From Candidatus Accumulibacter meliphilus (GTDB lineage: Bacteria > Pseudomonadota > Gammaproteobacteria > Burkholderiales > Rhodocyclaceae), in the NCBI GenBank assembly GCA_003332265.1, contig QPGA01000003.1:1-41190 (forward strand): DNA of 41,190 nucleotides, given 5' to 3'. The notes below the pieces were generated by a model. The model did no database searches, was not told the origin of the DNA, and was given only the letters and a program-made list of their open reading frames with translations. Positions 1 through 41,190 of the stretch are shown here, in pieces. The translations under genes and the position numbers were made by a program. Within the stretch, counting starts at the first letter, position 1, and every line of letters starts with the position of its first letter.

Positions 1-390
1 CTCGCCCGGCCTGTCCCTCGCGGGCGTCCGGTTGGTCTTGCGCTTGACCACGTGATGGGGCTTCCCGTGTTGCGTCTGCCTTCCTCTTCCACACATGCCG
101 TCACCAATACCCCGGCGGAACCACAGACTGCGTTTCGCTCGCATTCGCCTGTGACGACGGCCTTCCCCGTATTAACGCCGGGTCGGCTTCCGCATCACCC
201 TTTTCGGGGCCTGCTCAGTGTTCATGCATATTACGGCCTGCGTGGTCGCCAAGTCCCTTACAGGACCCTCTACACCAGAGGCTTCAGCCGCTTCGTTACC
301 TCCACGACTGCTCCAGTTGCTACCGGCCGGAGCGAAAGTTGCCGGGCGGGATTCGCACCCGCTGAAAGACAGCGCCTTAGCACGGCGCAC
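1..390 (-). mobile_element. 5' portion of a probable group II intron (cut by window edge)
   Basis: Read on the minus strand, the segment begins at 390 with GTGCG, the canonical group II intron 5' end. It continues as dense, highly structured non-coding sequence typical of domain I, with GGTAGCAACTGGAGC, GGTAACGAAGCGG and a GCGGG/CCCGC stem-loop near 346-362. No credible protein is encoded on either strand. A 72-codon open frame starting at the intron's own GTG looks like chance. The reverse-transcriptase/maturase gene would lie beyond position 1. The insertion lies about 50 bp beyond a minus-strand terminator (438-463), not right against the hairpin as for classical bacterial class C introns. 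The assignment rests on pattern recognition, without a fold. Confidence 0.62.
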
Positions 391-432
391 GTTAAACAGG
401 GGCTAGCAGCGTAGAGAAGAGCCGGTCCAGCA

Positions 433-465
433 ATGAAAAACGGGGGCGTGTGCCCCCGTCTTGTT
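433..465 (-). terminator. Rho-independent terminator downstream of sodB
   Basis: On the minus strand an 8-bp GC stem (ACGGGGGC / GCCCCCGT, positions 440-461) with a 4-nt loop is followed by TTTTTCATT. It is the first good terminator after the sodB stop. The sodB transcript would therefore carry the whole dispersed repeat at 492-617 in its 3' UTR. Confidence 0.75.
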
Positions 466-491
466 TGGCAAGGATGCTGCTCGTTGCCACT

Positions 492-617
492 TAATGTGAA
501 AGTCGCGCCAGCGACTCACGAATCTCCCTTCTCCCCTTGCGGGAGACGGGTCGGGGAAGAGGGGGAGACGGTCATGCCTTGCATGATTTGGGGTGTCTCC
601 ACGTGTCATGACCGTTA
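492..617 (+). repeat. Dispersed three-hairpin repeat, copy 1
   Basis: This 126-bp element begins TAATGTGAAAG and ends CATGACCGTTA. It is nearly identical to copies at 16194-16319 and 36024-36148 and shares its ends with 40387-40589. It contains three inverted repeats: GTCGC/GCGAC (502-514), a CTCCC/GGGAG stem (about 531-545), and GTCATG-type arms flanking the right third. Its terminal TTA (615-617) is, on the minus strand, the TAA stop codon of sodB. Confidence 0.9.
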
Positions 618-1202
618 GCCGGCGAAGTTGGTCTCGGCGAAGCTCCAGTTGGCGAGCTGGGCGAGGAAGGTCTCGACGAACTTCGGACGCATGTTGCGGT
701 AGTCGACGTAGTAAGCGTGTTCCCATACGTCGATGCACAACAGGGCCTTGTCGCCGGTGGTCAGCGGCGTGCCGGCAGCCCCCATGTTGACGATGTCCAC
801 CGACCCGTCGGCCTTCTTGACCAGCCAGGTCCAGCCCGAACCGAAATTACCGACTGCGGAAGCCTGGAAGGCCTTGCTGAACTCTGCAAACGAGCCCCAC
901 TTGGCGTCGATCGCCGCGGCCAGCGCGCCGGCGGGCGCGCCACCACCCGCGGGTTTCAGGCAGTTCCAGAAGAAGCTGTGGTTCCAGACCTGCGCCGAGT
1001 TGTTGTAGATGCCGCCAGCGGGCGCTGACTTGACGATTGCTTCGAGGTCAAGGGCTTCGTATTCGCTGCCCTTGATCAGGTTGTTGAGGTTCGTGACGTA
1101 GGCTTGATGGTGCTTGCCGTAGTGGTATTCGAGCGTCTCCTGCGACATGTGCGGCGCCAGAGCGTCGATGGCAAAGGGAAGTTGCGGCAGTTGATGTTCC
1201 AT
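615..1202 (-). CDS. sodB: Superoxide dismutase [Fe]
   Basis: This cytoplasmic enzyme dismutates superoxide to O2 and H2O2. The 195-residue protein has the normal family length. Visible metal ligands are His27 (in YHYGKHHQAY), His75 (in QVWNHSFFW), and Asp and His in the DVWEHAYY motif near residues 158-162. The Gln in NNSAQVWNH is the Fe-type position, which favours iron over manganese. The start is preceded by GGAGG seven bases upstream. The gene lies 110 bp downstream of xseA on the same strand. That gap carries a perfect tandem 11-bp repeat (ACAGGGTGAAA twice, 1226-1247, plus strand). The stop codon TAA is contributed by the end of dispersed repeat copy 1, so the 3' UTR is made of that repeat up to the terminator at 433-465. 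Confidence 0.96.
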   Translation of the reverse strand: MEHQLPQLPFAIDALAPHMSQETLEYHYGKHHQAYVTNLNNLIKGSEYEALDLEAIVKSAPAGGIYNNSAQVWNHSFFWNCLKPAGGGAPAGALAAAIDAKWGSFAEFSKAFQASAVGNFGSGWTWLVKKADGSVDIVNMGAAGTPLTTGDKALLCIDVWEHAYYVDYRNMRPKFVETFLAQLANWSFAETNFAG

Positions 1203-1312
1203 TGTTGTCCTCCGTGACGGCGGTTACAGGGTGAAAACAGGGTGAAAACGAGCGCGGTGAATGGATCTGGTGAAGATTTTCTCTTCATCCGTGGATCGGC
1301 GACTGCGGGATT

Positions 1313-2734
1313 CTATGCGCGGCCCGCGGTACTGGCAATGCCGCTTGTTGCAAAAGCCATTCCGTCCGGTCCGCCATGATCCGCGAAAAGTGCGGTCACC
1401 TCGGCCTCGAACCGTCCACGGTGCAACAAGACAGCGATTCGTGCGCTTGGTTCCAGCTGGCCGCTGTCACGGACGATTTCGCCCTGTGCGTTGGTGACGA
1501 CGCTGTAACCGCGCGCCAGGACTGCCTGTGGGTTGAGGTGCGCGAGCCCGGCAGCCAGCCGTTCGAGGTCGGCACGCCTGGCGTGTTGCGCTTCCTGCCA
1601 GGCGCTGCGCAGCTGCGGTGCCAGCGCGGCCAGCCGACCGCCGTGGCGCGCCGGGTCCGGGCGCTTGAGCAGCAGGCGACGGCTGAGCTGGGTCAGTTCG
1701 CCGCGCGCACGGCTGCTGGCCTGGAGCAGGCCGGTGCCGAGCTGGCGTTGCAGATTGCGCAGACGTTCGCGATGCTGGGCCAGGTACTGCGCCGGGTGCT
1801 GCAGGCGGCGGGCCAGCCAGTCGAGCTGTTGGCTGCGTTGTTCGAGAAGCTGCTCGATCTGTCGGCGCAGCGCGCTTTGCGAGGTGGCGAGACGAGCCAG
1901 CAGGCCGGCCTGCTCGGGGGCGGCAAGTTCGGCGGCAGCGGTCGGCGTCGGCGCCCGCTGATCGGCGGCGAAGTCGGCGATGCTGAAGTCGGTTTCGTGG
2001 CCGATACCACAGATCACCGGCAGCGGACAGGCGCGGATCGCGCGCGCCACGCCCTCGTCGTTGAACGCCCAGAGGTCTTCCATGCTGCCGCCGCCGCGGC
2101 AGACGATCAGCACTTCGCAGTCGCGGCGCTCGCCGGCACGGCGAATGGCGTCGGCAATTTGCGCGCCAGCCCCGTCGCCCTGCACCGGCGTCGGGTAGAG
2201 GACGATGCGCACCTGCGGGGCGCGCCGCGCGAGCGTTGTCAGCACGTCGCGCAGAGCTGCCGCCTGCAGCGAGGTGACGACCCCGACACAGCGTGGGAAC
2301 GCGGGCAGGGCGCGTTTGTCGGCGCTGGCGAAGAGCCCTTCGGCTGCGAGCTTTTCCTTGCGACGGAGGAACTGTTCGTAGAGGTTGCCGACGCCGCCGC
2401 GGCGCGCCGCTTCGACGTTGAGCTGGAAGTCGCCGCGCGCCTCGTAGAGCGTGACCAGTACCCGCGCTTCGATTTGCTGGCCATTTTCCAGCTGCCAGCC
2501 GAGCACTTGTGCGCGGCTGCGGAACATTACGCAGCGCACCTGTGCGGCGGCATCCTTGAGCGAGAAGTAGACATGTCCGGAAGCTGCGCGGCTGAGGTTG
2601 GAGACCTCGCCGGCCACCCAGCACAGCGGAAAAGCGGCCTCGAGTCGCTCGCGGACGAGGCGATTGAGCATGGCCACGGGGATCACCGGAGGGATCGTGG
2701 GGAAGGAGTTGCTGGGGGGGACGGTCTCGGCCAT
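1313..2734 (-). CDS. xseA: Exodeoxyribonuclease VII large subunit
   Basis: This is the catalytic large subunit of the single-strand-specific exonuclease VII, which works with XseB in DNA repair. The protein is 473 residues, normal for the family. An N-terminal OB-fold (about residues 20-110, with GEVSNLSRAASGHVYFSLKD) is followed by the nuclease domain with RGGGSMEDLWAFNDE and GHETDFSIADFAADQRAPTP, both family signatures. A long Arg/Gln/Leu-rich helical region (about 280-400) matches the known extended coiled coil. xseB is not adjacent. The gene is divergent from exbB. Long open frames on the opposite strand are shadows caused by high GC. Confidence 0.95.
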   Translation of the reverse strand: MAETVPPSNSFPTIPPVIPVAMLNRLVRERLEAAFPLCWVAGEVSNLSRAASGHVYFSLKDAAAQVRCVMFRSRAQVLGWQLENGQQIEARVLVTLYEARGDFQLNVEAARRGGVGNLYEQFLRRKEKLAAEGLFASADKRALPAFPRCVGVVTSLQAAALRDVLTTLARRAPQVRIVLYPTPVQGDGAGAQIADAIRRAGERRDCEVLIVCRGGGSMEDLWAFNDEGVARAIRACPLPVICGIGHETDFSIADFAADQRAPTPTAAAELAAPEQAGLLARLATSQSALRRQIEQLLEQRSQQLDWLARRLQHPAQYLAQHRERLRNLQRQLGTGLLQASSRARGELTQLSRRLLLKRPDPARHGGRLAALAPQLRSAWQEAQHARRADLERLAAGLAHLNPQAVLARGYSVVTNAQGEIVRDSGQLEPSARIAVLLHRGRFEAEVTALFADHGGPDGMAFATSGIASTAGRA

Positions 2735-3110
2735 CCGCGAATTCTACATGCCTTGCCGCATCGGGCGCCGACGGGCGTGTTCCGGCGGTCCGGCGGGCCC
2801 TTCCTTGTCGATCCGGATGGCGCCCACGAGCACCGCTGTTGGCACTCGCCGCGCCTGTGCCTTGCTCGCTCGACAGGCGCCGCGAAAAAACGCTTGCCCG
2901 GCCGCCACTTGGACCGCTTGCCAACAGGCTGGCAGCACTTTTGTCCACAGCTTCTGTGGATTGCCGATCTGCGGGCCAGAGGGCGTGAGTTGCCTGGCGT
3001 TCGCGCGCAGCGCTGCGCAGAGGCTGGAGCTGGTTCGCAGCGTTTCGGCACTTGCCGCAAATGCTGGCGCAGGCTAAAGTTCCCCCCTTGAAAATCATCT
3101 GGGGTGCACC
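2735..3110. other. Intergenic region between divergent xseA and exbB
   Basis: I see no convincing gene in these 376 bases. The segment must hold the divergent promoters. It contains a perfect inverted repeat TCCACAG-ctt-CTGTGGA (2944-2960), embedded between sequences resembling degenerate DnaA boxes (2941-2949 and 2955-2963), and a candidate exbB promoter at 3052-3080. Confidence 0.6.
3052..3080 (+). promoter_or_regulatory. Candidate sigma-70 promoter of the exbB-exbD-lpxK operon
   Basis: TTGCCG (3052-3057) and TAAAGT (3075-3080) are separated by 17 bp and lie about 30 bp upstream of the exbB start. The match is reasonable but based on consensus alone. Confidence 0.35.
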
Positions 3111-3719
3111 GTGTTTTCCATCGTTCAGGCTGCTGGTTGGCCCATCTGGCCCTTGCTGCTGGCGTCGATCGTGGCTGTGGCGCTGATTATCGAGCGCCTG
3201 GTGGCGCTGCGTCGAGTCAAAGTCGTGCCGCCCGACCTGCTGCAGCGGGTGGTCACCGAGTTCCGGCAACGCGGTGTAACGCAGGCGATGGTCGTCGATC
3301 TGGAAGCGCATTCGCCCCTTGGCCGGGTGCTTGCCGCCGGTCTGCGCAACGAGGCCAGTTCGCGCGAAATCATGAAAGAGTCGATCGAGGAGGCTGGCAG
3401 CGTCGTCTCGCACGAGCTCGAACGCTATCTGACGACGCTCGGCACCATTGCCTCGATCAGCCCCTTGATGGGCCTCTTCGGCACCATCGTCGGCATGATC
3501 GAAATCTTCGCGTCGCAGTCGCCCAGCGGCAGCAACCCGATGCAGCTGGCACACGGGATTTCGATTGCCCTCTACAACACCGGCTTTGGGCTGATGATTG
3601 CCATTCCGAGCATGATCTTCTGGCGCCACTTCCGGGCCCTCGTTTCCACTTTCGTCATCGATATGCAGCAACAGGCGGTGCGTCTGGTCGAAGTCCTGCA
3701 CGGCGAACGCCGGTCCTGA
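3111..3719 (+). CDS. exbB: ExbB/TolQ-family proton channel subunit
   Basis: This inner-membrane protein pairs with ExbD to use the proton motive force, energising TonB- or Tol-type envelope work. It is 202 residues. An N-terminal membrane segment spans about residues 8-26 (GWPIWPLLLASIVAVALIIE). The conserved MotA/TolQ/ExbB core follows, with TLGTIASISPLMGLFGTIVGMIEIF and a final hydrophobic helix GISIALYNTGFGLMIAIPSM. The chosen start is GTG at 3111. It is first of a tight run exbB-exbD-lpxK-ycaR-kdsB. In many betaproteobacteria this ExbBD pair sits next to lipid A genes rather than tonB, and no tonB is seen here. Confidence 0.93.
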   Translation: MFSIVQAAGWPIWPLLLASIVAVALIIERLVALRRVKVVPPDLLQRVVTEFRQRGVTQAMVVDLEAHSPLGRVLAAGLRNEASSREIMKESIEEAGSVVSHELERYLTTLGTIASISPLMGLFGTIVGMIEIFASQSPSGSNPMQLAHGISIALYNTGFGLMIAIPSMIFWRHFRALVSTFVIDMQQQAVRLVEVLHGERRS

Positions 3720-3729
3720 GGAGGCGAGG

Positions 3730-4146
3730 ATGAACTTTCGCCGCGGTCGCAGCAGTGACGTTCCCGAGATCAACCTGATTCCGTTCATCGATGTGCTGCT
3801 GGTGATCATCATCTTTCTGATGCTGACGACCACCTACGCCAAGTTCTCCGGGCTGGAGATCAACCTGCCGACGGCCGACGCCAGCAAGCAGAACGAACCG
3901 CCCAATGAAGTCAGCGTCAGCGTGACCCAGTCCGGTCAGGTGCTGGTCAACAAGGCGCCGCTCGACGCGGTCAGCGTGCAGGCGATCAGTGATGCCTTGC
4001 GCCGTGCCGCCGGCGACGCCAAGGACCCGGTGATCGTCATCAACGCCGATGCCAAGGCCACGCACCAGAGCGTGGTGGACGTCATGCAGGCCGCTCAGGC
4101 CGCCGGTTACCCGCGCATTTCCTTCGCCACGCAATCGCCGCGCTGA
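3730..4146 (+). CDS. exbD: ExbD/TolR-family biopolymer transport protein
   Basis: This is the partner of ExbB: one membrane helix plus a periplasmic domain, 138 residues. The single transmembrane segment (about residues 16-38) contains the essential proton-path aspartate at Asp21 in NLIPFIDVLLV. The rest is the typical periplasmic fold, with VNKAPLD and VIVINADAKATHQSVVDVMQAA. It starts 10 bp after exbB behind a GAGGCGAGG ribosome-binding site. Its TGA overlaps the lpxK ATG, which implies translational coupling. Confidence 0.94.
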   Translation: MNFRRGRSSDVPEINLIPFIDVLLVIIIFLMLTTTYAKFSGLEINLPTADASKQNEPPNEVSVSVTQSGQVLVNKAPLDAVSVQAISDALRRAAGDAKDPVIVINADAKATHQSVVDVMQAAQAAGYPRISFATQSPR

Positions 4147-5210
4147 TGGCCGCTGGCGGCCTCGCGAGTAGCCTTCCCCGGCGCTGGTACGAGCGCCGTC
4201 TGACTCCCGCCCTGTGGCCGCTACTGCCGCTGTCCTGGCTGTTCGCCGGGCTCGCCGGGCTGCGCCGCTGGCTGTTCCGCTGCGGGGTATTGCGCACGCA
4301 GCGGCTGCCAGCGCCGGTGATCGTCGTCGGCAACCTGACCGTCGGCGGTAGCGGCAAGACGCCGCTGGTGCTGTGGCTGGTCGAGCGCCTGCGCGAAGCG
4401 GGTTGGCGACCCGGGATCATCAGCGGCGGCTATGGTGGCAGTGGCCGTGGCGCGGGCGTGCACGCGGTGGCCGCCGGCTCGTCGCCGGCGCTGGTTGGCG
4501 ATGAGCCGCTGCTGCTCGCGCGGCGTAGCGGCGTGCCGGTCTTCGTCGGTCGCGATCGCGTGGCGGCCGGGCAAGCATTGCTGGCCGCCCATGGCGAATG
4601 TGACGTGATCGTCTCCGACGATGGCCTGCAGCATTATCGTTTGCAGCGGGCGGTCGAAGTGGTGGTTTTCGACGGGCGTGGCGTCGGTAATGGCTGGCTG
4701 CTGCCCGCGGGTCCCCTGCGCGAGCCACTGCAGCGCTTGGCGGGAGTCGCCGCGGTGGTCTGGAACGGCCGCCGCGAGCCCCTGGTGGCTGATGCCGCCA
4801 GCGCTTGTCCACAGTTCGACATGCGCCTCCTCGGTCAGCGTTTCGTCGCTGCCGGCGGGCCTGCCGGTAGAGCTGCCGACAGTTGCGAGGCGGCGTCCTT
4901 GCGCGCTTGCAAACTATACGCGCTGGCCGGCATCGGCGATCCCGGTCGTTTTTTCGCGCAACTGCAGGCGCTGGGGCTGGAGTTCGAGGCCCATCCCTTT
5001 CCCGATCACCATCCCTACACGGCCGCCGACCTGGCCTTTGCCAGCAACGGCGTGCTGCTGATGACCGAGAAAGATGCGGTAAAATGTGCGCCGATTGTGA
5101 CCGGCGAGGCTTGGCTTCTGCCGGTCGACGCGGTCATCAGCGGCCCGCCGGGTGGCGCTGATCTTTTCGAGATAATTCTGGAGAAACTCAATGGACGCAC
5201 GACTGCTTGA
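4146..5210 (+). CDS. lpxK: Tetraacyldisaccharide 4'-kinase
   Basis: LpxK phosphorylates the 4' position of the lipid A disaccharide precursor at the inner face of the cytoplasmic membrane. The 354-residue protein has a hydrophobic N-terminal anchor (about residues 22-42). The Walker A-like motif GGSGKTP follows in [20 protein letters not shown] (about 57-76). Other signatures are [25 protein letters not shown] and, near the C-terminus, FPDHHPY and MTEKDAVKC. It overlaps exbD at the start, and ycaR by 20 bp at its 3' end. Confidence 0.95.
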
Positions 5211-5370
5211 TATTCTCGTCTGCCCGATCTGCAAGGCCAACCTCGAATACCGCAAGCCGCAGTCGGAGCTGGTCTGCAAGCCCTGCAAGCTGGCTTTCCC
5301 GGTCCGCGACGGTATCCCGATCATGTTGCAGGATGAAGCCCGTCCGCTGACCACCACCGACGACGCCTGA
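5191..5370 (+). CDS. ycaR: Trm112-family small zinc-ribbon-like protein
   Basis: This 59-residue protein of the Trm112/UPF0434 family begins [15 protein letters not shown]. Four cysteines are arranged as two CPxC/CxxC knuckles (CPICK, CKPCK), followed by the conserved [11 protein letters not shown]. The exact bacterial role is unclear; yeast and archaeal relatives activate methyltransferases. It starts within the last 20 bases of lpxK. It sits between lpxK and kdsB as in many proteobacteria, which supports its being real despite its size. Confidence 0.9.
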
Positions 5371-5394
5371 GCGCCACCTCCAAGGATGCCTGCG

Positions 5395-6174
5395 ATGCCG
5401 TTCAAGGTGGTCATTCCGGCGCGCTACGCGTCGACCCGCTTGCCGGGCAAGCCACTGCTCGACCTGGCCGGCAAGCCGATGGTCGTGCGCGTCGCCGAGC
5501 GGGCGATTTTGTCCGGGGCCGACGAGGTGCTGGTCGCCAGCGACCATCCACAGGTGCTGGCGGCGGCCGAGCAGCATGGCCTGCGCGCCCTGCTGACCCG
5601 TGTCGATCATGTCAGCGGGACCGATCGCCTGGCGGAGGTGGTCGAGGCCACCGGCTGGAGCGACGACACCGTGGTGGTCAATGTGCAGGGCGACGAGCCC
5701 CTCATTGACCCGCTGCTGATTGCCCAGACCGCGGCCCAGCTGGCACAGAGCGGCGCCGACATCGCCACCCTTGCGCACGCGGTCGTCGATGCCGCTGATT
5801 TCTTCAACCCACATGTGGTCAAGGTGGTGCTCGCGGCCAGTGGCGACGCGCTGTATTTTTCGCGAGCGCCGATTCCTTACGCACGCGACCACTTCGCACG
5901 CGAGGCCGGCGGCGAAACGCTGCCCGCGCAGATGCTTGCCTATCGGCACGTCGGACTGTACGCCTATCGGGCGCGTTTCCTGCGCACCTATGCCAGTCTG
6001 GCGCCTTCGCCGCTGGAAAGCCTGGAGGCTCTCGAGCAGTTGCGTGCCCTGTGGCACGGCTTTCGCATCAACGTCGCGATTGCCGATCAGCTGCCGGCTG
6101 CTGGCGTCGATACGCCTGCCGATGCGCAGCGTGTTCAGGCATGGTTCAAAAAGTTTGACCGTGCGCCAGTTTGA
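5395..6174 (+). CDS. kdsB: 3-deoxy-manno-octulosonate cytidylyltransferase
   Basis: KdsB activates Kdo as CMP-Kdo for LPS inner core synthesis. The protein is about 259 residues. It has the nucleotidyltransferase signature [17 protein letters not shown] at the N-terminus, then [23 protein letters not shown] and [11 protein letters not shown]. An in-frame ATG exists three codons earlier (5386), but AAGGA lies at the right distance (about 8 bases) only for 5395, which also gives the usual [11 protein letters not shown] start. Together with lpxK and rfaE2 it belongs to lipid A/core assembly. Confidence 0.95.
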
Positions 6175-6244
6175 GGGTAAGTTGCAGCGTATTGGTCACG
6201 ACAACGTGTTGGCAGCAGCCGCTAACTGAACTGCAAGTGTCTGA

Positions 6245-6943
<699 letters not shown>

Positions 6944-7041
6944 CGCGCCGTCAATGACGGTGGATCGGAAAATTGCCTCTGCGCAGTTCGCCCCAGGCAC
7001 GACCCGCAGGCGCACAAAGGGTGTTAAAAGTCGGTTTTTTG

Positions 7042-7068
7042 TTGTTTGAGTCGCGGATGAGGTAAATT
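7042..7068 (+). promoter_or_regulatory. Weak candidate promoter of hppA
   Basis: TTGTTT (7042-7047) and TAAATT (7063-7068) are separated by only 15 bp, in the T-rich part of the 179-bp adk-hppA gap. Spacing is short, so support is weak. The hppA ribosome-binding site GAGGGAGG (7109-7116) is strong. Confidence 0.25.
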
Positions 7069-7122
7069 CGAGCCACGGGGAGTTTCCCTGGGAGCTGGGA
7101 ACTTTAGAGAGGGAGGTTGTAT

Positions 7123-9582
7123 ATGGGTTATCTGGTGTTCGCGCTGCTATGCGCGCTCATTGCAGTGGGTTACGGCGCCGCAATGACTAAATGGATTCTC
7201 GGCTTGCCCGCCGGAAATCCAAAAATGCAGGAGATTGCCAAAGCCATTCAGGAAGGCGCCTCTGCATATCTCAACAAGCAATACACCACTATCGGCATCG
7301 TCGGTGCCGTACTCTTCGTGGTCATTTGGCTGGCCCTCGGCATGGCCATGGCCATGGGCTTCCTGATCGGCGCCGTTCTGTCGGGAGCCACCGGCTTCAT
7401 CGGCATGAACGTTTCGGTACGGGCCAATGTGCGCACCGCCGAAGCCGCGCGCAACGGCATTGCCGCGGCGCTCGATGTCGCCTTCAAGGGGGGTGCAATT
7501 ACCGGCATGCTGGTCGTTGGCCTGGGCCTGCTCGGCGTCGCCGGCTACTACGCCATTCTCAGAGAGCCGGGCGGCGATCTGCACCATACGGTTCAACCGC
7601 TGATTGGTCTGGCCTTCGGCGGATCGCTGATTTCGATCTTTGCTCGTCTGGGCGGTGGCATCTTCACCAAGGGTGCTGACGTCGGCGCCGACCTGGTCGG
7701 CAAGGTCGAGGCCGGCATTCCGGAAGACGACCCACGCAACCCGGCGGTCATCGCCGACAACGTCGGCGACAACGTCGGCGACTGCGCGGGCATGGCTGCC
7801 GACCTCTTCGAGACCTACGGGGTGACCGTGGTGGCGACGATGGTGCTTGGCGCGATGATGCTCCAGGGCGTCCCTGGCGCCAACGACAACCTGATCATCT
7901 ACCCGCTGGTCCTCGGTGGCGTTTCAATCATTGCCTCGATCATTGGCTGCTTCTTCGTCAAGGCCAACGATGGCGGCAAGATCATGAACGCGCTCTACCG
8001 CGGCCTGGCCGTGGCTGGCGCCCTGGCCTTGGTCGCCTTCTATCCGGTGACCAGGATGCTGCTCGGCGACGGTGTGACGCTGGCCGACGGCAGTTTGATC
8101 AGCTCGGGGAGCATTTTCTGGGCGGCGGCCGTCGGTCTGGTTCTGACCGGCCTGCTGGTGTGGATCACCGAGTACTACACCGCGACCGAGTTTTCGCCGG
8201 TCAGAGGTGTTGCCGAAGCTTCGACCACCGGTCACGGCACCAACATCATCGCCGGCCTGGCCGTGTCGATGAAAGCCTGCGCGTTGCCGGTACTCTCCGT
8301 CTGCGCGGCAATTTACGTCACCTATGCGCTGGCCGGTCTGTACGGCATCGCCATCGCCGCGACCGCGATGCTGTCAATGTCCGGGATCATCGTTGCCCTC
8401 GACGCCTACGGACCGATTACCGACAACGCTGGCGGTATCGCCGAAATGGCGGGTTTGCCGTCGTCGGTGCGTGATGTCACCGACCCGCTCGACGCGGTGG
8501 GCAATACCACCAAAGCGGTGACCAAAGGCTACGCGATCGGCTCCGCCGGTCTGGCCGCGCTGGTCCTGTTCGCCGATTACACGCACGCCCTCGAAGCGAG
8601 CTTCGGTGCCACCCTGAGCTTTGATCTCTCCAATCACATGGTGATCATCGGTCTCTTCCTCGGCGGTCTGATTCCCTACCTCTTCGCGGCCATGGCGATG
8701 GAGGCGGTGGGTCGTGCGGCCGGTTCCGTGGTCGTCGAGGTACGCCGGCAGTTCGCGGAAATCAAGGGCATCATGGAAGGCACGGCGAAGCCGGATTACT
8801 CCCGTGCCGTCGGTATGCTGACCGCTGCCGCGATCCGCGAAATGATCATCCCCTCGCTGTTGCCGGTGCTGGTACCGGTTGTCGTCGGCCTGCTTCTCGG
8901 TCCGCAGGCGCTTGGTGGCCTGCTGATGGGAACGATCATCACCGGCCTTTTCGTCGCCATCTCGATGACCACCGGTGGTGGCGCCTGGGATAATGCCAAG
9001 AAGCACATCGAGGACGGCAACTTTGGCGGCAAGGGTTCCGAAGCCCACAAGGCATCGGTGACCGGCGATACCGTCGGCGACCCTTACAAGGATACGGCGG
9101 GTCCGGCGGTCAATCCGCTGATCAAGATCATCAACATCGTTGCGCTGATGATCGTGCCCTTGATGGTTCCTGCCGCGGGTGCCAAGCCGATGCCGGCAGC
9201 ACAAGCTCCGGCGGCTTCGGCCGCTTCGGCCGCTCCAGCGGCGGCGATGGCTGCCGCCTTGCCGGGTGCCACGCTGTATTTCGAAGTCGGTTCGGCGGAG
9301 CTGCCGGGTGATGTGGCGATCACGCTTGAAGGCATGCTCCTGCATGTCACAGCCAATGCCGGCGCCAAGCTCGCCATTTCGGGTTTCCACGATGCAAGCG
9401 TTAGCACGGAAGCCAGTGCGGCGCTCTCGACGGACCGTGCCGTGGCTGTCGGTGAAGCGCTGAAAGCGGCTGGAGTTGCCGGAGAGCGTATCGAAGTGAA
9501 CAAACCAGAGTCGATCAATGTCACCATTACCGGCACCGGTGAAGGCGCCGCGGCGCGTCGCGTCGAGGTCAAGGTGAAGTAA
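7123..9582 (+). CDS. hppA: K+-independent H+-translocating pyrophosphatase with C-terminal OmpA-like domain
   Basis: This inner-membrane protein couples pyrophosphate hydrolysis to proton pumping. It is 819 residues, longer than typical ~670-700-residue bacterial enzymes. The active-site loop [19 protein letters not shown] (about residues 186-204) and the Asp-rich [18 protein letters not shown] are intact. The sequence [10 protein letters not shown] has lysine at residue 464, the signature of the K+-independent subfamily. After the last membrane helix there is an Ala/Pro-rich linker (about 685-712). The ~105-residue OmpA-like domain that follows (about 714-819) has [17 protein letters not shown] and a terminal [11 protein letters not shown] 7123 is chosen over an upstream TTG because of the GAGGGAGG six bases before it. 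A strong terminator follows. Confidence 0.96.
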
Positions 9583-9654
9583 GTCTAGAGCCCGGTAGTG
9601 GTCGGCAGGGGCGGCGTGTGGCCTATTGGCCTGGCGCTGTACTCTGTCCGAGAA

Positions 9655-9690
9655 ATGAAAAGGGGCCGCATTTATGCGGCCCCCTTTTTT
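9655..9690 (+). terminator. Bidirectional Rho-independent terminator between hppA and the YbhB gene
   Basis: A perfect 9-bp stem GGGGCCGCA/TGCGGCCCC with a TTTA loop (9662-9683) is followed by CTTTTTT on plus. It is preceded by AATGAAAA, giving a U-tract on minus. It serves the convergent hppA and YbhB-family genes. Confidence 0.9.
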
Positions 9691-9733
9691 GTGTCTGCCG
9701 CTTGGCGGTGAGCGGTGTGCTCTGCCGGCTGCT

Positions 9734-10360
9734 CTACTTGAGCGCCGGATTGAGCGTGTAGGTGCCGGTCAGGCTGGCCTGCGCCAGGACGTGTCCCTGC
9801 ATCGCCGCCCGCAGTTGCTGGCCGGTCAGCCGGCCTTCGGCATCGAGCTTGGCGACGTCGAGCGCAAAGACGGTAAACACATAGCGGTGGACAATCTCGT
9901 CGTTCCAGGGCGGGCAGGGGCCGTCATAGCCGTAGTAGTCGCCGCGCATGTCGTTGTCACCGGCAAACCAGTTGGTGTAATCGTTGATTCCCTGGCGTGC
10001 CTCGTGTGGCGCGTGCGGACCGGGTTTGCCGCGCGGCGTGACATCGCTGCAGAACTCGCCTTCCCTGATTTCGCCGAGGCTGGCCGGTAGATCGAGCAGC
10101 ACCCAGTGGAAGAAGTCGACGCGCGCCAGCGACGCTGGCACGCTGCGGTCCTCCTGATTGACGTCGTCACCCTGGCTCGGAACGTCGGGGTCATGACAGA
10201 TGATGGCGAAGGACTGGGTGCCGCCCGGGGCGCCGCTCCACGCCAGCTGCGGGTTGCGGTTGCTGCCCAGGCAGACATGGTGATCGGGATCGGCAATGCA
10301 GAAAGCGAAGTCACCCGGGATCTGCTGCCCGTCACTGAAACTACTGCTGCTCAATTCCAT
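9734..10360 (-). CDS. YbhB/YbcL-family (PEBP-like) protein
   Basis: This 208-residue protein is of the bacterial phosphatidylethanolamine-binding-protein-like family (YbhB/YbcL), whose molecular role is poorly known. The family core is visible: NPQLAWSGAPGGTQSFAIICHDPD, FFHWVLLDLPAS, then YYGYDGPCPPWNDEIVHRYVFTVFALD. The frame stays open upstream to 10456, but ATG 10360 has AGGAGA at the right distance and gives the family's usual N-terminus (MELSSSSFSDG). No signal peptide is seen, so it should be cytoplasmic. It starts 19 bp after murJ on the same strand and may be cotranscribed. Confidence 0.9.
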   Translation of the reverse strand: MELSSSSFSDGQQIPGDFAFCIADPDHHVCLGSNRNPQLAWSGAPGGTQSFAIICHDPDVPSQGDDVNQEDRSVPASLARVDFFHWVLLDLPASLGEIREGEFCSDVTPRGKPGPHAPHEARQGINDYTNWFAGDNDMRGDYYGYDGPCPPWNDEIVHRYVFTVFALDVAKLDAEGRLTGQQLRAAMQGHVLAQASLTGTYTLNPALK

Positions 10361-10379
10361 TGTTGGTTCTCCTGATTGA

Positions 10380-11918
10380 TTACTCGGCCGCGCTGCGTTT
10401 GAAGTCGCGCAGGCGAAAACCTGCGATCCATAGTGTAGCGAAATAGACGCCCGCACCGAAGCTTACGAGCATCGAAAGACGCAGCAGTCGTTGGCTGAGG
10501 GTCCAGCTCAACCAGGCACTTTCGTCGCCAACGGTGAACCATAGCGCCGCACCCATGCCGAGCATGGCCAGACCCAGACGAGCATAGAAGAGCAGCCAGC
10601 CCGGTTGTGGAACATAGATCGCGCTCTGCCGCAAGCCGCGGAAAAGCAGGCTGGCGTTGAGAATCGCCGCCAGGCTGATGGCCAGCGCCAGGCCGGCGTG
10701 CTGTAGCCAGCCGACCAGCAGCAGGTTCAAGAGCTGCGTGCTGCACAGTGAAATGATCGCGATCCTGACCGGCGTGCGCACGTTCTGGCGAGCGTAGAAA
10801 CCCGGCGCCAGGACTTTCACCAGGATCAGCCCGAGCAGGCCGATACTGTAGGCGAGCAGTGCGTTGCGGGTCATCAAGACGTCGTTGGCGGTGAACGCGC
10901 CGTGGTAAAACAGCGTCGTGATCAGTGGCACCGCCAGAATCGCCAGCGCCAGTGCCGCCGGCGCGGCGAGAAGAAAAGTTAGCCGCAGCCCCCAGTCGAG
11001 CAGTCGCGAGTAATCGTCGTGCTGTTGTGCGGCATGGTGACGCGATAGCGAAGGCAGCAGAATGGTGCCCAGGGCCGCGCCGAGCATCCCGGCCGGGAAC
11101 TCCATCAAGCGGTCGGCAAAGTACAGCCAGGAGACGCTGCCGGTGCCCAGGAAAGAAGCAAAAACGGTATTCAGCAGCAGGCTGACCTGGGCCACTGAAA
11201 CGCCCAGCAAGGCTGGCGCCATTAGGCGCATGATGCGTCGCACGCCCTCGTCGCGCAGCTTCAGGGAGAATCTTGGCAGCATGCCGATGCGCTTCAGCGC
11301 CGGGAGCTGGAAGGCCAGCTGCACGGCGCCGCCGAGGAGAACCGCCCAGGCCAGGGCCATGATCGGTGGCTCGAAGTACGGCGTGGCAAACAGCGCCATG
11401 GCAATCAAGGAGACGTTGAGCAGTACCGGCGTGAAAGCGGGCACGGCAAAGCGACTCCAGGTGTTGAGCACGCCGCCGGCGAGCGCGACCAGTGACATGA
11501 AGAGAATATAGGGGAAGGTAATGCGCGTCAGGCTGACGGTCAGGGCAAACTTTTCCGGGTCGTCGGCAAAGCCCGGTGCGGAGAGGTAGACGAGCAGCGA
11601 GGCGCCGGCCATGCCGAGCACGGTTACGACCAGGACGAGAAGAAAAAGAGTACTGCTGACACGATCCACCAGCAGCCGGGCTTCCTCGGGGCCGCGCTGG
11701 TTCCGGTATTCGCCGAGAATCGGCACAAAGGCTTGCGAGAAAGCGCCTTCGGCAAAAAGCCGGCGCAGCAGGTTGGGGAGCTTGAAAGCGACGAAGAAAG
11801 CGTCGGTGAGCAGGCCGGCACCGAAAGTACGGGCAATCACGAAGTCGCGCACGAAGCCGAGGATACGCGACAGCAGGGTCATGCTGCTGACGGTGGCGAG
11901 GGTCTTCAGGAGGTTCAT
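10380..11918 (-). CDS. murJ: Lipid II flippase MurJ
   Basis: MurJ flips lipid II across the inner membrane for peptidoglycan synthesis. The protein is 512 residues, with about 14 predicted hydrophobic helices spread over its length. The N-terminus is typical for the family: MNLLKTLATVSSMTLLSRILGFVRD, then DAFFVAFKLPNLLRRLFAEGAFSQAFVPIL. In many betaproteobacteria murJ lies next to rpsT; here the upstream 200 bp holds no rpsT. The frame is open further upstream, but the methionine chosen gives the conserved N-terminus. Confidence 0.96.
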   Translation of the reverse strand: MNLLKTLATVSSMTLLSRILGFVRDFVIARTFGAGLLTDAFFVAFKLPNLLRRLFAEGAFSQAFVPILGEYRNQRGPEEARLLVDRVSSTLFLLVLVVTVLGMAGASLLVYLSAPGFADDPEKFALTVSLTRITFPYILFMSLVALAGGVLNTWSRFAVPAFTPVLLNVSLIAMALFATPYFEPPIMALAWAVLLGGAVQLAFQLPALKRIGMLPRFSLKLRDEGVRRIMRLMAPALLGVSVAQVSLLLNTVFASFLGTGSVSWLYFADRLMEFPAGMLGAALGTILLPSLSRHHAAQQHDDYSRLLDWGLRLTFLLAAPAALALAILAVPLITTLFYHGAFTANDVLMTRNALLAYSIGLLGLILVKVLAPGFYARQNVRTPVRIAIISLCSTQLLNLLLVGWLQHAGLALAISLAAILNASLLFRGLRQSAIYVPQPGWLLFYARLGLAMLGMGAALWFTVGDESAWLSWTLSQRLLRLSMLVSFGAGVYFATLWIAGFRLRDFKRSAAE

Positions 11919-12116
11919 TGCGACTCCGGGCGGCGCCGCGCAGGCGCAAAGCCCGTCATCTTAGCGCTTGCGGGTCGGCAAGCAAACCGCCAGGAGGGTT
12001 TTTCAGGGCTTGTGCAGACAGAATGTACGGTGCTGCTTCAGCAAGCTCCCTTCAACGGCAAGCCGGGTTGCGAATTGCGTTGCGTTCTCGTTGGGCTCAG
12101 CGGAGCACGCAGTCAA

Positions 12117-13325
12117 CTACTTGCGCTTGTCTTTTGCTGCTGGCGGCTCCTTGCGCGCCTCTTTCGTCGCTTCGTAGCCGCTCAGTTCCATGAAACCGAC
12201 GCCGCTGTGCGAGCCGCTCAGCTTGATGGCCCCTTCCCAGTAAACGTTCAGCGTCGTCGTGCGCGCATCAAATTCGCTCGCTCGAATGACCGGATCCACC
12301 TGTAGCTGTACGCCCTTCGACGGAATCGAGAGGGTCCAGTCCAGCGGATAGCTCACTCCCGACGCCGGGCTCTTCCACCTGCCGCTGGAGCTGAGCCCAA
12401 TGTCGCCATCGCCGAGCGCGCTGATCGTGCCGTTCCTGGTGTAGGTTCCCATGCGTTGCACCGGTTTTCCCTGGCGATCGAAGAGTTCGAAGATCATGAT
12501 GTCGGCGCCATCGCTCAACTGCAGTGCAAACCAGTTCCAGCGCAGCTTAGCCGCTTCGAAGTCGCCCCATTGATGGTCGAACCACACTTCGCCGAGCACG
12601 GCTTTCTGCTCGCCGTGGAGGGTTAGCGTGCCTTGTACGCTCATGCGTGGGCGCGAGGTGTAATAGCTCTTGCCAGCGGCTGCGAAGTCGAGCAGGCCGG
12701 CGATAGGCGTTCCCGGAGCCTGGTGCAGGACTGGCGGGTTCTTGTCGACGAATTGCAGATCGAGCGAAAAATCCTTGCCGGCCATTTTCGCCAGGTGTCT
12801 TTCGCTGTTCCCTTGCAGCTGCCAGTTGCCGAAGCTGAAGTTGAAGCCATCGCGGCGCCCATCCGCAGGGTTTCCCGCAGTACGTGCCTGTTCGGTATAG
12901 CGCTTCTCGGTCTGATGGTCGAGCAGCGAGCCGTGGAATACGGTATGTGTCAGCGTTCCGCGGCGCAGGAAGCTGGCCAGATGAAAGGAATACTTTTCGC
13001 CGGAGTTGGTCTGCAGGTGGCCGCTGTAGTACCACCATTCGGTGAGCTTGTCGTGCACCGCGTCATCGGCCGGTAGCATCACCGGCAGCAAGTTGCCGGC
13101 TTTGGCGTTCGCGCTTGCCGCAGCCGCTGCCTGGCCAGCCGCGCCAGTCACTACTGGTCGCGGCGCCGCGGGCATGACAAGCGTCCAGGCGACGACCGCA
13201 AGAAGGGCCAGCCAGCCGGCAATGACCAGCCATCGATAGCGCCGGAACCAGCGTGCCGAGCCGGCTTGGGCTTTGCCACGACTGTGGCGTCGGCTGTCAT
13301 AGGAGCTACTCATTTGCGTGCGCAT
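12117..13325 (-). CDS. CrtC/AttH-like lipocalin-fold protein, membrane anchored
   Basis: The protein (about 402 residues) resembles the carotenoid 1,2-hydratase/AttH-like family: a WWYYSGHL motif near residue 95, then FHLASFLRRG, VWFDHQWGDFE and WNWFALQLSDGADIMIFELFD. A basic N-terminus followed by one hydrophobic helix (about 33-51) suggests an inner-membrane anchor with a periplasmic body. The start is uncertain. ATG 13325 has AGGGG nine bases upstream; ATG 13313 overlaps the stop of the preceding hydrolase gene. It ends a tight acp-hydrolase-hydrolase run, so a role in modifying a lipid or isoprenoid in that pathway is possible but only inferred. No carotenoid genes are nearby. Confidence 0.75.
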   Translation of the reverse strand: MRTQMSSSYDSRRHSRGKAQAGSARWFRRYRWLVIAGWLALLAVVAWTLVMPAAPRPVVTGAAGQAAAAASANAKAGNLLPVMLPADDAVHDKLTEWWYYSGHLQTNSGEKYSFHLASFLRRGTLTHTVFHGSLLDHQTEKRYTEQARTAGNPADGRRDGFNFSFGNWQLQGNSERHLAKMAGKDFSLDLQFVDKNPPVLHQAPGTPIAGLLDFAAAGKSYYTSRPRMSVQGTLTLHGEQKAVLGEVWFDHQWGDFEAAKLRWNWFALQLSDGADIMIFELFDRQGKPVQRMGTYTRNGTISALGDGDIGLSSSGRWKSPASGVSYPLDWTLSIPSKGVQLQVDPVIRASEFDARTTTLNVYWEGAIKLSGSHSGVGFMELSGYEATKEARKEPPAAKDKRK

Positions 13326-14250
13326 CCGAAAAATCCCCTGCTGTTGTTTGCGGGCCGGCTTCAACAACGCCCTTCAGGTGCTTGTCAAGCCAGGCCAGCG
13401 TCGCCTCCTCGACCAGTGCGCGTTGCGCCCGCGAGGAGAAAGTGTGATCGGCATCGGCAATATCGACGCGGCGTACCTTGGTCGCGTCAGCGAGGCCTGA
13501 CCAGGCCGGGTCGGTGGCAGAAAACTCGATAAACTCCTTGGCGGTATAGTCCTGCCCGCTGAGGATCAGTAGCAGCTCGCCGGGAAACTCCCGCCAGCCG
13601 GCCGCCATGCGATCCTGGAAGCCGCGCTTTTCCGAAGCCTCGCCGGGTGCACGCGAACGCCGCGCCAGGCGCGCGCTAGCGAGCAGGGAAGCTAACGCTT
13701 TCATGACTTCCATTCGGCCGCTGAGCAGTTTTCGCCAGAACTCGCCTTGCAGCAGGCGCTGGCCGTAGTAATGCTTGATGTGCGTCTGCGCCAGGCTGAC
13801 TTCCGAGCGTACCCAGGGGTTGAGCAAGGTCAGGCCGGCTATCCGCGGGTCATGGCTGGCTTCGACGTAGAGCAGGGCGGCCGAGGCGGCGTCACAAAGG
13901 CCCCAGAGAACGAGGCGCTGCACTGTTGGGCAGTTGCGCTGGAAAGCTTCGATGGCCGCTGCGATGTCCGTCGACAGGTCTTCGAAGCCACGCATGCTGC
14001 CGCCGGCGTCACCCATGCCGCGGTGGTCGAAGCGCATCGTCGGATAACCGGCGCTGGCGAGACGCCTGGAGAGGAGCAGGAACTGGCGGTGACTTCCGAC
14101 CCGGTACTGAGGACCGCCGACGATGATCAGCACGCCGCAGCGGCCAGTAGCCTGAGCGCTGGCGGAGTGGACAGCCTGTGGCCAGGCAATGATCGCCGAC
14201 AGGTCTTCGCCGGCACAAGGGAAGAGCAGGGCTTGTTCGACGATGTTCAT
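13306..14250 (-). CDS. Exosortase A system-associated alpha/beta hydrolase, type 1
   Basis: This 314-residue alpha/beta hydrolase resembles the hydrolase-1 family found beside exosortase A/PEP-CTERM exopolysaccharide loci. It has LIIVGGPQYRVGSHRQF near the N-terminus, then TMRFDHRGMGDAGG and the putative nucleophile elbow LWGLCDAASAALLY. In the elbow the usual serine is replaced by cysteine (G-L-C-D-A). The C-terminal catalytic histidine is in ADHTFSSRAQR. ATG 14250 overlaps the stop of the upstream hydrolase (ATGA); a longer in-frame start is less likely. The natural substrate is unknown. Confidence 0.82.
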   Translation of the reverse strand: MNIVEQALLFPCAGEDLSAIIAWPQAVHSASAQATGRCGVLIIVGGPQYRVGSHRQFLLLSRRLASAGYPTMRFDHRGMGDAGGSMRGFEDLSTDIAAAIEAFQRNCPTVQRLVLWGLCDAASAALLYVEASHDPRIAGLTLLNPWVRSEVSLAQTHIKHYYGQRLLQGEFWRKLLSGRMEVMKALASLLASARLARRSRAPGEASEKRGFQDRMAAGWREFPGELLLILSGQDYTAKEFIEFSATDPAWSGLADATKVRRVDIADADHTFSSRAQRALVEEATLAWLDKHLKGVVEAGPQTTAGDFSDAHANE

Positions 14251-15068
14251 GCCGGAACCGCTTCGGAGAGGGCGCGCAGGCTGGCTTCGAGCAGCGCCGG
14301 ACACTCACTGATCTCGGTCGTCTGCCAGAAGGCGGGACCACTCACTGCCGTGCCGCGCGCTTCCTGCCCGGCTGCTTGCCACTGCGTGAGCCGTGCCGTG
14401 GCGGCTGGTGACAGGCTGGCATCGGCTCGACCGGAGATCTCGATCCACTCGACGCGGCCCGAGCGGTGCGGCAGCAGCAGGTCCGCCTGTTCGAGACCCT
14501 GCGCCAGCGCTGGGGCGAGCAGATAGCCGGCGATCTCGATGGCGTCTCCCTGCCGGAGCTGGCCACGCAGGCGCTCCATGACGCCTTTGCCATCGCTGGC
14601 GAGTATTTCGGAGGCCACTTTCAGGCGCAGGAACTGCTGCAGAAATTGCTTGCCCGAGACAACCGGCTGCCAGAACAGCAGATTGACCGGCCCTTGCATG
14701 CGGTGTGCCGCTTCGTTGATCAGCAGGCAGCCGCTGCGCAGGCCCCATAACCACAGCGCGGCAGTCGTTCGCTCCTGCAGCCAGGCGCTGGCGAGTTTTA
14801 CGTCGGCCAGCCATGCCTCCCAGGTGGCGTCACCGAAATCACCCGAACTGTCGCCGCAGCCGAGCAGGTCGATCTGCAGGACTATGTAGCCGGCACTGGC
14901 CATCGCCCTGGCCTGCAAGGCCGCCATGCGCCGTGACTTGTTGAGTTCCTCGCCGAAGGGATGCACGTAGACCACCGCACCACGAGGTTTCTCCGCCGGC
15001 TCTGGCGAGTAGAGCAGCACCAAGCGCTGGCCGACGCTGCTGGGCAGAAAGAAGGCTTCGCGGCGCAT
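14247..15068 (-). CDS. Exosortase A system-associated alpha/beta hydrolase, type 2
   Basis: This 273-residue alpha/beta-hydrolase-like protein matches the hydrolase-2 family that co-occurs with hydrolase 1. Visible motifs are GAVVYVHPFGEELNKSRRM (about 30-48), IDLLGCGDSSGDFGDATWEAW and the elbow-like LWGLRSGCLL. The elbow lacks a classical serine nucleophile, as is usual in this family, so catalysis may be atypical. It lies 11 bp after the acyl carrier protein gene and overlaps the next hydrolase by 4 bp. Acyl transfer or thioester chemistry with the adjacent carrier protein is a reasonable inference. Confidence 0.82.
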   Translation of the reverse strand: MRREAFFLPSSVGQRLVLLYSPEPAEKPRGAVVYVHPFGEELNKSRRMAALQARAMASAGYIVLQIDLLGCGDSSGDFGDATWEAWLADVKLASAWLQERTTAALWLWGLRSGCLLINEAAHRMQGPVNLLFWQPVVSGKQFLQQFLRLKVASEILASDGKGVMERLRGQLRQGDAIEIAGYLLAPALAQGLEQADLLLPHRSGRVEWIEISGRADASLSPAATARLTQWQAAGQEARGTAVSGPAFWQTTEISECPALLEASLRALSEAVPA

Positions 15069-15079
15069 GGTCGGTGTGC

Positions 15080-15331
15080 TCAGACGCCCAGCTTGGCGTG
15101 CACGAAGTTCAGCAGCGTGCCGAGCGACGCAAAGACCGTGCCGTCGATTTCGTCGTCGTCCACGACAAAGCCAAAACGTTCTTCCAGAGTCGTGATCAGT
15201 GCCACCACGGCCATCGAATCCAGTTCCGGGATGGCGCCGAGCAGTGGCGTTTCCAGCGAAAAGGTGCTGGCGCGGCCCTTGAGGCTCAAAACCTCGTCAA
15301 GCACCGCGACCACTTCGTCTTTGATGTTCAT
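15080..15331 (-). CDS. Acyl carrier protein, exosortase-associated
   Basis: This 83-residue carrier protein has the phosphopantetheine attachment serine at Ser39 in PELDSMAVV. The surrounding helix (MAVVALITTLEERFGFVVDD) is typical. It differs from housekeeping AcpP in sequence (LDSM rather than DSLD) and context. It leads the acp-hydrolase 2-hydrolase 1-CrtC-like run. The start has CAGGAGAG six bases upstream. No holo-ACP synthase, acyl-CoA ligase or exosortase gene is present in this window, so this looks like a detached piece of the exosortase-A gene set. Confidence 0.85.
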   Translation of the reverse strand: MNIKDEVVAVLDEVLSLKGRASTFSLETPLLGAIPELDSMAVVALITTLEERFGFVVDDDEIDGTVFASLGTLLNFVHAKLGV

Positions 15332-15668
15332 AGTCTCTCCTGTAGCGCGACCGCTGCCGCATTCAACATTCAATGTTTCAGATTCAGTGTTTCAGCTTCC
15401 GTGTTTCGTGCTGCGCGTTTGGCCAGCCGAGCAGGCGCTGCTCAATTGAGCAGCGATTATAGCGAGTCGCTTAACGACTCTCCGTGTGAAAGGTCACGGG
15501 GCGGGGCACAAGCGCTGGAGCGCTGCCCGGGCGAGTTTCGCGTGTTCCCCTGCGGTCAGCCCTTGCTGGTCGGCTTGGTGGATGAGAAACTGGCGCGCAT
15601 CGCCAAGCAATCAGGCTTGGCCGCGGCCGCGCCAGCCGGCAGCCCCGACCCGTTTCCTGGAGTAAAAA
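15332..15668. other. Divergent intergenic region with tandem repeat and palindromes
   Basis: These 337 bp between divergent acp and rfaE2 hold no credible gene. They contain three copies of a 14-bp tandem repeat (15368-15409: ATTCAATGTTTCAG and two variants). An 18-bp perfect palindrome GCTGCTCAATTGAGCAGC lies at 15437-15454. A GAGTCG/CGACTC hairpin follows at 15464-15480. A TATAGC box between the last two (about 15458-15463) could be a -10. Operator function is possible but unproven. Confidence 0.6.
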
Positions 15669-16196
15669 ATGAGCGACTCGACCTTGCCGACGGCCACTGC
15701 AGCGGCCGCAGCCACGGCACTCCCGGCCTTCGAAAGCAAGATCGCTGCTCCAGATGAGCTGGCCGAGCGCCTCGCCGCTGTGCCGCGGCCCTTGGTGTTC
15801 ACAAATGGCTGCTTCGACATCGTGCATCGCGGACATGTGACGCTTCTCGCCCAGGCACGTGTCCTCGGAGCGGCGCTGCTGGTGGCGGTCAACTCGGATG
15901 CCTCGGTCAAGCGCCTTGGCAAAGGGGACGAGCGGCCGGTGAATGCTTTGGCGGATCGGCTGGCGGTCATCGCGGCGCTGGACTCGGTGACCCTGGTGAC
16001 CTGGTTTGACGAGGATACGCCGCTGCAGCGCATCCTCGATTGCCGACCCGAGGTGCTCGTCAAGGGCGGCGACTGGCCGCTCGAGAAAATCGTCGGCAAC
16101 CGCGAAGTGCGCGCTTGCGGGGGGCGCGTCCTGTCTTTGCCGTTCATCCATCAGACTTCCACCAGCGCACTGCTCGATAAGATCCGTCGCCTTTAA
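15669..16196 (+). CDS. rfaE2: D-glycero-beta-D-manno-heptose 1-phosphate adenylyltransferase
   Basis: This enzyme makes ADP-heptose for the LPS inner core. The 175-residue protein is the stand-alone nucleotidyltransferase half (RfaE2/HldC type), not fused to the kinase. It has LVFTNGCFDIVHRGHVTLLAQA (HxGH motif HRGH, about residues 56-59), then VAVNSDASVKRLGKG, RPEVLVKGGDW and the C-terminal HQTSTSALLDKI. The first ~25 residues are an Ala/Thr-rich extension. The stop codon TAA (16194-16196) is the first three bases of dispersed repeat copy 2. Confidence 0.94.
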   Translation: MSDSTLPTATAAAAATALPAFESKIAAPDELAERLAAVPRPLVFTNGCFDIVHRGHVTLLAQARVLGAALLVAVNSDASVKRLGKGDERPVNALADRLAVIAALDSVTLVTWFDEDTPLQRILDCRPEVLVKGGDWPLEKIVGNREVRACGGRVLSLPFIHQTSTSALLDKIRRL

Positions 16197-16319
16197 TGTG
16201 AAAGTCGCGCAAGCGACTCACGAATCTTCCTTCTCCCCTCGTGGGAGAAGGGTCGGGGAAGAGGGGGAAACGGTCATGACTTTCATGATTTGGGGTGTCT
16301 CCATGTGTCATGACCGTTA
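16194..16319 (+). repeat. Dispersed three-hairpin repeat, copy 2
   Basis: This 126-bp copy best shows the architecture. Stem 1 is AGTCGCGCAAGCGACT (16203-16218). Stem 2 is CCTTCTCCC/GGGAGAAGG (16229-16251). Stem 3 is CGGTCATGAC (16271-16280) pairing with GTCATGACCG (16307-16316). The left TAA is the stop codon of rfaE2. The right-hand TTA is shared with the start of a further truncated copy. Confidence 0.92.
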
Positions 16320-16335
16320 ATGTGAAAGTCGCGCA
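16318..16335 (+). repeat. Truncated 5' fragment of the dispersed repeat
   Basis: TAATGTGAAAGTCGCGC is repeated immediately after copy 2, sharing the junction TTAA, and then diverges. It looks like the remnant of a tandem second unit inserted into, or deleted next to, the first. Confidence 0.75.
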
Positions 16336-16351
16336 CCAGGGACTTTGCCGA

Positions 16352-16735
16352 CTACTTGCGTTTCAGCAGATCCTTGAGGTTGGCAAAGGGCTGGCCGGTC
16401 GCTACGGCCCTGGTTTTCGCGCCGGATGAATCGATCCCGGCCTGACGTGCGGCGTCGGCGTCGAGTTGTCGCGAGTGCTCGTTGTCGTGACAGTACAGGC
16501 ATAACAATTCCCAGTTGCTGCCGTCGCCGGGGTTGTTGTCGTGGTTGTGGTCGCGGTGGTGGACCGTCAGTTCGCGCAGGTTTTGGTGGCTGAATTCACG
16601 ACTGCAGCGTCCGCAGATCCAGGGGTAAATTTTAAGCGCCCGTTCGCGATAACCCTCCTCGCGGCTCTGACGATTGCGTACCGCGTCGGCGATCAGACGA
16701 TCGGTGTGCGCGCTCTTGCTATTGTCGTTGGCCAT
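16352..16735 (-). CDS. HNH endonuclease of the YajD type
   Basis: This 127-residue protein has an HNH zinc-finger nuclease core: YPWICGRCSREF (CxxC), LTVHHRDHNHDNNPGDGSNWELLCLYCHDNEH (HH, N and a second CxxC). It resembles the small YajD family of uncertain biological role. ATG 16735 (MANDNSK) is preferred over an upstream in-frame start because GGGGGA precedes it. It is convergent with rfaE2, with repeat copy 2 between. No methyltransferase or restriction partner is adjacent. Confidence 0.85.
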   Translation of the reverse strand: MANDNSKSAHTDRLIADAVRNRQSREEGYRERALKIYPWICGRCSREFSHQNLRELTVHHRDHNHDNNPGDGSNWELLCLYCHDNEHSRQLDADAARQAGIDSSGAKTRAVATGQPFANLKDLLKRK

Positions 16736-16795
16736 TTTCTGGATCCCCCTGATGGAATGAATGTGGTCGTTGGCGGCGGGCACTTCTTGCTGCCG

Positions 16796-17962
16796 CTAGG
16801 TGCGTACGGCGATCAATGGGACGCGCATCTCGCTGCTGCTGGTGCCGCCGTGCACGCCGAGCATGGTGTAGCGCTTTTCGCCAGGCAGCCAGTCCTTGAT
16901 CGTCCAGTTGTCCTTCATCAGCAAGGTGTAGTCGCCAACTCGCGACGCCAGGGTGCGATGGTAGGGCGGCGGCCCGAACCAGCCGGCGGCGATCAGCTGT
17001 TCGCTAGCGTAGAGGTGGCAGGCGCGACCGAGATGGCGGCGGACGTAGGTTTCAAAAGCCGGCCGCTTGGCCTCGGCAACGTAGCAATAGGCGACGCGGC
17101 GCTCGCCGCATAGCGGCCGTTGCAGGAGCGCGGCCAGTTGCGGATGGTCGTCGACGTCGATCACCCGGCGGCCCGGCGAATCGATGAAACCATGGTCGGC
17201 GGTGACCAGCAGCCAGGTATTGCTGCCGCGCAGCCGCCGCCGCAGCTCGCCGAAATGGGCATCAAACGCAGCCAGCGTCTGCTGTGCCTGGCGGCTGTCG
17301 GTTCCGTAACGGTGCGAGTGGGAATCGAGATCGGGATAGTAGGCATAAATGTAGCGCGGCTTGAGCTTTTCCTGAGTCAGCTCGCTGATGCTGGCGAAGA
17401 TTTCGGGCAAGGAGCGATAGGCGATGCTCTGCGCACCGCGCGAGTGCCAGGTGTTGAAGGCGCTGCTGGCAATACTTTGTGGCGCAATCACCCAGGATTC
17501 CCGGTTCAGCGTCTGAAACAGCGACTGATGTTCGAAAAGTCGTGGCGGTAGCTGCTCGGGCGGGGCAAGCAACGGCCCACTGCGGGGAGTCAGCGGCAGG
17601 ATGGCCAGCGTCTGGTCGATCTCGTCGAGATGCATGTGCCAGCCGGTCAGTCCGTGCTGCGCCGGAGCCAGGCCAGTCATGAAAGTGGTGATCGCGCTGG
17701 CGGTCGTCGACGGGAAAACCGAGGTCATACTGCCCAGCTGGTGGTCTTGCAGATGCAGCTTGGCGGCGTGCCGGCTCAAGGTCCGCTGGCCGAGTCCGTC
17801 GACGACCATCAGCACGATATGCCGTGCACGGGCCAGTTGCGCTGCCGACAGCAAGGCCAGCGGCGGGTAGTCGCAGCGCCTGCTGCCGCAGGCCGTGGCG
17901 ATACTCTGCATCAGATTGACGATGCTGCCGCCGCTGTAGTCGGGGAGTAGGATCGAGCTCAT
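16796..17962 (-). CDS. Alkaline-phosphatase-superfamily phosphodiesterase/nucleotide pyrophosphatase-like protein
   Basis: This 388-residue protein has the metal-site pattern of type I phosphodiesterases: VLMVVDGLGQ (first Asp), FPSTTASAITTFMTGLAPAQHG (nucleophile Thr), YYPDLDSHSHRYG and LVTADHGFID (His/Asp ligands). No signal peptide is obvious, so it appears cytoplasmic. The substrate cannot be read from sequence. It lies 34 bp after phaC on the same strand and could be in the same transcript. Confidence 0.85.
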   Translation of the reverse strand: MSSILLPDYSGGSIVNLMQSIATACGSRRCDYPPLALLSAAQLARARHIVLMVVDGLGQRTLSRHAAKLHLQDHQLGSMTSVFPSTTASAITTFMTGLAPAQHGLTGWHMHLDEIDQTLAILPLTPRSGPLLAPPEQLPPRLFEHQSLFQTLNRESWVIAPQSIASSAFNTWHSRGAQSIAYRSLPEIFASISELTQEKLKPRYIYAYYPDLDSHSHRYGTDSRQAQQTLAAFDAHFGELRRRLRGSNTWLLVTADHGFIDSPGRRVIDVDDHPQLAALLQRPLCGERRVAYCYVAEAKRPAFETYVRRHLGRACHLYASEQLIAAGWFGPPPYHRTLASRVGDYTLLMKDNWTIKDWLPGEKRYTMLGVHGGTSSSEMRVPLIAVRT

Positions 17963-17996
17963 CAGGCAGGTGTTTGATCAAGCAGCGGCAGGCTGC

Positions 17997-19820
17997 CTAG
18001 CCCGCCGCTGGCGGGTCGCTGCGACCGGCGGCGTAGCTGCCGGGAGCATCCTCGATTACTTTCAGTGCCCGCTCACCCGGCTGGCGGGCGACGACCAGGG
18101 TATTGGCTTCGGCTTGCGCGAGCAGCCATTTTTGCCAATCGGTCCACCATGAACCGTGGTGCCGCGTGGCGCTGCTCAGGAAGTCGTCTGCCTTTTCGGG
18201 CAGGGGAGTCGTGTCGTTGGTCCAGTAGCCGTGTCGCCTGGCGGCGGGTGGATTGATCGTTCCGGCCAGGTGGCCGGAGCCGCCGAGCACGAATCTCCGC
18301 GCACCGCCCGGCAGTTGCGCGCCGCGGTAAGCGCTCTTCCAAGGGGCAATGTGGTCTTCGATGGTGGCCAGGAAATAACAGGGCAGCTTTACCCGGGAGA
18401 TGTCGATGTCGACACCGGCCAGAGCAACGCCGCCCGGCTGGCACAGTTTATTGGCCTGGTAGAAGTTCTCTACATAGAACTGGTGCAGTGCCGTCGGCAT
18501 GCGCGTCGAGTCGCTGTTCCAGTGCAGCTGTTCGAGCGGGAAGCGATCCTTGCCGAGCAGGTAGGTATCGACTACGAAGGACCAGATCAGGTCGTTGGCG
18601 TGCAGCATCTGGTAAGTGCTGGCCAGCGCCGCGCTGTGGCGATCGCGCGCGCGAGCGGTTTTTTTTGCCGCAGGAGCCGCCGTCGCGGCCAGGGTCGCTA
18701 GTTCGCCGGGTTCGGAAAAGTCGATCAGTGTCCCCAGGAAAGTCGCCGAAGCCGCGCGTGTGTCGCGCTGGGCGGCCATCCAGGCGAGGGTGGCCATCAG
18801 CAGCGTGCCGCCGAGGCAGTAGGCGACGAGATCGATCTGTTTCTCGCCGGTCGCCTGTTCAACGGCATCGATCGCGGCCAGCACGCCATCGACGAGATAG
18901 TCGGCAAACCCTTTCTGCGCCAGTCGCTGGTCGGGGTCGACCCAGCTGATGATGAAGGTCGTGAAGCCTTGTTCGCTTGCCCAGCGGACGAAGGAGTTGC
19001 TTTCGCCAAGGTCGAAGACGTAGTACTTGTTGATCCACGGCGGCACGATCAGCAAGGGCTTCCGGTGTTGATGGCTGCCGGCCGCCTGGTACTGAATCAA
19101 TTGCAGCAGCTCGTTCTGGTAGATCACCTTGCCCGGGGTGCTGGCCAGGTCTGCGCCGAGGCGCAAGCCACCCCTGTCATGCGACCGTGGCAGCCCTTGC
19201 TGATCGCCTGCTGCAAGATCCTTGAGCAGGTGTTTCAAGCCCTTGAGAAGGTTCTTGCCCTTGCTATTTACCGTTTCGCGCAGCACTTCGGGGTTGGTGA
19301 GCGCAAAGTTGGTTGGCGATAGCGCGTCGACGTATTGCCGGGTGAGCGTGTTTACCCCGTGCTGGGTCGTTTCGTCGAGGCTCGCGGCGCTGGCCACCGT
19401 CTGGTGCAGGTGGCGAGCCGTGATGAGGTAGGATTGCTTGATGAAGTCGAAGAGGAAATTGTCCTCCCAGGCCTGGTCGTCGAAGCGTGTGTCGTGCGCG
19501 TCCGGGCTAACGACGCTGTGGAAAGGCAGGCCCATTCTGCGCAGTGTGGTTTGCTGCCACAGCTGGATATGGTCACGCATCATCGCCATCTGTGTTTGCG
19601 CCAGGCGGTAGGGGCTGGTCAGCAGGCGTGCCGAGAGATCCATGTATGCCTTGGCGAGCTCGAATTCCTCGCTGGGGAACCAGATGCCTTTCCGGGCGGT
19701 TTTCTTCATGTGCCGACGCAGCAGCAGCGACGCGCGCTGGGCGACTTCCAGATAGCTGTCGGCGACCTCTGCGGCTGCAGGCAGAGATCGGTCTTGGGCA
19801 CTCGCTGGCGGCAATCTCAT
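17997..19820 (-). CDS. phaC: Class I poly(3-hydroxyalkanoate) synthase
   Basis: PhaC polymerises 3-hydroxyacyl-CoA into PHB granules. The 607-residue protein has the N-terminal PhaC region and the alpha/beta-hydrolase core. The catalytic triad is Cys335 (in LVAYCLGGT), Asp489 (in TIEDHIAPW) and His517 (in GGSGHLAG). The lipase-like box is A-Y-C-L-G instead of the common G-x-C-x-G. Residues about 376-396 form an Ala/Lys/Arg-rich stretch (AATAAPAAKKTARARDR) in the cap region that I would not expect in the best-known enzymes. phaA, phaB and phasin genes are not adjacent. It starts 2 bp after the upstream metallo-hydrolase gene, implying coupling. Confidence 0.94.
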   Translation of the reverse strand: MRLPPASAQDRSLPAAAEVADSYLEVAQRASLLLRRHMKKTARKGIWFPSEEFELAKAYMDLSARLLTSPYRLAQTQMAMMRDHIQLWQQTTLRRMGLPFHSVVSPDAHDTRFDDQAWEDNFLFDFIKQSYLITARHLHQTVASAASLDETTQHGVNTLTRQYVDALSPTNFALTNPEVLRETVNSKGKNLLKGLKHLLKDLAAGDQQGLPRSHDRGGLRLGADLASTPGKVIYQNELLQLIQYQAAGSHQHRKPLLIVPPWINKYYVFDLGESNSFVRWASEQGFTTFIISWVDPDQRLAQKGFADYLVDGVLAAIDAVEQATGEKQIDLVAYCLGGTLLMATLAWMAAQRDTRAASATFLGTLIDFSEPGELATLAATAAPAAKKTARARDRHSAALASTYQMLHANDLIWSFVVDTYLLGKDRFPLEQLHWNSDSTRMPTALHQFYVENFYQANKLCQPGGVALAGVDIDISRVKLPCYFLATIEDHIAPWKSAYRGAQLPGGARRFVLGGSGHLAGTINPPAARRHGYWTNDTTPLPEKADDFLSSATRHHGSWWTDWQKWLLAQAEANTLVVARQPGERALKVIEDAPGSYAAGRSDPPAAG

Positions 19821-19822
19821 GG

Positions 19823-20890
19823 TCAGTGTCCTGCGGGTTTTCCTGCTGGCCTGGCGGCATCCTGCCTTCTGACGAAGCGGATCAGGCCGTTGTCGTCCTC
19901 GCTGCGCAGCAGTCGGCCGGCGTGCTCAAGCCGGTTGAGATGGGCGATCGCCTCACCCATGGCGAACATCGTCTGATGGGTGTCGAGATCGCGCGCGAAC
20001 AGGGTCATCAGCAAGTCAGCCGCGCTGCGCGGGCTGGTGCACTGATCTTCGAGAAGCTGCAGCCGCTCTTCATGATGCGCATGCAGGGCATTGACCCGGT
20101 TCTCGATACCATGGAACGGCAAGCCGTGCGACGGCAGCACCAGCGTTTCGGGAGGCAGTTCGCGGTAGCGGTCGATCGAGTTCAGGAAATCGTTTAGCGA
20201 ATCGGCCCGCGGGGTGACTGCGAAAACGCTGATATTGGTCGAGATCTTGGGCAACAGCATGTCACCGGAAATCAGGATCCCCAGCTCGCGACAGTAGAGC
20301 GCTGCGTGTTCCGGGGAGTGGCCGAAGCCGAGGCGAACCTGCCAGCGGCGCTTGCCGATGCGCAACTCGTCGCCGCCAAACAGGCGCTGGTAACTGGTCG
20401 GCAGGCTCGGTACGCCGCGGTTGTAGTTGCCGCTACGGCGTTCCAGCGCCGCGCAACGGTCGGCGTCGAGTCCGTGCGCGCGAAACTGGCGCAGCATCGG
20501 CTGATTGCCGTGGCCACCGATTTCGTGCCAGACGGCGTGCGCGGTCAGATACTCGCCCAGCGTCATGCACACTGGCGCACCGGTCTGCTCCTGCAGCCAG
20601 GCCGCTAGGCCGAGGTGATCGGGGTGAAAGTGGGTGACGATGATACGCACGATACGCCCGCCACGCTCGCTGGTGTTCAGCCGCGAAAGGATCGTCTGCC
20701 AGCACGCCTTGACCGCATCGAGAGCGAAACCGGTATCGACAATCGTCCAGCCGTCGTCGTCCTCGAGCAGCCAGAGATTGATGTGATTCAGCGCGAAAGG
20801 CAGCGGCATCCGCAACCAGTGGATTCCGGGAGCGACGGAAAAGGTTTCTCCGGCAGCCGGCGGGGTGGCAAAAGGATAGTCGGGGAGCAT
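19823..20890 (-). CDS. Metallo-beta-lactamase-fold hydrolase
   Basis: This 355-residue MBL-fold protein has the metal motif THFHPDHLG (about residues 86-94), GFGHSPEHAALY and LISGDMLLP, and a late SHG. The C-terminal ~90 residues are helical (HAHHEERLQLLEDQ), as in glyoxalase-II/RNase-Z-like thioester hydrolases with a winged-helix tail. Its tight pairing with phaC suggests a substrate linked to hydroxyacyl-CoA or PHA metabolism; that is inference. It is divergent from the MerR-type gene. Confidence 0.85.
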   Translation of the reverse strand: MLPDYPFATPPAAGETFSVAPGIHWLRMPLPFALNHINLWLLEDDDGWTIVDTGFALDAVKACWQTILSRLNTSERGGRIVRIIVTHFHPDHLGLAAWLQEQTGAPVCMTLGEYLTAHAVWHEIGGHGNQPMLRQFRAHGLDADRCAALERRSGNYNRGVPSLPTSYQRLFGGDELRIGKRRWQVRLGFGHSPEHAALYCRELGILISGDMLLPKISTNISVFAVTPRADSLNDFLNSIDRYRELPPETLVLPSHGLPFHGIENRVNALHAHHEERLQLLEDQCTSPRSAADLLMTLFARDLDTHQTMFAMGEAIAHLNRLEHAGRLLRSEDDNGLIRFVRRQDAARPAGKPAGH

Positions 20891-20921
20891 TTGGCCGTGG
20901 ATTGTAAAAACGTCCGAAATC

Positions 20922-20927
20922 TATAAA
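20922..20927 (+). promoter_or_regulatory. Candidate -10 box upstream of the liu cluster
   Basis: TATAAA lies 33 bp upstream of the truncated regulator's start, in the only AT-rich part of a 64-bp divergent gap. A single ACGT half-site (20910-20913) is present. I do not see the full palindromic ACGT-nn-ACGT operator described for LiuR, so autoregulation cannot be claimed. Confidence 0.3.
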
Positions 20928-20954
20928 CTTGGCCGCTCAGGAGGCTGGCCCCTG

Positions 20955-21197
20955 ATGGCCTCTGCAGCGAAGCATTCTACACGTGATCAGACTCTGGACA
21001 GCCCTGCGGTGGACCAGCAAGCGACGACCTTCAGCATTTCCGATCTGGCGCGAGAGTTTCACATCACGCCGCGAACGATCCGTTTCTACGAAGACCAGGG
21101 TCTGCTGTCGCCGATGCGCGAGGGGCGGACACGCGTCTTCACGCGCCGTCACCGCACGCGTCTGAAGCTTGCCCTGCGCGGCAAGCACCCGCGCTAA
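20955..21197 (+). CDS. Truncated MerR-family regulator, LiuR-like DNA-binding domain only
   Basis: This 80-residue protein begins with a ~25-residue extension. It then has a complete MerR winged-helix signature, FSISDLAREFHITPRTIRFYEDQGLLSPMREGRTRVFTRRHRTRLKLALRGK (about 26-77), and stops at GKHPR. LiuR-type regulators continue for roughly 50-70 more residues forming the dimerisation helix. Only 33 bp separate the stop from the next gene, and no remnant is visible there in any frame. The gene therefore looks 3'-deleted rather than frameshifted. AGGAGG lies ten bases before the ATG. Position and sequence say it was the liu cluster's regulator; whether it still works is unknown. Confidence 0.75.
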   Translation: MASAAKHSTRDQTLDSPAVDQQATTFSISDLAREFHITPRTIRFYEDQGLLSPMREGRTRVFTRRHRTRLKLALRGKHPR

Positions 21198-21230
21198 GTC
21201 ACCACCAAGCCCACCCAAGGAGCGAGAGAC

Positions 21231-22394
21231 ATGGAATATCCGAGCCTCAATTTTGCCCACGGCGAAACGATCGACATGCTGCGGGAAAGCATTCGCAGCT
21301 TTGCTGCTGACGAAATCGCGCCGCGTGCCGAGGCCATCGATCGTGACAATCTGTTCCCCGCCGACCTGTGGCGCAAGCTCGGCGCCATGGGCCTGCTCGG
21401 GATGACCGCCGATGAGGAGTACGGCGGAACCGGGCTCGGCTATCTGGCGCACATCATCGCCATGGAAGAAATTTCGCGGGCGTCGGCGAGTGTCGCCCTG
21501 TCTTACGGGGCGCACTCCAACCTCTGCGTCAATCAGATCGGTCGCAACGGCAGCGCGGCGCAGAAAGCCCGCTACTTGCCGAAGCTGATTTCCGGCGAGC
21601 ACGTCGGCGCGCTGGCGATGTCCGAAGCCAACGCCGGTTCCGACGTGGTGAGCATGAAGCTGCGCGCCGAAGCCAGGGGCGATCATTTCGTGCTCAATGG
21701 CGGCAAGATGTGGATCACCAACGGCGGTGACGCCGACACGCTGGTGGTTTACGCCAAGACCGACATCAACGCCGGCCCGAAAGGGATCAGCGCGCTGATT
21801 GTCGAAAAGGGAATGAAAGGTTTCTCCTGCGGATCGAAGCTCGACAAACTCGGCATGCGCGGCTCGAACACCTACCCGCTGTTTTTCGACGACTGCGAAG
21901 TACCACTGGAAAATGTGCTTGGTCAGGTCAACGGCGGCGTGCGCGTGCTGATGAGTGGCCTCGACTATGAGCGCGCGGTGCTCGCCGGTGGTCCGCTGGG
22001 GCTCATGGCCGCGGCGATGGATCTGGTGTTGCCCTACCTGCACGACCGCCAGCAGTTCGGTCAGGCGATTGGCGAGTTCCAGTTGATGCAGGGCAAGGTC
22101 GCCGACATGTACACCACTTTCAACGTCTGTCGGGCCTACGTCTATGCCGTGGGCCAGGCCTGCGATCGCGGCGAAACGACGCGCAAGGACGCCGCCGGTG
22201 CCATCCTCTACGCTGCCGAAAAAGCAACCTGGATGGCCGGCGAAACGATCCAGACGCTCGGCGGAAATGGCTACATCAACGAGTATCCGGCCGGCAGGCT
22301 GTGGCGCGACGCGAAGCTCTACGAGATCGGCGCCGGTACTTCGGAAATCCGTCGTATGCTGATCGGTCGCGAACTATTCGCCGACACCCTTTGA
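21231..22394 (+). CDS. liuA: Isovaleryl-CoA dehydrogenase
   Basis: This FAD enzyme oxidises isovaleryl-CoA to 3-methylcrotonyl-CoA, passing electrons to ETF. The protein is 387 residues. The catalytic base is Glu247 in [16 protein letters not shown]. This is the internal position special to isovaleryl-CoA dehydrogenases, rather than the C-terminal glutamate of most acyl-CoA dehydrogenases. Other signatures are [10 protein letters not shown] and [19 protein letters not shown] precedes the start. It is the first enzyme gene of the cluster and is followed after 133 bp by the GNAT-carbonic anhydrase gene. Confidence 0.95.
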
Positions 22395-22527
22395 GGCGCA
22401 AAACGCAGCGCAAAAAACGCAGCGCATGCCGCCGGCGCAAGCGGGCAAGGCGCATCCCTTGCGCCAGCGCTGCACGCATTTTCAGCCACTGTTTTTTCCA
22501 TCCACGCACCTAGTCTTCCAGAAGATC

Positions 22528-23670
22528 ATGACCACCACTCTGCGTAACCTCACTGCTGACGATACCGCCGCTGTCGAACATGTTCGCCAGTTCTTTCGCA
22601 CCTACGCCGCCTGGCTGGGCGTCGATCTGTCGTTCCAGGGTTTCGAGGAGGAAATGGCTTCGCTGCCGGGGGCCTATGCGGCTCCCGCCGGTCGCCTCTT
22701 CTACGCCGAGCGTAACGGCCAGCCGGCTGGCTGCGTCGGCATCCGGCCGCTCTCCGCGGGACTGTGCGAAATGAAGCGCTTATACGTCGAGCCCAGTCAG
22801 CGTAGTGCCGGTGTCGGCCTCGAGCTGGCGCTGGCGGCGATCAAGGCGGCCAAGGAAATCGGCTACAAGCGGCTGCTGCTCGACACCCTGCCGGCGATGC
22901 GCGTCGCTGTGCGCCTGTATCGCGAATTGGGGTTTCACGAAGCGCCAGCCTACTACCAGACGCCGATCGAAGGGACGATGTTCCTGGCTCTCGATCTGCA
23001 GAACTGGACCGAGCAAGAAGTGGCCAACGAAAACCTCTTTCACCTTTTCGACTTCAACCGTGCCTGGTCGAATCGCATGCAGGAAAGCGATACCGAGTAC
23101 TTCATGCGTCTGTCGCAGCTGCAGACGCCGGAGTATCTGTGGATCGGGTGTTCGGACTCGCGGGTGCCGGCCAACGAGATCGTCGGCCTGCTGCCGGGCG
23201 AGATCTTCGTGCATCGCAACGTTGCCAACGTCGTCGTGCACACCGATCTCAACTGCCTGTCGGTGATTCAGTTCGCCGTCGATGCGCTCAAGGTGCGGCA
23301 CGTCATGGTCGTCGGCCACTATGGCTGCGGCGGCGTCAAGGCGGCGCTCAATCGCGATCGCGTCGGGCTGGTCGACATCTGGCTGCGGCACGTCCGTGAT
23401 GTCCATGACAAGCACCTGGCGCGCGTCGATGGCCTGCCGCCTGAAAAGCGACATGATCGCCTGTGCGAGCTCAATGTCCTCGAACAGGTGGCCAACGTCT
23501 GCCAGACTTTCGTTGTTCAGGATGCCTGGCAGCGGGGCCAGGCGCTGACCGTGCACGGTTGGATCTACGGCCTCAAGGACGGTTTGATGCGCGACCTTGG
23601 CTTTACCGTGCATCGCCCGGACGACCTGCTGCCTACTTACTTGACAGCGCTCGAAGCCTTGCAGGGCTGA
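22528..23670 (+). CDS. GNAT acetyltransferase-beta-carbonic anhydrase fusion protein
   Basis: One uninterrupted frame of about 380 residues joins two families. Residues about 1-157 are a GNAT N-acetyltransferase, with EMKRLYVEPSQRSAGVGLELALAAI (acetyl-CoA loop), LLLDTLPAMRVAVRLYRELGF and a final strand TMFLALDL. After a short linker, residues about 172-380 are a complete Can-type beta-carbonic anhydrase: WIGCSDSR (Cys208, Asp210), HRNVANVV, GHYGCGG (His264, Cys267), ELNVLEQV, HGWIYGLKDG. All zinc ligands are present. No stop or start context is seen at the junction (about 23000-23040). The frame is open upstream to 22426, but MTTTLRNLTADD at 22528 is the natural start. A carbonic anhydrase beside a biotin carboxylase cluster could supply bicarbonate. 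Confidence 0.9.
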   Translation: MTTTLRNLTADDTAAVEHVRQFFRTYAAWLGVDLSFQGFEEEMASLPGAYAAPAGRLFYAERNGQPAGCVGIRPLSAGLCEMKRLYVEPSQRSAGVGLELALAAIKAAKEIGYKRLLLDTLPAMRVAVRLYRELGFHEAPAYYQTPIEGTMFLALDLQNWTEQEVANENLFHLFDFNRAWSNRMQESDTEYFMRLSQLQTPEYLWIGCSDSRVPANEIVGLLPGEIFVHRNVANVVVHTDLNCLSVIQFAVDALKVRHVMVVGHYGCGGVKAALNRDRVGLVDIWLRHVRDVHDKHLARVDGLPPEKRHDRLCELNVLEQVANVCQTFVVQDAWQRGQALTVHGWIYGLKDGLMRDLGFTVHRPDDLLPTYLTALEALQG

Positions 23671-23672
23671 GT

Positions 23673-24629
23673 GTGGCGGCTTCCTTGTCAGTGGCCCTGG
23701 CGCGCGTGGCGGCGTCGCCGGCAACCTATTTCAAGCTGATTGCCACGGCGGCGCTGTGGGGGGCGACCTGGGTCGCCGCGCGCATCGCGGTCAGCGAGGC
23801 CGCGCCGCTGGCCGTGGCCAGTTGGCGCTTCCTGCTTGCTGCGCTGGTTCTCGGCGCGCTGCTGGTCGTTCGTGAAGGCTGGCCACGCTGGTCAGTCGGC
23901 GAGTGGCTGACGCTGAGCGCCATGGGCGCCAGTGGCATTTTCCTCTACAACGTCTGCTTTCTCTACGGCATGACCATGATCCAGGCCGGTCGCGGCGCTC
24001 TGGTGGTGGCCCTGACGCCGGCGCTGATCGCCGCCAGCGACAGCCTGCTGTTCGGCGCGCCGATGTCGCCGGGCAAGGCGCTCGGCATCGGCCTGGCTGC
24101 TTTCGGCTGCCTGCTGGTGGTCACCAATGGCCATCCCTACCTGCTCATCGCCGGTGAGGTGGGTCTTGGCGAATGGCTGATCATCGGCTGTGCCGTGATG
24201 TGGACGGCCTACACTTTCCTCGGGCGGCGAGGTACTCGTTCGCTGTCACCGCTGGCGATGACTTTCGGCGCCAGCCTTACCGGCTGGTTGATGCTGACTT
24301 CTGCGGCGCTGTTGCAGGGGTCGCTGTTTTCGCTGGCAGAAACGAGCTGGCGTGGTTGGAGTGCGATCGCCTTTCTGGGTCTTTTCGGCACCGCCCTGGC
24401 CTTCACCTGGTACGCCGAAGCCGTGCACCGCATCGGCGCTACGCGCTCGGCAGCGTTCATCAATCTGGTGCCGGTCAGCGCTGTCATTCTTGGCGCCGTT
24501 TTGCTCGGCGAGCGGCTCGGGGTGGCGGTGCTGAGCGGTGGGGCGCTGGTAATTACCGGCGTCTACATTACCAATCGCGCCGGCGCGAAACTTGCGTCCG
24601 GTGCCAATTTCAAGGAGAAAGCTGCATGA
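23673..24629 (+). CDS. EamA/DMT-family membrane transporter
   Basis: This protein of about 318 residues has two repeated EamA domains, roughly ten hydrophobic helices (for example TAALWGATWVAARIAVSEAAP, AALVLGALLVV, FLGLFGTALAFTWYAEAV). The family exports small metabolites; the substrate is not predictable. Start choice is uncertain: GTG 23673, only 2 bp after the carbonic anhydrase stop, or GTG 23691. It ends in an ATGA overlap with the next acyl-CoA dehydrogenase gene, so both are likely translated from one mRNA. Confidence 0.85.
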   Translation: MAASLSVALARVAASPATYFKLIATAALWGATWVAARIAVSEAAPLAVASWRFLLAALVLGALLVVREGWPRWSVGEWLTLSAMGASGIFLYNVCFLYGMTMIQAGRGALVVALTPALIAASDSLLFGAPMSPGKALGIGLAAFGCLLVVTNGHPYLLIAGEVGLGEWLIIGCAVMWTAYTFLGRRGTRSLSPLAMTFGASLTGWLMLTSAALLQGSLFSLAETSWRGWSAIAFLGLFGTALAFTWYAEAVHRIGATRSAAFINLVPVSAVILGAVLLGERLGVAVLSGGALVITGVYITNRAGAKLASGANFKEKAA

Positions 24630-25762
24630 TTCTGACTCAGGAACAGGAGATGATCCGCGAATCGCTGCGTGACTTCGCGCAGGAGCGCCTGGCCCCCTTC
24701 GCTGGCGAATGGGACCGTAATCACACTTTCCCGGCGGAAGCCTTGCGCGAGCTCGGCGAGCTAGGTGCGCTCGGGATGGTCGTTCCTGAACAATGGGGCG
24801 GTGCCGGCATGGACTACATGTCGCTGGTGCTGGTGATCGAAGAAATCGCCGCCGGCGATGGCGCCACTTCGACCATCGTCAGCGTCCAGAACTCGCTGGC
24901 CTGCGGCATCACCATGAAATACGGCACTGACGAGCAGAAGGAGACCTGGCTGAAACCGCTGGCCAGCGGCGAGAAGCTCGGCTGCTTCTGCCTGACCGAA
25001 CCGCACACCGGTTCCGATGCCGCGGCGATCACCACTCGGGCCGACCGCGACGGCGACCATTTCGTCCTCAACGGCGTCAAGCAGTTCATCACCACTGGCA
25101 AATACGGGCAGGTGGCGATCGTCTTCGCCGTCACCGACAAGGCGGCCGGCAAGAAAGGCATTTCGTGTTTCCTGGTGCCGACCGATACGCCTGGCTACAT
25201 CGTCGCCCGCATCGAGGAAAAAATGGGTCAGCGCGCTTCGGATACCGCCCAGATCCTGTTCGAAAACTGCCGCGTTCCCGCCTCCAGCCTGCTCGGTGGC
25301 GAAGGTGACGGCTACCGCATCGCCCTCTCCAACCTCGAAGCCGGCCGCATCGGTATCGCCGCGCAGTCGGTTGGCATGGCCCGTGCCGCCTTCGAATGCG
25401 CGGTGCAATACGCCAAGGACCGTGAGACTTTCGGCAAGCCGATTATCGAGCACCAGGCAGTCAGCTTTCGTCTCGCCGACATGGCCACCCAGATCGACGC
25501 CGCACGGTTGATGGTCTGGCGCGCCGCAACTTTCAAGGATGCCGGCAAGCCCTGCCTGAAGGAAGCTTCGATGGCCAAGATGTTTGCTTCCGAAATGGCC
25601 GAGAAAGTCTGTTCGGACGCCATCCAGATTCTCGGCGGTTACGGCTACGTCAGCGACTTCCCGGTCGAGCGGATCTACCGCGACGTGCGCGTCTGTCAGA
25701 TTTACGAAGGCGCCAACGACATCCAGCGCTTGGTCATCGGGCGCGCCGTTGCCGACGCGTAG
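24626..25762 (+). CDS. Acyl-CoA dehydrogenase (short/branched-chain type)
   Basis: This second FAD acyl-CoA dehydrogenase has 378 residues. It has FCLTEPHTGSDAAAI, QILGGYGYVSDFPVERIYRD and the C-terminal catalytic glutamate Glu361 in IYEGANDIQRLVIGRA. The base position separates it from LiuA and places it with butyryl/2-methyl-branched-chain/short-chain enzymes. The exact acyl substrate is not certain. AAGGAG (24612-24617) lies nine bases before the ATG. Its position inside the liu cluster suggests a related branched-chain or fatty acyl-CoA. Confidence 0.93.
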   Translation: MILTQEQEMIRESLRDFAQERLAPFAGEWDRNHTFPAEALRELGELGALGMVVPEQWGGAGMDYMSLVLVIEEIAAGDGATSTIVSVQNSLACGITMKYGTDEQKETWLKPLASGEKLGCFCLTEPHTGSDAAAITTRADRDGDHFVLNGVKQFITTGKYGQVAIVFAVTDKAAGKKGISCFLVPTDTPGYIVARIEEKMGQRASDTAQILFENCRVPASSLLGGEGDGYRIALSNLEAGRIGIAAQSVGMARAAFECAVQYAKDRETFGKPIIEHQAVSFRLADMATQIDAARLMVWRAATFKDAGKPCLKEASMAKMFASEMAEKVCSDAIQILGGYGYVSDFPVERIYRDVRVCQIYEGANDIQRLVIGRAVADA

Positions 25763-25895
25763 CATGAGCCCTTATGCTCGTCAGCCGGAGGTGGACACCG
25801 TCTGGCGCGTGATGCGGATGAAAGACCGACGAGATTTTCGATAATCGGCCGACCTTGATTTACGGCGACACGCAGCCAATGCAGAGAGGTGTTTC

Positions 25896-26096
25896 ATGAT
25901 TGAAATAGAGCTACTGGAAAGGCAGATCGCGGAGCTGGATGAGACTTCCTTTCGGAAGCTCCGCGAGTGGTTTCTCGAGTTCGATCAGTCGCGTTGGGAC
26001 CAGAAGCTTACAGACGACTCCAGCGCTGGAAAGCTTCAATTCCTTGTCAATGCAGCGCTCGGCGAGCTTGAGTCCGGACGGACGCGAGACCTTTGA
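25896..26096 (+). CDS. Putative antitoxin of a RelE/ParE-type pair
   Basis: This small acidic 66-residue protein (MIEIELLERQIAELDETSFRKLREWFLEFDQSRWDQ and a C-terminal GKLQFLVNAALGELESGRTRDL) overlaps the downstream toxin-like gene by TTGA. It has no clear DNA-binding motif. Short helical proteins of this kind commonly accompany RelE/ParE toxins; the assignment leans on context. AGAGAGG precedes the start. Confidence 0.72.
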   Translation: MIEIELLERQIAELDETSFRKLREWFLEFDQSRWDQKLTDDSSAGKLQFLVNAALGELESGRTRDL

Positions 26097-26347
26097 AACA
26101 CAAGGCGGCGTCCAGCTTCTGGACTTGCTACGAACGTCTGCCGGTCGAAATCCGAAGCGTCGCCGACAAGAATCTTCAACTACTGAAGACAGACCCTTCT
26201 CACCCTTCGCTGCACTTCAAGAAGCTAGGGAAAGTCTGGTCTGCGCGGGTTGGATTACATTATCGAGCACTCGCCACACCGATTGAGGGCGGTTTCCTCT
26301 GGATCTGGATAGGCACGCATGCCGACTACGACAAACTATTTGGCTGA
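26093..26347 (+). CDS. RelE/ParE-family toxin-like protein
   Basis: This 84-residue protein starts at TTG 26093 inside the antitoxin stop. The ParE/RelE fold pattern is visible: an N-terminal helix region (FWTCYERLPVEIRSVADKNLQLLKTDPSHPSLHFKKLG), then strands VWSARVGLHYRALA and FLWIWIGTHADYDKLFG. The LH(Y)RAL strand and GTHxxYDKL C-terminus are characteristic of this toxin group. Whether it cleaves mRNA or targets gyrase cannot be told. Together with the preceding gene it forms a two-gene module inserted between catabolic genes. Confidence 0.8.
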   Translation: MKHKAASSFWTCYERLPVEIRSVADKNLQLLKTDPSHPSLHFKKLGKVWSARVGLHYRALATPIEGGFLWIWIGTHADYDKLFG

Positions 26348-26426
26348 CACCGTGCCGCGGCGAAGTCGCTTCCCCGGGCGCTGAGCCTGAACGGTCAACC
26401 CATCCTCTGATCGCGAAAACCAGACC

Positions 26427-27041
26427 ATGTCCGAACCCATAGACTTCTACTTTGACTTCTCGTCCCCCTATGGCTATCTGGCGTCCGAGAAGATCGACGA
26501 ACTGGCCGCGCGCCACGGGCGCACAGTCAGCTGGCGGCCGATCCTGCTCGGCGTCGTGTTCAAGCACACCGGTGCGGCACCATTGACTCTGGTGCCGCTC
26601 AAGGGCGAGTACTCGGTGCGCGATTTCTCGCGCTCGGCGCGCTTCCTCGGGCTGCCCTACAAGCATCCGGCGAACTTTCCGCTTGCCACGCAGCACGCGG
26701 CGCGCGCCTTTTACTGGTTCCACGATCAGGATTACGAGCAGGCCTGTGAACCTGCGCGCGCTTTCGCACAGGCGGTTTTTCGTGCCCTTTATGTCGATGG
26801 TCGCGACGTTTCCTCGCTTGATGTGGTGCTTGACTTGGCAGCGCAGCAGGGTGTCGACCGCGATATCCTGTCAGAAGCGCTCGCCGGCGCCGCGCTCAAG
26901 CAGCGCCTGAAAAGTGAATGCGACGCAGCGCTGGCCGGGGGGGTTTTTGGATCACCGTATATGATCATCGACGGCGAGCCATTTTTTGGCGTTGACCGCC
27001 TGCCACAAATGGACCGCTGGCTGACCTCTGGAGGTTTCTGA
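26427..27041 (+). CDS. DsbA-like 2-hydroxychromene-2-carboxylate isomerase family protein
   Basis: This 204-residue thioredoxin-fold protein is of the kappa-GST/HCCA isomerase family. It has an N-terminal [20 protein letters not shown] with serine rather than a redox cysteine pair, and a C-terminal [28 protein letters not shown]. Members act on aromatic pathway intermediates or as glutathione transferases. No naphthalene genes are nearby, so the substrate here is unknown. The stop overlaps the liuB start (TGATG), so it belongs to the same operon. Confidence 0.88.
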
Positions 27042-28666
27042 TGCCCGTGTTGCAAACCCAGCTCAACTCGCGAAGCGCCGATTTCAAGGCCAACGCCGAG
27101 GCCATGCGCAGCGTCGTAGCCGATCTGCGCACAACTGTCGCGCGCATCGCCCTCGGGGGGCCTGAAAGCGCGCGTCAGAAACATCTGGCCCGCGGCAAAT
27201 TGCTGCCTCGCGAGCGCGTCAACGCCCTGGTCGATCCCGGCTCGCCCTTCGTCGAACTGTCGCAGCTGGCGGCCTACGGCATGTATGGCGGCAGTGCCGA
27301 GAATCCCTTCGAGGTGCCGGCGGCTTCGCTGATCACCGGCATCGGTCGGGTGAACGGCGTCGAGTGCATGATCGTCGCCAACGACGCAACGGTGAAAGGT
27401 GGCACCTATTACCCGCTGACCGTCAAGAAGCACCTGCGGGCGCAGGAGATTGCCGGCGAGAACCGCTTGCCATGCATCTATCTGGTCGATTCGGGTGGCG
27501 CCTTCCTGCCCATGCAGGAGGAGGTCTTTCCCGACAAGGAGCATTTCGGGCGCATCTTCTACAACCAGGCCAATCTGTCGGCGGCCGGTATCCCGCAGAT
27601 CGCGGCGGTGATGGGCTCATGTACCGCCGGCGGCGCCTACGTGCCGGCGATGTCCGACGAATCGATCATCGTCAAGGATCAGGGGACGATTTTTCTCGGC
27701 GGGCCGCCGCTGGTCAAGGCGGCGACCGGTGAAGTGGTCAGCGCCGAAGACCTCGGCGGCGCCGACGTGCATACGCGCATCTCGGGGGTCGCCGATCACC
27801 TCGCCGAAAACGATGCGCATGCACTGGCCATCGCTCGGCGCATCGTCGGCAATCTCAACTGGCGCAAGCGGCCGGCGCTTGCCCTGAGCGAGCCGCGCCT
27901 GCCGCTGTACGCGGCGGAAGAGTTGTACGGAGTGATCCCGACCGATACCAAGAAGCCTTTCGATGTCCGCGAGATCATCGCCCGCATCGTCGATGGCTCG
28001 GACTTCGACGAGTTCAAGGCGCGTTACGGAACAACCCTGGTCTGCGGTTTCGCGCGCGTCTGGGGTTATCCGATCGGCATCGTTGCCAACAACGGTATCC
28101 TGTTTTCCGAATCGTCGCTGAAAGCCGCCCACTTCGTCGAACTGTGCGCGCAGCGCGGCATACCGCTGCTTTTTCTGCAGAACATCACCGGCTTCATGGT
28201 CGGTCGCAAGTACGAAAACGGCGGTATTGCCCGTGACGGTGCGAAGATGGTGACCGCTGTCGCCTGTGCCAAGGTGCCGAAATTCACCGTCGTCATCGGC
28301 GGTTCTTTCGGCGCCGGCAATTACGGCATGTGCGGTCGCGCCTACTCACCACGTTTCATGTGGATGTGGCCGAACGCGCGTATTTCGGTGATGGGCGGCG
28401 AGCAGGCAGCGGCGGTTCTGGCGACGGTCAGGCGCGACGGCATCGAAGCCGCCGGCAAGTCGTGGAGCGCTGCTGACGAAGAAGCCTTCAAGGCGCCCAT
28501 CCGCGCCCAGTATGAGCTCCAGGGTCATCCCTACTACGCCAGCGCCCGTCTCTGGGACGACGGCGTCATCGACCCGGCCGACACCCGCCGCGTCCTCGGA
28601 CTCGGCCTGTCGGCGGCGATGAACGCTCCTGCCGAAGCGACGAAGTTCGGCATTTTCCGGATGTGA
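27041..28666 (+). CDS. liuB: 3-methylcrotonyl-CoA carboxylase beta (carboxyltransferase) subunit
   Basis: This subunit transfers the carboxyl group from carboxybiotin to 3-methylcrotonyl-CoA, giving 3-methylglutaconyl-CoA. The protein is 541 residues. It has crotonase-fold halves with [58 protein letters not shown] and [18 protein letters not shown], all typical of the MCC beta chain rather than propionyl-CoA carboxylase. It is translationally coupled to the isomerase gene upstream. The alpha subunit is two genes downstream. Confidence 0.96.
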
Positions 28667-28677
28667 ACGAGGCTTTG

Positions 28678-29472
28678 ATGAGCGACTACCAATCCATAGT
28701 GACCGAGGTCGACGGCGGCGTCGGCATCCTGACCCTGAACAAGGCGCAGCGCCACAATGCCTTCGACGAGCAACTGATCGCCGAGATCACCGCCGGCCTG
28801 CGTGCACTCGACGCCGACCCCGAGGTTCGCGCCGTCGTCCTGTCATCTACCGGCAAGAGCTTCTGCGCCGGTGCCGACCTGAACTGGATGCGCGCGGCTG
28901 CTAACTACTCGGAGGAGGAAAACCTGCGCGACGCGAATCGCCTCGCCGAGCTCTTGTCGACCCTCAACGAACTCTCGAAGCCGACGATCGCGCGTGTCCA
29001 GGGGCCGGCCTACGGCGGCGGCGTCGGCTTGATCGCCGCTTGCGATATCGCCGTCGGCACTTACGACGCCGTCTTTTCGCTCAGCGAGGTGAAGTTGGGA
29101 ATCATCCCGGCGGTGATCAGTCCCTACGTTCTGGCGGCCATCGGCGAGCGCTACAGCCGGCGCTACATGCTGACCGCCGAGCGCTTTTCGGCCGCCGAAG
29201 CCTATCGCATAGGCTTGCTGCACGAGATCGTCCCCGGTGACGAACAACTCGACGAAGCCATCGGCGAGATTGTCGATAGCTTGCTGGTCAATGGCCCAAG
29301 CGCGCAGGGCGAGTGCAAAGCGCTGATACGCGTCGTTGCCGGGCAGCCGATCGACGAGCAGACCATCGCCGAAACGGCGCAACGCATTACCCGTGTGCGC
29401 GCCAGCCCGGAAGGCCAGGAAGGTCTCGCCGCTTTTCTCGAAAAGCGGCGGCCGCACTGGCTGCTCGCGTGA
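28678..29472 (+). CDS. liuC: Methylglutaconyl-CoA hydratase (enoyl-CoA hydratase family)
   Basis: LiuC hydrates 3-methylglutaconyl-CoA to HMG-CoA. The 264-residue crotonase-fold protein has the oxyanion-hole segments SFCAGADLNWMRAAA and PAYGGGVGLIAACDIAV and the catalytic region FSLSEVKLGIIPAVISPYV. Substrate assignment rests on its position between the two carboxylase genes. ATG 28678 follows GAGG at good spacing; a GTG at 28663 overlapping the liuB stop is less likely. Confidence 0.92.
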   Translation: MSDYQSIVTEVDGGVGILTLNKAQRHNAFDEQLIAEITAGLRALDADPEVRAVVLSSTGKSFCAGADLNWMRAAANYSEEENLRDANRLAELLSTLNELSKPTIARVQGPAYGGGVGLIAACDIAVGTYDAVFSLSEVKLGIIPAVISPYVLAAIGERYSRRYMLTAERFSAAEAYRIGLLHEIVPGDEQLDEAIGEIVDSLLVNGPSAQGECKALIRVVAGQPIDEQTIAETAQRITRVRASPEGQEGLAAFLEKRRPHWLLA

Positions 29473-29588
29473 GGCGCCGAGTTGCCGGGGAACGCTGCCC
29501 GGAGATCAAGATCTATTGTCCTGCAGCTTGCCGCTGCTGACTCCGCTACTCGCGCCGCTCTGGCGGCGTGAAGGTGAAAGGTGCTCCG

Positions 29589-31625
29589 ATGTTTACCAAG
29601 ATTCTGATTGCCAATCGCGGCGAGATTGCCTGCCGAGTGATCAAGACTGCTCGTCGTCTGGGCGTGCGCAGCGTCGCCGTTTACTCGGAGGCCGACGCCA
29701 ATGCCCGCCACGTGCGCCTTGCCGACGAGGCGGTGTGCATCGGTCCGGCTGCCGCCCGCGAATCGTATCTGGTCGGCGAGCGGATTCTTGACGCGGCTCG
29801 TCGTACCGCGGCGCAGGCGATTCATCCGGGCTACGGCTTTCTGTCCGAGAACGACGTCTTTGCCGACGCCTGCGCTGCGGCGGGGATCGTCTTCATTGGT
29901 CCGCCGGCGGCAGCGATCCGCGCCATGGGTTCGAAGTCGGCCGCCAAGGCGATCATGAGCGCGGCCGGAGTCCCGGTGACGCCGGGCTATCACGGCAACG
30001 ACCAGGCCCCGGGGCGCTTGCAGGGAGAGGCCGACGCGATCGGCTATCCGGTGCTGATCAAGGCCGCGGCCGGCGGCGGTGGCAAGGGCATGCGTCTGGT
30101 CGAGCGCGGCGAGGATTTTGCCGCGGCGCTGGCTTCGTGCCAGCGCGAGGCGGCCTCGTCCTTCGGCGACGACAAAGTGCTGATCGAGAAGTATCTGAGC
30201 CGTTCGCGGCATATCGAATTCCAGATTTTCGCCGACACGCAGGGCAATTGCGTCCATCTCTTCGAACGCGACTGCTCGGTGCAGCGCCGGCACCAGAAAG
30301 TCCTCGAAGAAGCGCCGGCTCCGGGAATGAGCGCGGCCCGGCGTGCGGCGATGGGCAAGGCGGCGGTCGACGCCGCGCGCGCGGTCGGTTACGTCGGCGC
30401 CGGTACCGTCGAGTTCATCGCCAGTGATACTTTCGTGCACGACGGTAGTTTCTATTTCATGGAAATGAACACCCGCTTGCAGGTCGAGCATCCGGTGACC
30501 GAAATGATTTCCGGGCAGGACCTCGTCGAGTGGCAGTTGCGCGTCGCCAGCGGCGAGCCGCTGCCGCTGCGCCAGGAGCAACTGGAAATCCGTGGGCATG
30601 CGCTCGAGGCGCGTATCTATGCCGAGAATCCGGAGCAGGACTTTCTGCCGTCAACCGGGCGACTGGTGCATCTCTCGCCACCGGCCGAAAGCCTCAATGT
30701 GCGCGTCGATACGGGCATCGAACAAGGCGACGAAATCTCGCCTTACTACGATCCGATGATCGCCAAGCTCGTCGTCTGGGATGTCGACCGCGACGCGGCC
30801 CTGGCGCGCATGTGGCAGGCGCTGGCCGACTATCGCATCGTCGGCGTCAGTACCAACGTCACTTTCCTGTCACGCCTGGTGGTCTGCCCGGCTTTCGCCG
30901 ACGCCGATCTCGATACCGGCCTGATCGAACGTAGCCGCGAGTTCCTCTTCCCGGCCCGCAGCGCACCACCGCGGAATGTCTTCTTTGTCGCCGCGGTCGC
31001 CGGTCTGCTCCGCGAGCAGGCGGCGGCGCTCAACAGGGCCAGCCATTCGGGCGACCCCTGGTCGCCGTGGAGTTCGCACGACGGCTGGCGCTTGAACATC
31101 CAGTCGCAACGCACGCTAACCTATCGTAGCGGCGATTCGGCGTACGAAGTGGCCGTTGCTTACGAGGCTGATGGCTGGCGCCTGGCGCTGGCTGGCGAGT
31201 CGGTGCTGGCGCGCGGGCGGGTTCTCGAAAGCGGTCGCTTTGCCGGCCAGCTGGCGGTCGAGCTGGACGACCGTCGCCTGGTGGCCAGCGTCGTCGCCGT
31301 CAATGAGAAGCAGGAACAGAAGCGGCACGTTTTCCTCAATGGCACGACTTACGTCATTCTGCGCGACGATCCCCTGCACCTGGTTGAAGCCGGCGGCACA
31401 CAGGGAGGCGGCTTGACGGCACCAATGCCGGGCAAGGTGGTGGCCTTGCTGGCGGTGCCTGGCCAGCAGGTCGAAAAGGGCGCCGCGCTGCTGATTCTCG
31501 AAGCGATGAAGATGGAACATACGATTACCGCGCCGAAGAACGGTATCGTCAAAGCTTTCTGCTATGCCGCCGGCGATCAGGTGGCCGATGGCGCCGAACT
31601 GGTCGATTTTGCCGCGGAGAATTGA
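29589..31625 (+). CDS. liuD: 3-methylcrotonyl-CoA carboxylase alpha (biotin) subunit
   Basis: This biotin carboxylase and carrier subunit has 678 residues. The biotin carboxylase domain (about 1-450) has [18 protein letters not shown], the ATP-grasp glycine-rich loop [29 protein letters not shown] and [14 protein letters not shown]. The middle is a less conserved BT-type domain. The C-terminal carrier domain ends with the biotin attachment motif EAMKMEHT, Lys641. ATG 29589 is preceded by AAAGGTG; the frame is open 21 bases further upstream. The liuC-liuD gap is 116 bp. Its reaction needs bicarbonate, which makes the carbonic anhydrase domain nearby relevant. Confidence 0.96.
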
Positions 31626-31626
31626 G

Positions 31627-32571
31627 ATGACGCTGCCGGCACAGGTCAAACTGGTCGAAGTCGGTCCCCGCGATGGCTTGCAGAACGAGGCGCAGATCGT
31701 CCCGGCGGCGATCAAGGTCGAACTCATCGAACGTCTCGCCGACGCCGGCCTGTCGGCCATCGAGGCGACCTCGTTCGTGTCGCCGAAATGGGTGCCGCAG
31801 ATGGCAGACAACGCCGAGGTCCTGCGCGCGGTCTTGGCGAGTCCGCGACGCCGACTGCAGGTGGCCTACCCGGTTTTGACGCCCAACCTCAAGGGTTTCG
31901 ACGCGGCGGTAGAAGCGGGGGCGCAGGAAGTTGCAATTTTCGGTGCCGCTTCGGAGTCATTCTCGCAGAAGAACATCAACTGCAGCATTGCCGAAAGTCT
32001 TAAGCGTTTCGCTGCCGTCGTCGACACCGCCAGCGCGCTCGACCTACGCGTGCGTGCTTACGTGTCATGCGTGGTCGCCTGCCCCTACGAAGGCGCCGTT
32101 GATGCGCAGCGTGTTGCCGCGGTCGCGCGGCAGCTGCTCGACATGGGTTGCTACGAGGTTTCCCTCGGCGATACCATCGGTGCCGGGACGCCGGCGTCGG
32201 TGCAGAGAATGCTGGAGGCCTGTGCGGCAGTGGTGCCGATGAAGCGCCTGGCGGGCCATTACCACGACACTTACGGGATGGCGATCGCCAATATCTACGC
32301 TTCGCTGGAAATGGGCATGGCGGTCTTTGACAGCTCGATCGCCGGCCTCGGTGGTTGTCCTTATGCGGCCGGCGCGAGCGGTAACGTGGCCACCGAAGAT
32401 GTCGTTTATCTGCTGCAGGGCTTGGCCATCGAGAGCGGCGTCGATATGGACAAGTTGCTCGCTGCCGGCCAGTTCATATCGAGTCATCTGGGCCGCGAAC
32501 CGGCGTCGAAAGCGGCGCGCGCGCTGCTCGCCCGCCAGCGGGCTGGCGAAAAGCGGGAGCAAGGTCTTTGA
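31627..32571 (+). CDS. liuE: Hydroxymethylglutaryl-CoA lyase
   Basis: LiuE cleaves HMG-CoA to acetoacetate and acetyl-CoA, the last step of the leucine/isovalerate route. The 314-residue TIM-barrel protein has [10 protein letters not shown] at residues 12-21. It also has the metal-binding [10 protein letters not shown] and the signature [19 protein letters not shown] with its active-site cysteine. It starts one base after the liuD stop with GGAGA overlapping that stop region. Confidence 0.96.
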
Positions 32572-32587
32572 TGGGGAGAAGATTGTC

Positions 32588-32818
32588 GTGAGTCAACTGC
32601 CGACGCCAAGCGTCGCTTCGCCGTGCATCAACGTCTGCAAAATGGACGACGACGGCGCTTTCTGTGTCGGCTGCTTCCGGACCATCGAGGAGATCGCCGT
32701 CTGGAGCCGAGCGCGGGACGAGCAGCGTCTGAACATACTGGTGGCTGTCGAGCGTCGCCGCGTCGAGCACACTGGCTGTGCGGCAGGCGGGGACTTCGGT
32801 GGCGACTGTGAGCCTTGA
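32588..32818 (+). CDS. DUF1289 cysteine-cluster small protein
   Basis: This 76-residue protein carries the DUF1289 pattern SPCINVCKMDDDGAFCVGCFRTIEEIAVW, four cysteines as CxxxC and CxxC, probably a metal site. The start is GTG 32588 with GGGGAGAAG about eight bases upstream. It follows liuE by 16 bp and is likely in the same transcript. The function of this family is not established. Confidence 0.85.
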   Translation: MSQLPTPSVASPCINVCKMDDDGAFCVGCFRTIEEIAVWSRARDEQRLNILVAVERRRVEHTGCAAGGDFGGDCEP

Positions 32819-32898
32819 CGGGCAGCAGCAGAGGCGAGGAGTGAGCGAGTGAAGAATAGGCCGGTCGGCAGTGGATTACTTGAGCAGGGTCATCGAGA

Positions 32899-33090
32899 AT
32901 GAGCGCAACTGAAGACGACTATCTCTGCGTCGGCGTGTGCATGTTCGACCCCGATTCCGGTTACTGCCTTGGCTGTGGACGCCCTCCCGAGCCGGTATCC
33001 GAGGCTTCGCAGGGGATCGTCGCCGAGGAAGCGGGTCCGCTGCGGGTCGTCGATGCGGGGCTGGACGGCGATTCTCCAGGCAAGCACTGA
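32899..33090 (+). CDS. Second DUF1289-like cysteine-cluster small protein
   Basis: This 63-residue protein contains YLCVGVCMFDPDSGYCLGCGRPPEP, the same CxxxC...CxxC layout as the preceding small protein, followed by an unrelated acidic tail. ATG 32899 is the only good start. It sits between the first DUF1289 gene and the metallo-hydrolase gene. The two probably arose by duplication or are a recruited pair; function unknown. Confidence 0.75.
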   Translation: MSATEDDYLCVGVCMFDPDSGYCLGCGRPPEPVSEASQGIVAEEAGPLRVVDAGLDGDSPGKH

Positions 33091-33153
33091 TGCCGCCTGG
33101 CGCTTCTCCGGGCGAGTCCTGATGTCGCCCGACGACCCTCCGGGCGGTCCCTG

Positions 33154-34068
33154 ATGCTGCCCGAGAACCTGCTGGTTCTCGAGCGCGGCTGGTTGTCGTC
33201 GAACAATATCGTCTTTCTTGAAGGCGAGCAGGCGGCCTTGATCGACAGCGGCTACGTCACGCAGGCCCAGCAGACGGTCGCCTTGCTCGAACACGCGTTG
33301 GCCGGTCGGCGGCTGACACGTTTGCTGAACACCCATTCCCATTCCGACCATATCGGCGGCAACGCAGCGGTGAGCGCGGCTTTCGGCTGCCAGGTCATTG
33401 TTCCGCACGGCATAGACGCGACGATTGCCGAGTGGGACGAAGAGGCGCTCCTGCTATCGCCGCTTGGCCAGTCCGCGACGCGTTTTCGCCACGATGCGAC
33501 GATTGCCGCCGGCGATGAAAGCGAGCTCGGCGGTCTCAACTGGCGGGCCATCGCGGTTCCCGGCCACGACATGGACGCGCTTGCCTTTTACAACCCCGAG
33601 CGACGCATCCTGATCTCCGGCGATGCCCTGTGGCGGAACGGCTTCGGGGTCATCTTCTCGGAGATTCTCGGCCATCCGGAAGATGCCGGCGGCTTGAAGG
33701 CGGCGCGTAAAACGCTCGACGTGCTGGCTCGCCTGCCGGTCGAGGTGGTGATCCCCGGTCATGGCCCGCCGTTCATCGAGGTCGAAGATGCTTTTCAGCG
33801 GGCCTATCGGCGGCTCGCGGCTTTCGAACAGGATATCGACCTGCTCGTCTGGCACGCGCTGAAGGTGATCCTTGCTTTTGCTTTGCTGGAAAGGCGACAG
33901 CTACCACGCGCCGATCTGCCCGATTTTCTGGCCGGCCTGAGTTTCTGCCAGAGCGTGAACGCGCGCTATCTCAAGCTCGGTAACCAGACGCTGGCACAGC
34001 GTCTGGCTCACGACCTGATCCGCGTCGGTACCCTACGCGACGAGCAGGGCGTTCTGGTCGCCCTGTAG
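33154..34068 (+). CDS. Metallo-beta-lactamase-fold hydrolase
   Basis: This 304-residue MBL-fold hydrolase has the N-terminal LIDSGYVTQAQQTVALL, the metal motif THSHSDHIGG (about residues 61-68), VPGHDMDALAFYNPERRILISGDALW and VIPGHGPPF. A helical C-terminal domain follows. It resembles the glyoxalase II/thioesterase-like group; the substrate is unknown. Its location after the liu genes hints at a thioester. Its start lies at the end of a degenerate 32-bp tandem repeat (about 33087-33155). Confidence 0.88.
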   Translation: MLPENLLVLERGWLSSNNIVFLEGEQAALIDSGYVTQAQQTVALLEHALAGRRLTRLLNTHSHSDHIGGNAAVSAAFGCQVIVPHGIDATIAEWDEEALLLSPLGQSATRFRHDATIAAGDESELGGLNWRAIAVPGHDMDALAFYNPERRILISGDALWRNGFGVIFSEILGHPEDAGGLKAARKTLDVLARLPVEVVIPGHGPPFIEVEDAFQRAYRRLAAFEQDIDLLVWHALKVILAFALLERRQLPRADLPDFLAGLSFCQSVNARYLKLGNQTLAQRLAHDLIRVGTLRDEQGVLVAL

Positions 34069-34090
34069 GCGCGGTACGGCGCGGCCTTGG

Positions 34091-34543
34091 CTAGGCCTGT
34101 GGGCAGAGGTCGCCCAGGCGCGCTGCGTTGAGTCGGCGCAGGTCCTCGTCGTCCTGCCAGCCGTGCCGCTCGACGTTCGAGAAAGCGTATTCCTGACTTT
34201 CTTCAATGCTTTGTTCGAGGAAAGCTTCGATTGTCCGTCTCAGGTGACTCGCTGTGGGCAGCATCGTCCCGTAGAAAAGGACCAGGTCCCGGCGCTTGAT
34301 GAGTAGCGTCGGGAAGTTGTCCACATCAATGTCGCCCAGATCGTCGGCGTGCTCCTCGATATCCAGCCAGTGAAATCCTGCTCCCGGAAACTGGCAGGCA
34401 AGCTTCGTGAAGCCGTCCTGGTACTCGCGGCAAACGCCGCACCATTCAGCGCACAGGCAGACGATGACGAACTCGGTCAGCGCGGGTTTTCGTTCCGCGC
34501 GCGTCGGCGTTTGTTCGGACCTTGCCGTGCTCTCCCTCTTCAT
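34091..34543 (-). CDS. Thioredoxin-like protein
   Basis: This 150-residue protein has a basic N-terminal tail, then the thioredoxin active site in VIVCLCAEWCGVCREYQDGF (WCGVC). It also has WLDIEEHADDLGDIDVDNFPTLLI with the cis-proline (FPT). No signal peptide is seen, so a cytoplasmic disulfide reductase or chaperone-like role is likely. ATG 34543 is chosen; a TTG at 34573 overlaps the stop of the response-regulator gene. Both lie on minus and are probably cotranscribed. Confidence 0.85.
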   Translation of the reverse strand: MKRESTARSEQTPTRAERKPALTEFVIVCLCAEWCGVCREYQDGFTKLACQFPGAGFHWLDIEEHADDLGDIDVDNFPTLLIKRRDLVLFYGTMLPTASHLRRTIEAFLEQSIEESQEYAFSNVERHGWQDDEDLRRLNAARLGDLCPQA

Positions 34544-34569
34544 ATCGCCGCTGCTGGTTGCGTGCTGCC

Positions 34570-35679
34570 TCAAGCGCCGCTCTGTCCGCCAAGCAAGCTC
34601 TGAATATGGGCGAGCAGTTGCGCTTCGGGGTAGGGTTTGCCGAGCAGCACGTTTACGCCGGCGGTGTGGGCTTCACCGCGCAACTGCTCACTGTCCGAAG
34701 TGACCATGATGATCGGCAGCCCTGCGGTCGCCGCATTGGCGCGCAGCTGCCGCGTCAGTTGCAAGCCGCTCATGCCGGGCATATCAACGTCGGTAATCAG
34801 TACATCGGGTAAGGCGCTCTCGATTTGCCGGGCGGCGTCCAGTCCGTCTTCAGCCATTACCACTTGATAGTGCTGCGCGCCCAGCAGCCGGCCGGTCTTG
34901 ACGCGGACCACCTTGGAATCGTCTGCGACCATGACCACTGTTTCTTCTGGCGTCTTCGCTTTTGCCGGCGCGACGGTCGCGGTGCTGGCCGCGGCGAGCT
35001 GCCGTGCGTCTTCGGCGGTTTTCCGTTCCGCCGCCCGACGGGTATTTTCCTCACTTGCCTGGCGCTCTGTTTCTCGAGCAATGGCCTGGTCGACCGCCAG
35101 ACGTTCCTCATCTTCCAGGCGCTGGGCTTCCTCAACGGCCCGGCGGTCGGCCTCGGCCTGCGCCGCTTCCCTAGCGGCCTTGCGCTCGGCTTCGGCACGA
35201 GCGGCTTCCTCGGCGGCCTTGCGCTCGGCTTCGGCACGAGCGGCTTCCTCGGCGGCCTTGCGCTCGGCTTCGGCACGGGCGGCTTCTTCGGCGGCCTTGC
35301 GCTCGGCTTCGGCACGGGCGGCTTCTTCTGCGGCCTTGCGCTTGGCTTCGGCACGAGCAGCTTCTTCGGCGGCCTTGCGCTCTGCTTCGGCACGAGCGGC
35401 TTCTTCGGCGGCCTTGCGCTCGGCTTCGGCACGAGCAGCTTCTTCTGCGGCCTTGCGCTTGGCTTCGGCACGAGCAGCTTCTTCTGCGGCCTTGCGCTCG
35501 GCTTCGGCACGAGCAGCTTCCGCGGCGGCCTTGCGCTCGGCTTCGACACGGGCCGCGTCTTCAATTGCCGTCCGTTCTGCTTGCTCGTTCGCTGAACGAC
35601 GTGTGTTGAAGGAGCGCCACGCGAAAAAGGCCACGCCGATTCCTGCGGCGATCAACAACAAGCTCTCATTGATTGACAT
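34570..35679 (-). CDS. Membrane-anchored response regulator with 13-residue coiled-coil repeats
   Basis: The 369-residue protein has three parts. A hydrophobic N-terminal helix (about residues 5-22, LLLIAAGIGVAFFAWR) probably anchors it. Residues 42-184 are eleven tandem copies of a 13-residue unit (AARAEAERKAAEE and near-identical variants), continuing as charged coiled coil to about 230. Residues about 248-366 are a receiver domain with acidic pocket Asp253/Asp254, phosphoacceptor Asp297 in ITDVDMPGMSG, Thr327 in VTSD, and Lys348 in GKPYP. There is no output domain after the receiver. ATG 35679 has AAGGA eight bases upstream. It looks like a receiver held at a distance from the membrane. 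No histidine kinase is adjacent. Confidence 0.88.
   Translation of the reverse strand: MSINESLLLIAAGIGVAFFAWRSFNTRRSANEQAERTAIEDAARVEAERKAAAEAARAEAERKAAEEAARAEAKRKAAEEAARAEAERKAAEEAARAEAERKAAEEAARAEAKRKAAEEAARAEAERKAAEEAARAEAERKAAEEAARAEAERKAAEEAARAEAERKAAREAAQAEADRRAVEEAQRLEDEERLAVDQAIARETERQASEENTRRAAERKTAEDARQLAAASTATVAPAKAKTPEETVVMVADDSKVVRVKTGRLLGAQHYQVVMAEDGLDAARQIESALPDVLITDVDMPGMSGLQLTRQLRANAATAGLPIIMVTSDSEQLRGEAHTAGVNVLLGKPYPEAQLLAHIQSLLGGQSGA
35128..35556 (-). repeat. Eleven tandem copies of a 39-bp coding repeat
   Basis: The 429-bp run inside the receiver-protein gene is made of 39-bp units, each encoding 13 residues. Inner units are nearly identical at the DNA level and differ mainly at the GAG/AAG and EE positions. 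The edge units (35518-35556 and 35128-35166) are the most divergent, as expected for slippage or unequal crossing over. Confidence 0.92.
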
Positions 35680-35760
35680 TGAACTGATCCTTCGCCCTCT
35701 TGGCATTCACCCTCGTTGGAATGTGCCGACGCACACCCAGTTACCGTTCAATTGGTCAGC

Positions 35761-35779
35761 CGACGGCCCTGGGCCGTCG
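35761..35779. repeat. Perfect inverted repeat (hairpin)
   Basis: CGACGGCC-ctg-GGCCGTCG is an 8-bp stem with a 3-nt loop. It lies in the gap upstream of the receiver gene. No T-run follows on plus, and on minus the hairpin is not followed by one either, so it is not a standard terminator. Confidence 0.5.
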
Positions 35780-35823
35780 CTGTCGACCATGATAAAACGA
35801 ATAATTGACTTGTTGGGCGATCG

Positions 35824-36051
35824 CTAGGCCGGACCTTGGTCGACGAATAGCCCCGATAGCAGCAACTGCCTCATCCCTGCATAGCGGTCAAGCCCGGAAA
35901 CTGAGAGAATGCCGGGCTCGGGAGCGATGCTGACCGGGGCGGCGTTTGCCAGGCGGGCTTTGCCTTCCATGCCCAGCTGGAGCGGTGTGGCGTCCGAGGA
36001 ACCGGCATTGAACCTGGCCGCCCTAATGTGAAAGTCGCGTACGCGACTCAC
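35824..36051 (-). CDS. Short hypothetical open frame beside repeat copy 3
   Basis: A 75-codon frame whose first nine codons come from repeat copy 3. The remainder (FNAGSSDATPLQLGMEGKAR and LSVSGLDRYAGMRQLLLSG) reads like ordinary protein with good codon use, but I do not recognise it. It may be the 3' remnant of a gene whose 5' part was lost when the repeat arrived, or chance. The surrounding gap 35680-36218 otherwise holds only the hairpin at 35761-35779 and repeat copy 3. Confidence 0.22.
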   Translation of the reverse strand: MSRVRDFHIRAARFNAGSSDATPLQLGMEGKARLANAAPVSIAPEPGILSVSGLDRYAGMRQLLLSGLFVDQGPA

Positions 36052-36148
36052 GAACCTCCCTTCTCCCCCTGCGGGAGAAGGGTCCGGAGAAGAGGGGGAC
36101 GGTCATGACTTTCATGATTTGGGGTATCCCGACATGTCATGACCGTTA
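36024..36148 (+). repeat. Dispersed three-hairpin repeat, copy 3
   Basis: This 125-bp copy keeps the same ends (TAATGTGAAAG, CATGACCGTTA). The first stem keeps GTCGC/GCGAC while its loop has changed (GTAC). This pattern of conserved stems and variable loops supports structure being selected. It lies 70 bp upstream of ribBA, and here neither terminus is the stop of a recognised gene. Confidence 0.9.
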
Positions 36149-36218
36149 GCAGGCGATGGCCTTTCGCCAGTTGGCGTGGGCCTATTTGCGCGCAAGCCCG
36201 GCGCGGAGGATGTAAAGA

Positions 36219-37352
36219 ATGGCACCACAGAGCACTTCTGGCGATGTATCGCCGATCGAAGAAATCATTGTCGAAATGCGTGCCGGACGGATGGTCGTCC
36301 TGGTCGACGAGGAAGACCGCGAGAACGAAGGCGATCTGATTCTCGCCGCCGAGCATGTTACGCCGGAAGCGATCAACTTCATGGCCCGTTTCGGGCGTGG
36401 CCTGATTTGCCTGACGTTGACCGAAGCGCGCTGCGGGCAACTGGGCCTGACGCAGATGGCGCGTGACAACAAGAGTCCGTACAGTACGGCGTTCACAGTT
36501 TCAATCGAGGCTGCCGAAGGGGTGACCACGGGGATCTCGGCGCAGGACCGCGCGCTGACCGTCCAGGCGGCGGTGGCGCGTAACGCCGAGCCAACCGACA
36601 TCGTGCAGCCTGGGCATGTCTTTCCGATCATGGCGCGCGCGGGCGGTGTCCTGGTGCGTGCCGGTCATACGGAAGCTGGCTGCGATCTGGCGCTGCTCGC
36701 CGGGCTCGAACCGGCGGCGGTGATTTGCGAGATCCTCAACGAGGATGGCAGCATGGCCCGCCTGCACGACCTGGTCGACTTCGCTCGCCAGCATGGCCTC
36801 AAGATCGGCACCATCGCCGATCTGATTCATTACCGCAGCCAGCACGAGACCCTGGTCGAGCGCACGCTGTCGAAACCGGTACACTCTGCGCACGGCGAGT
36901 TCATGCTGCACGCGTATACCGATTGCACCTCGAACGAAGTGCATCTGGTGCTCAGCAAAGGCGAGATCTGCCCCGATCAGGAGACGCTGGTGCGGGTACA
37001 TGAACCGCTCTCGGTGGTCGATTTCCTTGACCCGGGTGGCGAGCGCCATACGTTTTCGCTCGACGTCGCGCAAGCGGCGTTGGCGCGGGCAAGGGCGGGG
37101 GTGATCGTCTTGCTGCACCGTCCCGAAAGCGGCCAGGATATTCTCGCCATGCTCCGTGAGCCAGCCGCCAGCAAACGTCCGGCTGCGCGTTGGGACCCGC
37201 GCATCTACGGTATCGGAGCGCAGATCCTGCGCGATCTGGGGGTCGGCAAGATGAAATTGCTGGCCAGTCCGCGGCGGATGCCGAGCATGACCGGCTTCGA
37301 CCTCGAAGTCACCGGCCATATTGCCAAACTGACCGACCTTGAAGGACTCTGA
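36219..37352 (+). CDS. ribBA: 3,4-dihydroxy-2-butanone 4-phosphate synthase with degenerate GTP cyclohydrolase II domain
   Basis: The 377-residue protein has an intact RibB domain (about 1-205): [15 protein letters not shown], the substrate loops and [16 protein letters not shown]. It makes the four-carbon riboflavin precursor from ribulose 5-phosphate. The C-terminal RibA-like half (about 210-377) has lost the zinc-binding cysteines. The expected segment, RVHSEC...SLRCDCG in active enzymes, reads [21 protein letters not shown], so GTP cyclohydrolase II activity is unlikely and a separate ribA should exist. GGAGG precedes the start. I see no FMN riboswitch upstream; repeat copy 3 occupies that position. 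TGATG overlap with ribH. Confidence 0.94.
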
Positions 37353-37867
37353 TGAGCACCCAGACAACGCGTAACAACACCGCTCCCGTGCATCGCGAGG
37401 AGAACATCGACGAATGTGCGGCTTCGCTGGACGGCGAAGGGCTGGCGATCGGCATCGTCATGAGCCGCTTCAGCCCGGAAATTGGTGAAGGCCTGCTCAG
37501 CGCCTGCCTCAGGGAACTGCAGCGCCTCGGCGTCGACGCAGTGCGCATTACGCTGGCCACCGTCCCGGGCGCTCTGGAGATCCCCCTGGCCCTGCAAACG
37601 ATGGCACATAGCGAGCGTTTCGACGCGCTGGTCGCGCTCGGCGCGGTCATCCGCGGCGAAACCTATCACTTCGAGATCGTCGCCAACGATTCGAGCCGGG
37701 GCTTGATGGAAGTGCAGCTCGACAGCGGCGTGCCCATCGCCAACGGAATTCTGACCTGCGAAGACGACGATCAGGCGTTGGCACGCATGCAGCAGAAAGG
37801 CGCCGATTGCGCACAGGTGGCGGTCGAGATGGCCAATCTGCTGGCGGCGCTCGGGGAGCGCTCGTGA
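37352..37867 (+). CDS. ribH: 6,7-dimethyl-8-ribityllumazine synthase
   Basis: RibH condenses the RibB product with the ribityl-pyrimidine to give lumazine. The 171-residue protein has [24 protein letters not shown] and [21 protein letters not shown], with the general-base histidine at His106. A ~25-residue N-terminal extension precedes the fold. It is coupled by TGATG overlaps both to ribBA upstream and to nusB downstream. Confidence 0.96.
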
Positions 37868-38361
37868 TGGCCGGTGTCTCGCCGAACAAGGTCAACGCCA
37901 AAGCCACTGCCGCCAGGTCGCCGCGTCGCCGGGCCCGCGAGTTCGCCCTGCAGGGGCTCTACCAGTGGCAGCTGAGTGGCAACGACGAAGCAGCAATCGA
38001 AGCGCACCTCGGCGACGTCGAAGGCTTCGACAAGGCTGACCGTGAGTTCTTCGTCAAGTTGCTGCGCGGTGTTCTCGTTCAGCGTCCGGTGCTGCAGGAG
38101 CAGCTACAGGCGTATCTGGATCGGCCCTTTCACGAGCTGTCACCGATCGAGGCCAGCGTCCTGCTGGCGGGAGCTTTCGAGTTGGGTAATTATCCGCAGA
38201 CGCCCTATCGGGTGATTATCAACGAGTCAATCGAACTGGCCAAGGCTTACGGTGGTACAGATGGCCACAAGTACGTCAATGGCGTACTCGACAAGCTGGC
38301 TGCCAGTTTGCGTCCGGCCGAGGTCGAAGCCAAGCGCGCAGCACGCGCCAAAGCACGCTGA
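37867..38361 (+). CDS. nusB: Transcription antitermination factor NusB
   Basis: NusB binds boxA RNA with NusE/S10 in rRNA antitermination. The 164-residue all-helical protein has [72 protein letters not shown]. It starts inside the ribH stop codon, the common ribH-nusB arrangement. A basic ~18-residue N-terminal extension precedes the conserved fold. Confidence 0.96.
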
Positions 38362-38412
38362 GCGGCGTCGCCGAGCAAGCCCGGCAGGTCGTGCATTGGC
38401 CAGGAGGCGGTG

Positions 38413-39372
38413 ATGCCCAGTGAGTTTGAACTGATCCGAACGTATTTTTCCAGGCCGACGCCGCAGGCGGTTCTTGGCCCCGGTGACGATTGCGCGCTGC
38501 TCGTGCCGTCGGCAGGCTGCGAACTGGCGATCAGCACCGACATGCTGGTTGCTGGCCGTCATTTTTTTCCCGATACCGACCCCCGTCAGCTCGGCTGGAA
38601 AGCTCTGGCGGTGAACCTCTCCGACCTCGCCGCGATGGGCGCCAAACCTCGCTGGGCGCTACTTGCGGGCAGCCTGCCGGAAGCGCGCGCGGAATGGCTG
38701 GCGTCGTTTTCGGAAGGCGTCTTTGCCTGCGCCAGTCGCTACGGCGTCGATCTGGTCGGCGGCGATACGACGCGCGGTCCGCTCAATCTGTGCTTCACGG
38801 TGCTCGGTGAACTGCCTGCCGGCGAGGCGCTTCGTCGCGATCGGGCCTTGCCCGGTGACGACCTCTGGGTTTCCGGGTGGCCGGGCCTGGCGGCCCTGGG
38901 GCTGGCCCATTTGCAGGGGCGGGCTGAGCTCGCGGAAGCACTCGCCAAACGCTGTCTGGCGGCCTTGCAACAGCCGCGGCCGCGCGTCGAACTGGGTCTG
39001 GAATTGCGCTCGCGTCGCCTGGCGAATGCGGCCATCGACGTTTCGGATGGCTTGCTCGCGGATCTCGGGCATATCCTTGAACGCTCTGCGGTTGCCGCCG
39101 AAATTCATGTGCCGCAGCTGCCATCGAGGCCGGCCGGCGTCGACCCGGCGTTCGCGCGCCAATGTCAGCTGGCCGGCGGTGACGACTACGAGCTTGTTTT
39201 CTCGGCGGCGCCGGCACGACGGCTCGAGCTTGCCGCGCTGGCCGCCGAGCTTGATCTGCCGCTCTGGCGCTTCGGCCGGCTCGTCGCTGCGGCGGACCGT
39301 CGCCTGACGCTGCTTGACGAAGACGGCCAGGAACTAGCCGTCGATGGCCAGGGATTCGACCACTTTGCCTGA
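38413..39372 (+). CDS. thiL: Thiamine-monophosphate kinase
   Basis: ThiL phosphorylates thiamine monophosphate to the active diphosphate. The 319-residue protein has VLGPGDDCALL, STDMLVAGRHF, LGWKALAVNLSDLAAMGAKPRWALL, VGGDTTRG, the second-half DVSDGLLADLGHILERS and GGDDYELVF. ATG 38413 is preferred over the adjacent GTG 38410 because AGGAGG (38402-38407) then has proper spacing. It overlaps pgpA. Confidence 0.95.
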   Translation: MPSEFELIRTYFSRPTPQAVLGPGDDCALLVPSAGCELAISTDMLVAGRHFFPDTDPRQLGWKALAVNLSDLAAMGAKPRWALLAGSLPEARAEWLASFSEGVFACASRYGVDLVGGDTTRGPLNLCFTVLGELPAGEALRRDRALPGDDLWVSGWPGLAALGLAHLQGRAELAEALAKRCLAALQQPRPRVELGLELRSRRLANAAIDVSDGLLADLGHILERSAVAAEIHVPQLPSRPAGVDPAFARQCQLAGGDDYELVFSAAPARRLELAALAAELDLPLWRFGRLVAAADRRLTLLDEDGQELAVDGQGFDHFA

Positions 39373-39883
39373 TCCGAATCCTTACAATTCTTACAACCCC
39401 TCCCATCCGCCATCCCTGCAGTTTCTCATGGCGCATCCCGCGCACCTGGTAGCCTGTGGTTTCGGCAGTGGTTTGTCGCCGCGCGCGCCAGGGACTTTCG
39501 GCACGCTCTTCGGCTGGTTGTCGTTTCTGCTGCTGCGTCCGTACATGAGTGACTTCGAGCTGCTGGGTTTTATTGTCGTCTGCTTCCTCGGCGGCGTGCT
39601 GGCGGTACACAAGACCGGCGTCGATCTGGGGGTCGTCGATCACGGCAGCATCGTCTGGGATGAGATCGTACCTTTCTGGCTGGTGCTGCTGTTGTGTCCC
39701 GATAACTGGTTGTGGCAGACCACCGCTTTCTGCCTGTTCCGCTTTTTCGACATCAGCAAGCCGCAACCGGCGCGTTACTTCGACGAGCAGGTGAAGAACG
39801 GATTCGGGGTGATGACCGACGACCTGGTCGCTGCCGGCTATACCGTGCTGGTGCTGGCGATTCTGCGTTTTATCTTGTCATGA
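39344..39883 (+). CDS. pgpA: Phosphatidylglycerophosphatase A
   Basis: PgpA dephosphorylates phosphatidylglycerophosphate to phosphatidylglycerol in the inner membrane. The 179-residue protein has HPAHLVACGFGSGLSPRAPGTFGTL, VVDHGSIVWDEIVPFW and FRFFDISKPQPARYFD, with several membrane helices. The start at 39344, inside thiL, keeps the family segment LQFLMAHPAH; an internal ATG at 39428 would cut it. Its stop overlaps the pncC start (ATGA). Confidence 0.94.
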   Translation: MARDSTTLPDPNPYNSYNPSHPPSLQFLMAHPAHLVACGFGSGLSPRAPGTFGTLFGWLSFLLLRPYMSDFELLGFIVVCFLGGVLAVHKTGVDLGVVDHGSIVWDEIVPFWLVLLLCPDNWLWQTTAFCLFRFFDISKPQPARYFDEQVKNGFGVMTDDLVAAGYTVLVLAILRFILS

Positions 39884-40389
39884 GCGCCAGCGATCAATTT
39901 TCGCTGGAAGCGCTGGCCGCCGAAGTCGGCGAGCAGCTCCTGGCCAATGGCGAGCGCCTGGCGACCGCCGAATCCTGCACCGGTGGGTGGGTGGGGCAGT
40001 GCGCGACGGCGATTGCCGGCAGCTCGCGCTGGTTCGAGCGGGGTTTTGTCACCTATTCGAACGATGCCAAGATCGAGATGCTCGGCGTCGGCGCCGAAAC
40101 ACTTGCCGCGCACGGGGCGGTAAGTGAGGCCTGCGCGGCGGCCATGGCGCTCGGCGCCTTGTGTCGCAGCCGTGCGGATTGGGCTCTGGCGGTCACTGGC
40201 GTTGCCGGTCCGGCTGGCGGGTCTCCGGGCAGGCCCGTGGGAACCGTCTGCTTCGCCTGGGCTGGGCCGCAAGGGCGACTCGAGACCGAAACCCGCTGCT
40301 TTGCTGGCGACCGCTCCGCGGTGCGCGCGCAGTCGGTGGGGCATGCCCTGCAAGGGCTGCTGCAGCGCACCAGGAGGCCATTGGACTAA
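39880..40389 (+). CDS. pncC: Nicotinamide-nucleotide amidohydrolase (CinA C-terminal family)
   Basis: PncC deamidates NMN in pyridine nucleotide salvage. The 169-residue protein is the stand-alone CinA C-terminal domain: RLATAESCTGGWVGQCATAIAGSSRWFERGFVTYSNDAK and ALAVTGVAGPAGGSPGRPVGTVCFAW. It overlaps pgpA by ATGA and closes the rib-nus-thi-pgp run. The stop codon TAA (40387-40389) is the end of dispersed repeat copy 4, so the coding sequence abuts the element directly. Confidence 0.94.
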   Translation: MSASDQFSLEALAAEVGEQLLANGERLATAESCTGGWVGQCATAIAGSSRWFERGFVTYSNDAKIEMLGVGAETLAAHGAVSEACAAAMALGALCRSRADWALAVTGVAGPAGGSPGRPVGTVCFAWAGPQGRLETETRCFAGDRSAVRAQSVGHALQGLLQRTRRPLD

Positions 40390-40589
40390 CGGTCATGACA
40401 TGTCGAGACACCCCTGATGATGAAAGCCATGACCGCCCCCCTCTCACTTGCAGTGCGCATTCCGGCTTGCACGCCGGAATCGTTCGCCGCGCAGGGAGCA
40501 TGCTCCCTGAATTCCCCGCCTCACCCCTGACCGTTCTCCCGCGAGGGGAGAGTGAGTTTCGTGAGTCGCTTGCGCGCCTTTCACATTAA
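40387..40589 (-). repeat. Dispersed repeat, copy 4, expanded and inverted
   Basis: In reverse orientation this copy has the same ends (TAACGGTCATGAC at 40387, TTTCACATTA at 40579-40588). It carries about 78 extra bases in the middle with two further palindromes: ATTCCGGC/GCCGGAAT (40459-40480) and CAGGGAGCATGCTCCCTG (40492-40509). The original CTCCC/GGGAG stem is kept at about 40535-40550. Its first TAA is the pncC stop codon. Confidence 0.88.
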
Positions 40590-40607
40590 GGCCCACAGCG
40601 AGCCCCG

Positions 40608-40660
40608 TAGAAATTTTATAGAACATTAATAAAATAAAGAAATGTGATAGTTAGGCGCAC
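40608..40660. other. AT-rich segment upstream of the FimV-like gene
   Basis: A sharply AT-rich stretch (TTTTATAGAACATTAATAAA and following) in a GC-rich region. It lies between repeat copy 4 and the FimV-like gene and probably contains that gene's promoter, but no single -35/-10 pair stands out. Confidence 0.4.
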
Positions 40661-40730
40661 CACAGGCGGGGCCCCTTGGAATAGAATAAGCGCCGAGAAT
40701 CTGCTCTCTGTCATCTTTTCGGAGCATGCG

Positions 40731-41190
40731 ATGCGCTCGATAATCCACACTCCTCTCGCTATGTGGGGTATTTGTTCGCTGCTGGCGATTGCCTTCGTAG
40801 CGACGGGTGGCGCCGCGCTGGTCGTCGACAACGCCGGCGCCGCGGCCGTGCTCGATCACAGCGCTTGGTGGCTCAAGCTGGCGGCCTTCCTCGGTTTGCT
40901 TGGCGGCGTCCGCTGGCTACTTCGCCGTCGCCGTGAGGAGTGCTTCGAGCCGCCTGAGCTCCCGCTCACCGACGTCCCCTCGTTTGACAGCAGCGACGAT
41001 TCCGGTTGGGAGCTGCAGACCAACAACGAGCTCGATGTGTCGCCTGTCCAAAGCGACAGCAGCATGCTTGCCGGTGCCGTCCCGGCGAGCGATGGCGTGC
41101 CGGGGTCGCCGGCCCAGCCGCAGCCAGAGCGCGGTGACGCCGAGGTCGCTGCGGTCCTCGAACTCGCCAAGATCATGCTCTGCTTAGATC
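40731..41190 (+). CDS. FimV-like membrane protein, N-terminal part (cut by window edge)
   Basis: An open frame of at least 153 residues runs off the end. Two hydrophobic helices (about residues 10-33 and 47-62) surround a short loop, followed by RRRREE. A long acidic Pro/Ser/Asp-rich linker follows, then EVAAVLELAKIMLCLD. The final motif resembles the VLELAxIML segment near the C-terminal TPR-like region of FimV-type pilus/polar-hub proteins. ATG 40731 follows GGAG at 40721. Identification rests on this motif and architecture; another tetratricopeptide membrane protein is possible. Confidence 0.55.
   Translation, partial: MRSIIHTPLAMWGICSLLAIAFVATGGAALVVDNAGAAAVLDHSAWWLKLAAFLGLLGGVRWLLRRRREECFEPPELPLTDVPSFDSSDDSGWELQTNNELDVSPVQSDSSMLAGAVPASDGVPGSPAQPQPERGDAEVAAVLELAKIMLCLD

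Follow-up and report, generated by a model that had tools for sequence, protein, structure and literature searches.

A structured repeat of Candidatus Accumulibacter that inserts at T-TA-R and supplies stop codons to neighboring genes

A short structured repeat, present in four insertions within the window (the whole 41,190-nucleotide stretch of DNA analyzed here), supplies the stop codons of neighboring genes from either of its ends, and in relatives that lack the repeat most of these genes end at the same codon. Taken as a whole, the observations are very probably explained by a non-autonomous and recently mobile repeat that inserts at T-TA-R, is silent when it enters a stop codon, and accumulates there through the insertions that survive.

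The window is part of a Candidatus Accumulibacter genome represented by a 4.70-Mb draft (91% complete). Its insertions consist of three copies of 125-126 bp and one 202-bp variant. An earlier note on this DNA had claimed four copies of about 125 bp; the number stands, but the inverted copy is the longer variant. The same note had attributed the stop codons of sodB, rfaE2, and pncC to element ends, and all three attributions were confirmed by our own gene calls and Pfam. The features are as follows.

492-617, plus strand: element copy 1, 126 bp, TAA...TTA (sequence search; a copy is present in G015, and G009, G011, and G017 are without it)
495-520, plus strand: hairpin 1 of copy 1 (GTGA-AA-GTCGC / GCGAC-TCAC; stem test)
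526-550, plus strand: hairpin 2 of copy 1 (CCCTTCTCCC / GGGAGACGGG; stem test), with the most compensatory changes of the stems
569-614, plus strand: hairpin 3 of copy 1 (CGGTCATG... / ...CATGACCG; stem test), adjoining the right end
615-617, minus strand: stop codon TAA of sodB, formed by the right end of copy 1 (own gene calls)
615-1202, minus strand: Fe/Mn superoxide dismutase gene, sodB (Pfam Sod_Fe_N and Sod_Fe_C)
16194-16319, plus strand: element copy 2 (sequence search; missing from G015 and G017)
16194-16196, plus strand: stop codon TAA of the cytidylyltransferase (rfaE2-type) gene 15669-16196, formed by the left end of copy 2 (own gene calls; Pfam CTP_transf_like)
16318-16334, plus strand: left-end remnant in tandem with copy 2, one TA being common to both (left-end pattern match)
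36024-36148, plus strand: element copy 3, which supplies no stop codon (profile hit)
40387-40588, minus strand: element copy 4, an inverted copy of the 202-bp variant with two additional hairpins near position 77 (profile hit)
40387-40389, plus strand: stop codon TAA of the CinA-family (pncC) gene 39880-40389, formed by the right end of copy 4 (own gene calls; Pfam domain)

In the element-free relatives, the stop of sodB lies at the same codon and reads TGA (G009 and G017) or TAG (G011). The rfaE2-type gene ends at the same codon with TAG in G001, G011, and G017, and pncC likewise with TGA in G015. At the site of copy 2, G015 has only a left-end remnant, and the site of copy 3 is empty in G015 and reads, by eye, T-TA-G. 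Elsewhere in the window, the gene at 34570-35679 (minus strand), the product of which has a response-regulator receiver domain, includes eleven in-register tandem copies of a 39-bp unit (13 amino acids) at 35048-35660. A match to an Rfam group II intron domain (RF02003, 100.6 bits) lies on the minus strand at 226-364, near the start of the contig.

A left-end pattern with one mismatch allowed gave a total of 241 matches in the genome and the reversed control only five, and the repeat is therefore not a chance pattern. With copy 1 as the query, matches were obtained in 21 of 41 genomes, that is, in 20 of 25 genomes of the genus (own genome included) and in one of 16 outside it. When a pattern from the element interior was searched against a library of named genomes, 79 of the 80 stretches among the matches listed belonged to Candidatus Accumulibacter. 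The repeat thus occurs in many genomes of this group. The main sample was composed of 60 fetched stretches and the window (1.16 Mb together), picked around listed element copies and not around stop codons. An iterated profile search of this sample gave 181 hits, 129 of them nearly full-length; after removal of hits below 35 bits, the rest formed 125 clusters, each with one orientation throughout. The repeat is short, is high in copy number as judged from the left-end matches, falls into 125- and 202-bp classes, and contains no transposase gene. Rfam at gathering scores gave no match on any of the copies in the window, and two plasmid records carried partial matches restricted to the middle hairpin. 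A 78-bp short form, comprising just 30 bases from the left and 45 from the right, was observed in Ca. Accumulibacter contiguus (L174:278-355 and L192:1052-1129). Three contigs of G015 (C22, C64, and C2) start 3 to 54 bases from an element copy, and therefore the repeat probably breaks draft assemblies.

The edges of the element are sharp in conservation (TAATGTG...CCGTTA). Among 72 isolated copies, the flanking base is T on the left in 66, and G (57) or A (14) on the right, so that a purine follows the TA at 71 of 72 sites. The two ends share only TAAYG as an inverted match and lack the terminal inverted repeats, common to a MITE and its parent insertion sequence, that a strict definition of MITEs includes. 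For comparison with empty sites, the flanks were aligned to DNA of six relatives; 59 sites could be compared in this way, in a total of 99 pairs. Projection gave an empty gap of 2 bp for 39 of these pairs, of 3 bp for seven, and of 1 bp for two, and the remaining 51 were occupied or irregular. Against the closest relative, G015, the clusters of the own genome were read by eye as empty (25), occupied (12), or unclear (6), and TA was present in 20 of the 25 empty alleles, the other five reading CA, TC, AA, GA, and CA, one base away. These observations show that insertion takes place at T-TA-R and leaves TA on both sides, in agreement with the earlier proposal of insertion at TA by a core that starts with A on both strands. 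Target-site duplication and empty sites in relatives are both apparent, although a true duplication of TA and the insertion of a TTA-ended element 3' of TTA give the same sequence and are indistinguishable by outcome. Since most of the compared sites are empty in G015, the element has moved recently, and many insertions are younger than the split from this relative.

The association with stop codons was examined using gene calls from our own simple gene finder, without curated annotation; uncalled genes would inflate the intergenic background. Of the 224 full ends in the 1.16 Mb, 39 lie exactly at -3 from the stop of a gene, and at each of them the outermost base triplet of the element, in the inward direction, serves as the stop codon (36 TAA, two TAG, and one TGA). 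Any other distance from a stop holds at most three ends. The stop-supplying ends, 16 left and 23 right, belong to 37 of 124 clusters (30%), one of the 125 clusters having no full end. A trivial origin of this pattern, in which an element lies near a gene by chance and the gene finder takes its TAA as the first in-frame stop, might be considered, as stop codons belong to the pool of non-coding T-TA-R sites and some overlap (13%) is expected. Such an origin is, however, extremely improbable in view of the 39 ends at exactly -3 against five overlapping ends at all other distances, and it is refuted by the empty sites described below.

After the 39 gene ends had been placed in G001, G015, and G017, each was projected onto the available relatives and the next codon was read. 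Nine ends fell outside the comparison, two without hits and seven occupied in every relative found. A readable element-free relative was available for the remaining 30, and for 28 of these one or more such relatives have the stop at the same codon, in agreement with a replacement by TAA that leaves protein length unchanged. When counted by relative pairs, the same-codon stop was found in 47 of 52, and in the five misses the last 4 to 100 bases of the gene are not covered by the alignment. The two gene ends without a supporting relative are L031:7679-9175 and L079:8760-9830. Since T-TA-G can be read as TAG from one strand and as TAA from the opposite strand, a left end is expected by the target rule to replace TAG, and a right end TAA. 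At left ends the replaced codon was seen directly: all 13 of 13 sites show TAG in one or more relatives, and the sole other left-end stop is the TAA of the rfaE2-type gene in G015, where the left-end remnant sits. At right ends the replaced codon would be TAA by the same rule, and this is seen in part only, the nearest relative reading TAA at six, TGA at five, and TAG at four of 15 sites. At L046:4186-4312, two convergent genes use one and the same TA (in G015, TAG for one and TAA for the other), and after the insertion each has its own TAA. Successive insertions were observed at L076:9828-9952 and L076:10575-10684, where a thyA-type gene and the next, folA-type gene each end in an element stop; the names thyA, folA, accA, and panB are used here presumptively, as read by eye from protein ends and not from a family search.

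The frequency of stop-supplying insertions was then compared with sites without the element. Among element-free non-coding TA sites, 7.4% lie in stop codons, and 13.4% in the T-TA-R context, so that the stop share of insertions is about twofold above that of context-matched sites (30% versus 13%). Left ends starting with TAC are at stops in none of 12 cases, which is true by construction and thus no evidence. Part of the excess is regional, because regions between divergent genes are depleted, holding 21 of 118 insertions but 129 of the 386 sites in the background (p = 0.001; seven of the 125 clusters without two neighboring genes were left out). The excess was found also within convergent and same-direction regions when pooled (odds ratio 2.0, p = 0.014), neither class reaching significance by itself (p = 0.10 and 0.08). 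The element showed no orientation bias in same-direction regions, with 41 opposite and 25 same, against 79 and 57 expected from target orientation (p = 0.65). The trend is weaker in the other named genomes, where the stop share is 20 of 91 insertions versus 31 of 236 sites in the background (p = 0.06; duplicates and ends lying up to 200 bases from a locus end were removed); here right ends make up 16 of the 20 stop-supplying insertions. An excess at stop codons was thus found. Of the two outcomes that the earlier note had named beforehand as contrary to its proposal, no excess at stops and empty sites without TA, neither was observed, 20 of 25 G015 alleles holding the TA.

Two causes of this bias were weighed, the survival of harmless insertions and a preference of the insertion machinery. 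None of the 125 clusters lies inside a called gene, though coding sequence holds 343 of the 792 T-TA-R sites found outside the element, which indicates that protein-changing insertions are lost or never made. Most of the bias can be accounted for by harmless insertions that survive; in view of the lack of insertions in called genes and the depletion of divergent regions, this is the simpler cause, operating without a targeting device. Ends within 0-50 bp are as common on the side of gene starts (32) as on that of stops (28, exact stop ends excluded), and hence the purging of upstream regions is incomplete and some preference may be left over. Alternatively, the machinery might prefer stops or 3' gene ends, for instance through T-TA-R together with transcription-exposed DNA, so that the bias would precede selection. 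The stop excess that remains in the pooled convergent and same-direction regions is in line with such active targeting, as is the comparable number of insertions just upstream of starts and just downstream of stops, which weakens simple promoter purging. All insertions observed have nevertheless passed selection, the absence of insertions from called genes implies strong selection or avoidance in any case, and uncalled genes probably enlarge the intergenic background; active targeting is therefore considered rather unlikely. Equally doubtful is a co-evolution of the T-TA-R rule with the A at both core ends as a "stop-codon-safe" system, in which TAG entered one way and TAA the other would both become TAA, entry into 3' gene ends would be free of coding cost, and even a TA used by two convergent genes would be covered. 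Of the self-limiting insertion strategy proposed in the earlier note, the silent replacement of stops holds, with an excess that proved to be about twofold, but the term strategy itself is not retained, survivorship being the simpler cause.

For the accumulation of survivors, the following course of events may be proposed. A non-autonomous repeat with a core of about 123 bp, without extended terminal inverted repeats, inserts at T-TA-R in one orientation, TA being found on both sides afterwards. As the core begins with A from either end, a gene whose TAG is entered at the left end still stops there, now with TAA, and so would a gene whose TAA is entered at the right end; stop codons thereby belong to the small set of TA positions that can take up the element silently. 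Genic insertions, and many of those in promoter regions, would be lost, and the survivors would pile up at stops. The right end of the element is itself a T-TA-G site, on which new copies may land to form head-to-tail arrays with one common TA. Two or three hits were present in 37 clusters, of which 31 are tandem arrays and six represent the 202-bp form scored twice, and full-length neighboring pairs overlap by exactly 2 bp, the TA, in 23 of 23 cases. Mean identity is 0.90 in these 23 pairs and 0.87 in unlinked pairs, and thus both copying in place and re-insertion are possible. At several occupied sites, the copy number of the array differs between the own genome and G015.

To examine the predicted folding of the repeat, 42 diverse copies were selected among 182 nearly full ones and aligned, and the alignment was tested against three stems named beforehand by the analyst. 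In the three-stem structure 94.6% of cells pair, against 34-49% with slid partners. Changes on both sides were found in 28 cells, 22 of these in the middle stem; two control counts do not stand out, namely doubly changed pairs (5, reached in 40 of 500 shuffles) and further pair types (22, reached in 394 of 500). RNAalifold alone gave only the first two stems, hairpin 3 being absent from its consensus. A T run is missing downstream of all three hairpins, and the search of 400-700 for intrinsic terminators gave a sole terminator-like site at 440-459, outside copy 1. Conserved folding of this kind would suit recognition by a mobilizing enzyme or protection of mRNA ends.

The sequence alone fits two models of mobilization. 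One is single-strand insertion by an HUH/Y1 enzyme of the IS200/IS605 or REP-transposase type, 3' of TTA and without true duplication, the 3' end of the element being TTA. The hairpins near both ends, which would serve as recognition structures, the lack of extended inverted repeats, and the fixed orientation to the target are in favor of this model, as are the four Y1 transposase (Y1_Tnp) genes in the genome and the presence of at least one in 25 of 28 genus genomes. In most aligned copies GAAA lies 5' of both outer hairpins, which we take to resemble the guide sequences of IS200/IS605. On the other hand, the surroundings of the four Y1 genes (up to 1.5 kb, one side being cut by a contig end for three of them) contained no element copy, G012 (88% complete) has many copies and no Y1 match, and the purine after TA at nearly all sites is unexpected if the target is read on its 5' side only. 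The single-strand model is accordingly held as a tentative possibility. The other model is DDE transposition of the IS630/mariner type, with a TA target and TA duplication and with the element as a deletion derivative. This would account for the TA at both ends, and DDE_3 (IS630) matches are present in 20 of 28 genus genomes. It is, however, judged improbable, since DDE_3 is missing from the own genome (at its 91% completeness) as well as from G004, G012, and G023, all of them element carriers, the element ends match inversely in TAAYG only, and five IS630-type elements, delimited by comparing two copies of each, have ends unrelated to those of the repeat, with weak matches at other loci at chance level. 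Across the 28 genus genomes, neither Y1 nor DDE_3 presence tracks the element cleanly.

An autonomous parent was looked for in 201 loci (2.83 Mb) as element ends lying far apart on one strand. One well-scored pair (L035:5220-6778) was a split copy, inside which sits a transposase gene that we take to be of the IS110 type from its protein sequence. Two other distant pairs each had a very weak partner. At 20 IS630-type and Y1 loci of relatives, end-like matches were at chance level besides a full element copy near one Y1 gene of G015 (L254) and a degenerate right end at L240, lying outside an IS. No insertion sequence with the ends of the repeat was present among these loci.

The repeat offers a clean natural case, with alleles before and after insertion, of a mobile element that replaces stop codons and leaves the proteins unchanged. 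In stretches selected for holding the element, 38 of 153 TAA stops (about a quarter) are at the element. It places structured 3' ends on apparently essential genes (thyA, folA, accA, and panB), makes the question of targeting or survival testable, and gives polymorphic markers for Accumulibacter lineages.

ERIC is one long palindrome, whereas the Accumulibacter repeat has three separate hairpins and its replacement of stops is shown with empty sites. ERIC (RU-1) is otherwise similar in length (127 bp), structured, and flanked by TA at both ends with TA duplication (PMC2759123), and is normally intergenic (PMC10969869). A blastn search of an E. coli collection (20,395 records, E 1e-5) gave no match to the repeat, and any homology with ERIC would be very distant. 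Among short non-autonomous elements, Correia (NEMIS) and RUP mostly have TA termini, and RUP is tied to IS630-Spn1 via terminal inverted repeats (PMC2229807); such repeats are absent from the Accumulibacter element, and no parent was found in the searched loci. Repeats that supply stop codons are already known. BOX of Streptococcus pneumoniae encodes the stop of 36 annotated genes, without strong evidence for truncation, but it can exceed 500 bp and is made up of A, B, and C boxes, and the part of that report considered here gives neither a target rule nor codon-exact empty sites (PMC3049150). The termini of GTAG REPs often give a TAG stop to flanking genes, and these elements lie mainly between same-direction or convergent genes, many adjoining 3' ends (PMC3733652). 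They are palindromes of 20-40 bp with a GTAG tag, in contrast to the repeat of about 125 bp described here, which has no GTAG terminus and provides TAA from both ends. No description of this repeat came up in searches of the open-licence literature. As far as searched, therefore, what is new is the Accumulibacter element itself, together with its codon-exact alleles before and after insertion, its orientation rule, and the convergent gene pair that uses a single TA.
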